Part shown: piece by piece, positions 1 to 64,000 of the stretch
Layout of the letters: every line of letters begins with the position of its first letter
Position numbering within the stretch: the first letter of the stretch is position 1
Assembly (NCBI GenBank): GCA_019912395.1
Contig: JAIOIH010000040.1
Location: 1-64,000 of the forward strand
DNA: 64,000 nt
Origin: Flavobacteriales bacterium
GTDB taxonomy: Bacteria > Bacteroidota > Bacteroidia > Flavobacteriales_F > PHOS-HE28
Direction: 5' to 3'
Program-made: the position numbers and the translations under genes
The notes under the pieces: model-generated
Databases searched by the model: none
Told to the model about the DNA's origin: nothing
The model's input: only the letters and a program-made list of their open reading frames with translations

Positions 1-90
1 ACTCAGTGTCTCTCGTTCTTTCAGCGCTTCAAGCACCACACGGGTCTTGAATGCGGCGGTGTGCTTGCGGTAGTTCTTCTTGGTGCTCAT
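1..90 (-). CDS. IS3-family transposase OrfA, N-terminal fragment cut by window edge
   Basis: Reading the minus strand from the ATG at 90 gives 30 residues beginning MSTKKNYRKHTAAFKTRVVL and continuing off the left edge. The pattern of basic residues, then AAFKTRVVLEALK, matches the first helix of the helix-turn-helix transposase_8 domain found in OrfA of IS3-family elements. In that family OrfA binds the terminal inverted repeats and is joined by frameshifting to the OrfB integrase-like domain. Only the beginning is visible, so I cannot tell whether the element is intact, and I did not find its terminal repeat in the bases right of the start codon. Confidence 0.72.
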   Translation of the reverse strand, partial: MSTKKNYRKHTAAFKTRVVLEALKERETLS

Positions 91-262
91 GGTTTGGCAA
101 AGTTCCGACCTTCGCCTGTCCCGATTCTCCCGACCACCTCAATCCGCTATACTCCTCGCAGTGCATGTGCGATGCAGGCATCGCCCCTACACCGCTGCGG
201 GGTGCCGCTTCTATCCCTCACGCGGTGCGCGATGTACAAGTTCTGGAAGCCGCTATGCGGAC

Positions 263-300
263 CGAACGCTACGCTCTCGTGAAAAATGCGAGCGTGGGCT
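263..300 (-). repeat. Dispersed stem-loop repeat, copy D (internally deleted)
   Basis: This stretch shares the flank GAACGCTACGC with 1317-1327 and then the arm with the sense CTCGTGAAAAATGCGAGCG, but lacks the roughly 20 bases between those parts that copy A (1328-1371) has. On the minus strand it can fold as a short GC stem with a T-rich loop. It is the only recognisable element in the 288-base gap between the transposase fragment and the next gene. Nothing coding is convincing here. Confidence 0.5.
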
Positions 301-378
301 GTCGGCAGGTCAGGTCAGCCATGCAGCGCAAAAAGACGAGCAGGTGTCCCAAGTGAGCGTGTTCGATGGTTGTATTGC

Positions 379-1200
379 TTAGGATCCCAGAAGCCAATTT
401 TGCTTTTCGAATACGGCGCACCTGCAGGGCTGCCAAAGGGCCTTGTTAGGGAACACCCTTTTGTACACCGCGATCCGGTCCCCGCCATAAAATAGGGGAG
501 CTGGGCATACAGCGTAACCGCGAAATTTCTGTCTATACGGGTCGGGAAGGAACGGGACGTTGAGCCAAGCCGCCACAACGATAGAGGGGTCATGGAGCGG
601 TGGTCGCCAGCCGTCGTACGCGCAGAAGGAAATGTGGTATTTGATGTGCATGCCGAGCATCAGTTCGGTCATGTAGTTGGGCGGCACAAGGGATGACATG
701 GCCGGATCCTTGAGTGCCTCTTGAACAACGTCGAAACTCCGATTGAACCAAGTTGCCATACCAATGGCGAAGCTGACGCAAAGAAGGACCCCGGAAAGGA
801 ATGGTTTGAAAGAACCCGGGGTGTGCCGGGCATGGTAGATGATCTGGATCAACAAGAAGATCGGGAGGTAGCCGAGAATGGCCACGGGGTTCAAAACGAC
901 CGCCAAAGGGATGACCAAATTCACTCGCCCCAGGAACAGGATGCAGTACAAGCAAATGCACGCGGCACAGCCGAACAGAAAGAACAGGGGTATTCGGAAC
1001 GGCTTCGTTCGCTCCTTGAACAATGGGAAGAAGATGACAGGAACGAAGCAGAGGGTCAACGCGATCCACGCCCACAGGACCGGTCGGCAGAAGATCTGGA
1101 AGTAATGGTTGGCCAGCAACGCCGCCGCACAAAGCAGCACATTCACCACGGTGAGCTTTGGCGAGGCCATCCATTGGCCAAGGCGTGTCCGGAATGTCAT
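379..1200 (-). CDS. Multi-pass membrane protein of unknown function
   Basis: A 273-residue protein that I do not recognise. The N-terminal two thirds hold about five hydrophobic segments (for example around residues 16-35, 42-60, 70-95 and 100-125). They are followed by a more polar C-terminal part that keeps a cluster of aromatic residues, YHISFCAYDGWRPP, and several cysteines. The ATG at 1200 was chosen because the open frame continues upstream to about 1602, but that extension is basic, low-complexity and covers the repeat at 1328-1371. The gene points toward the transposase fragment with a 288-base gap. The function is unknown, and an inner-membrane location is inferred from hydrophobicity only. 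Confidence 0.6.
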   Translation of the reverse strand: MTFRTRLGQWMASPKLTVVNVLLCAAALLANHYFQIFCRPVLWAWIALTLCFVPVIFFPLFKERTKPFRIPLFFLFGCAACICLYCILFLGRVNLVIPLAVVLNPVAILGYLPIFLLIQIIYHARHTPGSFKPFLSGVLLCVSFAIGMATWFNRSFDVVQEALKDPAMSSLVPPNYMTELMLGMHIKYHISFCAYDGWRPPLHDPSIVVAAWLNVPFLPDPYRQKFRGYAVCPAPLFYGGDRIAVYKRVFPNKALWQPCRCAVFEKQNWLLGS

Positions 1201-1327
1201 CCTGCGAGGAACGGGCTGTGGGCGGGGATCCGTATCTTCATTCCACCGATTATTGCGAAATGCACACGTGAGCTTATTGTAAGCCAGTACAGTACCGGTA
1301 GCCGCCAGAGGCGGATCGAACGCTACG

Positions 1328-1371
1328 CACATCCCGACGGCACGCAGGCTCGCGAAAAAGGCGAGCGCGGG
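1328..1371 (-). repeat. Dispersed stem-loop repeat, copy A
   Basis: This is the reference copy of a repeat family seen in at least five gaps of this window (263-300, 38818-38860, 40295-40327, 50091-50136). On the minus strand it reads GCTCGC, a T-rich loop, then GCGAGC, followed by CCTGCGTGCCGT and a GGGATGTGC tail. It lies in the 310-base gap between two divergent genes (1201-1510), which otherwise holds no coding signal. Confidence 0.6.
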
Positions 1372-1510
1372 CTTGTTCGGGACCTTACCGGCGTAATCCG
1401 TGCCATCGTCGGTTTTCCGTACCGAAGATCCGCAGCAGCTCCTGTTCATTGTTTGCATTCCTTCGCATCCGCGATGCGCCGAGGGCACCGATCTTTGCGT
1501 CCCTTTCCGG

Positions 1511-3886
1511 ATGCGCTGCTCCTCCTTTGTCGTTCCCGTCCTGATCTGGTCCATGCTGCCATGGAATGCGGCGTGGGCCCAATGCGGCGCAGTGATCGGC
1601 ACCTTCCCTTACAGCGAAGGCTTCGAGGCCTCCGCGGCGTGGACCAGCGGTGGAACCGGCAATGATTGGGCCTGGGGGACCCCAGCGCATCCATTGATCA
1701 ATAGTGCCGGCGGTGGAAGCAAGAGCTGGTGCGTGGGCGGGCTCACGGGTACCTTCTACAACAACAACGAACGTTCCTATCTGGAAAGCCCCTGCTTCGA
1801 CTTCACCAGCTTGAATACCCCTCGCATCTCGTTCAAGATCTTCTGGGAGGTGGAACGCCAGTACGACGGGATGACCTTCCAGTATTCCACCGATGGTGGC
1901 CTTACCTACGCCAATGTGGGTGCCTTCAACGAACCACCCGATTGCAATACTGCCAATTGGTTCAACTCGAACAACCTCACCAACCTGCCGTCCTCCATCA
2001 CTCCCAAGCATGGTTGGAGCGGGCGGGTCGGTGCCACCCAAGGCAGTTGCCAAGGCGGTAGCGGCAGCCAGGGCTGGGTGACGGCAAAGCACTGCCTCGG
2101 CTTCCTGGCGAACGCCCCGAGCGTGCGCTTCCGCTTCTTCTTCGGAGCGGGCAGCGTATGCAATAACTACGATGGCATCGCCATCGACGACATCCTGATC
2201 GATGAATCGGACCCGGTGGTGGTCTCCTTCATCGGCGATTGCAACGGCAGCACGATCGAGTTCCAGAACACCTCCACGCCCTGCCCCAATGTGTTCGCGT
2301 GGAACTTCGGTGATGCCGGCTCCGCGCAGAACACCTCCACGCAGGAGAATCCCTCGCACACCTACGCGAACCCCGGTATCTATACCGTCACGCTCACCGC
2401 TACGGATGCCTGCGGTGCCACGGGTACCACCACGCAGCAGATCAGTGTGCTGGGCGTGGCCATCGCCACCACGGACCCCACCTGCGGGCAGGCCAATGGC
2501 AGTTTGGAGGCCGTGGTTTCAGGAGCGAACGGACCGGTGAACTACTTCTGGACTCCCGGCGGGGCCACTACGCAAACGCTCACCAATGCAGCTTCGGGCA
2601 GTTATACGGTCACCGTGTCCGCCGCGAACAGTTGCTCTGCCACGGCCACCGCCACGCTCGCGCCTTCGGTGGGCAACCTGGCCTTGGCGCTCACCCACAC
2701 TGACGTGAGCTGTGCGGGCGCCGATGACGGTTCGGCCACGGCCACGGTCTCCGGTGGGGTGGCACCGGTCACACTTTCGTGGGCACCCACGGGCGACAAT
2801 ACCGCCACGCTCACCGGCTTGGCCCCGGACGTTTACACCTGCACGGTATCGGACAGCCAAGGATGCACGGCCCAGCAAGCGGTGACAGTGGAGGAGCCGG
2901 AGCCGATCCTGCTGGTTGCAGGTCCGGACACTGCCGTGTGCGAAGGCAGCACGCTCACCTTGCAGGCACAAGCCACTGGCGGCACCGGTGGCTATACCTA
3001 TGCCTGGTCGCCCGAGGGGCCGGCGATATCCCCGCTGGCCACCACCAGCTACTCCGTGACCACCACTGATGCCCAAGGCTGCACCTCCCAAGCGGAAACC
3101 ATCACGGTGACCGTCTCCTCCAGTTTCCAGCCCACGTTCACGGCATCGGACACCGCAGGCTGCGCGCCGCTGTGCATCACCTTCACTGCTTTGCCCGCCG
3201 GTGCGCAGAACTACCAGTGGGACTTCGGGGATGGCGCTACGGGAGGGGGAACCACGGCGGCCCACTGCTATACCGGCGGTGGAACATTCCCCGTATCGCT
3301 GACCGTTACCGATGGTGCCGGCTGTAGCGGGACGGTCACCATCCCGGACCTGGTGGATGCCTTCGCCGCGCCATCGGTCTCCTTCACCGCGTCGCCGCCC
3401 GTCACCTCCATCAAGGATCCGACGATCCACTTCATCAACACCAGCGGCAACGCTTCGGACTACAGCTGGCACTTCGGCGACCCTGCCAACACCACCTCCG
3501 ACGAGTTCTCGCCAAGCTTTACCTACCCGGCAGTGGACTGCTACACGGTGACGTTGCTGGGCTCCAATGCCCAGGGATGCAGCGATTCCACCAGCACGGA
3601 GGTGTGCGTGGAAGAGCCCTACGTGATCTTCATGCCGAACGCCTTTACGCCCAACGGCGACGACGTGAATGATGTGCTGCGGCCCTTCACCACGGTCCGC
3701 TCACCAAAGGATTTCCGGTTGATGATCTTCGACCGCTGGGGCGCGCCGCTGTTCTCCACGGAGGACGTGCACCAAGGCTGGGATGGAGGCACAGCCCCGC
3801 AGGGCGTGTACGTGTGGAAGGTCTGGATCACTGATTCGGAAGGCAATGCGCACGAGGTGGTCGGGCACGTGACGCTGTTGCTTTGA
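1511..3886 (+). CDS. Secreted SprB/PKD-repeat protein with T9SS type B sorting domain
   Basis: A 791-residue secreted protein. A signal peptide covers roughly residues 1-25 (hydrophobic stretch ending AAWAQ). Next comes a beta-sandwich, MAM/jelly-roll-like region (about 30-230), a PKD domain (about 236-310, AWNFGD), SprB-type repeats (about 315-460, with VSCAGADDGS), an Ig-like repeat and two more PKD domains (QWDFGDG and WHFGDP). The C-terminal ~85 residues contain FMPNAFTPNGDDVND, FDRWG and QGVYVWK, hallmarks of the gliding-motility C-terminal (type B) T9SS sorting signal. It is probably cell-surface or released, and possibly adhesive like SprB. The ATG at 1511 was chosen over an upstream in-frame start because it directly precedes the signal peptide. 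Its C-terminal half has the same module order as the protein at 41997-44399. Confidence 0.88.
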   Translation: MRCSSFVVPVLIWSMLPWNAAWAQCGAVIGTFPYSEGFEASAAWTSGGTGNDWAWGTPAHPLINSAGGGSKSWCVGGLTGTFYNNNERSYLESPCFDFTSLNTPRISFKIFWEVERQYDGMTFQYSTDGGLTYANVGAFNEPPDCNTANWFNSNNLTNLPSSITPKHGWSGRVGATQGSCQGGSGSQGWVTAKHCLGFLANAPSVRFRFFFGAGSVCNNYDGIAIDDILIDESDPVVVSFIGDCNGSTIEFQNTSTPCPNVFAWNFGDAGSAQNTSTQENPSHTYANPGIYTVTLTATDACGATGTTTQQISVLGVAIATTDPTCGQANGSLEAVVSGANGPVNYFWTPGGATTQTLTNAASGSYTVTVSAANSCSATATATLAPSVGNLALALTHTDVSCAGADDGSATATVSGGVAPVTLSWAPTGDNTATLTGLAPDVYTCTVSDSQGCTAQQAVTVEEPEPILLVAGPDTAVCEGSTLTLQAQATGGTGGYTYAWSPEGPAISPLATTSYSVTTTDAQGCTSQAETITVTVSSSFQPTFTASDTAGCAPLCITFTALPAGAQNYQWDFGDGATGGGTTAAHCYTGGGTFPVSLTVTDGAGCSGTVTIPDLVDAFAAPSVSFTASPPVTSIKDPTIHFINTSGNASDYSWHFGDPANTTSDEFSPSFTYPAVDCYTVTLLGSNAQGCSDSTSTEVCVEEPYVIFMPNAFTPNGDDVNDVLRPFTTVRSPKDFRLMIFDRWGAPLFSTEDVHQGWDGGTAPQGVYVWKVWITDSEGNAHEVVGHVTLLL

Positions 3887-3928
3887 GTCAGTCCTGAGCT
3901 CTGAGTCCAGAGTCCGTGCAATCACCAA

Positions 3929-4540
3929 TCATTGATCACCAAGGGCAATCCCGTTCCCCAGCCCCTTCAGCGCCTCATACACCTTGTGCATCGGAAGGCC
4001 CATCACCGTGTAGAAGCTGCCTTCGATGTGCTCCACGGCGGTATATCCGATCCAGTCCTGCACCCCGTAGGCGCCGGCCTTGTCCAGTGGGGCATGGCGT
4101 TCCACGTAGTAGGCGATCTCCTCGGGGCTGAGGCTTCGGAAGCGCACCAGCGCGGTATCGCTGAAGCATGTGTTGCCTTTGTTGGTGCGGACGCAAACGC
4201 CAGTGATCACGCGGTGCTCCCTGCCGGAGAGGAGGCCCAGCATGCGCTTGGCATCCTCGGCATCCGCTGGCTTGTTCAGCAGCAGATCGCCGAGCAGCAC
4301 CGTGGTGTCGGCAGCGATCAATGCTTGGTCATCGGCCAAGGTGCCGGTCCACGCCTCCGCTTTTTTGCGGGCCAGGTATTCCGCGACCTCCTGCTCAGGT
4401 ACACCATCCGGCGGGGTTTCATCAATATCCACCCGGGTGATCTCCACCGGCAGGTCCAGCCCGTGCAGGAGGTGCCTGCGGCGCGGGGAGGCGGACGCCA
4501 ACACCAGGCGCCAAGGGAAAAGGGGAGGAGTGGGGCTCAT
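3929..4540 (-). CDS. maf: Maf family nucleoside triphosphate pyrophosphatase
   Basis: A 203-residue protein with the Maf signature ASASPRR at residues 15-21, AADTTV near residue 72, and the late GAYGVQDWIGY and EGSFYTVMGLP motifs, covering the full family length. Maf proteins hydrolyse non-canonical or standard nucleoside triphosphates to monophosphates and are linked to house-cleaning and septum inhibition. The start ATG at 4540 overlaps the stop of the upstream prenyltransferase gene as ATGA, which suggests translational coupling. It is the last gene of a four-gene minus-strand operon. Which nucleotide it prefers cannot be read from the sequence. Confidence 0.93.
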   Translation of the reverse strand: MSPTPPLFPWRLVLASASPRRRHLLHGLDLPVEITRVDIDETPPDGVPEQEVAEYLARKKAEAWTGTLADDQALIAADTTVLLGDLLLNKPADAEDAKRMLGLLSGREHRVITGVCVRTNKGNTCFSDTALVRFRSLSPEEIAYYVERHAPLDKAGAYGVQDWIGYTAVEHIEGSFYTVMGLPMHKVYEALKGLGNGIALGDQ

Positions 4541-5571
4541 TGGAGGGCGTGTCGCATGAAGAAGGCAAAGGCGATGGCGATGGCCATGGCAAGCTTCAGG
4601 ATATTCCCCGCGATGCCGAAGCCTTGGCGCGTGGTGGCACCGTAGGTGAAGCCTGCCGAGAGGAGCAGCGGGACAATGATGCCCGCGCCAATGTAGTAGT
4701 AGGAGAATTCGTCCGTCAGGGCCTTGGAACGCACCAGCAGCAGTGCTGCGATGATAACACCGAGGTGGAAGAGCGCGATCCCCTTCGCCCAGGATATCCC
4801 CATCACGATGGGGATGGTGCGGCAACCGTCCGCGGCATCGCCCTTGATGTCGGCCATGTCCTTTTGCAGCTCGCGCACCAACGTGGTGAGGAAGGCGAAG
4901 AAGGCAAAGCCCAGGATCCACGGCCACAGCGCTTGGAAGCCGAAGACGATCTCCACGGTATCCCCGTTGTATGCCGTGCCCTCCGCGGAAGCACCGTACA
5001 TCTCCAGCAGGGCGGGGATCTCATAGAGTCCCACGGTGAGCGGCACCAGCGCCACCAGGGTGGCCACAAGGCCATTGCCGAGCAGGAAGGTGCGTTTGAG
5101 CGTGGTGCTGTAGTACCACAGCGCGCCAGCGGCGAACAAGGGGATGACCACCAAGTGGAGTTGACCGCTGCGCCATGCTACGAACCCTCCGATCACGATC
5201 CCGATCCCCGTGAGCACCGCGTGGCCCAACATGGCCACGCGGCGCTTCACCGAGCGCCCCACGATCACGGCGTCCGGCTTGTTCACCCGGTCGATCCGCG
5301 TATCGAAGTAGTCGTTGATCACATTGCCGCCGGCCGCGATCAGCACGGTGCTCAACACCAGCAGCCAGAACAGCAGTTCGCTGAAGCCATGGGTAAAGGT
5401 GTTCTGCGGCACCTTGTCGAAGATGGTGGCGTCCGGGTCCAGTGCCATGGCGCGCAGGTCCATGGTGCTTACATCGAGATAGCCCTGGACCACGCCGTAG
5501 CGCATGGCCACCATGGTGAACGCGATGATCAACAGGTTCAGCGGGCGGGTGAGCCGCAGAAAGGCGCTCAT
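4537..5571 (-). CDS. UbiA-family prenyltransferase (geranylgeranylglycerol-phosphate synthase type)
   Basis: A 344-residue integral membrane enzyme with about eight to nine hydrophobic helices. The first Asp-rich motif NDYFDTRID (residues 86-94, followed by RVNKPD) and the second ELQKDMADIKGD (about 232-245) are the Mg-diphosphate binding sites of the UbiA superfamily. NDYxDxxID with VNKPD is typical of the Bacteroidota members annotated as geranylgeranylglycerol-phosphate geranylgeranyltransferase. Those annotations come from family resemblance, so menaquinone or heme side-chain prenylation remains possible. The ATG at 5571 lies one base from the end of the kdsC-like gene, and the stop overlaps maf. 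The whole set looks co-transcribed. Confidence 0.88.
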   Translation of the reverse strand: MSAFLRLTRPLNLLIIAFTMVAMRYGVVQGYLDVSTMDLRAMALDPDATIFDKVPQNTFTHGFSELLFWLLVLSTVLIAAGGNVINDYFDTRIDRVNKPDAVIVGRSVKRRVAMLGHAVLTGIGIVIGGFVAWRSGQLHLVVIPLFAAGALWYYSTTLKRTFLLGNGLVATLVALVPLTVGLYEIPALLEMYGASAEGTAYNGDTVEIVFGFQALWPWILGFAFFAFLTTLVRELQKDMADIKGDAADGCRTIPIVMGISWAKGIALFHLGVIIAALLLVRSKALTDEFSYYYIGAGIIVPLLLSAGFTYGATTRQGFGIAGNILKLAMAIAIAFAFFMRHALQ

Positions 5572-5572
5572 C

Positions 5573-6097
5573 CTACCACTGGTGCGCTTGTTCGGTGAGC
5601 CACTTGTCCTGCACCTTCATGGCCTGCTCCAGCACATCGCGCACGCAGCCGCCGCCACCGGGGAAGCGGGAGACATAGCGGCTGATGGCCTTCACCTCTT
5701 CAGCAGCGTCCGAGGGACAGCAGGGGAGACCCACGCGCTGCATCAGGCGCAGGTCCGGGATGTCGTCGCCCATGTACGCGGTGCTGCGCAGCTCCAGCCC
5801 GTCCGCCACGTAGCGGTCCAGTGCCGCGTTCTTGTTCTTCACCGAATTGTGGAACTCCTTCACCCCCAGCCGGGAGAAGCTCTCCGACACGCCGGCGGAA
5901 ACACCACCGGAGATCACGATGATGCGCAGGCCTTCCTTCAGCGCATGTTGGACGGCGTAGGCATCACGGGTGTGGAAGGTCCGCACCGGATCGATTCCGG
6001 GGTAGAGCAGCACACGCCCGTCCGTGAATACGCCGTCCACATCGAAGATGAAGGTGTGGATGCCGGCGAGCAGCTCCTTATAGGTCTTGTTGGTCAC
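5573..6097 (-). CDS. kdsC: KdsC-like HAD-family phosphatase (KDO-8-phosphate phosphatase)
   Basis: A 174-residue, cap-less (C0) HAD hydrolase, which is the normal KdsC length. It has motif I FDVDGVFTDG (residues 18-27, nucleophile D19 and acid D21), motif II VISGG (61-65), a Lys in the NSVKNKN stretch, and motif IV GDDIPD (110-115). Members remove phosphate from 3-deoxy-D-manno-octulosonate 8-phosphate in lipopolysaccharide core synthesis or from related sugar phosphates. The start is a GTG at 6097, because no ATG lies in frame before it and the upstream gene overlaps by 20 bases. It sits second in the DUF2520-kdsC-ubiA-maf operon. Confidence 0.85.
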   Translation of the reverse strand: MTNKTYKELLAGIHTFIFDVDGVFTDGRVLLYPGIDPVRTFHTRDAYAVQHALKEGLRIIVISGGVSAGVSESFSRLGVKEFHNSVKNKNAALDRYVADGLELRSTAYMGDDIPDLRLMQRVGLPCCPSDAAEEVKAISRYVSRFPGGGGCVRDVLEQAMKVQDKWLTEQAHQW

Positions 6098-6863
6098 GGG
6101 TCTCGGGGTGATAGGTGTGGAGGATCAATTCGCTGAGCGCGGCGTAGGCGCGCCGAAGTTCGGGCTCATCCGCCAATAGCCGCAGCTGTTGTTCAATGGT
6201 TTTCACATCTCCGCGGCGTGCAGGCCCGGTCACCGCTTGATCGGCGTTCAGTAGCGCCTTCTCCGTGGAGGAGGTCCAAAGCGGATGCACCAGCCCTGGA
6301 TCGATCCCGTGGTCCACCAGCAGTCGCTCGGCTTCCCGCAGCAGGAACACCGGGAAGTTGGAGGTGATCACGGCGCTGAGGTGCAGCCGTTGCCGCTTCG
6401 CGAAGGGAAGGTGTACCACGGTGGATGAGAGGCGACCGGCCAACGCCTGCAGCAGCGCCAAGGTGTGGGCATCACTGGCATCCACCACCACGGGCACGGC
6501 GGAAAAGTCGATCGGTGCCCCCGGGCTGAAGCTCTGGATGGGCCAAAGCACACCCCGGTGTGCATGTCCGTTCAGCAGCTCCAGGGACTTGGACCCGCTT
6601 GCATGCACAATAGGCGTGTCATCGCTGGGCAAGCCTTCCGCCACGGGGGCGATCGCATCATCGCTCACGGCGAGCATGCGCAGGTCCGCACGCGGCAGGG
6701 CATCGGTCAACCGGAGCGCGGCACAGCCAAGGCTTCCCGCCAACTCTTCGGTCTTGCCTGCATCACGGCCAGCCACGCCTGCAAGCTCCACCTTGGCACG
6801 CCGCAGCGCATGGCCCAAGTGAAAGGCCAACCGACCCGTACCGATGAGAAGGACGGTGTGCAT
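6078..6863 (-). CDS. DUF2520 / Rossmann-like NAD(P)-binding protein
   Basis: A 261-residue protein. It begins with an NAD(P)-binding Rossmann fold (VLLIGTGRLAFHLGHAL, then AGVAGRD) and continues with VVHASGS-type and WPIQSFS motifs and an all-helical C-terminal half containing VITSNFP. This is the arrangement of the Rossmann-like plus DUF2520 family, related to F420-dependent and ketopantoate-type reductases, whose substrate is unknown. It is the first gene of the minus-strand operon, and its last 20 bases overlap the next gene. Its ATG at 6863 faces the divergent toxin-antitoxin module. Confidence 0.85.
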   Translation of the reverse strand: MHTVLLIGTGRLAFHLGHALRRAKVELAGVAGRDAGKTEELAGSLGCAALRLTDALPRADLRMLAVSDDAIAPVAEGLPSDDTPIVHASGSKSLELLNGHAHRGVLWPIQSFSPGAPIDFSAVPVVVDASDAHTLALLQALAGRLSSTVVHLPFAKRQRLHLSAVITSNFPVFLLREAERLLVDHGIDPGLVHPLWTSSTEKALLNADQAVTGPARRGDVKTIEQQLRLLADEPELRRAYAALSELILHTYHPETRDQQDL

Positions 6864-6894
6864 GTGGTGCGAAGGTCGGAAGGAACAGGGGACT

Positions 6895-6906
6895 GATCAG
6901 CTGATC
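6895..6906. promoter_or_regulatory. Palindrome GATCAGCTGATC, possible operator
   Basis: A perfect 12-base palindrome ends ten bases before the -7-like element of the antitoxin gene. A related longer palindrome lies just after the toxin gene (7646-7671). The position fits an autoregulatory operator, but that is inference only. The motif may instead be a mobile-element scar bounding the cassette. Confidence 0.3.
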
Positions 6907-6916
6907 CTCTTCTTGC

Positions 6917-6924
6917 TACATTTG
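6917..6924 (+). promoter_or_regulatory. Bacteroidota -7 promoter element for the toxin-antitoxin operon
   Basis: TACATTTG matches the TAnnTTTG -7 consensus of Bacteroidota sigma-ABfr promoters. It lies 16 bases upstream of the antitoxin ATG. No convincing -33 TTG box is seen at the usual distance. Confidence 0.55.
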
Positions 6925-6940
6925 GTTCAACCCCACTACT

Positions 6941-7318
6941 ATGGATCTCAAATCCTTAAAGCTCGAACTGTTGGAGCGCATCTCCCTCTTGGAGGATGAA
7001 GCACGCCTGCTCGCCTTGAAACGCTTGCTGGACGCACCCCGTGGCTATGGCATCCCGAACGAACACCTCACCGTGGTGAAGGAAGGCGAGGAACCATACC
7101 TGAAGTTGGAGGATAGGAACTACTCGGTCGAGGAAGTGCGGAAGATCGTGGAGAAGGTCACCGACCGGCTGGTGAATGAAGAACTCGATCCAGCGTCGTT
7201 CTTAAGTCCGGAAGAGTGGGAGGAGCTGGACGCGGACAGAAAGGCGTTCCTGCGCGGGGAAGGGTCCTATCTCACTTGGGCGGAGTTGAATGAAAAGTGG
7301 GCTGCGGAGAAACGTTGA
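6941..7318 (+). CDS. Probable antitoxin of a ParE/RelE-type toxin-antitoxin pair
   Basis: A 125-residue, highly acidic and mostly helical protein. Its N-terminal region is LELLERISLLEDEARLLAL and its C-terminal part is charged, with PEEWEELDADRKAFLRGE. Small acidic proteins with this layout directly upstream of a ParE/RelE toxin are antitoxins, usually neutralising by wrapping around the toxin. I see no clear DNA-binding fold, so autoregulation is uncertain. The stop overlaps the toxin start by one base (TGATG), and a good -7 element lies 16 bases upstream. Confidence 0.72.
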   Translation: MDLKSLKLELLERISLLEDEARLLALKRLLDAPRGYGIPNEHLTVVKEGEEPYLKLEDRNYSVEEVRKIVEKVTDRLVNEELDPASFLSPEEWEELDADRKAFLRGEGSYLTWAELNEKWAAEKR

Positions 7319-7611
7319 TGGCTCGCCGGATAATATTTCGGCCCATTGCAGTGGCCGATCTGGATCGAGCAAGGAAATCCTTTTCAGATGGGGATGGAAT
7401 GGCTGTTGCACGCTTTGAAGCGGACATGGAACAGACCCTGGCATACATCGAACAATTCCCGAACGGGTTCCAAGAACGCAGGCCCCCTTTCCGCTTTGCT
7501 CCGCTTGCCGTGTTCCGTTATTCCATTATCTACGCGTTGGAAGGAAATGATGTGGTCGTGTATCGCGTCCGACACATGCCCCAAAAGCCGCTGAAGCGAT
7601 TTTTCGGCTGA
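7318..7611 (+). CDS. RelE/ParE-family toxin
   Basis: A 97-residue basic protein with the ParE/RelE layout: an N-terminal IIFRPIAVADLDRA helix, a middle YIEQFPNGF segment, and C-terminal strands RYSIIYALEGNDVVVYRVRHMPQKP ending in a conserved basic tail. ParE toxins poison DNA gyrase and RelE toxins cleave mRNA at the ribosome, and the sequence does not decide between them. The ATG at 7318 overlaps the antitoxin stop by one base. An in-frame upstream extension exists but lies inside the antitoxin gene, so the overlapping ATG is preferred. Confidence 0.85.
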   Translation: MARRIIFRPIAVADLDRARKSFSDGDGMAVARFEADMEQTLAYIEQFPNGFQERRPPFRFAPLAVFRYSIIYALEGNDVVVYRVRHMPQKPLKRFFG

Positions 7612-7645
7612 GCTGGGCATGTCCGTAGACACCGAGCAACCGTGG

Positions 7646-7671
7646 TTTGATCAGCTCATCAGCTGATCAAA
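7646..7671 (+). terminator. Perfect 11-bp hairpin after the toxin gene
   Basis: The arms TTTGATCAGCT and AGCTGATCAAA are exact complements around a CATC loop, located between the toxin stop and the convergent end of ccmF. There is no U-run, so termination is only plausible. It contains the same GATCAGCTGATC core as the palindrome upstream of the antitoxin. Confidence 0.45.
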
Positions 7672-7676
7672 ATGCG

Positions 7677-10484
7677 CTATTTCGAGCGCTGAGCCTCGGC
7701 CTGCTTCTTTCCACCCTTCTTCCGCACCCGTTGCCGCACCGCTACAAAGGAGCCAAGGGTCATCAGGATGCAGCCGATCCACAGGATGTTGATGCCCGGG
7801 AAGATGATGGCCTGCATGATCACGAACTCACGTTCGCTCACGTTCAATCCTACATGGTTGCCCTTGACGCTCTCCAGATCGAACTTCACGTCCAGCCCGG
7901 GTATCTCGAAGCCCTTGCTGCCCACGTTCTGGCCGTTGTGGTAGATCACCACGGGCTGCGCCTCGAACCAGCGGTGCTCATCATAGAGGTCGCGCACGCG
8001 CATGTCCAGGATGTACACGGTGAAGTCCGGGCCCAAGCGGGAGATCGTAACGCTGTCCTGTACCGTGCGGATGCTGTCGATCAGGATCACGCAGGTGGGG
8101 GTAATGATGGTATCCCCTACGTTCTTCTCGTATAGCCGTGCGGGCATGAAACCATCGGCAGCGGTATCCAGCTTGGCGTAGCGGATGTGCGTATAGAGGT
8201 CGCGATCCAGCCAGTGCTTGGTGCTGGGTTCGGCCACGTTGCCGAAGCGCGGGTTCAACTGCACCATCGGCTCCAGTTGGAATTCCTTGGCACCGGGGCG
8301 GCGTGGTCTCCAATCCGGGGTGTTCCACAATTCGCTGCGCGTGAAGGTCTCCAGCGGCGCCCAGTGGTCGGGCTGGTCCACGATGAAGTTGTTTCCTGCC
8401 GTATGGTCGTCCTTGGCGATGAAGAGCATGCTCCGCACACGCACGGTGTCCCCAGCGCTGTACCTCCGTGGCGCTGCGGTGAAGTAGTCCATGTCGTACA
8501 GCAGGTTCACACCCACTTGGCGTTTGCCCTTGAAGGTGACGAAGTAGTCGCCCACGGGCACGGTGTCGCCCACGTACAGCAGCATGTCCTGTCCGTCGTT
8601 GAAGTCCTTGTTCAGGTAGCTCAGCACCGGTCCGGACGTGTTGCGGCTGATCTTCTCCTCGCGGGACATGCTGATCACTGCGCCCAGCAGCACCATCGCA
8701 AAACCGGCGTGGGCCATGGATGGTCCGGCATTGCTCAGCTTGCCCTTCAATACCAAGGGGATGTAGAAGGCATTCGCCAGCAAGGCGAACCACGATGCGA
8801 AGAGCAGTGCCACCAGGTTGCCCTCCACCAAGCGGTAGTTCAACCACCACACGCAAAGTGCGGTGAGCAGCAAGGCACCGAAGAAGCTGATCCGCAGCTC
8901 GCGGAAGAATTTCCTGCGGTCCGTCTTCTTATAGCGCAGGTATTGGCCAATGGCCACCAGCATTGCCACGATGAAGGCGAAGGGGATCTGCCACTTGTTG
9001 TAGTGCGCCTTGGCTTCCACCGGTGGTGCCAGATTGGCCTGCGCAAGATCGTGCGTCCAACCCCAGCCGGTGCTGTGGTGCAAGCTTTCGAAAGCACCTT
9101 GGAATGGGGCCAAAAGCAAGTTGAACACCGGCATGGACGTGCTGAACGTGATCTGTGCCGCGCTGAGCATCAGCACCAGTGAACCGATGAACAGCCAGAA
9201 CTCGCGGCTCAGCAATTGCTCATCATCGTGCCGATGGAAGGGGCCCTTCCGATAGGCCACCACGGACAACAGGATACTGACTGCACCGAAGAGGATGATC
9301 GCCGGCACCTGCACCTGGAGGGTGATGCCCAGCACGAAGATCACCAGACTGATGCCAATGTAGAACAATCTATCGGAGCGATGCTGGTTCAACGCCGCCA
9401 CGGATATGAGCACGAAGGTGAGCATGAAGATGAGCAGGCCCGCCAGCATGCCTTCGCCCGTGAAGCTGTGTACACTGGTGTCGCCCAATACCCCGCTGCG
9501 GGTGAGGAAGGTGCTGTACAGCACCATGAGGAAGGTGATCAGCGAAAGGAAGAACGTGGTGAAGAGCGAAGTATCCTTGCGCTTGTTGATCAGCATCAGG
9601 TGGCCTGCGCCCACCAGGGTGAGCCAAGGGACCAGTGAGGCGTTCTCCACGGGGTCCCACGCCCAGAACCCGCCAAAGCTGAGGGCCTCGTAGGCCCATG
9701 CACCGCCCATGAGGATCCCGATGCCAAGGATGCCGATCCCGAAGAAGGTCCACGGCAGGGCGGGTTCCATCCATTGCTTTACGCGCTTGGTCCACAGCCC
9801 GGCTATGGCGAAGGCGAAAGGCACGAGGGTGGCGGCAAAGCCCAGGAAAAGGGTAGGGGGGTGGATCACCATCCAGTAGTTCTGCAGCAGCGGGTTCAAG
9901 CCACGCCCGTCACTGAACTGGGGAATGATGGTGAGGTAGTTCGGGAGCTTCGTCCAGGGCAGGCCGATGTTCTCCGGAAGGTTCCGGATCAACATGAAGG
10001 GGCTGCTGCCCACTTTCACATCAAACACATAGATGCCCAACAACATGGTGGCCAAGAAGATCTGCACCAGTGCGAACACCGCCAGTACCGGGCCTTCCCA
10101 GCTCTTCGCCCGCCAGATCAGCAGGTTGCCGAGCACCATGGTCCAGAAGGTCCACAGCAGGAAGGAGCCTTCCTGACCTTCCCAGAAACAGCTGGCGATA
10201 TAGCGCAGCGGCATCTCGGTATTGCTGTGCTTCCACACATAGTCGTAAGCGAACCAGTGGTTGAAAAGCATCACGAACAGCGTGATCACGATGCCCACGA
10301 TCGCAATGGAATGCGCACGGAACGCGATCCGACCGACCGAACGCCAGCCGATGTCGCTGGTGCGGGTGTACAGCGCGTACGAGATCAGCGCGAAGAGCGC
10401 ACCGGTAAAGGAGATGACGGTGAGCCAGTGCCCGAGCTGTCCTGCCCAGGCATGTTCACCAACGTAAGCAATGGAGCTGTCCAC
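7677..10484 (-). CDS. ccmF: CcmF-type cytochrome c heme lyase subunit (CcmF/CcsA superfamily)
   Basis: A 935-residue polytopic membrane protein with roughly 15 hydrophobic helices. The tryptophan-rich WWD-type motif FWAWDPVENASLVPWL lies near residues 273-288 and binds heme at the periplasmic face. Conserved histidines such as VIHPPTLFLGF precede it. A long periplasmic beta-rich domain fills about residues 620-890, and a last helix lies near the end. CcmF ligates heme to apocytochrome c together with CcmE. The start is a GTG at 10484, because an in-frame stop lies a few codons upstream and no ATG intervenes. It is the last gene of ccmB-C-D-E-F. Confidence 0.92.
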   Translation of the reverse strand: MDSSIAYVGEHAWAGQLGHWLTVISFTGALFALISYALYTRTSDIGWRSVGRIAFRAHSIAIVGIVITLFVMLFNHWFAYDYVWKHSNTEMPLRYIASCFWEGQEGSFLLWTFWTMVLGNLLIWRAKSWEGPVLAVFALVQIFLATMLLGIYVFDVKVGSSPFMLIRNLPENIGLPWTKLPNYLTIIPQFSDGRGLNPLLQNYWMVIHPPTLFLGFAATLVPFAFAIAGLWTKRVKQWMEPALPWTFFGIGILGIGILMGGAWAYEALSFGGFWAWDPVENASLVPWLTLVGAGHLMLINKRKDTSLFTTFFLSLITFLMVLYSTFLTRSGVLGDTSVHSFTGEGMLAGLLIFMLTFVLISVAALNQHRSDRLFYIGISLVIFVLGITLQVQVPAIILFGAVSILLSVVAYRKGPFHRHDDEQLLSREFWLFIGSLVLMLSAAQITFSTSMPVFNLLLAPFQGAFESLHHSTGWGWTHDLAQANLAPPVEAKAHYNKWQIPFAFIVAMLVAIGQYLRYKKTDRRKFFRELRISFFGALLLTALCVWWLNYRLVEGNLVALLFASWFALLANAFYIPLVLKGKLSNAGPSMAHAGFAMVLLGAVISMSREEKISRNTSGPVLSYLNKDFNDGQDMLLYVGDTVPVGDYFVTFKGKRQVGVNLLYDMDYFTAAPRRYSAGDTVRVRSMLFIAKDDHTAGNNFIVDQPDHWAPLETFTRSELWNTPDWRPRRPGAKEFQLEPMVQLNPRFGNVAEPSTKHWLDRDLYTHIRYAKLDTAADGFMPARLYEKNVGDTIITPTCVILIDSIRTVQDSVTISRLGPDFTVYILDMRVRDLYDEHRWFEAQPVVIYHNGQNVGSKGFEIPGLDVKFDLESVKGNHVGLNVSEREFVIMQAIIFPGINILWIGCILMTLGSFVAVRQRVRKKGGKKQAEAQRSK

Positions 10485-10565
10485 GATCAGAAGATCTGAA
10501 AATCAGATGATGGGATGAGGCGTATCAAAGGCATTCAAACTTCCGGTCGTCTGATCTTCCGATCC

Positions 10566-10961
10566 CTACAAACCGGCGGTCACTTGGTGCTCCTCATTGT
10601 ACTTGCTGGGGCACTTCATCAACATGTCCTTGGCGTGGAATTCACCATTGGCATCGGCCTCGCCGATCAATACCAAGCGTTCGGAGCGTTCCAGGTCGTT
10701 GGGTTTGGCCATGGCCAGGTTCACGTTGCATTTGCGCCCGTTGAGGTCCACCATGGCGAACTTCGTAAGGCTGGCATTCACGCTTGGTTCGTACACGATG
10801 GGCTCGGAGCGGTCCAAGGTGCCCACCACGTGGAATTCACGTCCGGGCTGCTCAAAGGCCTCGGTGAGGCTGGCATAGCTGCTACTATCGCTCAGCGAGC
10901 TGATCAACGCCGCAATGGCCACGGCGATGATGACTAGTGCGATGATGTGGCTGCGTTTCAT
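10566..10961 (-). CDS. ccmE: CcmE heme chaperone, CxxxY variant
   Basis: A 131-residue protein with an N-terminal membrane anchor (residues 5-25) and the OB-fold beta-barrel of CcmE. Near the C-terminus the motif is CPSKY, where E. coli CcmE has HxxxY with the heme-binding histidine. A cysteine at this position defines the CxxxY class of CcmE known from archaea and some sulfate reducers. CcmE receives heme from CcmC and hands it to CcmF. It sits 81 bases upstream of ccmF. Confidence 0.9.
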   Translation of the reverse strand: MKRSHIIALVIIAVAIAALISSLSDSSSYASLTEAFEQPGREFHVVGTLDRSEPIVYEPSVNASLTKFAMVDLNGRKCNVNLAMAKPNDLERSERLVLIGEADANGEFHAKDMLMKCPSKYNEEHQVTAGL

Positions 10962-10976
10962 ACTTTCTGGTCTGCT

Positions 10977-11231
10977 TTAGTGCTGTCCTGCGTTCGTCTG
11001 CTCTTTCGCTCGACGTTCCAACTTCCCGAGCCTGCGATCCAAGGCGAACATCCAGATGGCGATCCCGATAAGCACCACGCTCACCACCATCACCACCGTA
11101 TTGATCTTGCCGGATGCGAACATCGTCTCCTGCAACCAGCTCGGTGCGCTGGATGCCGCGAAGGTACTCATGGGCAAGGCGAGAAAGGCCATGACCAAGG
11201 TCAATGGCTTAACGATCGTTAGCTTCATCAT
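10977..11231 (-). CDS. CcmD-like small membrane protein
   Basis: An 84-residue protein with a signal-like N-terminal helix (residues 5-25) and a second helix, INTVVMVVSVVLIGIAIWMFAL, followed by the basic segment DRRLGKLERR. One helix followed by positively charged residues between ccmC and ccmE is what CcmD, which helps release holo-CcmE, looks like. The Bacteroidota version has an extra N-terminal hydrophobic region. Its start overlaps the end of ccmC by 23 bases. Two adjacent ATGs (11231 and 11228) are possible. Confidence 0.72.
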   Translation of the reverse strand: MMKLTIVKPLTLVMAFLALPMSTFAASSAPSWLQETMFASGKINTVVMVVSVVLIGIAIWMFALDRRLGKLERRAKEQTNAGQH

Positions 11232-12228
11232 GAATGGATCTTAGGCGGGCGGTGCGCTGGTGAAGGGTATAGGCCCAGATACCCAAGAGGATCCAGCCCA
11301 GCACCGCAGGGTAGAACACCGCTCGCAGTGTACTGTCCAGGTCGTATTGGTTGAAGGCCGGATTTCCCCCGCTGCCCGGGTGAAGGGAATCCGTAAGGCG
11401 AGGCAGTACCATGATGAATACCATCATGAGCACATAGGCGAAGATGTTGTAGATCGCCGCCAAACGCGCCCGTTTGTGCGGGTCGGGGACGGAACCCCGC
11501 AGAATAAGGTAGGCGGCGTAGATCAGCACCGTAACGGCAGCGCCATTGAGCTTCGGGTCGCTGGTCCACCAATCACCCCAGGTGGCACGGGCCCAGATGC
11601 TCCCGGTGACCAAACCCAAAGCGGCAAAGAGCAGGCTCACATCCACTGCGGAAAGGGCCATCCGGTCGGCGTCCAAGTCCCCGGTGCGCAGCACACGCAG
11701 GCTCTGCCAGAAGGCGATCGTCATCAGTACCATCATGGTGAACCACATGGGCACGTGGAAGAAGAGATTGCGGATGGTCTCGTTGAGGATGGACCTGTTC
11801 GGAAAAGCGAAGCTGGTGCGCGCTGCATCGCTTACTACACAATCATCTTGACCAATGCCAGTACCCAGTCCTTGGGTGAAGAAAGCCTCGCGCAGCACCA
11901 CTTGCCCATCCTGTGCATCCCACGCCCAAAGGCTGGTCAGGTTGGTGCGGAACCCTTCGGGAACGTTGAATTCGGCGGCGAACTGGACGTCCGACAGGAC
12001 CTTCACCTCCATGGCACACACCCGCTGGCCATCGTTTTCCAACCAGACCTCAGGTGCGTTGGTTGCGAAGTGCGTGTTGTAACCGGTGGCCTCCATGGAG
12101 TTGGGACCCGGGGCGATGCGATCGATGGAAACGTGGACCAACGCCGGACCTAATGGCGTTCCCAATCCTACGATCACCACGTAGAGCAGGAGCACTACTG
12201 AAAGCAACTTCCACCACCAGCCCTTCAT
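11209..12228 (-). CDS. ccmC: CcmC heme-delivery protein with large N-terminal extension
   Basis: A 339-residue membrane protein. After a first helix (residues 5-22) comes about 130 residues of predicted periplasmic, beta-rich sequence. The CcmC core of six helices follows, with LFFHVPMWF (heme-ligand His region), the tryptophan-rich motif WGDWWTSDPKLNG and LHPGSG (second His region). Classical CcmC is about 240 residues, so the insert between helix 1 and the core is the unusual part. CcmC loads heme onto CcmE. The ATG at 12228 overlaps the ccmB stop by one base, and an in-frame upstream ATG was rejected because it lies within ccmB. Confidence 0.85.
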   Translation of the reverse strand: MKGWWWKLLSVVLLLYVVIVGLGTPLGPALVHVSIDRIAPGPNSMEATGYNTHFATNAPEVWLENDGQRVCAMEVKVLSDVQFAAEFNVPEGFRTNLTSLWAWDAQDGQVVLREAFFTQGLGTGIGQDDCVVSDAARTSFAFPNRSILNETIRNLFFHVPMWFTMMVLMTIAFWQSLRVLRTGDLDADRMALSAVDVSLLFAALGLVTGSIWARATWGDWWTSDPKLNGAAVTVLIYAAYLILRGSVPDPHKRARLAAIYNIFAYVLMMVFIMVLPRLTDSLHPGSGGNPAFNQYDLDSTLRAVFYPAVLGWILLGIWAYTLHQRTARLRSIHDEANDR

Positions 12229-12896
12229 CAGTCGCGCCAAAGGTAGGGGAAGAGCAACCAGGCCAACACCACGGTGATCAGGTCGATCAACAGGAGCCAA
12301 ACCACGTATTTCCCGGCGACATCCCAGCCCATGCCGTCCAATGCCAGCTTGCTCGCCTTCATCACACTGAGCAGCATGGGCAGCACGATGGGGAAGCCGA
12401 GGATCGCCATCAATCCGACGCCGTTGCCGGCACGTGCCGCCAAGGCGGAGATCAGCGTAAGGACCAGGGCAAAGCCGATCCCTCCGACAACCACCACCAG
12501 CAGGAAGATGTCCAGCCGAGCATCACTCATGGGTGAGCTACCGATGAAGAGGGCATAAGCCCCCAGGCTCAGCAGGCTCAGTACGCCCATGGTGATCCCG
12601 TTGTAGATGGTGCGTGCCAGAACAACACTGCGTGGCGAGGCCAAGGTGTAGAGATAAAGTTGGCGACCGGCATTCTCCCGGTGGAAGGAGCGGCCCAAGG
12701 CATTGAAAGCGGCAAAGAGCAGGATGATCCAGAACAAGGCATTCCAGATCGGCACATCGAACAGGTGCCGAACCCCTTGGTAGCACACATAGATGGTGCT
12801 CACCACGTAGAGCGCCATACTGCCCCAAGCGTGTTTCTGGCGGCGGTCCAGCTGCCATTCCAGCTTTAGGAGGTGGGCTATTTCCGTGGGGTGCAT
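12228..12896 (-). CDS. ccmB: CcmB heme-exporter membrane subunit
   Basis: A 222-residue protein with six hydrophobic helices. It carries the CcmB features FNALGRSFHRENAGRQLYLYTL (split over residues 62-83) and SPRSVVLARTIYNG (about 84-97). CcmB is the permease partner of the CcmA ATPase in the complex that frees holo-CcmE. No ccmA lies next to it here, so the ATPase must be elsewhere or outside the window. The ATG at 12896 gives the family length, and the open frame continues upstream without similarity. Confidence 0.88.
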   Translation of the reverse strand: MHPTEIAHLLKLEWQLDRRQKHAWGSMALYVVSTIYVCYQGVRHLFDVPIWNALFWIILLFAAFNALGRSFHRENAGRQLYLYTLASPRSVVLARTIYNGITMGVLSLLSLGAYALFIGSSPMSDARLDIFLLVVVVGGIGFALVLTLISALAARAGNGVGLMAILGFPIVLPMLLSVMKASKLALDGMGWDVAGKYVVWLLLIDLITVVLAWLLFPYLWRD

Positions 12897-13133
12897 GTGG
12901 GGGTCCGCAAAGAACGGCAAGAAAGGGGTTAACCGCAGAGTGATGGAACTGCAACGGCGTGTCTTGGGCAGCCGGGGACGCAAAGCACGCCTAGGAATTT
13001 TCCGCAGGCGTTGCTGGTTTTTCTCCGCTGATTTTAGCCCAATTGCGCAGAATAGTTTGCTGGAGGCACGATATTGTCGGAGAACGGCATTTCCTCGTCT
13101 GATTTTCTGATCCGCTGCACCAACTTCGCCGCC

Positions 13134-14177
13134 ATGCTCCGCATTAGTTATTGCCCATACCGCCTGTTGTTCAAACACCCGTTTGAAACTTCGCATGGGA
13201 TTCGCGAGGGCACCGATAGCATCTTCATCCGGTTGGAGGAAAATGGCCTTGCGGGGTATGGGGAGGTGACGTTGCCGCCGTACTTGAAGGAGAAGCCGAA
13301 GGATGTGCTGGAGCGATTGCTCGGCAGCGAAATGTCCGAGATGGACAGTTCCGACAAAGTGCTGGCTTACTTGAACGTTGAAAGCAACTGGAAAAGCCAC
13401 CAGCAAGGGTGCCGGGCTGCTTTGCAGAGCGCTTGGATCGACTTGGTAGGTAATCGTACGCATGAAACCGTATCTCAGATACTTGACACTGAAAAGCGAG
13501 CGACTCCGTTAACCATGATGACGATCGGGATAACGCCGATAGCCGAGCTTGGCGCCAAGCTGCTGGAGATGCCCGAAAGCGACGTTATGAAGGTGAAGAT
13601 GACCGGCCCAGAGTCCATACCCATGCTTCGCGCCATTCTGGACGTGGATGATCGGCCCGTGTTCATCGATGCCAACCAAGGGCTGAATTCCGTGGAAGAG
13701 GCTGAATTGATCCAAGCCAAAGCCCATGAACGTTTGATCGCAATGGAGCAGCCATTCCAATTGAAAGACAAGGTTTTACAGCACACGCTTCAAACTAGAT
13801 CCAAGTTCTGCATTTATGGCGATGAAGCCATTGAAAGCTTAGCCGAGCTGGAGACCGCCAAAGGACTTTATGGTGGTGTGAACATCAAGCTGATGAAGTG
13901 CGGCGGACTGGACCGGGCCAAGGCCATGGCGGACCGTGCCGAAGACTTAGGCATGAAAGTGATGCTGGGCAGCATGAGCGAAAGTTCCTTGGGCTGCACG
14001 GCCATGGCACATCTGTCCGGTCAGGCGGACTTGGTAGACCTGGATGGCCCATGGCTGATCGAGAACGATCCATTCGAGGGGATGGGCATGAAGAATGGAA
14101 TGCTGGTAATGCCGGATCGACCGGGTATCGGGGCTGTCCTCAAAGCAGAGCTTGTGTTCAAACCTATCTGCACATAA
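13134..14177 (+). CDS. Dipeptide epimerase, enolase superfamily (L-Ala-D/L-Glu epimerase type)
   Basis: A 347-residue enolase-superfamily enzyme of the muconate-lactonising subgroup. The KxK motif is K153-V-K155. The metal ligands appear as D179 (in FIDANQG), E205 (in AMEQPF) and D230 (in YGDEAIE), and the opposing base is K252 in NIKLMKCGG. This arrangement with the SMSESSLG loop is typical of dipeptide epimerases that recycle peptidoglycan peptides. Other dipeptides are possible substrates. The ATG at 13134 starts directly on the first conserved strand. Base composition looks slightly lower in GC than the neighbouring ccm operon. Confidence 0.85.
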   Translation: MLRISYCPYRLLFKHPFETSHGIREGTDSIFIRLEENGLAGYGEVTLPPYLKEKPKDVLERLLGSEMSEMDSSDKVLAYLNVESNWKSHQQGCRAALQSAWIDLVGNRTHETVSQILDTEKRATPLTMMTIGITPIAELGAKLLEMPESDVMKVKMTGPESIPMLRAILDVDDRPVFIDANQGLNSVEEAELIQAKAHERLIAMEQPFQLKDKVLQHTLQTRSKFCIYGDEAIESLAELETAKGLYGGVNIKLMKCGGLDRAKAMADRAEDLGMKVMLGSMSESSLGCTAMAHLSGQADLVDLDGPWLIENDPFEGMGMKNGMLVMPDRPGIGAVLKAELVFKPICT

Positions 14178-14696
14178 TTTATATTATGTTAACATAGGAT
14201 TAATCAAGCACTCCCCTCATTATCAAGTCATTGCCGCAGCGATAGGTTCTCCTCTCCGTCGATTTCAGACCCATGACGCAGATCAGTTTGCCGGAGGTAC
14301 ATCCCTGGTTTTGACCGCAGCGTTCGCAGAGGTCGCGGAGTCTGCAAGGCACGTGGCAGGCAATCTAGTCGGCCTCTCTCGGCCATGTATTCGCCGCGCC
14401 CTCTGTGGTTCATCTTTTCAGGATCAGTGTATATCATCTTCCTTCTGTGTCATCAGCGTTCCATTAGTTTCAGGAACAGCGTTCATCATCTTTATCCGCG
14501 GCATCAGCGTTTCATTCTTCCCGGAACACCTACATTCGCGCCGCCCAAAGCGCCCAACTACCTCCCTTCCGGGAATCGTCCAGGCGCCATCCCCAGCGGA
14601 TCATTGCACGCCGGACCGATCGAGGGCTTTCATTCCAACTGCATCTTCATGGTGTTCGAGGCTCAATGACCAGGACCCCGGTACTTAGGCATATCC
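14178..14696. other. 519-base gap without a supported gene
   Basis: An open frame covers most of it, but its translation is low-complexity and shows no domain. The DNA contains degenerate phrases such as CGCAGAGGTCGCGGAG and repeats like GTCATCAGCGTTCCATTAG and GGCATCAGCGTTTCATTC, of the kind found as intergenic filler in many genomes. The first part, just after the epimerase stop, is AT-rich (TAATTTATATTATGTTAACA). No clear terminator or promoter was found. Confidence 0.5.
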
Positions 14697-16100
14697 ATGC
14701 ACGAAACCACATTTGCTCAGCTCGGCCTTATAGAGCCCATCCTCAAAGCCCTTCAACACGAAGGCTATACCCATCCCACTCCGATCCAGGCCCAAAGCAT
14801 TCCCTACCTCTTGGAAGGGCGTGACCTGCTCGGTTGTGCGCAGACCGGCACCGGAAAGACCGCCGCGTTCGCCATCCCGATGATCCAGCGAATGGTGAAC
14901 GCGCAGGGCGTTGCACCACGCGGTGGCCGGAAACCCATCCGGGCGCTCATCCTCACTCCCACACGCGAGCTCGCCATCCAGATCGACGAAAGCTACAAGG
15001 CCTACGGGCGGCATACGGACCTGCGCACTACCGTGATCTTCGGCGGCGTGGGCCAAAAGCCGCAGACCGATGCACTGCGTCGCGGCGTGGACATCCTCGT
15101 GGCCACACCCGGTCGCCTGTTGGACCTGATGAACCAAGGCTTTGTCAACCTGAAGGAGTTGGAGTACTTCGTGCTCGACGAGGCCGACCGCATGCTGGAC
15201 ATGGGCTTCATCCATGATGTGAAAAAGGTGATCGCGGCCATTCCGCGCCAACGCCAAACACTCTTCTTCAGCGCCACCATGCCGCCTGAGGTGCAGCGCC
15301 TTTCGTCCACCCTCCTCACCAACCCGGTGAAGGTGGAGGTGACACCGGCGTCATCCACTGCGGAAACGGTGGAACAGGAGGTGTTCTTCGTGGACAAGGC
15401 GAACAAGGCCAAACTTCTCGTGCACCTGCTGGAAACTAGGGATATCAAGGAAGCCTTGGTCTTCAGCCGCACCAAGCATGGAGCGGACAAACTGGTGAAG
15501 GTGATCGAGAAGGCCGGCATCCGTGCGGAGGCCATCCATGGTAACAAGGCCCAGAACGCCAGGCAGCGCGCCTTGAAGAACTTCAAGGAACGCAAGACCC
15601 GTGTGTTGGTGGCCACCGACATCGCAGCTCGCGGCATCGATATCGATTCCCTTTCGCACGTGGTGAACTTTGACATCCCCAATGTGCCGGAAACCTACGT
15701 CCACCGCATCGGTCGCACCGGTCGTGCCGGTGCCAGCGGCATCGCCCTTTCGCTCTGCGATGTGGATGAGCGCGTATTCCTCCGCGATATCACCAAACTG
15801 ATCTCGCGGCAGATCCCCGTGGTGGAAGAGCACCCCTTCCCCGCCAGCGGCAATGCGAGCAAGCCTCTTCCTCCGGAACCTCCGAGGGGCCAAGGCCGCA
15901 ACAGTGGCGGGCGTAACAGCGGTGGAAGAGGCAATTCAAACGGCAACCGAAGCGGCACTGGGAAACCCAATGACTTCGCCTCACTTACGGCGGAATTGAT
16001 CAATGACCTCGATGCTACCGGGGCCAAACCGAAGCAGGCTCCGAGCGGTCAACGCAGCCGCAGGCGCTGGCGCGGGTCGCGTACCGGCGGTGGGCGGTAA
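14697..16100 (+). CDS. rhlE: DEAD-box RNA helicase, RhlE type
   Basis: A 467-residue helicase. It has the Q-motif (TFAQLGL...[10 protein letters not shown]), Walker A AQTGTGKT (residues 46-53), [16 protein letters not shown], the DEAD box as [16 protein letters not shown], then the second domain with [10 protein letters not shown] and [10 protein letters not shown]. The C-terminus is a glycine/asparagine/arginine-rich tail ending in a basic SRRRWRGSR stretch, as in RhlE-like enzymes of Bacteroidota. It unwinds RNA in ribosome maturation or mRNA decay, often in the cold. No upstream gene lies on the same strand within 500 bases, so it is probably monocistronic. Confidence 0.92.
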
Positions 16101-16149
16101 TGGTGTTGGTCGTCCCAAGGCGGGAGGAGCTGTCGTATGGGGGATTTGA

Positions 16150-16320
16150 AGTTGCATGGCCATGCAACTGTACGCGGACTATAGGCTGAAGGAGCCTTCC
16201 CGGTTCCGTGTTTGTACAAGTTGGTCGGAATTCCTCTTCGACAGGCCGTTTCGGCCTGATCCGAGCGTGGCCCAGGTACTGTCCGGGCTGTTAAATGCAC
16301 AGTTGCATGGCCATGCAACT
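16150..16320. repeat. Two identical 20-bp perfect palindromes 151 bp apart
   Basis: AGTTGCATGGCCATGCAACT occurs at 16150-16169 and again at 16301-16320, each a perfect palindrome without a loop. The flanks are also related, but in inverted orientation (G-A then GT-A-C at the left copy, the reverse complement at the right copy), so the two ends look like terminal inverted repeats of about 25 bases. The interior contains further small dyads (GGCCGTTTCGGCC). The pair sits in the 299-base gap between the helicase and the desaturase. No gene lies in the gap. Confidence 0.7.
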
Positions 16321-16399
16321 CCATTCCTTCCGTTCACCATAAAAGATCGAGGATCCGTCAAGGGCCCACGTTCATTGAGGAATTCCGGTGCAAGGCCGC

Positions 16400-17395
16400 T
16401 CAATTCGAGCGGATGAACGTGTGTTCCGGCACCTCCCTACCCTCAGCTTTGGCTTGGGCCAATTCCCTCTGAAGCTGCTTGCTGGTCATGCTGCTTCCGT
16501 CGTGGCTCCAGCCGGGAGGGCCGAAGATGTACATGAACTTGTTCTTCAGGCCGGGCGCCTTTTTTACGTCCTTCCAGATCTCCTGGAACTCGAACAGGTT
16601 GTGCGTGATCGGGTTGTCCGTGCCGGGATCGTGGCTGATGCCGTACTTGGGCACTACCCCTTTGATCGGGGGTTGCCAGGTACCATAGAGCCGATCCCAG
16701 ATGGTGAGGATACCGCCGTGGTTCTTGTCCAAGTACGGCGTGTTGCTGCTGTGGTGAACCGTGTGGATGTACGGTGTATTGAAGAGCCGCTCGTACAACG
16801 GCAAGGAAGGCACCAATTGGGAGTGCAGGAAGAACTGGTAGAAGGAGTTGAGGATGAGTGCGGTGGCGATCATGATCGGTTCGAAACCGACCAACGGCAT
16901 CCACAACCAGAAGATGGGCTTGTACAGCGTGATGAACCAGCCGTTGCGAATGCTGACCGTAAGGTTGAACGTCTTGGCGGAATGGTGCGGCAAGTGCGCG
17001 GCCCAGAGCAAGCGAATGTTGTGGCTTAGGCGGTGGTGCCAATAGAAGTTGTGGTCGTCGGCGAGCATGCAGATGATCCAGATGTACCATGCGAAGCCCA
17101 AGCTTCCGTACCCCAGATACTGTTCGCGCAAGGGTTCAGCCAGTTTGAAGAGGAAGAAGTAGAGCGTGATCTCGAACACATTGGTGAGGACACGGATCCC
17201 CGTGGCGCCAACCAGGATCACGAAGCTCGCCCACGTTTCCTTCAGGTTGTAGAGTTCCTTCGCCTTGAAGAACTCCAGCAACAGAAGCCCTAGGAAAACA
17301 GGATACACGTACATGATACCGATACGTTCGATGGGCAGCGGAGGCAACTGGGCCTTCATGTGCAGCCAGGCCTCAATGGGATTGAAGGATGTCAT
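16400..17395 (-). CDS. Sterol desaturase / fatty acid hydroxylase family membrane protein
   Basis: A 331-residue membrane protein with the di-iron histidine clusters of the fatty acid hydroxylase superfamily: HRLSH, HLPHH and HTVHHSSN, plus a fourth His near FLHSQLVP. Several helices precede and separate the clusters. Members hydroxylate or desaturate lipids using oxygen, and the lipid substrate here cannot be told. The ATG at 17395 is preferred and the length is normal. It stands alone between the palindromic gap and the convergently arranged terminator region of the TPR gene. Confidence 0.88.
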   Translation of the reverse strand: MTSFNPIEAWLHMKAQLPPLPIERIGIMYVYPVFLGLLLLEFFKAKELYNLKETWASFVILVGATGIRVLTNVFEITLYFFLFKLAEPLREQYLGYGSLGFAWYIWIICMLADDHNFYWHHRLSHNIRLLWAAHLPHHSAKTFNLTVSIRNGWFITLYKPIFWLWMPLVGFEPIMIATALILNSFYQFFLHSQLVPSLPLYERLFNTPYIHTVHHSSNTPYLDKNHGGILTIWDRLYGTWQPPIKGVVPKYGISHDPGTDNPITHNLFEFQEIWKDVKKAPGLKNKFMYIFGPPGWSHDGSSMTSKQLQRELAQAKAEGREVPEHTFIRSN

Positions 17396-17472
17396 GATGG
17401 AATAATGAAAGGGTATCCGACGTTGGAGCCGTCAAATGTATTCTTTGCCACCTGACGGCCCCGGATAAAATC

Positions 17473-17496
17473 GAAGCCCCGGCGAACCGGGGCTTC
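17473..17496 (-). terminator. Rho-independent-like terminator of the TPR gene
   Basis: A perfect 10-bp stem GAAGCCCCGG/CCGGGGCTTC encloses a four-base loop. On the minus strand it is followed by GATTTTATCC. It lies 26 bases past the stop of the TPR gene at 17522. Confidence 0.75.
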
Positions 17497-17521
17497 TGGA
17501 TAGGCTGATGTGCCACTGGCC

Positions 17522-18700
17522 TTACTCGCCCAGTTCCTTCTTGATGGCGTTGTACTTCTCCGTGTCGCCGGTCTTGGCGTAGAGCTTTTTCAGTTGCTCC
17601 ATGGTGGCGTTGTCATCCGGCTTCAGCTTGTGGGCTTCCTCGAAGTACGGGATCGTCTTCAGGTAGATCGCGTCCGCCTTGGTCTTGCAGGCATTGTACT
17701 TCGTGTCGTCCGTTATCTGGTTGCACTTTTCGTACTCATAGGCCGCGCGGTTGTTGTAGAGCACGCCAATGTTGTAGTAGCTGTCAAAGAAATCGGGAGC
17801 TACCTCGATGCTCTTTTTGTACGCCTGCTCGGCGAGGTCGTACCACTTGATCATCTCGGCCTCGGCCACCTCCCCTTCCTTGGGATTGGCCTTGCCATCA
17901 TATAAACTGCCCAGCACCGAATAGAGCACCGGGTTCGTGGGGTCGTTCTCAATGGCCGCCTGTACACTTGTCTCCGCTTCATCCATGCGGTTCGCTTCCA
18001 ACAGGAATGCCACGAGGTCCAACATCATCTCCTTATTGTCGGGATACTTGGCCAGACCCTGCTTGGTGGTGGCGATGGCCTTGTCGAGGTTTCCTGAGCG
18101 CTTCTGCATGCTGGCGAGGTAGCGGAACACCTCCGGCTTGTCATAGCCGATCTTGATGCACTCCGCATACCGCTCCATGGCCGTGGCCGTGTCACCCATG
18201 GCCTCATACGCCAAGGCACTGTTGAAGACCGCGTTGCTGTCCACCCGGCCGAAGGCCTCGGCGATGCGCTCACTTTGCGTGTAGCCCTGGATCGCCTTTT
18301 CGTAGTCCTTGTTGTTGAAGGCATCATTGCCACCGTTCAAGGCAGTGATCTGCAGGTTCATCAAGGCCCGGTCGTTCTCTTCCTCGTAGCTGCCCTTCGT
18401 GTCCAGCTCCTTGGCCTTGATATAGCTCTCCACGGCCTTGTCCATGGCTTTCGGGTACTTCACCTTCAGGGCCTCGTCCGCACCCATGGCAATGTGCGCA
18501 TAAATGGCACCGCGATACCGCCAGGTCTTCTCCTTGGAAGCCGTGGATTCATGGGTGATGGTGGGCTCGATATACTCGGCCGCCTTGTCATAGTCCCCGT
18601 CGCCCATGTAGTTGTACGCGCTCACGACCTTGCTGTTCTGTGCATGCAGGGTACATGAGGCGGCCACGGCCGCGAGGAGGAGATAGTGCTTCATGCTCAT
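17522..18700 (-). CDS. Secreted tetratricopeptide-repeat protein
   Basis: A 392-residue protein with a signal peptide (residues about 3-22, ending TLHAQ) followed by helical repeats across the whole length. TPR signatures include ALAYEAMGDTATAMERYAECI, RYLASMQKRSGNLDKAI and YYNIGVLYNNRAAYEYE. The repeats imply a periplasmic or outer-membrane scaffold for protein interactions, and I cannot name the partner. The start could be 18700 (MSMKH) or 18694 (MKH). Both lie just after the gyrA stop at 18708, and gyrA and this gene are on the same strand, so they may be co-transcribed. Confidence 0.82.
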   Translation of the reverse strand: MSMKHYLLLAAVAASCTLHAQNSKVVSAYNYMGDGDYDKAAEYIEPTITHESTASKEKTWRYRGAIYAHIAMGADEALKVKYPKAMDKAVESYIKAKELDTKGSYEEENDRALMNLQITALNGGNDAFNNKDYEKAIQGYTQSERIAEAFGRVDSNAVFNSALAYEAMGDTATAMERYAECIKIGYDKPEVFRYLASMQKRSGNLDKAIATTKQGLAKYPDNKEMMLDLVAFLLEANRMDEAETSVQAAIENDPTNPVLYSVLGSLYDGKANPKEGEVAEAEMIKWYDLAEQAYKKSIEVAPDFFDSYYNIGVLYNNRAAYEYEKCNQITDDTKYNACKTKADAIYLKTIPYFEEAHKLKPDDNATMEQLKKLYAKTGDTEKYNAIKKELGE

Positions 18701-18707
18701 CTGATGA

Positions 18708-21287
18708 TTAGTCTTCGATGGGACCATCAATTACGGTGCCATCCGTTCCATTCTCCGTGCCTTCAGGGCGTTCACCGGTACCCTCGGCACCTTCCTCACC
18801 TTCCACATTCTCGTCGAGCTCTTCCTTCAAGGAACTGTCCACCTTGGCGACGGCGGCAATGGAATCGTTCTTCCGCAGGTCGATCAAGCGCACGCCTTGT
18901 GTGGCCCGGCCCAGCACGCGCATTTCGCTCAGGTCCATGCGGATGGTGATGCCGCTTCGGTTGATGATCATCAGCTGGTCATCGTCCTTCACCGACTTGA
19001 TGGCGATCAGCGGACCGGTCTTATCGGTCACTTGGATCGTCTTCACGCCTTTCCCGCCGCGGTTGGTGATGCGGTAATCGTCAACGGGGCTGCGTTTGCC
19101 GTATCCCTTTTCGCTCACTACGAGCACTTGCGTGTTGGCGGTCTCCTCCCCTTCCAAGGTCACCATGCCCACCACTTCGTCGTTGGCATCGGCGAGCATC
19201 ATGCCGCGTACGCCGCTGGCACCACGGCCCATGGCACGCACACGGTCCTCTTCAAAGTGGACCGCCTTACCCGCGCGGCTGGCGATGATGATGTGGCTCT
19301 TTCCGTTGGTCAATTTGGCCTCCAACAGCTCGTCCCCTTCGCGGATACCCACCGCGATGATGCCATTGGCACGCGGACGGCTGTATGCTTCCAAGGTGGT
19401 CTTCTTGATCACGCCCTTCTTGGTGACCAGCACCACGTAATGGTTGTTCAGGTATTCCTCGCTCTTCAGGTCGGTGACGTTGATGTAGGCGAGCACCTTG
19501 TCGTCGCCCTCGATCTGTACCATGTTCTGGATCGCGCGGCCCTTGCTTTGGCGTGTGCCTTCCGGTATGTCGAACACGCGCATCCAGTAACAGCGGCCCT
19601 TTTGGGTGAAGATGAGCAGGTAGTTGTGGTTGGTGGCCACGAAGAGCTGCTCGAGGAAGTCCTCCTCGCGGGTGGTGCTGCCACGGCTGCCCTTGCCGCC
19701 ACGCCCTTGTGTGCGGAACTCCGATAAGGCGGTGCGCTTGATGTAGCCAAGGTGGCTGATGGTGACCACCACGGCCTCGTCGGCAATGAGGTCCTCCATG
19801 CTCATGTCGCCGCTGGCATGCACGATCTGGGTGCGGCGTTCATCACCGTACTTGTCGCGCACCTCCAAGGTCTCGGCCTTGATGATGTCGTAGCGCATGT
19901 CCTCGTTGGCGAGGATCGCACGGAGGTGGTCGATCAACTTCATCAGCTCGGCGTGCTCCTCGCGGATCTTGTCGCGCTCCAGGCCAGTGAGGCGCTGCAG
20001 GCGCATGTCGAGAATGGCGCGTGCCTGGATCTCGCTGAGCGCGAAGGAGGTCATCAATCCCTCGCGGGCGATGTCCGGCGTTTGGCTGGCACGGATCAGT
20101 TTGATCACCTCGTCCAAATGGTCCAATGCGATCAACAGTCCCTCCAGGATGTGGGCGCGTTCCTCCGCCTTGCGCAAGTCGAACTTGGTGCGGCGCACCA
20201 CCACATCATGCCGGTGCTCCACAAAATGATGGATCATGGGCTTCAGGCCCAAGATCACCGGCCGGCCCTGCACCAGCGCAATGTTGTTCACACTGAAGCT
20301 GGTTTGCAGCGAGCTGTACTTGTACAACTGGTTGAGCACCACGGTCCCCATGGCCTCCCGCTTCACGTCATACGCCAAGCGGATCCCCTTGCGGTCGCTA
20401 TAGTCGTTCACGTCGCTGATGCCCTCGATCTTCTTGTCATTCACCAGGTCGGCCACACCCTTGTAAAGTTGCACGGCCTTATTCACCTGGAAGGGGATCT
20501 CCGTGACGATAATCGTCTCGCGCCCGCTTTTCGGATCCTCCTCGATATGGCATTTCGCGCGCAGCACGATCCTGCCCCGGCCCGTCTCGTAGGCATCGCG
20601 GATCCCATCGGTGCCATAAATGATGCCCCCGGTGGGGAAATCGGGCCCCTTGATGTGTTCCATCAGTCCGGCCACGTCGATGTCCCTGTTCTCGATATAG
20701 GCCACGATGCCATTGCAGACCTCGGTAAGGTTGTGCGGTGGCATGTTGGTGGCCATGCCCACGGCGATACCGGAACCGCCGTTCACCAGCAGGTTGGGGA
20801 TGCGCGTGGGCATCACCGATGGTTCCTCCAGCGTATCGTCGAAGTTGGGGCGCATGTCCACCGTCTCCTTGTCCAGGTCCGCCATCACCTCCTCGGCGAT
20901 CTTGCGCATGCGCACCTCCGTATAGCGCATCGCCGCCGGGCTGTCGCCGTCGATGCTGCCGAAGTTCCCTTGGCCGTCCACCAACTGGTAACGCATGCTC
21001 CACTCCTGGGCCATGCGCACCATGGCGTCGTAAACGCTCTGGTCGCCGTGCGGGTGGTACTTGCCGAGCACTTCACCCACCAAACGGGCGCTCTTCTTAT
21101 AGGGCCGTGTGCTGGACATGCCCAACCCCTCCATGCCGAAGAGTACCCGGCGATGCACGGGCTTCAGGCCATCGCGCACGTCGGGAAGTGCCCGGCTCAC
21201 GATCACCGACATCGAATAATCGATGTAGGCGGTCTTCATTTCGGTCTCGATGTTGATCGGGATGATCTTTTCTCCTCCTTCTGCCAT
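18708..21287 (-). CDS. gyrA: DNA gyrase subunit A
   Basis: An 859-residue type II topoisomerase subunit. The catalytic tyrosine is Y122 in [10 protein letters not shown]. The DNA-gate segment is [19 protein letters not shown], and the C-terminal beta-pinwheel carries a GyrA-box-like QGRGGKG and a second RGGKG. It is the breakage-reunion subunit, acting with GyrB to supercoil DNA. Counting from the first Met, position 83 is Gln, where E. coli has the quinolone-contact Ser83, while Asp87 is kept. An acidic tail follows residue 820. The GyrA box argues against ParC. It is divergent from clpC. Confidence 0.96.
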
Positions 21288-21539
21288 TTTGTTCGTTTCT
21301 GCCGCCTCGCACGGTTATTGGACACCCCCTGCGAAAACGGTCCCGAAGGTACCCTTATCGGGCATAACCGGGCCGTGTAATTTTCCACAATCCCACACTT
21401 CGGTGTGAATAAAAGAAAAGAAGGCGGAAAGGCAGGTTCCCGACGGCTTCGATAGCTTGCCCCCGAACCAGTGCGTGTAACTTGCGCGTACAAAGGCATG
21501 GTTATCGCACTGCTTCCCCGCAACGCTTGAACAAATCCA

Positions 21540-24125
<2,586 letters not shown>

Positions 24126-24151
24126 CCTTGGTTACAATTGTCGGGCTAATG

Positions 24152-24225
24152 CCGACCTGCTCCCGACAGAAGGTCGGAACGAATTGATCGAATGTAGAAC
24201 GGCCCCGGATCACACGGGGCCGTTC
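24152..24225 (+). terminator. Two hairpins after clpC; the second is a strong terminator
   Basis: The first hairpin pairs CCGACCT (24152-24158) with AGGTCGG (24171-24177). The second pairs GAACGGCCCCG (24197-24207) with CGGGGCCGTTC (24215-24225) around a seven-base loop, followed by TCATTCT. The second is a typical intrinsic terminator stem for clpC. Confidence 0.72.
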
Positions 24226-24301
24226 TCATTCTGGTAGCTGGCTTGCTTTTACTTGCCAAGTGGGCAGCGAGCGTGGTCAATACGGACTACCGGGATCCGG
24301 A

Positions 24302-24946
24302 TCACCAGATACCGTCATCCGCCTTCTGAAAGCTGGTGCTGAAGCCCAGGCCCACGGTGAGGAAGCGATATGGAGCACCTGTATCCGTCCGGCCCGGAAA
24401 GCGTTCCAGACCGATCACCTCCGGACTGAAGCTCGTGGCATCCTGTTGGTACCCCAGAGACAGTCCAAAGGCAAGATTATCCGAGGCATGAACGAAATAG
24501 GCCGCATTCACGCCCCAATGGAAGCCGGGCTGCTTGGCATTCCCTGAACAGGTCCGGCAATTCCAGTTCCAGGTGGACTGGCCCAGTTTGGCATTGAGCT
24601 CGATGAAGGTGCGGGACCCGGTATAGTGTGCCCAAGTGAGCTTTCCATAGAACAACAGCCTGTTGACGTCCCCTTCCGTCAATTCCGGGGACAGTCCATT
24701 GTCGTTCAGTTCGTACCATGTGGCATTCACCCCCACGCCTATGCCCAAGCCCTTGTATACCGGAAGTTGGAACACCCCGTCCACTTGCCCGAGCGCATCG
24801 GTGAGGTTGTCGAAGATGGGATTGCCCAAGGCCATGGGGAGGAAGAGAAAACCTTGTGCGGTGGGCTTGAACTCCGGCACCTTCTGGGCTTGGCCGACCA
24901 TCGGAACAAGCATTGCCAAGGCACCGATGGCAAGTTGGAACTTCAT
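24302..24946 (-). CDS. Outer-membrane beta-barrel-like protein of unknown function
   Basis: A 214-residue protein with a signal peptide (residues 1-20, ending VGQAQ) and then alternating hydrophobic/polar strands with frequent aromatic and glycine residues (GIGVGVNATWYEL, FLTVGLGFSTSF), as in outer-membrane beta-barrels. A CRTC pair lies mid-protein. I do not recognise a specific family. Its start overlaps the stop of the preceding gene by four bases (24943-24946), suggesting translational coupling to the small membrane protein upstream. Confidence 0.68.
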   Translation of the reverse strand: MKFQLAIGALAMLVPMVGQAQKVPEFKPTAQGFLFLPMALGNPIFDNLTDALGQVDGVFQLPVYKGLGIGVGVNATWYELNDNGLSPELTEGDVNRLLFYGKLTWAHYTGSRTFIELNAKLGQSTWNWNCRTCSGNAKQPGFHWGVNAAYFVHASDNLAFGLSLGYQQDATSFSPEVIGLERFPGRTDTGAPYRFLTVGLGFSTSFQKADDGIW

Positions 24947-25320
24947 GCTTGGCGCACCATGAACCGGCGTTCCGTGCGCTGTGTTGAGGTTGCGATCTCA
25001 AAGAAATAACACCCCTCGGCCTCGGCCGGCAGGGGCAGTTCGAGCACCTGGACCCCTTTCTCCATCACCACGGCCGGCCATGCAAGCAATGGAGCGTGTG
25101 CCTCGCTCAGCATGGCTGGGAACACCTCCTCGGGTTGCGGCATCGACACTTGAACGCGCAATAGGGGCGGATGGTACATCACCTCCACCTCCTCCAACTT
25201 CACCTGCTGGGGCACGGGCATATGGTGCAGGTGGATATACCGCTTGAACCGACGGACAAGGATCACCACCACCAGGATGGACAGGGTGATGATCAAGGTG
25301 GTGCGAAAATCTTCGATCAT
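24943..25320 (-). CDS. Small single-span membrane protein, unknown function
   Basis: A 125-residue protein with one N-terminal transmembrane helix (TTLIITLSILVVVILVRR, residues 7-24), a basic histidine-containing segment, then a soluble domain rich in Val, Pro and Glu. No known family is apparent. It starts seven bases after the DUF493 gene and overlaps the next gene, so the three minus-strand genes DUF493, this one and the barrel protein are probably one transcript. Confidence 0.6.
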   Translation of the reverse strand: MIEDFRTTLIITLSILVVVILVRRFKRYIHLHHMPVPQQVKLEEVEVMYHPPLLRVQVSMPQPEEVFPAMLSEAHAPLLAWPAVVMEKGVQVLELPLPAEAEGCYFFEIATSTQRTERRFMVRQA

Positions 25321-25327
25321 GCGGAAC

Positions 25328-25603
25328 TCAGAGAACGATCACCCCCTCGATCTGTGCGGCCTTGTCATAGCGGGCCACCACTTCGTCCGCGCTCATCATC
25401 ACCTCGTTCACCGTGATGCTCAGGTATTTCCCGGCCTTGCTGTACTTACGCAGCACTTCAGCCTCGGCTGGGAACAGGGCCAATACAGCATTCAGGCGTT
25501 CCTCGTCCGGCTCGAAGATGAACTTGAACATGTAGACCGCCGGCCATGTATGGACCAGGTCCAGTGCCTTGCGCATTCGGTCGCGGGCTTCGTCATGCTC
25601 CAT
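25328..25603 (-). CDS. DUF493 / YbeD-like domain protein
   Basis: A 91-residue protein matching the short ferredoxin-like DUF493 (YbeD) fold. It has the pattern MFKFIFEPDEERLNAVLALF in the first half and SKAGKYLSITVNEVMMSADEVVARYDKA, then IEGVIVL, at the end. The family is widespread. The E. coli member sits near lipoate biosynthesis genes, but no such neighbours occur here, so the role is unknown. It is the first gene of a three-gene set. Confidence 0.8.
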   Translation of the reverse strand: MEHDEARDRMRKALDLVHTWPAVYMFKFIFEPDEERLNAVLALFPAEAEVLRKYSKAGKYLSITVNEVMMSADEVVARYDKAAQIEGVIVL

Positions 25604-25800
25604 GGTGGCAAAGGTAGGGCCGCGTGAAGATGGGTGATCGGAGAATGGAAGTTGACGGCTGGCGGCTGGTGAACAGTGGCTCGTGACTACTGACCGGTGC
25701 CGAAGCCGGACCGCCGTTTGTTTCCCGGTGGCTTATCACTTTTTCCGATTCACCAAGGCAACGATGTATAACCGGGATCCAGTAGCAGGGAGCATCAACT

Positions 25801-26793
25801 TCATTCCGGGAATGGCAAACTCAACACCTGCAACCCTGATCCATCCGCGTTCATCAGCACGAGTTCGTTCTCCACCAGTAGTGTGCTTGAATCCTGCGGT
25901 GTGAACCGGCGGCGAATGGCCAGCAGCTTGTCGGTCTGCGGCGAATAGTCCAGACCGCTGAAGTAGCGAGAATCGCAGGTGGACAGAAGCAGTTGGGTGC
26001 CTGTACCATTGGCCAGATCCGTGCGATAAAGCCCGCTCACATGCGACCAAACGGCGGATTGCTCCATTGTAGTAATACCGAAATAGTTGGAATTGTCGGG
26101 GTCGCTGGCCACCGGGGTGGGCCCAACGATGGTCCATGCATCGGCGGCTATATCGCCGAGCAGTACACCTAGATTGTTCACCCATACCACTTGGTTCTCC
26201 GTGTACCAGCAGCTACCTTGGAATATAGGTGTATTGTACAGGGTGTCCGAGATCCCGGTCGAAGTAGATGTTCGTACCGACACCCATGGACCATTATTTA
26301 TGTAAGTGTACCCGAAAGCCGCAGAGGACGGGGACCATTGTGGGCTTATATTACCTCCAAGGAAGGTCAGTTGGGTCAAGCTGTCGCCATTCGCCTTCAC
26401 TTTGAAGATGTTGGTGCCGGAGGTAACAAGGATCCACCCATTGCTGCCCCAGGCCGTTCCTCCTATATCCGACAACTCATCTACCGTAAGGATTGCAGTA
26501 AGCGTATGGCTACTTATTTGGTATTTCCACATCGTAGTTCCTTGGCCAACTTGGGACGATTCCGTGATAACTAGTTCATCCCCGTTGCTGGGGTTGAACC
26601 CTGCCGATCTGAGCTTATGGTTCGGAAGCAGATAGTTCCAACCCAGCTGGCCTTCGGGCAAGGGGAGCGACTCACACGGCCCTTCAGGTTCCGATGTGCC
26701 TGGGCAGGAAGGTTGGTTTGGGCCATCCTTGTGGCAAGCGGTCAAGGTCAGGACTGCCATGAGCGGCAGGACGGTGATAAGGGGAAGGCGCAT
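25801..26793 (-). CDS. Lipoprotein with TolB-like beta-propeller repeats
   Basis: A 330-residue protein with a lipoprotein signal (lipobox LTAC, Cys near residue 20) and a Pro-rich linker. Repeating four-stranded units follow, such as NPSNGDELVITESSQ, WKYQISSHTLTAILTVDELSD and IFKVKANGDSLTQLTFLGGNISPQWSPSS. The DG..xLT....D..P.WSP pattern is that of TolB/WD40-like propellers. It is likely anchored in the outer membrane and may bind proteins. No enzymatic motif is seen. Composition is lower in GC than the surroundings. Confidence 0.75.
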   Translation of the reverse strand: MRLPLITVLPLMAVLTLTACHKDGPNQPSCPGTSEPEGPCESLPLPEGQLGWNYLLPNHKLRSAGFNPSNGDELVITESSQVGQGTTMWKYQISSHTLTAILTVDELSDIGGTAWGSNGWILVTSGTNIFKVKANGDSLTQLTFLGGNISPQWSPSSAAFGYTYINNGPWVSVRTSTSTGISDTLYNTPIFQGSCWYTENQVVWVNNLGVLLGDIAADAWTIVGPTPVASDPDNSNYFGITTMEQSAVWSHVSGLYRTDLANGTGTQLLLSTCDSRYFSGLDYSPQTDKLLAIRRRFTPQDSSTLLVENELVLMNADGSGLQVLSLPFPE

Positions 26794-27053
26794 GGTATTC
26801 AGTTGTTGATTATTATCATGGCACCATCCGACTCGACTTCAGCCTTTGCCAAATGTAGTTCCTCAATTTTGCGGAAGTAGAATGAGCAGCATGACCAATT
26901 CAGAGTGCTCCACCTCATCCTTGCGCCACAATCCTCAAAGGGACAGCATTTCCATCTGCGCAGACCAAAAACAATCCGTGGAATCAACGGTCTATTCTTC
27001 CCGCCATTGAACTTTGTCCCAACTTGCGTGTACGGCACCACGAATAAAAGACC

Positions 27054-28163
27054 ATGGCCCGGATCCCGATCATTCTGCTTGCAGCTCTCCTGCCCTTGGT
27101 GTGCCTTTCCCAAACAGAGGACCGGAAAGAGATCCCGCCGCCCGCACCGCCCGTGAGCAACCTGCAGGGGGGCTGGGACAATAACCTGGCCAATTCCCAG
27201 GCCGCGCAGTGGAGGGACGCCAACACGAACGCGCCCCCAGATGCCCTGATGCAGCTGAACTGGTTCCTCAGTGAGCTGAATGCCAGGATCGGCAACAACA
27301 ATGGGGAACTGAAGTCCACGGACAAGGCACAACTGGGTCGCATTGCCGAGGAGATCAAGACCACTGCACCCGGCAGTTTCGAGCAGCACTTGGCGGATTA
27401 CTACTTGGAGTTCCCTTCCAAAGCCGCCTTCGCCGACCTGGACGCCGCGAACAAGCTGGCGCCGGAGCGTGCTGAGCTGCTGGCCCCCATGCTTTCAAAG
27501 GCCATGCTGGACGGGGATGCGGCCGAGCTGCGGAAATGGAGCGCTGAGATGGACCGGCGCGGCGGCGTTACCCCGCCGTTGAAGGCTGCCGCAGCGGACG
27601 TGTTGCTCAGCGTGCCCGATAACGGGATCCTCTTCACCAATGGGGACATGGACACCCAGCCCGCCGTGGTACGCCAAGTGCAGCAACAGGAAAAGCCCGA
27701 CCTGCTGATCGTGGACCGGCGCTTGCTGGCTGACCCAAGCTATCGCGAAAGAACATGGAGACAGGCAGGTGCGACCGGCCCGACACCATCGGATGGACCC
27801 GTGTTCGCCAAGAAATTACTGCTGTCCACTTCACGCCCGGTCTACTTCGCCTTGAGCCTGGACCGCTCTTGGCTGGACGCCTTCCCCGGACAACTGCATG
27901 CGGTGGGTGCTGCTTTTCGAGTGGGAGCGCCCGATGTCGAGGATGCCGCCGCGCTGGCCCGGCATTGGGCCGCCATGAAGAAACCAGTGAACGCCGGCCC
28001 GATGAGCCGCAACTACCTATTGCCAGGGGCCATCCTACTGCGCCAGTTCCGTGGCAGGAACGATGAGGCGAACGCCTCGCGGTTGGAGCACGAGCTGCGG
28101 CAGATCGCAGCGGCCACCGGTGCCACGCAGGACCTCTACTCACTGGGCATCCTTCAGCATTGA
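27054..28163 (+). CDS. Secreted protein of unknown function upstream of the sigma factor gene
   Basis: A 369-residue protein with a signal peptide (residues 1-19, ending VCLSQ), a helical middle region, and a segment ILFTNGDMDTQPAVVRQVQ then EKPDLLIVDRRLL. That segment resembles the TNGDNDTFP region of the soluble part of DUF2723-type membrane proteins in Bacteroidota. The resemblance is from memory of the motif and is not proof of common function. It ends immediately before the ECF sigma gene (its stop at 28161-28163 lies five bases before the sigma ATG), so co-expression is likely. Confidence 0.6.
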   Translation: MARIPIILLAALLPLVCLSQTEDRKEIPPPAPPVSNLQGGWDNNLANSQAAQWRDANTNAPPDALMQLNWFLSELNARIGNNNGELKSTDKAQLGRIAEEIKTTAPGSFEQHLADYYLEFPSKAAFADLDAANKLAPERAELLAPMLSKAMLDGDAAELRKWSAEMDRRGGVTPPLKAAAADVLLSVPDNGILFTNGDMDTQPAVVRQVQQQEKPDLLIVDRRLLADPSYRERTWRQAGATGPTPSDGPVFAKKLLLSTSRPVYFALSLDRSWLDAFPGQLHAVGAAFRVGAPDVEDAAALARHWAAMKKPVNAGPMSRNYLLPGAILLRQFRGRNDEANASRLEHELRQIAAATGATQDLYSLGILQH

Positions 28164-28168
28164 AGCAC

Positions 28169-28780
28169 ATGGCCCTGTTCCGCACCGACCCCACGGACCT
28201 GAGCGATGAGCGGCTCATGGAGCTGGTGCTGCGCGGCGATGAGCGTGCCTTCACCGTGCTCTTCGACCGCTACCAGCGCAAGCTCCTCACCTACTTCCAC
28301 CGCATGCTGTGGCAGGATCGGGAGCGTGCGGAGGATTTCCTGCAGGACCTGTTCACCAAGATCGCGCAGCGCCCACACAGCTACAACTCCGAGCGCCCCT
28401 TCCGCACGTGGCTTTACAGCGTGGCCAACAACATGTGCAAGAACGAATACCGGCGCATGGCCACGCGCACCGCGGCCGTGCCGGAACTGAAGGCCACCAA
28501 CAACCACACCGTGGAGGCGGCAGGAGGGATCGGTGTGGACCACGAACGCTTCTCCGCCAGGTTGGAAGAGGAACTGGACAAGCTGGACCCGGACCACAAG
28601 GCCACCTTCGTGATGCGCCACCACGAGGACATGCCCATCAAGGAGATCGCATCGGTCTTCGGCATCTCCGAAGGCACGGTGAAAAGCCGCCTCTTCTACA
28701 CGGTGAAAAAGCTGGCCGCCAACATGCCGGAATTCGACCCACGACCTAAACAAGCGGCATCTGTTGCCAGGCCGCGATGA
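28169..28780 (+). CDS. ECF-subfamily RNA polymerase sigma factor
   Basis: A 203-residue sigma-70 family factor lacking region 3. Region 2 covers RAFTVLFDRYQRKLLTYFHRM and RAEDFLQDLFTKIAQ, with RTWLYSVANNMCKNEYRR following. Region 4 covers LDPDHKATFVMRHHEDMPIKEIASVFGISEGTVKSRLFYTVKKL, the helix-turn-helix that reads the -35 element. It directs transcription in response to an envelope signal, presumably held by the product of the next gene. A TTG nine bases upstream could also start the protein. The stop overlaps the next ATG as ATGA. Confidence 0.9.
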   Translation: MALFRTDPTDLSDERLMELVLRGDERAFTVLFDRYQRKLLTYFHRMLWQDRERAEDFLQDLFTKIAQRPHSYNSERPFRTWLYSVANNMCKNEYRRMATRTAAVPELKATNNHTVEAAGGIGVDHERFSARLEEELDKLDPDHKATFVMRHHEDMPIKEIASVFGISEGTVKSRLFYTVKKLAANMPEFDPRPKQAASVARPR

Positions 28781-29721
28781 AAAACATGGACCGCACTGAA
28801 CGATACGACCCCGAGGACCTGGAGCACCTGATGCTCGAACGCGGCTTCGATGAGCTGCTGGAGGAGGAACGCGCGTACGCCCTGCGCCACTTGGATGGCC
28901 GGGCGGAATACGAGCGGATGCGCGCCTTGTTGCACCACGTTCGCGAGGAGAAAAGCGAGCGACCGCTCATGGATGCCGACCCGGCCGTGCGCGAGCGCGT
29001 GCTGGCGGCCTTCCGCGAACAGCGCCAACCCCAATGGCGCATCTGGCTGAACAGTGTGGGCGGCTTCCTGCTGCCTTCCCGCCCCTCCATGTACTGGCGC
29101 CCCGCACTGGCCCTGGGCACGGTGGCGGCGCTGGTGTTCACCGCATTGGTCACGTGGAACTCCTTGGAGCAGAAGGACAATAAGGTACTGGCGGAGGTGA
29201 AGCAGGAAGTACCCAACGCTCCCCAAGCAGCCGCCAAAACGGATGAGGAGGATCAGCTTGAGGAAGTGGCGAATACCGAGAACGATGTTGAAGCCCACAC
29301 CGGAGAAAGCACCAACGCATCAGCAAGCCAGGATGCGGACCAGTCTTTCCGGTACAGGACGCCCTCAATGGCCCGTACCCAACAAGTGGAGGATGCCGTC
29401 GACAGCCCCAAGGAGATGGAGCAGGTAGTGGTTGCGGAACCCGCCCCACCAGCACTGATGGATGCCACTACGCCGGATGTCGATGTGGCCCAAGCGGCTG
29501 CCGGAGGTTTGAAAAAGGATGTGTCGGGGACCGCGGTCACAGCAAATGAAGTGGCTTCCCCGGCTGCATCCAGGGCCAAAGCGGAGAAACGTGCAGAGAT
29601 CACCGGGAACAGTGATGCCATGGCGTACAATGAAGGCTTGGTAGCTGACGAAAGGCAGGTAAGCTCCGCACCGGCCTACACGGAAGATGACCTGATAGGA
29701 CTGTTGCGTGCGGCTTGGTAA
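28777..29721 (+). CDS. Putative anti-sigma factor (single-span membrane protein)
   Basis: A 314-residue protein. A cytoplasmic helical N-terminus (about 1-95, EDLEHLMLERGFDELLEEERAYALRHL) is followed by one transmembrane helix, ALALGTVAALVFTALVTW (about 110-127), then a long acidic, low-complexity periplasmic region. This layout, and the four-base overlap with the sigma gene, is what anti-sigma factors look like. The N-terminus has no zinc-binding HxxxCxxC motif, so it is not a classical ZAS domain. The function is inferred from layout and context. Confidence 0.7.
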   Translation: MKNMDRTERYDPEDLEHLMLERGFDELLEEERAYALRHLDGRAEYERMRALLHHVREEKSERPLMDADPAVRERVLAAFREQRQPQWRIWLNSVGGFLLPSRPSMYWRPALALGTVAALVFTALVTWNSLEQKDNKVLAEVKQEVPNAPQAAAKTDEEDQLEEVANTENDVEAHTGESTNASASQDADQSFRYRTPSMARTQQVEDAVDSPKEMEQVVVAEPAPPALMDATTPDVDVAQAAAGGLKKDVSGTAVTANEVASPAASRAKAEKRAEITGNSDAMAYNEGLVADERQVSSAPAYTEDDLIGLLRAAW

Positions 29722-29802
29722 AGTGCTGCTCCGAAGCCTTTCCTGAGGTTCATGGTCGGCTCGTCCGGTCGGCACGAGTACTATTGTCGCGCAGGTCCGA
29801 AC

Positions 29803-31239
29803 ATGGCAACACCCTCTCCTCTTTCCGCATCATCCCGTTCATCGGGGATCGCCGGACCCATGGCGGTGCTCACCACGCTCTTCTTCATGTGGGGCTTCAT
29901 GACGGTGATGAACGATGTGCTGATCCCGCACTTGAAGGCCGTGTTCACCCTGAGCTGGTGGCAGAGCATGCTGGTGCAGTTCTGCTTTTTCGGCGCGTAT
30001 TTCCTGGGCTCGCTGGGCTACTACGTCTATTCCAGCAGCAACGGCGACCCCATCCAGCGGATCGGCTACAAGCGTGCGCTGATCGCGGGTTTGCTGTTGA
30101 GCGCCATCGGTAGCGGGCTCTTTGTTCCGGCCACCTACGTCCACTTGTACGGGCTCTATCTCGCGGCCCTCTTCGTGCTTGGCCTGGGCTTCACGCTATT
30201 GCAGATCGCCGCCAATCCGTTCGTGGCCATCATCGGCACCGCGGAAGGTGCAAGCAGTCGCCTGAACCTCGCACAGGGCTTCAATTCCTTGGGTACCACA
30301 CTGGCCCCATTGATCGGCGGCACCCTCATTTTCGACCTCTTCAAGGGCGATGCGGCGGTGCGTTGGCCGTACGCGTTCTTCGCCTTGTTGCTGATACTTC
30401 AGGCGCTGTGGGTGCATTTCACGGCCCTGCCGGAACCGCCCCATTCGTCCACCGGTGCTCGCCAGCACGCCCTTCGTCACCGCCAATTGCGCAACGGCAT
30501 GGGCGCCATCTTCTGCTACGTGGGCGCGGAAGTGGCCATCGGAAGCCTCATCATCGGTTTCCTTGGGATGAAGGGCGTGATGGGCCTCTCCCACAACGAT
30601 GCGAAGAACTACCTGAGCCTCTACTGGGGTGGTGCGATGTGTGGGCGTTTCCTCGGTGCCGTGGCTTTGAGCGAGCGCTTCAATGGCCAGCGGCGCTCTT
30701 TGCTGATGGCGGTGGTCGGCGCTGCGATGTTCGGGTTGCTCTGGATCGTGAACAGTGTGGGGGGCGGCCTCGACCTGAAGCACCTCTGGCCGCTGGCGGT
30801 GTTGATCGCCGCCAACATGGCGGTATTCCTCCTTGCGGGAAGGAAGCCGGGCGCTGTTACGGGGATCTTCGCGTGCGTGGCGATGGCTTTGGTGCTGCTT
30901 ACCATGGTCACAGGTGGAGCCGTGGCGATGTGGGCCATCCTCGCCATCGGCCTGTTCAATTCGATCCTCTGGAGCAACATCTTCACGCTCGCCATCCATG
31001 GGCTTCACAGCGATACCGGCCAAGGCAGCTCCCTGCTGGTGATGATGATCCTCGGTGGTGCGTTGGTCCCGTTGGCCCAAGGAGGGTTGATCGACGGCCT
31101 TCAGTCGCAGGGCATGGGCGACATGGCCATGCACATCAGCTTTGTGCTGCCGCTGTTGTGCTATGGCTACTTGGCTTGGTTCGGGTTCAATGGAAGCAAG
31201 CCTTCGATCAGAAAATTAGATGATCAGATGATCAGATGA
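29803..31239 (+). CDS. FucP/GluP-type sugar:H+ symporter (MFS)
   Basis: A 478-residue, 12-helix major facilitator protein. It has FFMWGFMTVMNDVLIPHLK in helix 1, LLQIAANPFVAIIG in helix 4, and FNSLGTTLAPLIGG, all characteristic of the FHS (fucose-hexose symporter) family. A later FNSILWSNIFTLAI and SSLLVMMILGGALVPL match the conserved second half. It imports fucose, glucose, galactose or mannose with protons. The ATG at 29803 is preferred over an upstream in-frame GTG or ATG lacking a membrane segment. A -7-like TACTATTG (29779-29786) lies upstream. It forms a same-strand cassette with the ROK kinase and the GH92 mannosidase. Confidence 0.9.
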   Translation: MATPSPLSASSRSSGIAGPMAVLTTLFFMWGFMTVMNDVLIPHLKAVFTLSWWQSMLVQFCFFGAYFLGSLGYYVYSSSNGDPIQRIGYKRALIAGLLLSAIGSGLFVPATYVHLYGLYLAALFVLGLGFTLLQIAANPFVAIIGTAEGASSRLNLAQGFNSLGTTLAPLIGGTLIFDLFKGDAAVRWPYAFFALLLILQALWVHFTALPEPPHSSTGARQHALRHRQLRNGMGAIFCYVGAEVAIGSLIIGFLGMKGVMGLSHNDAKNYLSLYWGGAMCGRFLGAVALSERFNGQRRSLLMAVVGAAMFGLLWIVNSVGGGLDLKHLWPLAVLIAANMAVFLLAGRKPGAVTGIFACVAMALVLLTMVTGGAVAMWAILAIGLFNSILWSNIFTLAIHGLHSDTGQGSSLLVMMILGGALVPLAQGGLIDGLQSQGMGDMAMHISFVLPLLCYGYLAWFGFNGSKPSIRKLDDQMIR

Positions 31240-31252
31240 TGAAATGCCTTTC

Positions 31253-31272
31253 GCCGACCTGCTGCCGACAGA
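31253..31272 (+). repeat. Short repeat shared with the clpC downstream region
   Basis: GCCGACCTGCTGCCGACAGA at this place differs by one base from 24151-24170, which is the left part of the first hairpin after clpC. Here the matching second arm is absent. It lies in the 117-base gap between the transporter and the kinase, which otherwise contains CATCTGCGTCGATCTGCG-type filler. Confidence 0.4.
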
Positions 31273-31356
31273 TCTCCGGAGGTTCTTGCCCGGACGGGGC
31301 ACCTCTTAAAACCCATCTGCGTCGATCTGCGTAATCGGCGGTTTTATCGTGCAACC

Positions 31357-32295
31357 ATGATCATTGGAATTGATATTGGCGGGACCAGCACCAAGATCGG
31401 ACTGGTGGATGGCGGCAAGGTGATCGCTACCACACGCATTCCCACCACAGGTCACACCGACGAATTTGCCTTCGCAGATGCCTTGGCGGAAGCAGCCCTA
31501 CAACTGACACCCCACCGTCGCCAAGGCGCAATGGCGGGGGAACCTGACAACGGACAACTGACAACAGCGATCGGCATCGGCGCACCCAATGCCAACCAGC
31601 TCACCGGCATCATCGAAATGGCGCCCAATCTGCCGTGGAGGAATGATGTCCCCTTGGCGAAAATGGTGCAGGAGCGCACCGGCATCCGCAGCGTGCTGGG
31701 CAACGATGCCAATGCGGCCGCCCTGGGTGAGTGGCGCTATGGCGCGGGCCAAGACCTGAACGATCTTCTTTTGGTGACGCTCGGCACGGGTGTGGGCAGC
31801 GGCTTCATCGTGAACGGGCAACTCATGCTCGGCAGCCATGGCAATGCCGGGGAACTGGGCCATTCCATCATCGTGATGGACGGTCGCCAGTGTACCTGTG
31901 GAAGAAAGGGCTGCTTGGAGGCTTACGTGAGCATCCGCGGCCTGCGGCGGACCTACACCGAACTGGACGGTGATCCAGATGTCTTGAAGGAGGCAGGCGT
32001 GCTGTGCATCGCAAAGGCTGCGGAACAAGGCGATGCTGCCGCGCTCCAAACTTTCCGACATGCGGCGCGCTGGCTCGGTGTGGGCTTGGCGAATGCGGTG
32101 GCGGTGACCGGTCCGGAGCGCATCGTGATCTTCGGGGGCATCGCACGGAATGGCGCGTTGCTGATGGCCCCGCTACGGGAGCGCTTCCAAGAGTACCTGC
32201 TGAACATCTACCACGGCCGTGTGGACCTGGTAACCTCGGCGTTGCCGGAAGATGATGCGGCGATACTGGGCGCGGCGGCGCTGACCACGTTGTGA
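31357..32295 (+). CDS. ROK-family sugar kinase (glucokinase type)
   Basis: A 312-residue protein. The N-terminal phosphate loop is IGIDIGGTSTKIGLVD (residues 3-18), then LGNDANAAALGEW, LGTGVGSGFIVNG, and the ROK zinc signature GHSI...CTCGRKGCLEAY, with FGGIARNGALL near the end. ROK kinases phosphorylate glucose, mannose, fructose or N-acetylhexosamines. Next to a FucP transporter and a GH92 mannosidase, mannose or glucose is plausible. Residues about 53-70 (31513-31566) form an insertion of unusual composition between the first domain and GIGAPN that other family members do not seem to need. Confidence 0.9.
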   Translation: MIIGIDIGGTSTKIGLVDGGKVIATTRIPTTGHTDEFAFADALAEAALQLTPHRRQGAMAGEPDNGQLTTAIGIGAPNANQLTGIIEMAPNLPWRNDVPLAKMVQERTGIRSVLGNDANAAALGEWRYGAGQDLNDLLLVTLGTGVGSGFIVNGQLMLGSHGNAGELGHSIIVMDGRQCTCGRKGCLEAYVSIRGLRRTYTELDGDPDVLKEAGVLCIAKAAEQGDAAALQTFRHAARWLGVGLANAVAVTGPERIVIFGGIARNGALLMAPLRERFQEYLLNIYHGRVDLVTSALPEDDAAILGAAALTTL

Positions 32296-32308
32296 TGTAA
32301 GAAAGTGA

Positions 32309-32407
32309 ACCGCAACGGCGCTACGACGCCACGGTAACGCGACGTAAAACAGTTAACGTCGGCTTCTCAGTCTTTGCGCATTCGTTGCGCCGTAGCGTCG
32401 TGGCGGT
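32309..32407. repeat. 25-bp imperfect inverted repeat in the kinase-mannosidase gap
   Basis: The arm at 32309-32333 and the reverse complement of 32383-32407 align over 25 bases with four differences placed symmetrically, and each arm is itself near-palindromic (for example CGCTACGACG). About 49 bases separate them. They lie immediately upstream of the mannosidase promoter and may form a large stem. The phrase TTGCGCCGTAGCG resembles widely scattered intergenic repeats. Confidence 0.55.
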
Positions 32408-32421
32408 GAAAAACCAACCCG

Positions 32422-32429
32422 TATTTTCG
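32422..32429 (+). promoter_or_regulatory. -7-like element directly before the GH92 start
   Basis: TATTTTCG differs at one position from TAnnTTTG and ends only four bases before the ATG at 32434. If used, the transcript would have almost no 5' leader. Similar spacing is seen at 40353, 38923 and 44613. Confidence 0.35.
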
Positions 32430-32433
32430 TCCG

Positions 32434-35340
32434 ATGACCCACCGCTGGCTCCTATCCTTTCTCGTCCTTCCCGTGCTCCTTCAGGCTCAGGACACCACCA
32501 CGTGGGCGAAGAACTACGCCACTGAACTGGTGAACCCGTTCGTGGGTACTGGCGGCCATGGGCACACCTTCCCCGGGCCATGCGTGCCTTTCGGCATGGT
32601 GCAGCTAAGCCCGGATACCCGCACCGATCCCGTGGAATGGGACGGCTGCGGCGGATACCACTACAGCGACAGCCTGATCTACGGCTTCAGCCATACGCAC
32701 CTCAGCGGCACCGGCGTTTCCGATCTCTGTGACGTGCTTCTGATGCCCCTGAGCGGAGGGCTTACCACCAAGCCGACGGAGTATCGTTCCCGCTTTTCGC
32801 ACCAACGGGAGGAAGCACACGCTGGCTACTACAAGGTGCATCTGGATGATCCGAACGTGGATGTGGAACTGACCACCACCAAGCGCGTGGGCATGCACCG
32901 CTATGCCTTCAAGCGGGACGGGCCGCGCTCCATGGTGCTGGACCTTCGGCATCGGGACCGCCTGCTGGCCGCATCCATCAAGCAAAGTGGGCCGAGCGAG
33001 ATCAGCGGGGAGCGCCGCAGCAGCTCCTGGGCACGGGACCAGCGCTTGTTCTATTGCATCCGCTTCAACGTGCCGGTCGGGCTGGAAGCTTCGCTCTCCG
33101 ATAGCTCCGTTGCCGTGATCACGCTGCCCGCGAGCGGAGGCCTGGTGGTGGTGAAGGTCGGGATCAGCGCGGTGAGCGTGGAAGGTGCGCGGAAGAACCT
33201 GGAGGCCGAAGTACCTGGTTGGGACTTCGATGCCGTGCGCAAGCAAGCGGAGGAAGCATGGGACAAGGAACTCGGTCGGATAGAGGTGCAGGGAGGGGAG
33301 CCGGAGCAACGGCGCATCTTCTACACGGCCCTCTACCACAGCCTGCTCGTCCCCTACATCTTCAATGATGTGGACGGAACGTATCGTGGCAACGATGGCG
33401 AGATCCATACCGCAAAGCATGATGTCTACACCGTCTTCAGCCTCTGGGACACTTTCCGGGCGGAGCATCCGCTGTTCACCATCCTGGAACCGGAGCGCAC
33501 GGTGGACTTCATCAAGACCTTCCTTGCCATCTACAGCCAGACCGGTCGCTTGCCCGTGTGGGAGCTGTGGGGCAACGAGACCGATTGCATGATCGGCTAC
33601 CACAGCGTGAGCGTGATCGCCGATGCTTACTTGAAGGGCATCCGAGGCTTTGATGCGGAACTCGCGCTGGAGGCCATGGTGGCCAGTGCCATGCGCGATG
33701 AACCGGGCCTGAACGCGTTGCGGACGAAGGGCTACATCAGTAGCGAGGACCAGAGCGAAAGCGTGAGCCGCACCTTGGAATATGCGTACGACGATTGGTG
33801 CATCGCCAAGATGGCCAAGGCGATGGGCAAGGACAGCTTGGCTTCCGTCTTCTTCGATCGTGCCAGCAATTGGCGGAATCTCTTCGACCCGGAGACCGGC
33901 TTCTTCCGTGCCCGCTACAACGGCGGTTTCAAGTCGCCCTTCGACCCTTATGAAGTGAACTTCGACTTCACGGAGGCGAACGCATGGCAGTACAGCACCT
34001 TCGTTCCGCAGGACGTGACCGGACTGGACCGCGCACTTGCAGCTACCGGCCACGGCGGGCTTGAGCAGCGGCTGGACGACCTCTTCGATGCACACCCCAG
34101 CACCACCGGCCGCACCCAGAGCGATATCACCGGCTTGATCGGCCAATACGCGCATGGCAACGAACCCAGCCACGCCATGGCTTGGACGTACGATCGCGTG
34201 GGCCGGCAGGACAAGGCCAAGCGGGTGGTGGACCGCATCCTCACTGAATTCTACCACGACGCGCCGGACGGCTTGATCGGCAACGAGGACTGCGGCCAGA
34301 TGAGCGCATGGTACGTGATGAGCGCGTTGGGCATCTACCAGATAGCTCCCGGCGATCCCGTGTTCGAACTGCATGCGCCCTTGTTCCACGCCTATCGGAT
34401 CCACCTGCCCAACGGCAAGGAAGTGAACGTGCGTTGCACCGGTGACCTGGTCGGCGACCGCTTCATTCGCTCCACCACGCTCAAAGGAACGAACGGTCGG
34501 TTGGCCTCCATCCCCTACTCCTCCCTCATGAACGGCATGGACCTGCTGGTCGACCTGACGGCGATGTGGCGTCCGTTGGAAGGTGCGCGCTTTACCACCG
34601 TCGCACGCGACCCGATCACATCGTATCCACCCACGGCTCCCATCATCACGGCCGGTTCCAAGGTCTTCAAGGGATCCATGGATGTCTCGGTTAGCAGCTT
34701 GGACAGCCGATGGCCGATCCATTGCACGGTGAACGGCGATCAACCCACTACTGCCAGTCCGCTATACACAAGTCCCTATCGGCTGGATACCACGGCCACG
34801 GTGCGTTGCATCGCTGTGGATCAAGATGTCCTCAGCCCCGTTAGTTCGGCACAATTCACGCAGATCGATCCGAACCGGAGCATTACCGTGGAGAGCAAAT
34901 GGAGCTCGCAGTACGCCGCTGCCGGAGAAGAAGCCTTGATCGATGGCATTCGTGGAGCGGAGGATTGGCGTACCGGCGGTTGGCAGGGCTATCTCGGCAA
35001 CGATGTGCTCGCAACTGTGGACCTCGGGAGCGTGAAGCAGCTCAAGCGCCTTGGGTTAAGCGTGATCCAGGACCAACGTTCGTGGATCTGGTATCCCGAA
35101 AGCGTGCAGTTCGCGTGGAGCACCAACGGCCGCAACTGGAGCAGCGCCACCGTGGAGAACACCGTTCCCCGCACGGAGGAAGGCACCTTGACCATGGATA
35201 TGATGACGGAGGTGTTGAACAAACACGCGCGCTACATCAAGCTGATCGCGAAGAACCCGGGACCCTGCCCGGAGTGGCATCCCGGCAACGGTGATCCATC
35301 CTTCATCTTCACGGATGAGCTTTTGATAGAGACGGAGTGA
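32434..35340 (+). CDS. Glycoside hydrolase family 92 alpha-mannosidase with C-terminal discoidin-like domain
   Basis: A 968-residue secreted enzyme. The signal peptide covers residues 1-19 (ending LLQAQ). GH92 signatures follow in order: VNPFVGTGGHGHTFPG, GFSHTHLSGTG, LWDTFRAEHPL, IGYHSVSVIADAYLKG and GNEDCGQMSAWYVMSALG, the last with the catalytic-region acidic residues. From about residue 725 there is a CHB_HEX_C-like linker domain, then an F5/8 type C-like domain ending near the C-terminus (WIWYPESVQFAWSTNG). GH92 enzymes are calcium-dependent exo-alpha-mannosidases that trim N-glycans or yeast mannan. It is the last gene of the transporter-kinase-mannosidase set and has a possible own promoter. 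Confidence 0.94.
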   Translation: MTHRWLLSFLVLPVLLQAQDTTTWAKNYATELVNPFVGTGGHGHTFPGPCVPFGMVQLSPDTRTDPVEWDGCGGYHYSDSLIYGFSHTHLSGTGVSDLCDVLLMPLSGGLTTKPTEYRSRFSHQREEAHAGYYKVHLDDPNVDVELTTTKRVGMHRYAFKRDGPRSMVLDLRHRDRLLAASIKQSGPSEISGERRSSSWARDQRLFYCIRFNVPVGLEASLSDSSVAVITLPASGGLVVVKVGISAVSVEGARKNLEAEVPGWDFDAVRKQAEEAWDKELGRIEVQGGEPEQRRIFYTALYHSLLVPYIFNDVDGTYRGNDGEIHTAKHDVYTVFSLWDTFRAEHPLFTILEPERTVDFIKTFLAIYSQTGRLPVWELWGNETDCMIGYHSVSVIADAYLKGIRGFDAELALEAMVASAMRDEPGLNALRTKGYISSEDQSESVSRTLEYAYDDWCIAKMAKAMGKDSLASVFFDRASNWRNLFDPETGFFRARYNGGFKSPFDPYEVNFDFTEANAWQYSTFVPQDVTGLDRALAATGHGGLEQRLDDLFDAHPSTTGRTQSDITGLIGQYAHGNEPSHAMAWTYDRVGRQDKAKRVVDRILTEFYHDAPDGLIGNEDCGQMSAWYVMSALGIYQIAPGDPVFELHAPLFHAYRIHLPNGKEVNVRCTGDLVGDRFIRSTTLKGTNGRLASIPYSSLMNGMDLLVDLTAMWRPLEGARFTTVARDPITSYPPTAPIITAGSKVFKGSMDVSVSSLDSRWPIHCTVNGDQPTTASPLYTSPYRLDTTATVRCIAVDQDVLSPVSSAQFTQIDPNRSITVESKWSSQYAAAGEEALIDGIRGAEDWRTGGWQGYLGNDVLATVDLGSVKQLKRLGLSVIQDQRSWIWYPESVQFAWSTNGRNWSSATVENTVPRTEEGTLTMDMMTEVLNKHARYIKLIAKNPGPCPEWHPGNGDPSFIFTDELLIETE

Positions 35341-35351
35341 GTGTTTGAGGC

Positions 35352-35443
35352 CTCAAGCTATCAGCTTCAAGCTACAAGCACTCCGTGAGGCTCTTCGCTT
35401 GCAGCTTATGGCTTGCGACTTGCAGCTCGCGGCTTGTAGCTGC
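35352..35443. repeat. Degenerate AGCTTGCAGC-type tandem repeat
   Basis: The gap between the convergent mannosidase and rhomboid genes consists of imperfect repeats such as TCAAGCTA, TTCAAGCTACAAGC, CGCTTGCAGCTTATGGCTTG and ACTTGCAGCTCGCGGCTTG. Such simple repeats can pair with each other and may act as a terminator for either gene. No gene is present. Confidence 0.6.
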
Positions 35444-35448
35444 TGAAA

Positions 35449-36204
35449 TCACTCCCACGGGTACGTGCTGCTGGTGCGCGAGGGATCATACATCGGATCC
35501 GGCGGACCTTGGTCGCGCGATGCCGGCGGGGATGCCTGTTCATCGCCGGGATCGCTGCCGGGGATCGTTGCTTCCTCATCCTCCTCATCGGGTTCATCCT
35601 CGCGCGGCGGGGGAACATGCGCCGGCGGTACTTTCCGGTAGAACCACGCCATCACGCTGCCCACCAACCCGCCGAAGAGGTGGCTCTCCCAGCTTACGCC
35701 CTGTTGGATCGGCAGGATGCCCCACCACATGCTGCCATAGAGGAAGACCACGATGAGCGACACCGCCATCAAGGCGATCCTGCGGCGGATCAATCCGCTG
35801 AAGAAGACGAAGCCCGCCAACGCATACACGATCCCACTGGCACCGATATGGTGGCTTTCGCGGCCCATGGCCCAAACCCATAGCCCGGTGGCGATCCAGC
35901 TCACCAGCACCACCCGGCCGCTAACCTTCGGATAAAAGTACACCGTGAACCAGCCCAGGATCAGCAAGGGCACGCTGTTGCTCATCAAGTGGTCCACACT
36001 GCCGTGGAGGAAGGGTGCAAGGGCAATGCCCCGCAAGCCGAGGAGCGTGCGCGGGAAAACGCCGAAGCGGGCGAGGTCCAAGCGGTACACCAGATCGAAG
36101 CCCAGCACCACCCACATGATGGCGACGGCGATCGCCGAAGGGAGCAGTGCGGTGAAGACCCGTCGGCGGTCGTGGTCGATGCGTGGATGAACGGGTTGCG
36201 TCAT
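35449..36204 (-). CDS. Rhomboid-family intramembrane serine protease
   Basis: A 251-residue protein with six hydrophobic helices. The catalytic serine is in GASGIVYALAG and the catalytic histidine in SWESHLFGGLVG. The helix-2 motif HGSVDHLMSNSVPLLILG provides the structural His/Asn. Rhomboids cut transmembrane substrates inside the bilayer. The C-terminal ~55 residues are acidic and proline-rich, probably cytoplasmic. The ATG at 36204 is chosen because the longer frame has no similarity and overlaps the divergent gene at 36266. Confidence 0.92.
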   Translation of the reverse strand: MTQPVHPRIDHDRRRVFTALLPSAIAVAIMWVVLGFDLVYRLDLARFGVFPRTLLGLRGIALAPFLHGSVDHLMSNSVPLLILGWFTVYFYPKVSGRVVLVSWIATGLWVWAMGRESHHIGASGIVYALAGFVFFSGLIRRRIALMAVSLIVVFLYGSMWWGILPIQQGVSWESHLFGGLVGSVMAWFYRKVPPAHVPPPREDEPDEEDEEATIPGSDPGDEQASPPASRDQGPPDPMYDPSRTSSTYPWE

Positions 36205-36265
36205 GTTCGGCTCGGGTACACGATCTTCGGGCCGCAATTCGCATCGGCCAGCTTGGCAGGCGAAG

Positions 36266-36787
36266 ATGAACAAATCAACCCGAACCATGCGTCCCTTCCA
36301 CCCCGCCCGTGTACATCGCCCAGTCGTCATCACCCTGGCAGCAACACTTGTTTTTCTCCTTGCCTGCACCAGCCGCAAGCCGGGGGCCGTGGCTGAAGCT
36401 GCGCCGCCGCCCACGGAGACGGTACGCATCGTGAAAGGGGATCCACCGGCCACCAGCCAACTGGCCCTGTTGATGCGTGAAATGACAGCCTTTACGGACA
36501 GCACCGGCAAGCGCTTGGCCACCAGCGAGCACCTGCTCCCCTATCCGGAACGGTTCAAGGAACTGATGACCGCGGAGGCCACACCCGGCATGGTGGAGCG
36601 GCGCACCTTCGATCCCTTCGCCCAAGCCTGGCTGAACCAGTTGGATGCGCTCTACGCCACGCCCTCAGCGGAGCAGACCGGCGTGTTCAATACCTTGGTG
36701 CAAACCTGTGCGGCCTGCCACAGCCAGATGTGCCCCGGTCCGCTGGTGCGGATCAAGAAGTTGACCATACCGGAAGTGGAGGATTGA
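36266..36787 (+). CDS. Putative lipoprotein with a C-terminal heme c motif (CxxCH)
   Basis: A 173-residue protein with a lipoprotein-type signal (lipobox LLAC, Cys about residue 34). The helical domain carries a single CAACH motif near residues 148-152, close to the C-terminus, followed by one more cysteine. CxxCH is the covalent heme attachment site of c-type cytochromes, and this chromosome encodes the Ccm system that would attach it. An axial Met in SQMCPG is possible. The layout recalls helical-bundle cytochromes (cytochrome c'-like), where CxxCH is C-terminal. The ATG at 36287 is an alternative start. Confidence 0.7.
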   Translation: MNKSTRTMRPFHPARVHRPVVITLAATLVFLLACTSRKPGAVAEAAPPPTETVRIVKGDPPATSQLALLMREMTAFTDSTGKRLATSEHLLPYPERFKELMTAEATPGMVERRTFDPFAQAWLNQLDALYATPSAEQTGVFNTLVQTCAACHSQMCPGPLVRIKKLTIPEVED

Positions 36788-36840
36788 CCGGGCGAACCCA
36801 CGGGATCTGAACCAAATCGGATTCCAACCGTCCAACCAGC

Positions 36841-38151
36841 ATGCGTGTCACCGCCTTCCTCCCTGGCCTCGCCCTGCTGGCGCTTCCCTCCTTCAGCACG
36901 GCCCAATCACCCTACTTCCCCGCTCCCGTCGCGGGCAGCAATTGGGAGACCACCGACCCGGCCAACCTGGGCTGGTGCCAGGACCGCATTGATTCGCTGT
37001 ACGCCTTTCTCGATGCCCACCATACCAAGGGTTTCATGGTGTTGAAGGATGGCCGCATCGTCCTTGAACACTACTTCGGAACCTTCGTGCAGGACAGCCT
37101 GTGGTATTGGGCCAGTGCCGGAAAGACATTGACCAGCACCGTGGTCGGGATCGCGCAGGAGGAAGGCTACTTGGACATCAACGCCCCCACCGATACCTAC
37201 CTCGGCGCGGGCTGGACCTCGGAGTCCCCGGTACAGGAAGCCCTGATCACCGTGCGCAACCAGCTTACGATGACCAGCGGTTTGGATGATGGCGTATCGG
37301 ATGTGGATTGCACGGACCCCACTTGCCTGACCTATATCGCGGATGCCGGCGATCGCTGGGCCTATCACAATGCTCCGTACACCCTGCTGCAGGAAGTAGT
37401 GGCCAACGCCACGGGCCAGAACTTCACGCTCTACTTCAACGCCCGCTTGCGCAACCCCATCGGCATGGACGGGTTCTGGGTTCCGGTCGGGGATAAGAAC
37501 GTCTACTTCAGCACGCTCCGCAGCATGGCGCGTTTCGGGCTGCTCGCCTCCAACCGCATGGTGTGGGATGCCGACACCATCCTCCATGATGCCGCCTATT
37601 TCGACGCAGCCACCACGCCTTCGCAATCGTTGAACCCCAGCTACGGCTACCTCTGGTGGTTGAACGGACAATCCAGTTACATGCTTCCGACCACCCAGTT
37701 CATCTTCCCGGGTCCGCTGATGCCGGAGGCACCAGCGGACATGTATAGCGGGTTGGGGAAGAACGATCAGCTGCTCAACGTGGTGCCCGGCCGTGGTCTG
37801 GTGCTGGTGCGGATGGGCGACGCCGCAGGGACCTCGCTACCCGTGGCCACCGTGTTCAACAATGTGATCTGGCAATACATGAATGCGCTGGATTGCAACA
37901 CGGCAATAACTGAGGACCACCGGGTAGGTGAACTCACCCTGGTACCCAATCCTTGTACCGATAAAACACGCATCCTGCTGCCTCCCGGTGCCCATCTGGC
38001 CGATGTGGAGCTGTACGATGTGGGTGGTCGGCTGGTCCATTCCGCTCGCAACGTGAATGAGGTGGATGTCAGCAAACTCGCATCCGGCGTGTATTCCATG
38101 AAGGTCGCGATAGGCGCGGACCGGTACGTATCGCGCCTCGTGAAAGAATAG
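36841..38151 (+). CDS. Secreted serine hydrolase (beta-lactamase class C family) with T9SS type A sorting domain
   Basis: A 436-residue protein with a signal peptide (residues 1-22, ending FSTAQ). The serine beta-lactamase/esterase fold has the SxxK motif SAGK (92-95) and the YxN motif YHN (175-177). A cysteine pair (CTDPTC) lies between them. The C-terminal ~75 residues (TLVPNPCTDKTRIL ... LASGVYSMKV ... RLVKE) are a Por-secretion-type sorting domain. It probably acts outside the cell as an esterase or peptidase. Antibiotic hydrolysis cannot be inferred. Confidence 0.87.
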   Translation: MRVTAFLPGLALLALPSFSTAQSPYFPAPVAGSNWETTDPANLGWCQDRIDSLYAFLDAHHTKGFMVLKDGRIVLEHYFGTFVQDSLWYWASAGKTLTSTVVGIAQEEGYLDINAPTDTYLGAGWTSESPVQEALITVRNQLTMTSGLDDGVSDVDCTDPTCLTYIADAGDRWAYHNAPYTLLQEVVANATGQNFTLYFNARLRNPIGMDGFWVPVGDKNVYFSTLRSMARFGLLASNRMVWDADTILHDAAYFDAATTPSQSLNPSYGYLWWLNGQSSYMLPTTQFIFPGPLMPEAPADMYSGLGKNDQLLNVVPGRGLVLVRMGDAAGTSLPVATVFNNVIWQYMNALDCNTAITEDHRVGELTLVPNPCTDKTRILLPPGAHLADVELYDVGGRLVHSARNVNEVDVSKLASGVYSMKVAIGADRYVSRLVKE

Positions 38152-38175
38152 CCCTCGCCCATTGCCGGACACTTC

Positions 38176-38183
38176 TATATTTG
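38176..38183 (+). promoter_or_regulatory. -7 promoter element of tRNA-Leu
   Basis: TATATTTG is an exact match to TAnnTTTG and ends nine bases before the tRNA 5' end, the normal distance for a tRNA promoter in Bacteroidota. Confidence 0.7.
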
Positions 38184-38192
38184 CGGCCCCTT

Positions 38193-38276
38193 GCCCAGGT
38201 GGTGAAATTGGTAGACACGCACGCTTGAGGGGCGTGTGGCCGAAAGGCTGTGCTGGTTCGAGTCCAGTCCTGGGCA
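38193..38276 (+). tRNA. tRNA-Leu (anticodon GAG)
   Basis: The 84-base gene folds with acceptor GCCCAGG/CCTGGGC, a D-arm with GTGAAATTGGTAGACAC, and anticodon stem CACGC/GCGTG around the loop TTGAGGG, giving anticodon GAG (leucine codons CUC and CUU). It has a long variable arm GGCCGAAAGGC as expected of class II tRNA-Leu, and T-arm TGGTTCGAGTCCA. No CCA is encoded after the discriminator A at 38276. The terminal 15 bases recur four times downstream (38445-38743). Confidence 0.95.
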
Positions 38277-38287
38277 CTTGATGATGA

Positions 38288-38315
38288 AGCCCTGTCGCGA
38301 AGCGGCAGGGCTTTT
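38288..38315 (+). terminator. Intrinsic terminator of tRNA-Leu
   Basis: The stem AGCCCTGTCGC/GCGGCAGGGCT (one G-T pair) is followed directly by TTTT. It begins 12 bases after the tRNA. Confidence 0.85.
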
Positions 38316-38369
38316 TCGTGCGCAGCCGAGCCAAGCGCAGCTTGAGCGAGGAAGCGCACGAAAAAGCCC
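38308..38369. repeat. Perfect 16-bp inverted repeat nested in the tRNA terminator region
   Basis: GGGCTTTTTCGTGCGC (38308-38323) is the exact reverse complement of GCGCACGAAAAAGCCC (38354-38369), with 30 bases between. The left arm overlaps the right arm and T-run of the tRNA terminator, so the two hairpins are mutually exclusive in RNA. Read from the other strand, the right arm would also terminate transcripts entering from the tandem array. Confidence 0.75.
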
Positions 38370-38444
38370 GAATGCCGCGCAGCGGCATGGGGCTTGATCC
38401 ACTTCACGGCCAAACCTGGTCCGACGGAGCAAGGCGGAGTCAAT

Positions 38445-38760
38445 CCAGTCCTGGGCACTGGACGGGAATGCCATGGATGAAAAACCGCCGATGACACGGA
38501 TGCCACCGATGCATGCCCGTCCAGGAACCATGCGGGAAGTCCAGTCCTGGGCACTGGACGGGAATGCCATGGATGAAAAACCGCCGATGACACGGATGTC
38601 ACCGATGCATGCCCGTCCAGGAACCATGCGGGAAGTCCAGTCCTGGGCACTGGACGGGAATGCCATGGATGAAAAACCGCCGATGACACGGATGTCACCG
38701 ATGCCCGTCCAGGAACCATGCGGGAAGTCCAGTCCCGGGCACTTGATAGTAATCCCGTAG
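38445..38760 (+). repeat. Tandem array of 92-96-bp units carrying the tRNA-Leu 3' end
   Basis: Units begin at 38445, 38541 and 38637 and a partial fourth at 38729 (periods 96, 96 and 92; the third lacks four bases). Each unit begins with CCAGTCCTGGGCAC, the terminal T-stem and acceptor bases of the tRNA gene at 38193-38276; the fourth has CCCGGGCAC. Each full unit also contains CTGGACGGG and its complement CCCGTCCAG about 70 bases apart, so a hairpin can form. The last unit continues TTGATAGTAATCCC, resembling the true tRNA flank TTGATGATGAAGCCC. Open frames through the array arise because 96 is divisible by three. Confidence 0.9.
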
Positions 38761-38817
38761 GCGAAAAACCGCCGATGGCACAGTTGGCATGGATGCATGA
38801 ACGCCATTGTCCTGATG

Positions 38818-38860
38818 CCCGCGTTCGCGGGTTTCGCAAGCCTGCGTGCCGTAGGTAGGT
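38818..38860 (+). repeat. Dispersed stem-loop repeat, copy B
   Basis: Plus-strand copy of the family at 1328-1371, with GCAAGCCTGCGTGCCGTAGG conserved and a diverged stem. It lies between the tRNA-derived array and the potassium channel gene. Confidence 0.55.
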
Positions 38861-38934
38861 CGCGCACATCCGTCTCCGGCGATTTCCCGCACATGACCCT
38901 CCGCGCATATCTCCAAGGTGCGTTCCTTTGCACC

Positions 38935-39756
38935 ATGCCTGAAAAGGAACCGTTTCGTTCCCCGTTGCGTGCGCGCGTCTACCACGTCATCTTCGGAACC
39001 AATACTCCCAGTGGGAAACGCTTTGACGTGATCCTGCTCTGGGCCATCGTGATCAGCGTGCTGCTCGTGCTGTTGGAGAGCGTGCCGGAGATCCGTTCCA
39101 AATACGGCAGGGCGCTGTACATCGCCGAGCTCGGCTTCACCTTTCTCTTTACCTTGGAATACGCCGCGCGGCTGTGGAGCACGCGATGGCCCAAGCGCTA
39201 CGCCCTCAGCTTCTTCGGCATCGTGGACCTGCTCGCCATCCTGCCCACCTACATCGGGATGGTCTTCGTAGGTGCGCACTCCTTGATGGTGATCCGGGCA
39301 CTGCGCCTGCTGCGGATCTTCCGCGTGCTGAAGCTCGCCCGCTTCGTCACAGAGGGCAGCGTGCTGATAAAGGCATTTCAGGCCAGCCGCCGAAAGATCA
39401 CCGTCTTCGTGCTCGCGGTGCTGACCATCACCGTGATCTTCGGCACCCTGATGTACATGGTGGAAACACCCGAGGCGGGCTTTACCAGCATCCCCCGCAG
39501 CATTTACTGGGCCGTGGTCACCCTCACCACGGTGGGATACGGCGATATCACCCCGCAGACCGGCCTCGGCCAGGCCATCGCCTCGGTGATCATGGTCCTG
39601 GGCTATGGTACCATCGCCGTGCCCACCGCCGTAATGAGCGCCGAGCTGATGCGGAGCGACGACGGATCGGGCCTGGAGTGTACCAACTGCCACTTCACCG
39701 GCCATCTGCTCGATGCCAAGTACTGCCGAAATTGCGGCACGTTGCTGCCGCGATGA
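38935..39756 (+). CDS. Voltage-gated potassium channel-like protein with C-terminal zinc ribbon
   Basis: A 273-residue six-helix ion channel. The S4 voltage-sensor-like helix is VIRALRLLRIFRVLKLARF, the pore filter TTVGYGDI is that of potassium channels, and S6 follows. The C-terminal cytoplasmic tail has CTNC...YCRNCG, a two-CxxC zinc-ribbon-like knuckle. It probably forms a tetrameric K+ channel in the inner membrane. The ATG at 38935 is preferred over upstream in-frame codons, because the extension is translated repeat DNA. A TTCCTTTG box ends four bases before the ATG. Confidence 0.9.
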   Translation: MPEKEPFRSPLRARVYHVIFGTNTPSGKRFDVILLWAIVISVLLVLLESVPEIRSKYGRALYIAELGFTFLFTLEYAARLWSTRWPKRYALSFFGIVDLLAILPTYIGMVFVGAHSLMVIRALRLLRIFRVLKLARFVTEGSVLIKAFQASRRKITVFVLAVLTITVIFGTLMYMVETPEAGFTSIPRSIYWAVVTLTTVGYGDITPQTGLGQAIASVIMVLGYGTIAVPTAVMSAELMRSDDGSGLECTNCHFTGHLLDAKYCRNCGTLLPR

Positions 39757-39772
39757 TGAGACCCGAAGTCTG

Positions 39773-40285
39773 ATGGAGTTCATCCTCCGGCCCTGGTGCG
39801 CCAACGATCTCACCGCACTGCTGAAGTATGCGAACGATGCCACCGTCGCGAACCACATGACCGATGCATTTCCGCACCCGTACACGGAAACGGACGGAAG
39901 GAACGCCCTCGACCAGTTCATGGCGAAGGACCCGCAACTGGTCCTGGCCATAGTAGTGGCCGGCACCGCCGTGGGTGCCGTGGGCATCCATCCGCAGGAC
40001 GATGTACACCGCTGCAATGCCGAGTTGGGCTATTGGATCGGTGCGCCGTTCCGCGGCAAGGGCATCATGCCCCAGGCCATCCAACAAGCCACGGCGCGTG
40101 CGTTCCATCTACTTCCGCACATCCATCGGATCTTTGCCCGTCCGTTCGGCAGCAACCTCGCGTCGCAACGTGTACTGGAGAAAGCAGGGTACGTGCTCGA
40201 AGCGCGCATACCCTCCTCGATCGTAAAGAACGGACGCATGGAGGATGAGCTGATCTACGCGGTACGGAGGACCACTGCCGGTTGA
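39773..40285 (+). CDS. GNAT-family N-acetyltransferase (RimJ/RimL-like)
   Basis: A 170-residue acetyltransferase of the RimJ/RimL-like branch. It has FILRPWCANDLTALLKYAND at the start, a middle ELGYWIGAPFRGKGIMPQAI that contains the acetyl-CoA pyrophosphate-binding R/Q-x-x-G-x-G/A pattern (FRGKGI), and SNLASQRVLEKAGYVLEARI at the end. It transfers acetyl groups to protein N-termini or small amines, and the substrate is unknown. It begins 16 bases after the channel gene on the same strand. Confidence 0.88.
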   Translation: MEFILRPWCANDLTALLKYANDATVANHMTDAFPHPYTETDGRNALDQFMAKDPQLVLAIVVAGTAVGAVGIHPQDDVHRCNAELGYWIGAPFRGKGIMPQAIQQATARAFHLLPHIHRIFARPFGSNLASQRVLEKAGYVLEARIPSSIVKNGRMEDELIYAVRRTTAG

Positions 40286-40294
40286 ATCCCCGAG

Positions 40295-40327
40295 CCCACG
40301 CTCGCGTGTTCCGCGAGTGCCTTCGCC
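40295..40327 (+). repeat. Dispersed stem-loop repeat, copy E
   Basis: CCCACGCTCGCG, a TGTTC loop, CGCGAG and GCCTTCGCC match the family at 1328-1371. Stem positions differ from copy A but still pair, which suggests that the fold is kept. It is placed between the acetyltransferase stop and the promoter at 40353. Confidence 0.5.
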
Positions 40328-40352
40328 CTGCCCGCTGGCACGGGCCGTCCCC

Positions 40353-40360
40353 TATCTTTG
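40353..40360 (+). promoter_or_regulatory. -7 promoter element very close to the start codon
   Basis: TATCTTTG is an exact TAnnTTTG match ending five bases before the ATG at 40366, implying a leaderless or nearly leaderless transcript if it is used. Confidence 0.5.
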
Positions 40361-40365
40361 AATGG

Positions 40366-41775
40366 ATGATCCCCCTTCGCTCCTTCCTCTGCGCCACGTT
40401 CTTGGCTCCCACCCTGCTCCATGCGACCCAATGGCAAGTAGGTCCCGGCCAACCGTACACGATGCCGAGCCAAGTAGCCGCAATGGTGGGGAACGGCGAC
40501 ACGGTGAACATCGCCGCCGGCACCTACCCTTCCGACGTGACGAACTGGACGGCGGATGACCTCCTGCTGCGCGGCGTGGGTGGCCTGGCCCACTTGGAAA
40601 GCAATGGAAACGCGTGGGGCGACAAGGCGATCTGGGTGATCCAAGGCGACCGCACCACGGTGGAATGGATCGAGTTCAGCGGTTGCGCGGTGCCCGATCA
40701 CAACGGAGCGGGGATCCGGCAGGAAGGACACCATCTCACCGTGCGCCATTGTTACTTCCATGATAACGAGAACGGCATCCTCACCGGCGCGGTCACACCC
40801 AGTACGATCCGGATCGTGCGCACCGAGTTCGGGCACAACGGATTTGGCGACGGCTACTCGCACAATCTGTACATCGGCAAGGTGGACTCGCTGATCTTCC
40901 GGTACAACTATAGCCACCACGCGCATGTGGGGCACGAGCTGAAAAGCCGCGCCCACGTCAACCTGATCGAATACAACCGCTTCAGCAACGAGGCCACCGG
41001 CGATGCCAGCCGCAACATCGACCTGCCCAACGGGGGGCAGTCATACCTCATCGGGAATGTGCTGCAGCAAGGCACCCTCACCCGGAACGGCAACATGGTG
41101 GGCTTTGGGCTGGAAGGCCTGAGCAACCCTGGGCCGCATGAACTCCATGCGATCAACAATACCATGGTGAACGAACGAAGCACGGGCAGTTTCTTCAGCG
41201 CACCGCTTTCCGTGTTCTTCAAGGCCTACGCCAACATCCTTGCCGGCAACGGGAATTTCATGGCCACCGGCTTTCCGACCGCGACGGACACTGCGGGGAA
41301 CTTGCGCGCGCCATCCATTGCCAGCGTCTCGTTCCTTGCACCCGAGCTGTACGACTATCAATTGGTGCCACCATCACCGGCGCAGCAGATCGGTTATCCT
41401 GCGGGTCTATCGAACAGTGGCTATCCGCTTGTTGCATGGGATGAATACGTACACCCTGCCGATGGCCGTGTGCGTTGTCAGCAAGCCACGTTGGATGCAG
41501 GTGCCTACCAGCTCTGCATCACCGCTGTGCCCGAACCGGGTGAGGGTGTGATCCGCGCTTGGCCGAACCCCACCAGCGGACGCCTTCACATCGAGGTGGA
41601 TGTCCCGTCGCGGATCGCGCTCTTGGATGGACTGGGCCGAAGGGTACGCACGGCCACCGCAACGGCCGGGGAAGTGATCGATGTTTCGCTGAGCGGCCTT
41701 TCAAGCGGAGCCTACACGCTTATGGTATGGAGCGCAAACCGCTCATGGGCGCAGCGGGTGGTCCTTCAGCCGTGA
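40366..41775 (+). CDS. Secreted right-handed beta-helix protein with T9SS type A sorting domain
   Basis: A 469-residue protein. The signal peptide covers residues 1-18 (ending LLHA). A parallel beta-helix follows, with repeated turns such as GDTVNIAAGTY, VEWIEFSGC, LTVRHCYFHDNENGI, IRIVRTEFGHNGFGDGYSHNLYI and LIFRYNYSHHAHVGHELKSRA. This fold is used by polysaccharide lyases and glycan-binding proteins, but I see no certain catalytic set. The end (RAWPNPTSGRLHIEV ... LSSGAYTLMVW ... RVVLQP) is a Por-secretion-type sorting domain. The ATG at 40366 directly precedes the signal peptide, and a promoter box lies just before it. Confidence 0.82.
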   Translation: MIPLRSFLCATFLAPTLLHATQWQVGPGQPYTMPSQVAAMVGNGDTVNIAAGTYPSDVTNWTADDLLLRGVGGLAHLESNGNAWGDKAIWVIQGDRTTVEWIEFSGCAVPDHNGAGIRQEGHHLTVRHCYFHDNENGILTGAVTPSTIRIVRTEFGHNGFGDGYSHNLYIGKVDSLIFRYNYSHHAHVGHELKSRAHVNLIEYNRFSNEATGDASRNIDLPNGGQSYLIGNVLQQGTLTRNGNMVGFGLEGLSNPGPHELHAINNTMVNERSTGSFFSAPLSVFFKAYANILAGNGNFMATGFPTATDTAGNLRAPSIASVSFLAPELYDYQLVPPSPAQQIGYPAGLSNSGYPLVAWDEYVHPADGRVRCQQATLDAGAYQLCITAVPEPGEGVIRAWPNPTSGRLHIEVDVPSRIALLDGLGRRVRTATATAGEVIDVSLSGLSSGAYTLMVWSANRSWAQRVVLQP

Positions 41776-41945
41776 CCCTCGTCCGGAGCTTCCCCCCAAG
41801 ACCACGCACCCGTGCTCCGCGGATGCGCAACGTCCGCTTCGTCCCGAGCCATCTCCCATAGGTCAGTTGATCCGGCGCGGGTCTCAGGCACTACACGATC
41901 GTCCATCGGCCCCCACCTCGCAGGGTGAACCGTTCCGCGAACGCT

Positions 41946-41961
41946 CCCGATGGGTATCGGG
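41946..41961. terminator. Hairpin between convergent T9SS cargo genes
   Basis: CCCGAT and ATCGGG pair around GGGT. It lies in the 221-base gap where the beta-helix gene and the minus-strand PKD gene converge. There is no U-run on either side, so the role is tentative. The motif TCCCGATGGGTATCGGGA is also a common intergenic repeat in many genomes. Confidence 0.4.
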
Positions 41962-41996
41962 AAGGGATCGCATTGCAGCGGACCCCCGTCTCCTGC

Positions 41997-44399
41997 TCAA
42001 CGCACCAGGGTGATCGTCCCGCTCTGGTCATGCGCCGTACCGTTCCGGCCAACACCGCGGAGCGTATAGAAGTAGGTGCCCTCGCTCAGTACTTCCCCCG
42101 CCGGCGAGCGGCCGTCCCACACTTGGTTCACGCGCTCCAGCAGCGCCACTTGTTGCCCCCAGCGGTTGAAGATGTGTACCTCCAATGAAGTGAGGTCGCC
42201 GCCACGGATGCGGAACACATCATTCCGCCCATCGCTGTTCGGTGAAAAGATGTTGGGTACGATCAGTGAATCCTGCGCCAGCACACAGACCTGCTGCACC
42301 GTGCTGTCCGCGCAACCCGCATCGTTCGTCACCACCAGGCTCACCGGAAAGCAACCGGCACTGGGGAAGGTGAAGGTGGGCGATATATCCGTGGAGCTGC
42401 TATCGGCCGGATCGCCGAAATGCCACGCCCAGGAGGTGGCCCCGCCGGAAAGATCGGTGAAGTGTACCTCCGGGTCGGAGAGCGTCGGTGTGATGGGTAT
42501 CCACGAGAAATCCGCCACCGGTGAGACGCTGATGGTGAACGGCCCCACCGCATACTGCACCTCCGGGCAGCCGCTGGCTGGCTGTACCACAAGGTTCACG
42601 CTGTACTGGCCTGCATCGGTATAGCAATGCTCCGCCACACTGTCCGTAGCGGTGGCTTCATCCCCGAAGTCCCAGGTATAGCCGTGCTGCGCGGACGAAC
42701 TGGCCGTGAAGGTGATGCAGTGCGGCGCGCAACCGTCCAAGGGCGTGTGCGAAATGCTCACGGCCTGGTCCGTGGGCACCGATACGGTTACCTGCTGCGG
42801 CGCGCCCTGGCAACCGTTCGCATCGCTGGCCACCACGGTGTAGGTGGTGGTCGCCAGCGGGGAGACCACAGGGCCTTCCGGCGTCCAGGTATAGGTATAG
42901 TCGGGTGTGCCCCCCGCCGCTTCCGCGCTCAGCGTCACCTCGCCGCCGGGGCATATCGTGGTGTCCGCGCCCACGGTGGTGGTCACCGGGTCCGGTTCCG
43001 TGATGGTGTACGAGGCGTTCAGCGTACAGCCCGAATCATCCGTCACGCTCACGCTGTAGGGTCCGGGCGCCAAGCTGTCGATCATCGGGTCCGTACTGCC
43101 GGTGGACCACACGTAGCTGTAAGGCTCCTCGCCACCGCTGGCCACATAGCCCAGGCTGCCGTCCGCCGCGCCGTTGCACTGCACGTCCACCGAGGTAAGC
43201 ACCGCGCTCATGAGGCTCAGCGCAACAAAGGCCGAGTCCGTGCCGCAGCTGTTGGCGCCCACCACCCAGAACGCCGTTCCCGCCATGCCGTCCACCGTGA
43301 TCGCATCCGTGGTGTCGCCCGTGCTCCACAGGTAGCTGTCCGCACCGCTGGCGGTAAGCACCACGTTGTCCGTGCTGTCGCAGAGCGTGGTATCACCCGT
43401 GATCGTCACCGATGGCATATCGCCGGTGGTCACCGTCACCTGCGCGCAGAGCGTATCGCCGCACGCGGTGATGGCGCAGAAGGACAGCTCCACCTCGCCG
43501 CTGTCCCCGCCGCCCGGAGTGTAATCGGTGGACAAGGAATCAGCCTGGCTGAATACGCCGCCCCCTCCGTGCCAATGCACGTGGGCGTAAGGTCCGGATA
43601 CGGCACCGATCAAGTTCGCGCTTTGCCCGCAAGGGATCGGGTCCGGAGCGGAGAGGATGGTGACCAAGGTGGGCGTGAAAGGTGCCTGGCAGCCGTAGTT
43701 CACGTAGGTTACGTCGGGAGGGCCGGGCCATGCGAAAACGGCCGTGGCCCCGTCGTTCTCCTCGGTCAGCCCGCCATAGGTGCCGTAGATGTTCACTAGC
43801 TGATTCGCGTCGTAAGTGGCCGTATCCCCGCAGGCGGTGCCGTTCACGTATAGCCGGAGCCAGCGGATCAGTGGTGCGTTCGGCACCGGGCTGATCGGCT
43901 GGCCCACCAGGTCGTTGTTCTTGAAATGCCCTTGGCTGTTCCCCGGCGTCTGGAAGATGATGTACAAGGTATCGCTGAGCGCCGTGAAGGGATTGGCCTG
44001 CACGCACATCGCCGTGGAGGTCACGAAGATCACGCGGCTGCCCGGGGGGATCACGCCGCCCGGAGGCTCCATCAGATGGCCGCAGCTCTGGATGGAAGCG
44101 TTCAGCTGGCTCGTCAGCAGGGCCGTGCCGGCATCCTGCGTAATGCCGCGGAACGTGCTGCTGAAGAATTGGAACTGCAGGTCGCCCAACGCGATCGGTG
44201 CCGGCCCGGTAATGAAGCGCACCATCTCGTTCATCCCTTCCGAACTGCCGGGGCAGTCCGTCAAGGAGATGCAGGCATCCACCAGAATGCTCTCGATCTC
44301 CAGGCATTTCACGGGCACCTGCGCCCGCATCCCCTGAGCGAAAAACACGGCCCCCGCAAGGGCTGCCAAGGCGAACAGGTTCTTCTTCGGTCGGTACAT
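41997..44399 (-). CDS. Secreted SprB/PKD-repeat protein with T9SS type B sorting domain (second copy)
   Basis: An 800-residue protein with a signal peptide (residues about 8-27, ending GMRAQ). The N-terminal ~230 residues are cysteine-containing and of unknown fold. They are followed by Ig-like segments, an SprB-type repeat (VQCNGAADGS), a second Ig-like repeat (TPEGPVVSPLATT), two PKD domains (TWDFGDE, WHFGDP) and the type B sorting domain (IVPNIFSPNSDGRNDVFR, FNRWGQQV, GTYFYTLRG). The order from the SprB repeat onward repeats that of the protein at 1511-3886. The ATG at 44399 is chosen because the frame continues far upstream through the divergent gene without similarity. Confidence 0.87.
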   Translation of the reverse strand: MYRPKKNLFALAALAGAVFFAQGMRAQVPVKCLEIESILVDACISLTDCPGSSEGMNEMVRFITGPAPIALGDLQFQFFSSTFRGITQDAGTALLTSQLNASIQSCGHLMEPPGGVIPPGSRVIFVTSTAMCVQANPFTALSDTLYIIFQTPGNSQGHFKNNDLVGQPISPVPNAPLIRWLRLYVNGTACGDTATYDANQLVNIYGTYGGLTEENDGATAVFAWPGPPDVTYVNYGCQAPFTPTLVTILSAPDPIPCGQSANLIGAVSGPYAHVHWHGGGGVFSQADSLSTDYTPGGGDSGEVELSFCAITACGDTLCAQVTVTTGDMPSVTITGDTTLCDSTDNVVLTASGADSYLWSTGDTTDAITVDGMAGTAFWVVGANSCGTDSAFVALSLMSAVLTSVDVQCNGAADGSLGYVASGGEEPYSYVWSTGSTDPMIDSLAPGPYSVSVTDDSGCTLNASYTITEPDPVTTTVGADTTICPGGEVTLSAEAAGGTPDYTYTWTPEGPVVSPLATTTYTVVASDANGCQGAPQQVTVSVPTDQAVSISHTPLDGCAPHCITFTASSSAQHGYTWDFGDEATATDSVAEHCYTDAGQYSVNLVVQPASGCPEVQYAVGPFTISVSPVADFSWIPITPTLSDPEVHFTDLSGGATSWAWHFGDPADSSSTDISPTFTFPSAGCFPVSLVVTNDAGCADSTVQQVCVLAQDSLIVPNIFSPNSDGRNDVFRIRGGDLTSLEVHIFNRWGQQVALLERVNQVWDGRSPAGEVLSEGTYFYTLRGVGRNGTAHDQSGTITLVR

Positions 44400-44627
44400 G
44401 CGGCTTCCTTTTGATGTTCGGGGAGGTTCGGCCATATCGCTCCGGCACACCACACCGGCACGAACATATTGACGTGTCCGGCTGCCCGAACGGACCAACC
44501 CGCGATCTTTTCCACCATCGAGCATGGATGGACGCATTACGGGCGCCCCGTAGGGTTGCGACCGTTCCCGCAATGAAGCCCGGCGAATTGCACTTTCCAT
44601 TCCCCTGCTCCATACCTTGTCCTCGCA

Positions 44628-47435
44628 ATGATCAGAACCTCTACCCTCGCCGCTTCCTGCTCGCTCCTGTTCACCGCCGGCGCGATCGCCCAACCCTCCT
44701 TCACCAACAGTCCCGGCCTGCTCCCCTATGCCACCCATAGCGGGAACTGCATGGCCGTTACGGACATGAACGGCGATGGGCTGGACGATATCGCCGTGCT
44801 GGACCAAAGCACCTTCCTGCGCATCCTCTACCAGAACCTCGACGGCACCTTCCAGGGCTACGATGCCGGGCAGATGAGCGGGGCGCAGCAATGGGGCATG
44901 GCCGTGGCCGATATGGACAACGATGGCCACAAGGACGTCTTCAGCGGCGGCAATGGCGATGGCCAGCACTACATGCGCATCACGGCACCGGGGGCGGCCA
45001 CGCCGGGTTCGGTGGAGAGCACCAGCATGTTCGTACAGAACATCAGCATCGGCGATATCGACAACGATGGTTCGCTGGACGTCTTCGCATGCCACGACAA
45101 TGCGGCGCCGCGCATCTGGATGAACAATGGGAGCGGCATCCTGACCCTGGGCACTCCGATCGATTTCACCTCGGACCCCGTGAGCGACATGAGCGGGAAC
45201 TACGGCAGCGTCTTCACCGACTTCGACAACGATGGCGACCTGGACCTGTTCATCGTGAAGTGCCGCCAAGGGGTGAACGACCCTGCGGACCCGCGCCGCT
45301 GGAACCGCCTCTTCGTGAACGACGGCACCAACCACTACAGCGAGCAAACGGACGCTTACGGGCTTACGAACCACCACCAGAGCTGGGCCGGTGATTTCGG
45401 GGACTGGGACAACGACGGGGACCTGGACTTTGTGGTGGTGAACCACGACAACGCCGTTCAATTCTACCGGAACGAGGGCGGCGGCCACTTTACGGAGATC
45501 GGTGACGGCGGCCTGAACCTCACGGGCTTCCTGCTGCAATGCCACATGGAGGACTTCGACAACGACGGGTTCCTGGACATCCTGATCACCGGAGGCAGCC
45601 AGATCTACCTGAAGGGCAACGGTGACGGCACGTTCGTCCCCGTGGGCAATGTGTTCCCCGCGCCGTCCACCATGCACGGCTTCGCGATCGGGGACCTGAA
45701 CAACGACGGCTTCATGGACGTGTGGGCGAACTACGGAACGGGCTTCACCACGCCGAACTACGGCGAGCCGGACCGCCTATGGCTGAACGACGGGAACGAC
45801 AACCATTGGCTGAACGTGCGCCTGAAAGGCGTAGCGAGCAACCGCGATGCGGTGGGGGCGCGCGTCACGCTTACCACGGCGCTGGGCACGCAGACCCGCG
45901 AAGTGCGCGCCGGGGAGAGCTATGGCCTCACCAACACGGCGATGTGCCACTTCGGGCTCGGCAGCCACACCACGGTGGGCACCTTGGAGGTGCGGTGGCC
46001 CAGCGGCCAAGTGGACACCTATTCCGATATCGAGGCGGACCAGGGGATCACCTTGGTGGAAGGCACCTGCATGGCACCGGTGGTCTCCATCACCAGCGAC
46101 AATGGCCTGCACATGTGCCCCGGCGGCGCGCCGATCACCCTTTCGGCCACCGGTGGAAGCAGCTATGCCTGGGACACCGGGGAATCCACCGCCTCCGTAA
46201 CCGTGAGCGAACCGGGCTACCACACGGTGACCGTGGATGCAGGCACGTCCTGCTCGGCGATGGCCAGCGTCTTCATCACGGAAACGCCCGACATCACCCC
46301 GGTGATCACCTCCGACGTGCCGCTGGAATCCTGCTGGAACACGCCGGTAACGCTCACTTCCACCGATGCCGGGGCCTACCTCTGGAGCACCGGGGATACC
46401 ACGCAGAGCATCACCACCACGGCCGAGGGCGAGTATACCGTAACGGTGATCGGCATCTGCCCGGACATCACCTCCGAACCGGTGACCATTGTACACCTGC
46501 CGGCCCCGCCCGCGCCGATCAGTGCCAACGTGAGCATCCCGCCCGGCACCAGTGCCACGCTGGTGGCCCAAGGGGACAGCATCCTGTGGTATGCCGCGGC
46601 CGATGCCACCAGTCCCGTTGGCCTTGAGAGCCCGTGGACCACGCCGGTGCTCACGGAGGCCACTTCATACTGGTGCGCCGAGGCGAGCCATCCCGTTGAC
46701 AATACCGTGCATGGCGGGATGGACGCCCCAGGGGCGAACGCGCACGTGGAGAACAGCAGTGTCTTCTTCCCCATCTTCGAATGCTATTCACCCTTCCGCC
46801 TGAAGAGCGTGCTGGTGAGCGCCGGCACGGCGGGCATGCGCGCAGTGGGACTGGTGAACTGGCCGAGCGGTACGCCGATCGTCGCTGGGAGCTTCGACCT
46901 GCCAGAGGGCGAATCGCGTATCGATCTCAACTGGGACATCACCCCCGGCACCTACGGCCTGCGGATGTACGGCGACGACATCGGCATGACGTACAACAAC
47001 GTGAGCAACACATACCCCTATCCGCTCGGCGATGTGGGCGCGATCGTCTCCACCACCAATAGCGGTAGCGGAGCAACCGCCTATTTCGAGATCTTCTATG
47101 ATTGGGAGGTGGGCTTTACCACCTACACCTGCGAAGGGCTGCGCACCCAAGTGGATGTCACGATGTCCACCGTGGGCATCCCCGAAGGGCAGCGCAGCGA
47201 CCTGGTGAAGTTGTACCCGGTGCCTGCCCACAACACGCTCTCGGTGGACATGGCCGCGGTGCAAGGCCCCGTGGAACTGCAGGTGCTGGACATCACCGGC
47301 CGCATCGTGCAGCACGACCGCTTGGCCGCCACATCGGTCCACCAGTTGGACATCTCCGGCCTGGCCAGCGGGGAATACCAGCTACGCGTGGTACACAATA
47401 GCAGCTCGGAGGTACACCGCTTCGTGGTGCAGTAG
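44628..47435 (+). CDS. FG-GAP/VCBS-repeat protein with ASPIC/UnbV and T9SS type A domains
   Basis: A 935-residue protein with a signal peptide (1-21, ending GAIAQ). A seven-bladed propeller of FG-GAP/VCBS repeats follows, recognisable by calcium-loop motifs such as DMNGDGLDDI, DMDNDGHKDV, DIDNDGSLDV, DFDNDGDLDL and DWDNDGDLDF. An ASPIC/UnbV module follows (about 400-470, ending VRWPSGQVDTY). After that come two Ig-like segments with SWSTG-type turns and a jelly-roll region, then the C-terminal sorting domain (LYPVPAHNTLSV ... LASGEYQLRVV). The calcium loops suggest a surface adhesion or carbohydrate-binding role. It is divergent from the PKD gene over 228 bases, and TACCTTGT (44613-44620) ends seven bases before the ATG. 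Confidence 0.88.
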   Translation: MIRTSTLAASCSLLFTAGAIAQPSFTNSPGLLPYATHSGNCMAVTDMNGDGLDDIAVLDQSTFLRILYQNLDGTFQGYDAGQMSGAQQWGMAVADMDNDGHKDVFSGGNGDGQHYMRITAPGAATPGSVESTSMFVQNISIGDIDNDGSLDVFACHDNAAPRIWMNNGSGILTLGTPIDFTSDPVSDMSGNYGSVFTDFDNDGDLDLFIVKCRQGVNDPADPRRWNRLFVNDGTNHYSEQTDAYGLTNHHQSWAGDFGDWDNDGDLDFVVVNHDNAVQFYRNEGGGHFTEIGDGGLNLTGFLLQCHMEDFDNDGFLDILITGGSQIYLKGNGDGTFVPVGNVFPAPSTMHGFAIGDLNNDGFMDVWANYGTGFTTPNYGEPDRLWLNDGNDNHWLNVRLKGVASNRDAVGARVTLTTALGTQTREVRAGESYGLTNTAMCHFGLGSHTTVGTLEVRWPSGQVDTYSDIEADQGITLVEGTCMAPVVSITSDNGLHMCPGGAPITLSATGGSSYAWDTGESTASVTVSEPGYHTVTVDAGTSCSAMASVFITETPDITPVITSDVPLESCWNTPVTLTSTDAGAYLWSTGDTTQSITTTAEGEYTVTVIGICPDITSEPVTIVHLPAPPAPISANVSIPPGTSATLVAQGDSILWYAAADATSPVGLESPWTTPVLTEATSYWCAEASHPVDNTVHGGMDAPGANAHVENSSVFFPIFECYSPFRLKSVLVSAGTAGMRAVGLVNWPSGTPIVAGSFDLPEGESRIDLNWDITPGTYGLRMYGDDIGMTYNNVSNTYPYPLGDVGAIVSTTNSGSGATAYFEIFYDWEVGFTTYTCEGLRTQVDVTMSTVGIPEGQRSDLVKLYPVPAHNTLSVDMAAVQGPVELQVLDITGRIVQHDRLAATSVHQLDISGLASGEYQLRVVHNSSSEVHRFVVQ

Positions 47436-47458
47436 TTCCTTCTGTACGCAGGCACACA

Positions 47459-47492
47459 CTCGGCAAACCCCGGATGAAACTCCGGGGCCGAG
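47459..47492. terminator. GC-rich hairpin between convergent genes
   Basis: CTCGGC-AAA-CCCCGG pairs with CCGGGG-CCGAG over a short loop. It sits between the FG-GAP gene and the convergent mazG gene and could terminate both. No U-run is present. Confidence 0.5.
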
Positions 47493-47548
47493 CGAGTGCG
47501 GCACGTACGGATGTATGTAAGGCGAACGCGTAACAGGCGTCGTGGTGA

Positions 47549-48346
47549 TCAGGGGTTCTTGGCGCGCTCCCAATAGGCGTCCATTTCCGCCAAGCTCATC
47601 TCGCCCAGCTTCTTCCCGTCCTTGCGGCTCTCGTTCTCCAGGAACTGGAACCGCTGGATGAACTTGCGGTTGGTGCGCTCCAGCGCCTCGTCCGGGTCGA
47701 TCTTCAGGAAGCGCGCGTAGTTCACGATGCTGAAGAGCAGGTCGCCCAGCTCGTCGGCCTGCTTGGGGCTGTCGGCCTCCACCTCCTCCTTCAGCTCGGC
47801 GAGCTCCTCGTTCACCTTCTCCCACACTTGGTCGCGGTGCTCCCAATCGAAGCCCACGCCGCGGGCCTTGTCCTGGATGCGGATGGCCTTCACCAGGCTG
47901 GGCAGCCCGCGCGGCACGCCTTCGAGGACGCTCCGTGGATCATCGTCCTGCCGACCCGATGGGTCGACGCTACGCCGTTCCGCGAGTTTGATCTGCTCCC
48001 AGTTGGCCTTCACCTCCTCTTCATCCTGCACCTTCACATCGCCGTAGATGTGCGGATGCCTGCGGATCAGCTTCTCGCAGATGCCGTTGAGCACATCGGT
48101 GATGGTGAAGGCTCCCTGCTCCTCGCCGATCTTGGCGTAGAACACATTGTGCAGCATCAGGTCGCCCAGCTCGTTGCGCACTTCCGCCAAGTCGTTGTTC
48201 AGGATGGCATCGCCGAGCTCGTAGGTCTCCTCAATGGTGAGCGGCCGCAGGGTTTCCATGGTCTGCTTGCGGTCCCACGGGCACTTGGCACGTAGGTCGT
48301 CCATGATATCGAGCAGGCGTTTGAAGGCTTCGAGGCGGTGATCCAT
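47549..48346 (-). CDS. mazG: Nucleoside triphosphate pyrophosphohydrolase MazG
   Basis: A 265-residue protein with two MazG domains: the first has CPWDRKQT, EETYELGDAI and NELGDLMLH, and the second has GFDWEH, EELAELKEE and DELGDLLFSIVNYAR. These acidic motifs bind magnesium and the enzyme hydrolyses NTPs to NMPs, lowering ppGpp or removing damaged nucleotides. Residues about 122-138 are an extra, polar stretch (RRSVDPSGRQDDD) between the domains, encoded by a palindrome-containing DNA insert (47933-47980). The ATG at 48346 is preferred. Confidence 0.93.
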   Translation of the reverse strand: MDHRLEAFKRLLDIMDDLRAKCPWDRKQTMETLRPLTIEETYELGDAILNNDLAEVRNELGDLMLHNVFYAKIGEEQGAFTITDVLNGICEKLIRRHPHIYGDVKVQDEEEVKANWEQIKLAERRSVDPSGRQDDDPRSVLEGVPRGLPSLVKAIRIQDKARGVGFDWEHRDQVWEKVNEELAELKEEVEADSPKQADELGDLLFSIVNYARFLKIDPDEALERTNRKFIQRFQFLENESRKDGKKLGEMSLAEMDAYWERAKNP

Positions 48347-48672
48347 GGTGCAAGTGTAGTGACGCGAGGTTGATGGTTTGGCCGCGGAGGCGCAGACCGT
48401 GCTCCGCCGAAGCGGGTACACCCAGGCGAGGGCGCGGAGTATGCATCAAGTGCTGCCGGGGAATGGCGAGCGGTCCGGCGTTGTGCGTTTTACATTCTAC
48501 ATTTTACATTCCTCGCTATCGTTCCACTGATCTATCACTTTTCAGCTTTCCTGTTTCAGGTTTCGGGTTTTTCAACCGTTGAAACGAACGCACAAAGGAC
48601 TGCGCATAACTGTGAAGGCTCGAGTCTGTTCAGCTCCTGCCTGTCCGATACTTTCACCCGCCACATTCCCGC
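48347..48672. other. 326-base divergent gap with filler repeats
   Basis: It contains a GGAGGCGCAGACCG-like phrase, a TTTTACATTCTACATTTTAC simple repeat (about 48488-48507), and an AT-rich end that probably holds the promoters for mazG and the transporter. No gene or clear promoter box could be assigned. Confidence 0.45.
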
Positions 48673-49926
48673 ATGAGCCAACGCACGCACACCACTTCCG
48701 CCGTCGTCATCATCGGTGCCTTGTTCTTCCTCTTCGGCTTCGTCACCTGGATCAACGGTCCGCTGATCAGCTACCTGAAGATCGTGTGCGAGCTGAAGGA
48801 CGGCGCGGAGCCGTTCTATGTGACGTTCGCGTTCTACATCGCGTACTTCTTTACGGCGTTGCCCATGGCGTGGGTGCTGGGGAAGACCGGCATGAAGCGC
48901 GGCATGATGTACGGCCTCTTCACCATGGCGCTGGGCGCGCTGCTCTTCATCCCCGCCGCCCAAGGGCGATCCTATGGCCTCTTCCTCGCCGGGCTCTTCA
49001 TCATCGGTACCGGCCTTTCGCTGTTGCAAACGGCCAGCAATCCGTACATCACGGTGGTTGGCCCGATCGAGAGCGCCGCGGCCCGCATCAGCGTGATGGG
49101 CATCTGCAACAAGATGGCCGGTGTGCTGGCGCCGTTCGTGCTGGGGTTCCTGCTCCTCGCGGATGCCGATACGCTGCAGGCCGACATCAACGCACTGGAA
49201 GGCCCGCTGCTGGCGGCACGGCTGGATGAACTGGCCCAGCGCGTGATCGTCCCCTACGGCGTTATGGCCGCATTCCTCGTGGCCCTGGGCCTGATGATCA
49301 AGTTCTCCCCGCTGCCGGAGCTGGACCCCGAGGTGGATGCGCCCGGCGTGCCCACCGATGGCCGCAGCATCTTCTCCTTCCCCAACCTGATGCTGGGCGT
49401 GCTGGCGCTCTTCCTCTATGTCGGTGTGGAGGTGATGGCAGGCGATACCATCGGCATCTACGGCCAGTCGCTCGGGCTGCCGCTGAGCGTGGCCAAGCAC
49501 TTCACCAGCTACACGCTGATCGGCATGGTGGTGGGCTATGTGATCGGCATCATCGCGATCCCGCGCTTCATCTCGCAGTCCAAGGCCCTGGCGGCATCGG
49601 CCGTGCTGGGCGTGGTGCTCACCATCGCCGCCACCTTGCTACCGGCACACGCCTCCATCCTCTGCATCGCCCTGCTGGGCCTGGCGAATGCGCTCGTATG
49701 GCCCGCCATCTGGCCATTGGCGATCTCCGGCCTCGGCCGCCACACCAAGACCGGCAGCGCCCTGTTGGTGATGGCCATCGCTGGCGGTGCCATCCTCCCG
49801 CTGATCTACGGCAAGCTCGCCGAGGAACCCGGCATCGGCCACCAGCACGCGTACTGGATGATGGTGCCTTGCTACCTGTTCATCCTGTGGTACGGCTTGG
49901 TGGGGCATCGGAAGAAAGTGTGGTGA
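48673..49926 (+). CDS. Second FucP/GluP-type sugar transporter (MFS)
   Basis: A 417-residue, 12-helix transporter. The first helices contain FLFGFVTWINGPLISYLK, followed by TFAFYIAYFFTALPMAW, SLLQTASNPYITVVGP and a late LANALVWPAIWPLAISGLG, as in the GluP/FucP sugar:H+ symporters. Compared with the transporter at 29803 it is shorter and lacks catabolic neighbours, so the substrate is unknown. The ATG at 48673 is the first in the frame. It stands alone between the mazG gap and repeat-rich DNA. Confidence 0.9.
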   Translation: MSQRTHTTSAVVIIGALFFLFGFVTWINGPLISYLKIVCELKDGAEPFYVTFAFYIAYFFTALPMAWVLGKTGMKRGMMYGLFTMALGALLFIPAAQGRSYGLFLAGLFIIGTGLSLLQTASNPYITVVGPIESAAARISVMGICNKMAGVLAPFVLGFLLLADADTLQADINALEGPLLAARLDELAQRVIVPYGVMAAFLVALGLMIKFSPLPELDPEVDAPGVPTDGRSIFSFPNLMLGVLALFLYVGVEVMAGDTIGIYGQSLGLPLSVAKHFTSYTLIGMVVGYVIGIIAIPRFISQSKALAASAVLGVVLTIAATLLPAHASILCIALLGLANALVWPAIWPLAISGLGRHTKTGSALLVMAIAGGAILPLIYGKLAEEPGIGHQHAYWMMVPCYLFILWYGLVGHRKKVW

Positions 49927-50315
49927 GTGCAGGGCCTCAGGTCCTGTGTTAGGATGCACGTGTTCCGTCGATCTTTTTGCGGCGACCTATGGACCTCCAA
50001 TGAAGATTGCTCCGCGGACAACTGCTCCCTATTGCAATGACGTGCGTTGTGGCGCGTGCCGGAAACCGCCGGTGGCGGATGGGGGGCGGGCACATCCCTA
50101 CGGCATGCAGGCTCGGGAAAAAACGCGAGCGCCGGGATGGAGCCACTGGTTTCGAGTGATGATCGAGAAATCCAGAGGGTATGTCAATTCGAGCGCTGGT
50201 CGAGAATGACATGCGAACGAGTGAAGTGTCATGCCCCCCACAGGAGTGTTGTCGTGCCTCGACTTCTCATGCCGCTTCACTACTGCTCGACATGACAACC
50301 GGTTGTTTCAACCCG
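49927..50315. repeat. 389-base gap containing two repeat families
   Basis: At about 50030-50060 the phrase ATTGCAATGACGTGCGTTGT, continuing GGCGCGTGCC, matches the right outer end of the long-inverted-repeat element found at 55755-60041. Immediately after it, 50091-50136 is copy C of the stem-loop family at 1328-1371. The rest shows no coding signal. The gap lies between the transporter and the convergent PKD gene. Confidence 0.6.
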
Positions 50316-53300
50316 CTATCGAATGAGCGTGATATGCCCTGACCGGGACTCGGGCTTATCACTGCCATCCTTGTCCAGGACGAGCATCTGCCACAGGTAC
50401 ACATCGATGGGGCAATCCATTCCGTTGAAGGTGCCATCCCATCCGGCATTCGGGTCGTCCGTGGTGAATACTTCCTTTCCCCATCGATCGAAGATGCTCC
50501 ACGAGTCCATGTACTTCAGGGGCCACACGACCGGCCGGAATTTTTCATTGTCCCTGTCGCCGTTCGGGGTGAAGGCATTGGGCACCCAAACACAGGGGTC
50601 CACGAAGACCGTATGGCAGATGGTATCGGCGCAGCCCACACTGTTGGCGACGCGCAAACAGGTATTGAAACCGGGGCCTTCCGCGTTCGTGAAATCATGC
50701 TGGCCCGGACGGTTCTCGATCCAAGGACCTCCATCGCCGTAATTCCAGGTGTAGCTCAGCGAGGAACTGTCCACGGCCACGGAGTATTTCACCCAACCGC
50801 ATGCTTCACCCGGTTCGCTGGTGAAGTTCTCCCGAGGGAACCAACTGACCGATACGGTTTGCGTGAGTTCCGTAATGCAGCCCCCGGAGCCAGTGACCTG
50901 TAGCCCCACCGATACAAGCCCCGGGGCATTGAAGACCATGATCGGGTAAATCCGGTCATCGTGATGTATCACGCTGTCCGCGCCTACCCAGGTCCACCAA
51001 TAGCCATGCGAGAATTGAGAACTGTTGCTGATGGCTACAGGAATGCCTTGGCATGCCGTATCCACGGAGAAGGCCGGGATGGGAAGCAGCTCGGTATGGA
51101 ACGTAGTGGTATAGCTGGAGGAGCAACCACCGAGCACATTGAGCAAGAGCAGGGTATGGTCGCCGGGCACAGTCGTGGAGGTGCTCAGCTGTTCCAGATC
51201 CGAGGCGAAAAGGCCGTCCAGGAACCATTGCACTTGGGTACCGGGCTGGTTAGCTCCGGCTATGGCCGAGACCGGTGCAGGGGAGGCACAAGGGTCCACC
51301 GGGTCCAAGCTGATCACCGCTACCGGCGTTTGCCCTACGGGAATGGGGAACTCCTGCACTTGCGTGCAACCACCGGGGGCCGTGCTGGTGAGTGTGGCAA
51401 TATAGTTCCCCGCAATCGGATAGAGATGTATAGGCGATGGCAAACTGGAAATGGGCGTAGTGTCGCCGAAATCCCATACGTAGTTTGTTGAGTTTTGCGC
51501 GGTCAGCTGGAAGTGTACCGTGTCCTGTTCACAGCTGGAGTGGCTCACTGTTACACTGTCGTTGGGTACGGGAAGTACAGTTACCACAACCGCCGTATCG
51601 TGGCTGCAAGCAGGGAACTGGTCATCGGTAACAACAAGTGTCACTGTGTAGGTTCCCTCTTCGACATACTGATGGCTCGGCAGCGTATAGTCGGAGACAT
51701 GCCCATCACCCCAAGTCCATGCATAGTTGGCCATGTCCGAGGTGGTGGAGATGACGTTAATGAAAGTGCCCTCGCAAAGACTATCCGTATCCAGCGTGAA
51801 TGTAGCCACCGGAGGTTGAAGCACGTGCACCACATCATCCCAATCGGCCTGACCGCAATAACCGTTCACATGGAGATGTACTGGAAAGTCTCCCCAGCCG
51901 ATATAAGTGTGGTCGGGGTTCTCCAAATTGCTGCTGTTCATGTCCCCAAAGGTCCAGACCCAACTTTGGGCACCGGCCGCCAGTGAAATGAAGTGCAACG
52001 TACTGTCCTCGCACACGGGGCCGGGGGCATCGAAGAACGCACCGACCAACGGAGGCAGCACGGTGAACTCGATCGTGTCCGCATCCATTCCGCAGGCGTT
52101 CCAGGTATGCAGGGTCGCCGTGTACACCACGGGAACGTTGATGGCGGTGAATGTCAGAGCAACGGGGTCGTTATTGGGAAATGGCGTCAAGGTGTCGTTA
52201 GGGAATGGTGTAAGGGTGCTATTACTGAAGAAGATCGTATCATGGATTGTATCATCCCAGTTGGCCTGGCTCAGGTTCACGAACGTGACCTCCAATGGAG
52301 AGCAGGTGCTCGAATCCGCAGGCCAGGAATAACCGAGCGTGGCTACCGGAAATGGATTTACAGTGATCTGGTCCGTGAGCACTTGGTCCGGGCATCCGGT
52401 TACGGAGGTGGTGAGTTCCACATTGTAGACGGCATCCACGCCCGTAGCGGTAAGAACGTTGCATGGCGGGCTTGGGCCAATGTATGGTGGTTCGTCAGCG
52501 ATCAACCAGGTATAGGTGGTAGGGGTGGTTGCTACCGAAGCATTGATGACACAGAACATTTCACCTGAGCAACCCACGGCCGGGTCGAGCGAGAAGGTCG
52601 GGGTCGTGGGCTCATTGATCACGACGGTGAATGAGGTATCCACCGGACAAGGGGTATTTGAGTTCACGATAAGTGTGACTGTGTACGTACCGGCAAAGCC
52701 ATACGTGTGTATCTCGTTCGCGGTCATCCCATGGAAAAATGGAGGGTCGTCGAAATCCCAATCCCAATCCGTCGCACCCACGGTGAGGTCATCGAACTGC
52801 ATCTGTGTACCCACGCAACCCGTGTCCGGAAAGACAGTGATGTGGGGAACGGTGTTCACGGTGCTCACGATCACGGTCTCTTCGGCCGAACAGCCGTTGG
52901 CCAAGGTGCCGGTAACGGTAATGCCTCCTCCGGGTGCGTCCACCGTAACGTCCGCGAATGTGCTCAATTGATTGTCGTCCGCGTCGGTCCACACATAGTT
53001 GTCGGCCCCTGAAGCGGTGAGCACGGTGGAAGCGACTCCGGGGCAGAGCACTAGTGGACCGGTAACTGATAACGTGGGCGTAGTAAGTTCCGTAATGGTC
53101 ACGGTGGACAGAGGGCCTTCACAATCACCTAATGATACGCTCACCGAATACTCGCCCGGTAGCCAATTACTTACGACCACGAAATTATCCGTTCCAGCGG
53201 GTATGCTCACCGGGCTGGGACCGGTCCAGGTATAGGTAGCACCAGGGATCGCATCGGCGGTGAGCGTTAGGGTATCGCTTCCACAGAGCGACGAGTCCAA

Positions 53301-55304
53301 TGCTGCAATATGTACACTTGGCGGCGTGGTGGAAATGCTTACTGTGATCGTATCCACTACCGGTGTGGAACATCCGGAACTGGTGGCGGTTATTATGATA
53401 ATACCGCTGACGGGGACGGCGATGGGCCCGAAGACGTTCCCGTTCACGATGGGCGGAATGGTGGTATATGTGTCGTCCTGATACTCCCAGGTCACAGTAG
53501 GTGTGGTTGCGTCACAGCTCACCGGAGAAACGCTCAAGGGACCGAGGCTAGCAACATCACAGACGTTCACATCCGACGGTGTCGTGAAGGATGGCGGAGC
53601 ATGCACGGTGATGTTCTCCATGTGATCGCTGACCGGACAGATGGAGTCGTTCAGGTGCATGGTGATGGCGTAGGTCCCTGGGCCGTCAATGTTCCATTGG
53701 GGGTTCGGCGATATTGGCCCGTTCACCGGGTCCGTGAAGTTGATCGAGAAGGGGGTGTCACAGATGTCCTGACCGGATGCGCTATAACTATAGCTAACAC
53801 CTGAACAGATGCCGTTCAACGTGCTTGTGTTGGAGGCCGCCACCACCATGTTTTCCGTGAGGCAGGAGGGCGAGGGGAGCGAAAGGCTGAAATCGGCGGT
53901 GCTGGGCGCGGAAACACACACGGTATCCTCAAAGACGGAGATGCCACAAGCATTGGCGATGTGGAGCCGGATGGTATAGGTGCCCGGGAGGGGAAAGCTG
54001 ACCGAAACATCGTTGGTTCCGTGGATCCATGCCGCCGGGTCCAGTGGATCGCCACCGTCACTGCCCAAGCTCCCAGGTCCTACGATCGCACCGGTAGGCG
54101 TTATTTCCCAGTATATGGTATCCAGCGGTACGCAACTCGCTAATTGATTATTGAACGGTACGGGTATAATGGACTGGCCTTGGCTGGTGTTATGCAGATG
54201 CAAGGTTTGGGATGTGCAAAGCCGATGGTCCACATCGTCCATAGTGAAGTCGGCGACCGGTGCATCCACGATACGTATTGGTGCGACGGTCACAGTGGGG
54301 CCAGAACCGCAGGCATTATAGGTGTTGACCGTGATGGAAAAGGCTTCTTGGTGCAATGAGTTCGTGGTGTGCCCGCAGGAAGTCTCATCGAAAGTGAAGG
54401 ACAAGGAGGGAGGCAGCGGATGTTCGAGGACGATAACGTCCCTGCCATCATCTATGATGATCTCGTAGAGAGTACCGGGCGCATTGTTCAGGCCGCCAAT
54501 AACGGCGGCTGAAAGTGTATAGCCCTCGCAACTAACAAGGGGGATGGACGGTGCACTGATGGGGCCCTCCGGTGGTATGTTCTGCCCATTGTAGATCCCT
54601 ACCCGCAGCGTATCGGAACACCCGTTATCATTTGTCACCACATACTGGACCGGTGTAAAACCAAGGGGATAGTCCCTGTTTATGTTAAGCCACCCCAATG
54701 GAAGTCCACTGCTGGGTGGCGCGATCCCCCAATCCACGTTCATCAGGATCGGGGTTGTGGCGATGGTGCCGTTGTCCGCGAAAGTGATGTTGAGCGGATC
54801 GGTGCCGTTGCAGGTACTCAAGGTATACGCCACGTTGTAATAATCATTGTAAACAGGGACTTGGGCCAGCGTTGGTGAAGTCGCTGTCAAGGCGGCGTGA
54901 GGCGTAGCCAACACAGTGATGCTAAGGTCCAAAGGGCTATTGGTACATGGATCGCCGTTGGCATCACTCGCCGCAACAGTGAAACTGTATGTTTGATCTA
55001 CTGTGCTGGCTGGCGGATTGAAGAACGGGGATGCGCTGTCCGTGGCGCTCAAGTAGCCCGCGCCGGTACCGGTCCATGTGATTTCATCGGGGGTACCTCC
55101 TTGCACCACACCGGTCAATTTCTTTTTATAGCCGCAATAGGATTGTCCGGACCATGCGGGCACTTGCAGTGCACACTGCGCGAACGTGCCTTGTGGCATC
55201 GCTACGAGAAGGGCGATCAAAAGGCCAATGCCCTGTGAGATCGGCTTCGCGCTCACGCGGATCACCGTTGAGCGCATGGTCCTGCTGGGTGGAAAGTGCA
55301 TCAT
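50316..55304 (-). CDS. Very large PKD-repeat protein with T9SS type B sorting domain
   Basis: A 1662-residue secreted protein. After a basic N-terminus and signal helix (GIGLLIALLVAMPQGTFAQ, about 25-43) it carries a long series of Ig-like and PKD modules, recognisable by WDFGD/WTWGD/WNYGD turns (for example DWDFDDP, VWTFGDMNS, AWTWGDGH, VWDFGDTTP, WNYGDGG) and paired cysteines. The last ~95 residues (VPNAFTPNGDRDNEKFR, IFDRWGKEVF, LIR) are the type B sorting domain. Such proteins are surface adhesins or stalk-like appendages. Two adjacent ATGs (55304, 55301) and one at 55277 are possible starts. Codon third positions look less GC-biased than in neighbouring genes. Confidence 0.88.
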   Translation of the reverse strand: MMHFPPSRTMRSTVIRVSAKPISQGIGLLIALLVAMPQGTFAQCALQVPAWSGQSYCGYKKKLTGVVQGGTPDEITWTGTGAGYLSATDSASPFFNPPASTVDQTYSFTVAASDANGDPCTNSPLDLSITVLATPHAALTATSPTLAQVPVYNDYYNVAYTLSTCNGTDPLNITFADNGTIATTPILMNVDWGIAPPSSGLPLGWLNINRDYPLGFTPVQYVVTNDNGCSDTLRVGIYNGQNIPPEGPISAPSIPLVSCEGYTLSAAVIGGLNNAPGTLYEIIIDDGRDVIVLEHPLPPSLSFTFDETSCGHTTNSLHQEAFSITVNTYNACGSGPTVTVAPIRIVDAPVADFTMDDVDHRLCTSQTLHLHNTSQGQSIIPVPFNNQLASCVPLDTIYWEITPTGAIVGPGSLGSDGGDPLDPAAWIHGTNDVSVSFPLPGTYTIRLHIANACGISVFEDTVCVSAPSTADFSLSLPSPSCLTENMVVAASNTSTLNGICSGVSYSYSASGQDICDTPFSINFTDPVNGPISPNPQWNIDGPGTYAITMHLNDSICPVSDHMENITVHAPPSFTTPSDVNVCDVASLGPLSVSPVSCDATTPTVTWEYQDDTYTTIPPIVNGNVFGPIAVPVSGIIIITATSSGCSTPVVDTITVSISTTPPSVHIAALDSSLCGSDTLTLTADAIPGATYTWTGPSPVSIPAGTDNFVVVSNWLPGEYSVSVSLGDCEGPLSTVTITELTTPTLSVTGPLVLCPGVASTVLTASGADNYVWTDADDNQLSTFADVTVDAPGGGITVTGTLANGCSAEETVIVSTVNTVPHITVFPDTGCVGTQMQFDDLTVGATDWDWDFDDPPFFHGMTANEIHTYGFAGTYTVTLIVNSNTPCPVDTSFTVVINEPTTPTFSLDPAVGCSGEMFCVINASVATTPTTYTWLIADEPPYIGPSPPCNVLTATGVDAVYNVELTTSVTGCPDQVLTDQITVNPFPVATLGYSWPADSSTCSPLEVTFVNLSQANWDDTIHDTIFFSNSTLTPFPNDTLTPFPNNDPVALTFTAINVPVVYTATLHTWNACGMDADTIEFTVLPPLVGAFFDAPGPVCEDSTLHFISLAAGAQSWVWTFGDMNSSNLENPDHTYIGWGDFPVHLHVNGYCGQADWDDVVHVLQPPVATFTLDTDSLCEGTFINVISTTSDMANYAWTWGDGHVSDYTLPSHQYVEEGTYTVTLVVTDDQFPACSHDTAVVVTVLPVPNDSVTVSHSSCEQDTVHFQLTAQNSTNYVWDFGDTTPISSLPSPIHLYPIAGNYIATLTSTAPGGCTQVQEFPIPVGQTPVAVISLDPVDPCASPAPVSAIAGANQPGTQVQWFLDGLFASDLEQLSTSTTVPGDHTLLLLNVLGGCSSSYTTTFHTELLPIPAFSVDTACQGIPVAISNSSQFSHGYWWTWVGADSVIHHDDRIYPIMVFNAPGLVSVGLQVTGSGGCITELTQTVSVSWFPRENFTSEPGEACGWVKYSVAVDSSSLSYTWNYGDGGPWIENRPGQHDFTNAEGPGFNTCLRVANSVGCADTICHTVFVDPCVWVPNAFTPNGDRDNEKFRPVVWPLKYMDSWSIFDRWGKEVFTTDDPNAGWDGTFNGMDCPIDVYLWQMLVLDKDGSDKPESRSGHITLIR

Positions 55305-55359
55305 GGGGTGGTTCTGATCAAGTGTATGCGGAGCTGTCGCAGCCGGTTCAAAAGAGGGA

Positions 55360-55743
55360 TCAATTCAAAGCCTGGCATAACGGCAGATGCCAAGGCCATA
55401 CAGATAATAGAAGAAGGCATAGCAAGTCCACGACCACCGCAATTTGAAAGATCCATACGGTATTGTCCAGCGTTTTTTGAACAACGTGTTCATATCGTCC
55501 CGGTTTATCCGCCCGAAGCAGACCGCAATACGCGCAATGTGCATAGGTGCCGGGCAATGCAAGGCATATCACAGGAACTTCAGCGATGTGCATTTCTTCA
55601 GCTATTTTTCCCACGCAACGAAACTCGCACATTCCGCTCTTGGTGCTCAATATCAATGTATATCCGGCAGGATTTGACTGAAGACCGGCGGCAATAACGC
55701 TCTTCGTGGAGCATGTATCACAGGGCTTCACGTCGCACTTCAT
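55360..55743 (-). CDS. Possible small cysteine-rich membrane protein
   Basis: A 127-residue open frame with ATG at 55743. It contains CDTC, CEFRC and HCAYC pairs and a clear terminal hydrophobic helix, VWIFQIAVVVDLLCLLLLSV. No family is recognised. It starts immediately beside the left end of a repeat element (55755), and the open frame continues into that repeat, so the true N-terminus may have been lost. It precedes the PKD gene by 55 bases on the same strand. It could be a real gene, a remnant or chance. Confidence 0.35.
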   Translation of the reverse strand: MKCDVKPCDTCSTKSVIAAGLQSNPAGYTLILSTKSGMCEFRCVGKIAEEMHIAEVPVICLALPGTYAHCAYCGLLRADKPGRYEHVVQKTLDNTVWIFQIAVVVDLLCLLLLSVWPWHLPLCQALN

Positions 55744-55754
55744 CACTTCCTTGC

Positions 55755-55964
55755 ACGTCATTGCGAGCCGTTCGGAATGCGTGAAAGCGCAGATCGAACG
55801 GCGAAGCGATCTCAGGCGTAGCACTCGGATCGGCCAAGTGCGTTCGTGGAATTCCCCGCGCCGGAGTTGTGGATGCCGTGCTTCCCGCCAATCCGTGCCA
55901 ACCTGCCTGAGATCGCTTCGCGGCCACCCCGCGCTACCGCGCGTGCTGCCCACTCGCGATGACG
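55755..55964. repeat. Long-inverted-repeat element, complete copy 1
   Basis: Left half 55755-55838 runs from ACGTCATTGCGAG through GGCGAAGCGATCTCAGGC to CGGATCGGCCAAG. Right half 55892-55964 runs from TCCGTGCCAACCTGCCTGAG to CTCGCGATGACG. The two halves are imperfect inverted repeats of about 60 bases, so the whole can form a very large hairpin. The core phrase CGTCATTGCGAG is known from dispersed repeats in many bacteria. Confidence 0.8.
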
Positions 55965-56018
55965 CGCGTTGTGGCACGCACAGCATGTCCGACGAGCCGC
56001 ACAGCACTTCTTCCACGC

Positions 56019-56102
56019 ACGTCATTGCGAGGCCGTTGGAGCGCACGGAAGTGCGGGCCAAGGGCCGTAGCAATCTCAGGCGGGCCGCTCGGATCGGCCA
56101 AG
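56019..56102. repeat. Long-inverted-repeat element, left half only (copy 2)
   Basis: ACGTCATTGCGAG to GGATCGGCCAAG is present without a following right half. The stop codon of the MmeI-like gene begins 11 bases later (56114). In complete copies that position is the short spacer. Confidence 0.75.
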
Positions 56103-56113
56103 CACTACACCAA

Positions 56114-58888
56114 TCACTTCTTCTTCTTCACCCCCGCCAACAACCCCGCCACATACTTCTCATACAACTCAAACAAGAACTCCACCCGCTTCGCATCATT
56201 GGCGAAGGCTTGCGGACGGTAGCACTTGTCCACGGCCTTGTCCAGGGCTTGGTGGGCCTTTACCAGTGCAGGCGGCATGGTGAGCGGGTCGTAGAGATCC
56301 GCTAAGCTGGCGGTGGGGAATTGGGCGCGGGCATCCAGCACACCTTGGGCGGCGGTTTCAACGGTGGCTTGTTGCGCGGCGGTGGGTTGCTCGGGCCAAG
56401 GGTAGTTGTTGTAGACGATGTCCTTGGAGTAGCGGTAGTCGCTCTTCAAGCGGCCACACACTGAACGCATCCATGCATTGTGCATGGTGCTGCTCAACAT
56501 GCCAAAGTGATAGCGAGTGGCATTGGGCAAGATCTTGACCAAGTTGCTCGCTAAGGTCTTAGGATCCTCAAATCCGATCGGGATGAATGGTCTTCGTTCC
56601 GAGGAAACTTCCGGAATGATCAGATAGGCTTCCTTAGGCATGTTCTCCACATGGAAGCGGGTAGGCGTGCTGGCCAATTTCTGTGTCGGTGCGCTCTTGC
56701 TGGCGAGCCGGACCTGTTTCACAGCTTCGATCCGCTTCAACACTTCAGGCATCGAACGCAATTCACTTGGTGGCGTATCGCCCAACCAGAGGCACCAGCG
56801 TTGCCAGCCGTTGATGAATTCGGCGCTGCCCAACCAGCGGCGGAAGTACTTCTTGGATCCCGGCTCGATTTTGATGAAGCCTGCTTTCTCTTCGTCCGTG
56901 AAGAGGTAGTTGCCACCATCAATGGGCTTGTTGCCGATGCCGATCTCCGGCACGGCACAAAGTGGTTTGCTCCGGCTGCCGATCACCACATCCGGGCCTT
57001 CCACCAAATACGGGTTGATGTTCCGCACCACCTGCTCATTTGGTTCGCCGCGCTCATCGGCATAGCTGAACAAGCGCTTTTTGTCCACATCGAAATCCGC
57101 GAAGCCGACGATGACGCAATGCACGGCGGCCACGCCGCGCGCCTCGTTGTTCCAGCGGAAGGTGCGGTGCGCGAAATGGATCTTGATGCCCTTCGCAAGC
57201 AAGGGTCCCCAGAGGGCGCCCACTTGTTCACCTTGGGTGATGCTGTTAGTGCTGACGAAGGCGCTTCGCGTTTGCTTGTCCCCGTGTGCCCACATGTACT
57301 GCGCCGCCAAGCCATACCAGCCGCAGACGAAGTCCAGTGTGCCCGCGCCCCTTACGCCGGGGAAGATGCGCAGGAGGTCCGTGCGCATTTCCGGGGTCAT
57401 CAGTTTGCTGCCGATGAATGGCGGGTTGCCGAGGATGTAGTCGTACCTCACGTCATTCCGGGTCCGACCCGGGATCCCGGCTACTTCCGAGTCCTCCAAC
57501 AAACCCTGCCAATCCGTAGTGAGCGCATTCGCGCAAGCAACGGTGGCGCTCGCCCGCAGTGGTATCCGCACCATATACTCCCCAAAGGCCGCGCTGATGC
57601 GCTGGTTCATCTGGTGGTCCATCAGCCACATGGCGACCTGCGCGATCTGCGCGGGGAATTCCTCGATCTCTATTCCATAAAAGCGGTCCACGTTCAGCAG
57701 CACCAGCTTGTCCACGTCCACCACTTGTTGGCCCTTCAGTTGCGCGGTGATCACGGCGATCTCCAGTTCGCGCAGCTCGCGGTAGGTGATCACCAGGAAG
57801 TTGCCGCAACCGCAAGCGGGGTCCAGGAAGCGCAGCTCGCTCAGCTTCTTGTGGAACTGGTCCAGCTTGGGCTTGCTGCCCTTCACTTTATCGAACTCGT
57901 CCCAGAGCTCGTCCAGAAAAAGCGGCTTGATGAGCTTCAGGATGTTCTGCTCGCTGGTGTAGTGCGCGCCAAGGTTGCGGCGGGCCTTGGCATCCATGGC
58001 GCTTTGGAAAAGCGCACCGAAGATGGCGGGGCTGATGCGGCTCCAGTTCAGCCCGGCGCATTCCAGCAGCGTAACGCGCATGCTGCCGTTCCAATCGGCG
58101 ATGGGCAACGGATCCGCGAAGAGCTTGCCGTTGATGTACTTGAAGTCCTTCAGGCGTTCGTCCAGGTTCTTCTGGCGCTTCTCTTCCGGCGTGTTCAGCA
58201 ACTGGAAGATGCGGGCGAGCTGCGGCCCGGTGTCGGTGCCGTCCTCGCGGGTCTGGTCCACGATGAAGTTGTAGAAGGCATCCTGCTCGAAGATGCCGGT
58301 GTCGTCGGCGAAGAGGATGAAGAGCAGGCGCACGAGGTAGACCTCCAGCTCCTTCCCGCCATAGCCGGAGGCCTTCAGCTCATCGTGCAGCTCGCCCATG
58401 TATTCCGCCGCGCGGATGTTCACGGGATCCTGCTCGCGCAAGGGGCGCACCTCATAACCGGCAATGAAGTCGAAGAGCTCGATGCGCTGCGGCAGGTCCT
58501 CCAGCAGCAGTTCCGTTTCCACACCGCTCTCCAGATCGTACAGTACGAAGCGTGCAAAATCGCTGACGATGATGTACCGCGGCTTCTCATGCTCCTTCAC
58601 GCCATGGAGGTAATCGACGGCCTGTATAGCGGCCTTCTTCAGGTCCTTGCCGCGGCTCTTGTGCTCAATGAGCACCATGCCGGGCCAGAAGTAATCGATC
58701 TTGCCGAGGGCATCATCCAGCTTGCGCACATGCACTTCGTAGCTGCCCACGGTGCGGGAACGGATTCCGAAGATGTGGAAGAACTCATACCAGAAGGTCT
58801 TGGCATCGGCCTCCTCGTCACTGGCCCCGGCCCATTGCTTGGCGAACTTGGTGGCACGGGTACGTATCTCGCGGCGGCTCAATGGCAT
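56114..58888 (-). CDS. MmeI-like type IIL/IIG restriction-modification enzyme (fused endonuclease and DNA methyltransferase)
   Basis: A 924-residue single-chain enzyme. The N-terminal nuclease has the PD-ExK signature D65-(9)-E75-H-K77 (IDYFWPGMVLIEHK), the same spacing as MmeI. A helical connector leads to NLGAHYTSEQNILKLI (about 305), the SAM-binding motif FLDPACGCGNF (354-364) and the adenine-methylation motif NPPF (488-491). The C-terminal ~400 residues form the target-recognition domain. Such enzymes methylate one strand of an asymmetric site and cut about 20 bases away. Residues about 468-480 (57449-57488) are encoded by a palindromic repeat. It has no separate R or S gene, and it is bordered by repeats on both sides. 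Confidence 0.88.
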   Translation of the reverse strand: MPLSRREIRTRATKFAKQWAGASDEEADAKTFWYEFFHIFGIRSRTVGSYEVHVRKLDDALGKIDYFWPGMVLIEHKSRGKDLKKAAIQAVDYLHGVKEHEKPRYIIVSDFARFVLYDLESGVETELLLEDLPQRIELFDFIAGYEVRPLREQDPVNIRAAEYMGELHDELKASGYGGKELEVYLVRLLFILFADDTGIFEQDAFYNFIVDQTREDGTDTGPQLARIFQLLNTPEEKRQKNLDERLKDFKYINGKLFADPLPIADWNGSMRVTLLECAGLNWSRISPAIFGALFQSAMDAKARRNLGAHYTSEQNILKLIKPLFLDELWDEFDKVKGSKPKLDQFHKKLSELRFLDPACGCGNFLVITYRELRELEIAVITAQLKGQQVVDVDKLVLLNVDRFYGIEIEEFPAQIAQVAMWLMDHQMNQRISAAFGEYMVRIPLRASATVACANALTTDWQGLLEDSEVAGIPGRTRNDVRYDYILGNPPFIGSKLMTPEMRTDLLRIFPGVRGAGTLDFVCGWYGLAAQYMWAHGDKQTRSAFVSTNSITQGEQVGALWGPLLAKGIKIHFAHRTFRWNNEARGVAAVHCVIVGFADFDVDKKRLFSYADERGEPNEQVVRNINPYLVEGPDVVIGSRSKPLCAVPEIGIGNKPIDGGNYLFTDEEKAGFIKIEPGSKKYFRRWLGSAEFINGWQRWCLWLGDTPPSELRSMPEVLKRIEAVKQVRLASKSAPTQKLASTPTRFHVENMPKEAYLIIPEVSSERRPFIPIGFEDPKTLASNLVKILPNATRYHFGMLSSTMHNAWMRSVCGRLKSDYRYSKDIVYNNYPWPEQPTAAQQATVETAAQGVLDARAQFPTASLADLYDPLTMPPALVKAHQALDKAVDKCYRPQAFANDAKRVEFLFELYEKYVAGLLAGVKKKK
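57449..57488. repeat. REP-like palindrome inserted in frame in the MmeI-like gene
   Basis: CACGTCATTCCGGG, then GTCCGACCCGGGATCCCGG, is a widespread intergenic repeat type (its translation in other genomes is the familiar VIPGLTRDPG). Here it lies inside the coding region, just before the methyltransferase NPPF motif. The frame is kept, adding residues reading SEVAGIPGRTRNDV. Confidence 0.7.
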
Positions 58889-58988
58889 GTGGCGAAGATG
58901 GGGAAAGATGTGGTTCAGTGGATGGGGTGTGCCGGAGCGCCTTCAAAGCACGTCCCGGGCGTTGCGGCGTGCGGTGCTCCTTTCTTGC

Positions 58989-59189
58989 ACGTCATTGCGA
59001 GGGGTTTGGAATGCGCGGCAGCGCATACCGAACGGCGAAGCAATCTCAGGCGGACCGCACGGATCAGCCAAGTGCATTTCACAATTCCGTTCTTGATGGA
59101 CACTGCTTCCCGCTGATCCGTGCCAACCTGCCTGAGATTGCTTCGCGGCCAGCCCGCGCTCACGCGCATGCTTCCCACTCGCAATGACG
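58989..59189. repeat. Long-inverted-repeat element, complete copy 3
   Basis: Left half 58989-59072, spacer, right half 59117-59189, with a second, diverged copy of the right tip to 59224 (CTCGCGATGACGTG). It lies 100 bases upstream of the MmeI-like start codon. Confidence 0.8.
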
Positions 59190-59260
59190 AGCGTTGTGGC
59201 GCGTGCTGCCCGCTCGCGATGACGTGCGTTGTGGGGAGTGCTGCGGAGTCTCTCCATCGC

Positions 59261-59790
59261 ACGTCATTCCTTCCGGGCACGTCATTCCGAACGCCGAAGC
59301 AACCTCAGGCGCAGCGCACGGATCGGCCAAGCGTCCCTGCCGAATGTCACCGGCCTTCAGCCTCGCGCACTAAGGCGTCGAACAGATCCAGCCAGCCGGG
59401 GTTCATGGACTCGATCAATTTGATCTTGGCTTTTCGACTGCCTGCCTTGATCTTCCGCTCAAGTTCGATGGCCTCTTCGATGTAGGACAAGTGCTGGTAA
59501 TACACGAGCTTGTCCAAATTGTACCGGGCCGTAAAGCTCCGGGGATCATGTTTGGTCTTGTGCTGGTAGCCGCGAACGAGCAGTTCACTGGTGACACCGG
59601 TGTAAAGCACACCGTTCTTCTTGTTCGTCATGATGTAAACACTACCACCTCGTTGCATCAGGAGACCAAAATAAGTGATCCGGAGTGTTGTGGGCACCGT
59701 GCGTCTCACACGTCCGTGCCAACCTGCCTGAGATTGCTTCGGGAACAGCCTGCGCTCCCGCGCATTCTGTTCCCTCGCAATGAGGAGCGT
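59261..59790. mobile_element. Candidate autonomous version of the long-inverted-repeat element, carrying a GIY-YIG nuclease
   Basis: A left half (59261-59331, diverged at its tip, with a second tip at 59279) and a right half (59713-59785) are separated by about 380 bases that contain one complete GIY-YIG gene on the minus strand. Compared with complete copy 6, the left flank matches through GAATGTCA (59342-59349) and the right flank resumes at GTGTTG (59685). In copy 6 the same two phrases are three bases apart (59934-59941 and 59945-59950). The stop codon of the gene overlaps the first phrase. This suggests that the short copies are internally deleted forms of this longer one. Confidence 0.6.
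59347..59658 (-). CDS. Small GIY-YIG family nuclease
   Basis: A 103-residue protein, full length for the stand-alone UPF0213/GIY-YIG class. The N-terminal motif pair is VYI (residues 7-9) and LYTG (18-21), with the catalytic-helix Arg in the LLVRGYQHK stretch and the conserved Glu/Lys region IEEAIELERKIKAGSRKAKIKLIE. It ends in NPGWLDLF. GIY-YIG domains cut DNA. The role of these short versions, abundant in Bacteroidota genomes, is unknown. The ATG at 59658 begins MQRGGSVYIMT. The gene lies between the left and right halves of the repeat element. Confidence 0.9.
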   Translation of the reverse strand: MQRGGSVYIMTNKKNGVLYTGVTSELLVRGYQHKTKHDPRSFTARYNLDKLVYYQHLSYIEEAIELERKIKAGSRKAKIKLIESMNPGWLDLFDALVREAEGR

Positions 59791-59839
59791 TGTGGCGTGT
59801 GCATCTGACACGGCGAGGCGCACGGCCTTCCTTTTCCGC

Positions 59840-60041
59840 ACGTCATTGCGAGCCGTTCGGGATGCGCGACAGCGCATATCGAACGGCGAAGCAATCTCAG
59901 GCGTAACGCAGGGATCGGCCAAGAGCATTGAGGGAATGTCATTCGTGTTGGACACTGCTTCCCGCTGATCCGTGCCAACCTGCCTGAGATCGCTTCGGAA
60001 ACAGCCTGCGCTCCCGTGCATTCTGTTCCCTCGCAATGACG
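59840..60041. repeat. Long-inverted-repeat element, complete copy 6
   Basis: Left half 59840-59923, spacer with GAATGTCA-TTC-GTGTTG, and right half 59969-60041 (TCCGTGCCAACCTG to CTCGCAATGACG). This is the best-preserved copy. It lies between the GIY-YIG-bearing element and the P-type ATPase gene. Confidence 0.82.
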
Positions 60042-60244
60042 AGCGCTATGGCGCGTGCTGGACCTCCGCTCGCCTGAAGGCTAAAACCGCCAAAAGACCT
60101 GGAGTGCCAGAGGTTCGTCACCCTCTGGGCCAAGCGCCGAAAGCCAAGAAATGGAATGTCCGCCGATCCCTCTTTTCGAACAAGGCAACAACCGTCAGCC
60201 CCGGCTTGCACGGGGATGTGCATCTTTGGCCATCGCCACGCGCC

Positions 60245-62773
60245 ATGCAGGGAAACCCATTCGACGTTGACGGCCTCACCGATGCGCAGGTGCAGGCCGC
60301 GCGTGCGCAACATGGCCGCAACGTGCTGGAGGAGGATGACAAGGGCTTCTTCTGGCCCGCCTTGAAAGGCGCCCTCACCGAGCCGATGGTGCTGCTGCTG
60401 CTGGCGGCCAGCTTGATCTACTTCCTGCTCCAGCAGTGGAACGAGGGCTTCTTCATGGTGGGCGCCATCCTGCTGCTGACGGCCCTTTCGCTCTACCAGG
60501 ACTCCCGGAGCCGGACGGCCTTGGGCACCCTGAAGGCGCTGAGCATGCCCAAGGCCACGGTGGTGCGCAACGGGCAGGTGGAGCACGTTCCCGTGGAGGA
60601 TGTGGTGGTAGGCGACCACGCCGTAGCGGAGGAAGGCAGCCTGCTCGCGGCCGATGGCATCATTGTGCAGAGCAACGACTTCAGCGTGAACGAATCCATC
60701 CTCACCGGCGAGGCCTTTGCGGTGGAGCGCAGCGCGGAGGACCCGGAGAGCGCACGGGTGAGCAAGGGCACGCAGGTGGTCTCGGGGCTGGCGCTGTACC
60801 GCGTGGAGGCCGTGGGCATGGCCAGCCGCTTGGGCCGCATCAGCGGTTCCTTGGCCTCCATTGAGCCGCCCCCTACTCCACTGCAGCAACAGATCGGGCG
60901 CTTTGTGCGCAACATGGCCATTGTGGGCGTGGTCTTCTTCGCACTGGTGTGGGCGGTGGATTTCCTTCGCACCGGCTCCCTCTCCGGCAGCCTGCTCTCG
61001 GGCCTCACCTTGGCGATGTCCATCCTTCCGGAAGAGATCCCCGTGGCCTTCACCACCTTCCTCGCCTTGGGCGCGTGGCGCTTGGCGCGGCAAGGCGTTA
61101 TCGCGAAACGGGCCACCACCGTGGAGACCTTGGGCGCGGCCACCGTGATCTGCACGGACAAGACCGGCACCATCACCGAGAACCGGATGACCTTGGCCGA
61201 ACTGCATGTGAAGGCCAGCGATAGCGTGGAGCAGGCCGATGCGGAGCAGCTTTCACCCGGGGCCAAGGCCTTGGTGGAAATGGCTATGTGGGCCAGCGAG
61301 CCGGTACCCTTCGACCCGATGGAGAAAGGACTCCACGAGGCCTACGCCCGCACCACGCCGCACGATGAACGGCCCGAGCGGCACATGGCGCATGAATACC
61401 CGATCAGCGGGAAGCCGCCGATGATGACGCACGTCTTCGCCAATGCGGCCGGGCATCGCATCATTGCCTGCAAGGGCGCGCCGGAGCGGATCCTGCGTCA
61501 GGCCGTGCTCACCCCCGAGGAGAAGGAAGCGGCCATGGCACAGGTGGAGGCCTTCGCCCGCAAGGGCATGCGCGTGCTCGGCGTGGGCTATGTGAAGGAC
61601 CCACCGGAGACCTACCCGGAAAGTCAGGAGGAATACGAGATCGAATACCTCGGACTGGTCGCCTTCGAGGATCCCCCCAAGCACAACATCCGCGAGGTGC
61701 TGGCCACTTTGGAGGAAGCGGGCATCCAGGTGAAGATCATCACCGGCGACAATGCCGTCACCACGGCGGCCATTGCCCGGCAAGTGGGCTTCCACGGCGA
61801 CCGGAGCACTTTGGACGGAGAGGAACTGCTGCGCTTGGAGGAGCCTGCCTTCAGCGAGGCGGTACACCGCACGGACATCTTCACCCGCATGTTCCCCGAG
61901 GCGAAAATGCGCATCATCAACGCCCTGAAGGCGGATGGCCACGTGGTGGCGATGACCGGCGACGGCGTGAACGACGCCCCCGCGCTGAAGGCCGCACACA
62001 TCGGCGTGGCCATGGGCAAGCGCGGCAGCGAACTGGCCAAGGAGGCCGCCTCCCTGGTGCTCACCGACGACGACCTGGCCGGCATGGTACACGGGGTGGC
62101 AATGGGACGCAGGATCTACGACAACCTGAAGAAGGCGGTGCAGTACATCATCGCCATCCACATCCCGATCATCCTCACGGTAGCGCTCCCGCTGTTCCTG
62201 GGCTGGAAGTTCCCCAACATCTTCACGCCGATGCACGTGATCTTCCTGGAGCTGATCATGGGCCCCACGTGCAGCATCGCCTACGAGAGCGAGCCGCTGG
62301 AACCGGGCGGCATGCAGCGCCCGCCACGTCCGTTGGACAAGACCTTCCTCTCTTGGGGGGAGATCCAGATCAGCCTCTGGCAGGGGCTGGTGATCACCAT
62401 CGGCACCTTGGCCAGCTACCAGATCGGTGTTCAACAGGGCTTCCAGGAAGAGCTGGTCCGCAGCCTGGTCTTCAGCACCTTGATCATGGCCAACATCGGC
62501 CTCACCTTCGTGGACCGCTCCTTCACGCGTTCCTTCATCGCAGCGGCCAAGAACAAGAATGCGGTGCTGCGCATCGTGGTGCTGGCCACCCTGCTGGCCC
62601 TGGGCATCACCCTCTACGTGCCACCAGTGGCCCGCCTGTTCGACCTGGCACCGCTCACCTTCGGGCAATTAACCCTTTCCGCTTTGATCGGTTTTGCTTC
62701 CGTGGCTTGGTTCGAAGTGTACAAATGGGCGAAGCGGAGGCCGCGCGCAGGGGTGCTGGCGGCAGCGGAATAG
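60245..62773 (+). CDS. P-type cation-transporting ATPase (P2 class, calcium/PMCA-like)
   Basis: An 842-residue membrane ATPase. The actuator TGEAF motif lies near residue 155, helix 4 carries LPEEIPVAFT, the phosphorylation motif is DKTGTIT (near 304), KGAPE marks the nucleotide site, and the hinge is TGDGVNDAPAL (near 571). About ten helices are present, the last six after the hinge. The PEEIP motif and the absence of N-terminal metal-binding domains fit the P2 group of Ca2+ or related cation pumps, but the ion is not certain. The ATG at 60245 is used because the longer frame runs through the repeat at 59840-60041. A CATCTTTG box (60221-60228) lies 16 bases upstream. Confidence 0.92.
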   Translation: MQGNPFDVDGLTDAQVQAARAQHGRNVLEEDDKGFFWPALKGALTEPMVLLLLAASLIYFLLQQWNEGFFMVGAILLLTALSLYQDSRSRTALGTLKALSMPKATVVRNGQVEHVPVEDVVVGDHAVAEEGSLLAADGIIVQSNDFSVNESILTGEAFAVERSAEDPESARVSKGTQVVSGLALYRVEAVGMASRLGRISGSLASIEPPPTPLQQQIGRFVRNMAIVGVVFFALVWAVDFLRTGSLSGSLLSGLTLAMSILPEEIPVAFTTFLALGAWRLARQGVIAKRATTVETLGAATVICTDKTGTITENRMTLAELHVKASDSVEQADAEQLSPGAKALVEMAMWASEPVPFDPMEKGLHEAYARTTPHDERPERHMAHEYPISGKPPMMTHVFANAAGHRIIACKGAPERILRQAVLTPEEKEAAMAQVEAFARKGMRVLGVGYVKDPPETYPESQEEYEIEYLGLVAFEDPPKHNIREVLATLEEAGIQVKIITGDNAVTTAAIARQVGFHGDRSTLDGEELLRLEEPAFSEAVHRTDIFTRMFPEAKMRIINALKADGHVVAMTGDGVNDAPALKAAHIGVAMGKRGSELAKEAASLVLTDDDLAGMVHGVAMGRRIYDNLKKAVQYIIAIHIPIILTVALPLFLGWKFPNIFTPMHVIFLELIMGPTCSIAYESEPLEPGGMQRPPRPLDKTFLSWGEIQISLWQGLVITIGTLASYQIGVQQGFQEELVRSLVFSTLIMANIGLTFVDRSFTRSFIAAAKNKNAVLRIVVLATLLALGITLYVPPVARLFDLAPLTFGQLTLSALIGFASVAWFEVYKWAKRRPRAGVLAAAE

Positions 62774-63074
62774 GCCCGGACCATCGGATCCCATGCGCCC
62801 GTTGGGCGCGGCTCTCCTTGATAAGGACAGGAATGCCCGACGGGCGTGCGGACCGTGATGGTTTGGTCCGATATGTATCGGACCACGGATGGACGCGGAT
62901 CCGTGGTTCTCCTCTTTGGACCGACCGCGCCGCCCTTCGACAAGCTCAGGGCAGGCCGGGTGTGGCCGGAAGCCTGATAGCCCACGGAATAGGGTCTTCG
63001 GCACTAAAAACAGGACTTCCCCGTTACTTTGGCCGTCCCCTTATAGAAGCCCCGGCCCCCTCCGTGATCCCTGC
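62774..63074. other. 301-base gap with two strong hairpins and a common repeat
   Basis: GGTCCGATA (62865-62873) pairs with TATCGGACC (62876-62884). Overlapping it, CCACGGAT (62883-62890) pairs with ATCCGTGG (62899-62906), so only one stem can form fully at a time. At about 62932-62955 the phrase GCCCTTCGACAAGCTCAGGG occurs, a repeat scattered through very many bacterial genomes. A TTACTTTG near 63024 may serve the receptor gene. No gene is seen. Confidence 0.6.
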
Positions 63075-64000
63075 ATGAGGCGTTCCCTCCTCTTCCTTCT
63101 GCTCCTGCTCCCGTTCCTGCTCGCGGCACAAACGGCCACGGTGTCCGGCACGGTGCGCGACGATGAGAACCGCCCCCTGCCGGATGCCAGCATCGCGGTG
63201 GTGGGGCACGCCACCACAAGTTCCAATGCCACTGGCGGCTATTCGATCACGGTACCCGCTGAGCAGGAGATCGTGCTGCGTTTTGTCTATCCCGGCGCGG
63301 ATGCCGTGGAACGCACCTTGGAACTGAAGGCCGGGGAAAAGCGGTCGCTGGACGTGATGATCCGGTCCACCACCATCGGTCCCGTCACCGTCACGGACGA
63401 TCGGCTGCGCGATGCGGGCCTGGACAAGCTGAATGCCCGAACCTCACACTTTCAACCCTCGCTGGGCGATGTGAACAGTTTGCTGCAAGGCAGCTTGGGC
63501 GTGATGACGCGCAACGAGCTCAGCAGTGGCTACAACGTGCGCGGCGGCAACTTCGATGAGAACCTGGTGTACGTGAACGGCATCGAGGTGTACCGGCCGT
63601 TCCTGGTGCGGAGCGGCCAGCAGGAAGGCCTCAGCTTCCCCAACCCGGACATGATCGAGCGGATCCACTTCAGCTCCGGGGGCTGGGAGCCCCGCTACGG
63701 CGACAAGCTCAGCAGTGTGCTGGACATCACCTACAGACGCCCCCGGGAATTCGACGCCATCGCCAGCGCCAGCCTGATGGGCGGCTCCATCACCGTGGGC
63801 AGCGCCATGGCCCATCAGCGCCTTCGCCAGATCACCGGTTTCCGCTACCGTACGCTCAGCACCATCCTCAAGGGCCTCGATACACAGGGCGATTACGTCC
63901 CCACCTACACCGACCTGCAGAGCTATTGGACCTACGACCTTACCGACAAGGTGGAGCTGGGCTTCCTTGGCCTGTACTCGCGCAATCGCTATGATGTGAC
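63075..64000 (+). CDS. TonB-dependent receptor with carboxypeptidase-regulatory-like domain (partial)
   Basis: The 308 visible residues begin with a signal peptide (1-19, ending LLAAQ). A carboxypeptidase-D regulatory-like domain follows (VSGTVRDDENRPLPDASI, about 21-105), then a TonB plug domain with YNVRGGNFDENLVYVNGIEVYRPF and GDKLSSVLDI. The barrel is cut by the window end. Such receptors import large or complexed substrates through the outer membrane using TonB energy. No SusD-like partner is visible, so the ligand is unknown. The ATG at 63075 starts directly with the signal peptide. Confidence 0.92.
   Translation, partial: MRRSLLFLLLLLPFLLAAQTATVSGTVRDDENRPLPDASIAVVGHATTSSNATGGYSITVPAEQEIVLRFVYPGADAVERTLELKAGEKRSLDVMIRSTTIGPVTVTDDRLRDAGLDKLNARTSHFQPSLGDVNSLLQGSLGVMTRNELSSGYNVRGGNFDENLVYVNGIEVYRPFLVRSGQQEGLSFPNPDMIERIHFSSGGWEPRYGDKLSSVLDITYRRPREFDAIASASLMGGSITVGSAMAHQRLRQITGFRYRTLSTILKGLDTQGDYVPTYTDLQSYWTYDLTDKVELGFLGLYSRNRYDV

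Follow-up and report, generated by a model that had tools for sequence, protein, structure and literature searches.

Single-domain GIY-YIG nuclease genes between inverted CGTC palindromes: a probable two-part mobile system of bacteria

Why does the gene of a small GIY-YIG nuclease lie between the two halves of a repeat that also occurs nearby without it? This question was raised by the window, the whole 64,000-nucleotide stretch of DNA analysed here, which is contig C9 of a genome (G000) whose nearest named relatives are Bacteroidota. The gene occupies 59347–59658 on the minus strand (stop codon at 59347, ATG at 59656–59658), and its 103-residue translation matched Pfam PF01541 with E = 1.5e-13. 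All repeat features were annotated on the plus strand. The gene is flanked by a left palindrome at 59276–59331, with an outward CGTC tag, a degenerate stem and a conserved GGATCGGCCAAG extension (84% to the reference left half, family D4), and by a right palindrome at 59713–59783, also tagged outward, which matched positions 130–200 of the copy at 59840–60041 at 96%. That copy, a gene-less inverted pair of CGTC palindromes, served as the reference for the others. Further gene-less inverted pairs were located at 58989–59189 (83%; both units pass the tag-hairpin detector) and 55755–55964 (78%), together with an isolated left half, a single CGTC palindrome, at 56019–56102 (73%; tag-hairpin unit at 56020–56074) and a right-end fragment at 59199–59234 in tandem with the 58989–59189 copy (families D5 and D6). 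The original prediction had placed the gene between two halves of a repeat with complete short copies beside it, and sequence comparison confirmed both points, the short copies matching the reference at 78–83% over their full length. A feature that the original prediction had missed is that each half forms a palindrome by itself, its CGTC tag being left unpaired: CGTC-ATTGCGAG...GAAGCAAT-CTC. Within the window, the tag-hairpin detector confined this palindrome type to 55.9–59.9 kb, and the rest of the assembly held the family in just one more cluster, on contig C68; the repeat is therefore low-copy in this genome. An Rfam search of 55–61 kb returned only sub-threshold chance matches.

A close relative, G022, was considered as a possible empty site for the window element; the segment 49928–60174 was wholly replaced there by unrelated sequence, which made the comparison uninformative on the ends. 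The replaced block carries a PKD-type surface protein, an MmeI-type restriction-modification gene (56114–58888), the repeats and the GIY-YIG gene, is represented in G022 by 7.3 kb of different sequence, and is bordered by about 95% identity on both sides. For the C68 cluster, a clean orthologous site was not found in G022. Separately, about 206 bp of the window (62776–62981) were missing at the orthologous G022 site, where the flanks overlap by roughly 12 bp; this segment contains a further palindromic repeat, one of the 'CTTCGACAGGCTCAGGGC' type.

The nuclease is a bare GIY-YIG domain without an added DNA-binding domain. The catalytic Tyr, Arg and Glu that define the superfamily are present, and Y8, Y19, G21, R29, E67 and N86 fall in invariant or nearly invariant columns among 30 homologues. 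The AlphaFold model had a pLDDT of 94.5, and its nearest solved folds were UPF0213, the structure-selective Slx1 and the UvrC N-domain; the likeness to Slx1 is general to the GIY-YIG fold. The matches from a PDB sequence search were repeat-protein artefacts and were discarded. The open frames of these genes continue upstream through the palindromes, reaching up to 314 aa, in the window (59347–60036) and at homologous loci of the same class.

The arrangement was not confined to the window. Homologues of the nuclease, both from the window's genus and from other families of its class, were likewise embedded in repeats of this kind, and for one of them the array exceeded 20 copies. In GTDB contigs, a scan yielded 80 homologous GIY-YIG loci, spread over Bacteroidota, Alpha-, Beta- and Gammaproteobacteria, Campylobacterota, Desulfobacterota, Chloroflexota, Cyanobacteria, Bacillota, Patescibacteria, Elusimicrobiota, Fibrobacterota and WOR-3. 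In a motif-free test, CGCAATGA and CATTGCGA were the 8-mers with the strongest enrichment within 250 bp of these genes; CATTGCGA was present at 58 of the 80 loci vs. 31 of 693 distal windows (p = 6e-46). At most loci lacking CATTGCGA, CGTC-tagged palindromes of other kinds are present, for example ACCCTGAA/ATGCTGAA in Pedobacter and ATCCCGG in Jiella. The detector placed a GTC-tagged hairpin within 250 bp at 63/80 loci vs. 52/693 distal windows, and eight control trinucleotide tags run through the same detector scored 3–13 of 80, which supports the gene-bearing form as a recurrent element across bacteria. Coding sequence makes up most of the distal windows, and a second comparison was therefore limited to intergenic regions, where the association persisted (91/127 beside the gene vs. 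29/177 elsewhere, p = 6e-23). Moreover, independent draws gave 21/30 in Alphaproteobacteria and 18/25 in Bacteroidia, with 0–6 for the control tags; contrary to one outcome that would have counted against the original prediction, most GIY-YIG genes of the clade do not lack such flanks.

Among the 65 loci having any unit, the nearest units pointed their tags outward on both sides of the gene at 29, and the next class comprised 10. The palindromes often lie 10–40 bp from the ORF ends, and some genes are placed between palindrome dimers and not inside one. GTC-tagged units accompanied 11 of 13 plasmid-borne genes, with tidy tag-outward pairs on plasmids of Sphingobium, Novosphingobium, Shinella and Rhizobium, and 20 of 34 genes on viral or proviral contigs; several phage groups had none. 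The gene of Neisseria gonorrhoeae is adjoined by dRS3-type repeats. About a fifth of the loci had no unit by the detector. The gene itself is patchy, occurring in 57/142 alphaproteobacterial genomes and 80/149 genomes of the class, with up to 11 divergent copies per genome.

Some further observations concern other GIY-YIG genes. Another GIY-YIG subfamily was tried as a negative control, and 5 of its 11 loci also had GTC-tagged units, so it was not a clean negative. GTC-tagged palindromes with the stems ACTCC, AGGCC and ACCCT occur near genes of an SDGTYY-type subfamily (L062, L063, L065, L066, L069), and the pairing may thus reach beyond the studied clade to that subfamily. On a Planktothrix plasmid (L190, 1–8252), a GIY-YIG gene and palindromes lie between an MmeI-type gene and the DISARM gene drmA; adjacency of an MmeI-type gene and the nuclease was seen twice, there and in the window. 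At another locus (L322, G281:C9:905000–911500), ten tandem 457-bp copies each carry a GIY-YIG gene of another subfamily and an apparent tRNA 3′ end, near a tRNA-Met gene; CGTC palindromes were not detected in this array.

The relationship between nuclease lineage and palindrome was then evaluated using two architectures, a compact hairpin (type I) and a hairpin whose internal loop is GAG/GAA (type II). Mapped onto a tree of 199 proteins (163 labelled; one row, L256, apparently mis-translated), the architecture changed 4 times vs. a shuffled mean of 50, and within Alphaproteobacteria once vs. 3.9 times. In the window's genus, a finer three-class label changed 3 times vs. 9.6 (window clade support 97) on a 131-row tree for which seven labels were assigned by eye from the flanks and one row, L057, was mis-translated. 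These are single-gene trees of about 100 columns and poorly resolved, and the change counts accordingly carry more weight than any single branch. Furthermore, separate genes within one genome each had their own stem in G181, G004, G006, G007, G037, G042 and G000; in the last, the window gene is accompanied by the ATTGC stem and a second gene, on contig C52, by ACTGCGGG. One alphaproteobacterium carries eleven divergent genes, most with clearly distinct stems of their own. Nuclease lineage thus co-segregates with palindrome architecture independently of the host. In a Limnohabitans MAG (L101), a betaproteobacterial bin, the nuclease is nested among Flavobacterium ones and has the same palindrome, which may reflect transfer or a binning error.

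Comparison of related strains revealed occupied and empty sites. The Azospirillum lipoferum element separates sufB from sufC, which are adjacent in three relatives at 95–97%. At a plasmid site linked to fnrL in Sphingobium, palindrome, gene and palindrome are present on seven plasmids, neither palindrome nor gene is present in TomTYG72 and TomTYG65, and TomTYG64 (L331, 492–520) has one palindrome tagged at both ends. These occupied and empty comparisons showed no clear target-site duplication, their junctions being diverged, and resolved no insertion end to the base; a flank search for Rhizobium CIAT894 found no empty site. In Sinorhizobium meliloti Ak57, a full copy is adjoined by a palindrome, RRWYREWKIELIEKLNPDWRDLYFQLW* (the end of the gene) and a second palindrome, which is an internal-deletion derivative keeping the gene's last codons. 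At the site of the Ak57 element, strain K101 (L200, 467–494) has one doubly tagged palindrome. This doubly tagged scar thus occurs in two genera, Sphingobium and Sinorhizobium, and may arise when both palindromes pair through their outer arms and the gene-holding loop is lost.

The original prediction took the gene-bearing form as the parent of the short copies, citing matches that extend from the halves into the spacer. This boundary argument held in part: in anchored alignments of the spacer flanks against 2000 shuffles, the match was moderate on the right (p = 0.0015–0.08) and weak on the left (p = 0.02–0.84), where the letters TCA within GAATGTCA belong to the gene as its stop codon, which weakens the argument further. 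Descent by deletion is borne out beside the full Ak57 copy, where a 3′ remnant of the gene lies between two REPs, and is poorly supported for the window copies, given the weak homology of their left spacer. At individual loci, the gene may instead have been inserted into an existing palindrome pair, since many genomes hold palindromes and no detected gene.

Copies of the palindrome tend to be concentrated near a gene in several genomes: 40 of 128 in G004 lie in an 11-kb stretch around one gene, 6 of 8 in G026 lie within 700 bp, and those of Jiella cluster around its gene. In G032, two stem variants are interleaved over 58 copies and no GIY-YIG gene was detected, which may reflect gene loss, missing contigs or cross-mobilisation, and in G019, G028 and G033 palindromes are present with GIY-YIG genes of other kinds only, or with none. 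Across 58 relatives, co-occurrence of gene and palindrome was only modest (6/9 vs. 13/49, p = 0.03) and was given no weight in the argument.

The palindromes correspond most closely to the CGTC-REPs defined by Di Nocera, De Gregorio and Rocco in 2013 (PMC3733652), which have an unpaired CGTC or TGTC tag at one end of the palindrome, a stem usually starting with AT, a CCA-like tail and frequent inverted dimers. The window units have the stem ATTGC..GCAAT, the tail CTC (CCA in many homologues) and inverted pairs at 58989–59189 and 59840–60041. Both A. lipoferum (L192) and S. meliloti (L187) are also listed in the 2013 survey, as are the Neisseriae, whose repeats here (L185) are likewise of the dRS3 type; all three are among the hosts in which the gene was found beside or between CGTC repeats. 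The CGTC-REP norm is a stem of 8–9 bp, a loop of 4–5 nt and a length of 20–40 bp; most type I homologue units fit this size, whereas the window units, which are type II, measure about 55–60 bp, with a 5-bp outer stem and a GAG/GAA internal loop. The 2013 survey sought associated transposase genes, found none and described the repeats as ones that 'apparently lack a dedicated transposase' (PMC3733652); here, in contrast, a GIY-YIG gene lies between the repeats. In open-licence PMC papers, no earlier report linking GIY-YIG to REP, REPIN, dRS3 or MITE was found.

Other known systems share parts of the arrangement. In outline it resembles the REPtron of RAYT (TnpA-REP), in which one nuclease gene is flanked by inverted REPs and gene-less pairs occur elsewhere in the genome. 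It differs in what defines that system, however: the RAYT nuclease is HUH-Y1 and its tag GTAG, whereas only PF01541 GIY-YIG was found here, the tag is CGTC and a covalent intermediate is not expected. GIY-YIG homing and group I intron endonucleases share the catalytic fold, and two homologues gave a short N-terminal match to TIGR01453, well below the cut-off; unlike these enzymes, the window type has about 95–103 aa, no separate DNA-binding domain, no intron or intein, and palindromes on both sides. As with MITEs and their parent insertion sequences, inverted ends occur with or without the enzyme gene and an internal-deletion derivative exists (Sinorhizobium Ak57), but no DDE or HUH transposase was found here, the ends are hairpin palindromes, and target-site duplication was not found at the diverged Azospirillum and Sphingobium junctions.

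Taken together, the window probably holds one instance of a very widespread two-part mobile system, in which a single-domain GIY-YIG gene has inverted CGTC-REPs as its cognate ends. The gene-less palindrome pairs would be its non-autonomous form, standing to it as REPINs stand to RAYTs, or MITEs to their parent elements. In this scheme, each enzyme would recognise its cognate palindrome, either folded into a hairpin in single-stranded DNA or extruded as a cruciform, and would nick or break the DNA close to the loop or to the CGTC tag, which is unpaired. GIY-YIG enzymes cut hydrolytically and form no covalent protein–DNA intermediate; for this reason, copying to new sites and growth of local arrays would be finished by host repair or replication, through break-induced or template-switch copying. 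Recognition and nicking or breaking of the cognate tagged hairpin, with copying finished by the host, is the best-supported mechanism, and the nuclease family is a strong candidate for the mobilising enzyme of CGTC-REPs, with cleavage and mobilisation as its putative activities.

Other explanations were weighed against the same data. The nuclease could be a homing-type guest that targets pre-existing CGTC palindromes and inserted there, the palindromes spreading by another route. GIY-YIG is a classic homing-endonuclease domain, palindromes exist without the gene, and some genes lie between dimers and not within one, all as such a guest would have it. This account is nevertheless unlikely, because palindrome architecture goes with the lineage of the nuclease in different hosts (4 changes vs. 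50) and a gene remnant lies between two palindromes in Ak57; the several genes of one genome, each in a different palindrome family, would moreover require the guest itself to be specific. Somewhat less plausible still is a host-maintained system, in which a domesticated nuclease processes hairpins or cruciforms or keeps them in check, or in which the nuclease transcript is under the control of the palindromes; neither would contribute to spreading. Palindromes at 10–40 bp from the ORF ends, and nearest folds among which are Slx1, which is branch-specific, and UvrC, a repair enzyme, fit this picture; patchy presence in both genome samples (57/142 and 80/149), plasmid locations, an element within the suf operon, the known occupied and empty sites and up to 11 divergent copies in a genome argue against it.

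Finally, unrelated transposases might move the palindromes, the proximity of GIY-YIG genes being incidental, for example through a shared intergenic preference. A broad transposase spectrum was raised as a possibility by Di Nocera et al. (2013; PMC3733652). The intergenic-only control (p = 6e-23), the specificity of the tag (63/80 vs. 3–13/80) and co-segregation on the nuclease tree leave this explanation highly improbable.

The wider form of the preferred reading, a two-part mobile system, is that single-domain GIY-YIG nucleases and cognate CGTC palindromes constitute an unrecognised class of mobile element in at least ten phyla, that their hairpin ends spread by GIY-YIG-initiated, repair-completed copying and not by DDE, HUH, recombinase or reverse-transcriptase enzymes, and that they are the source of the CGTC-REP superfamily; we regard this proposal as evenly balanced between true and false.

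CGTC-REPs, including the dRS3 repeats of Neisseria and the RPE repeats of Rickettsia, occur in very many bacteria, and their mobilising enzyme was left unknown in 2013 (PMC3733652). As nuclease lineages track palindrome architecture in more than 160 labelled loci, the question of the mobiliser becomes testable with proteins of about 100 residues. The pairing also accounts for a likely annotation problem, in which palindromes are translated as N-terminal extensions; read-through of this kind probably gives rise to incorrect start sites and to names such as 'excinuclease ABC subunit C'. If the nuclease does move these palindromes, the ways in which short repeats are known to spread in bacterial genomes would gain one that is based on GIY-YIG.
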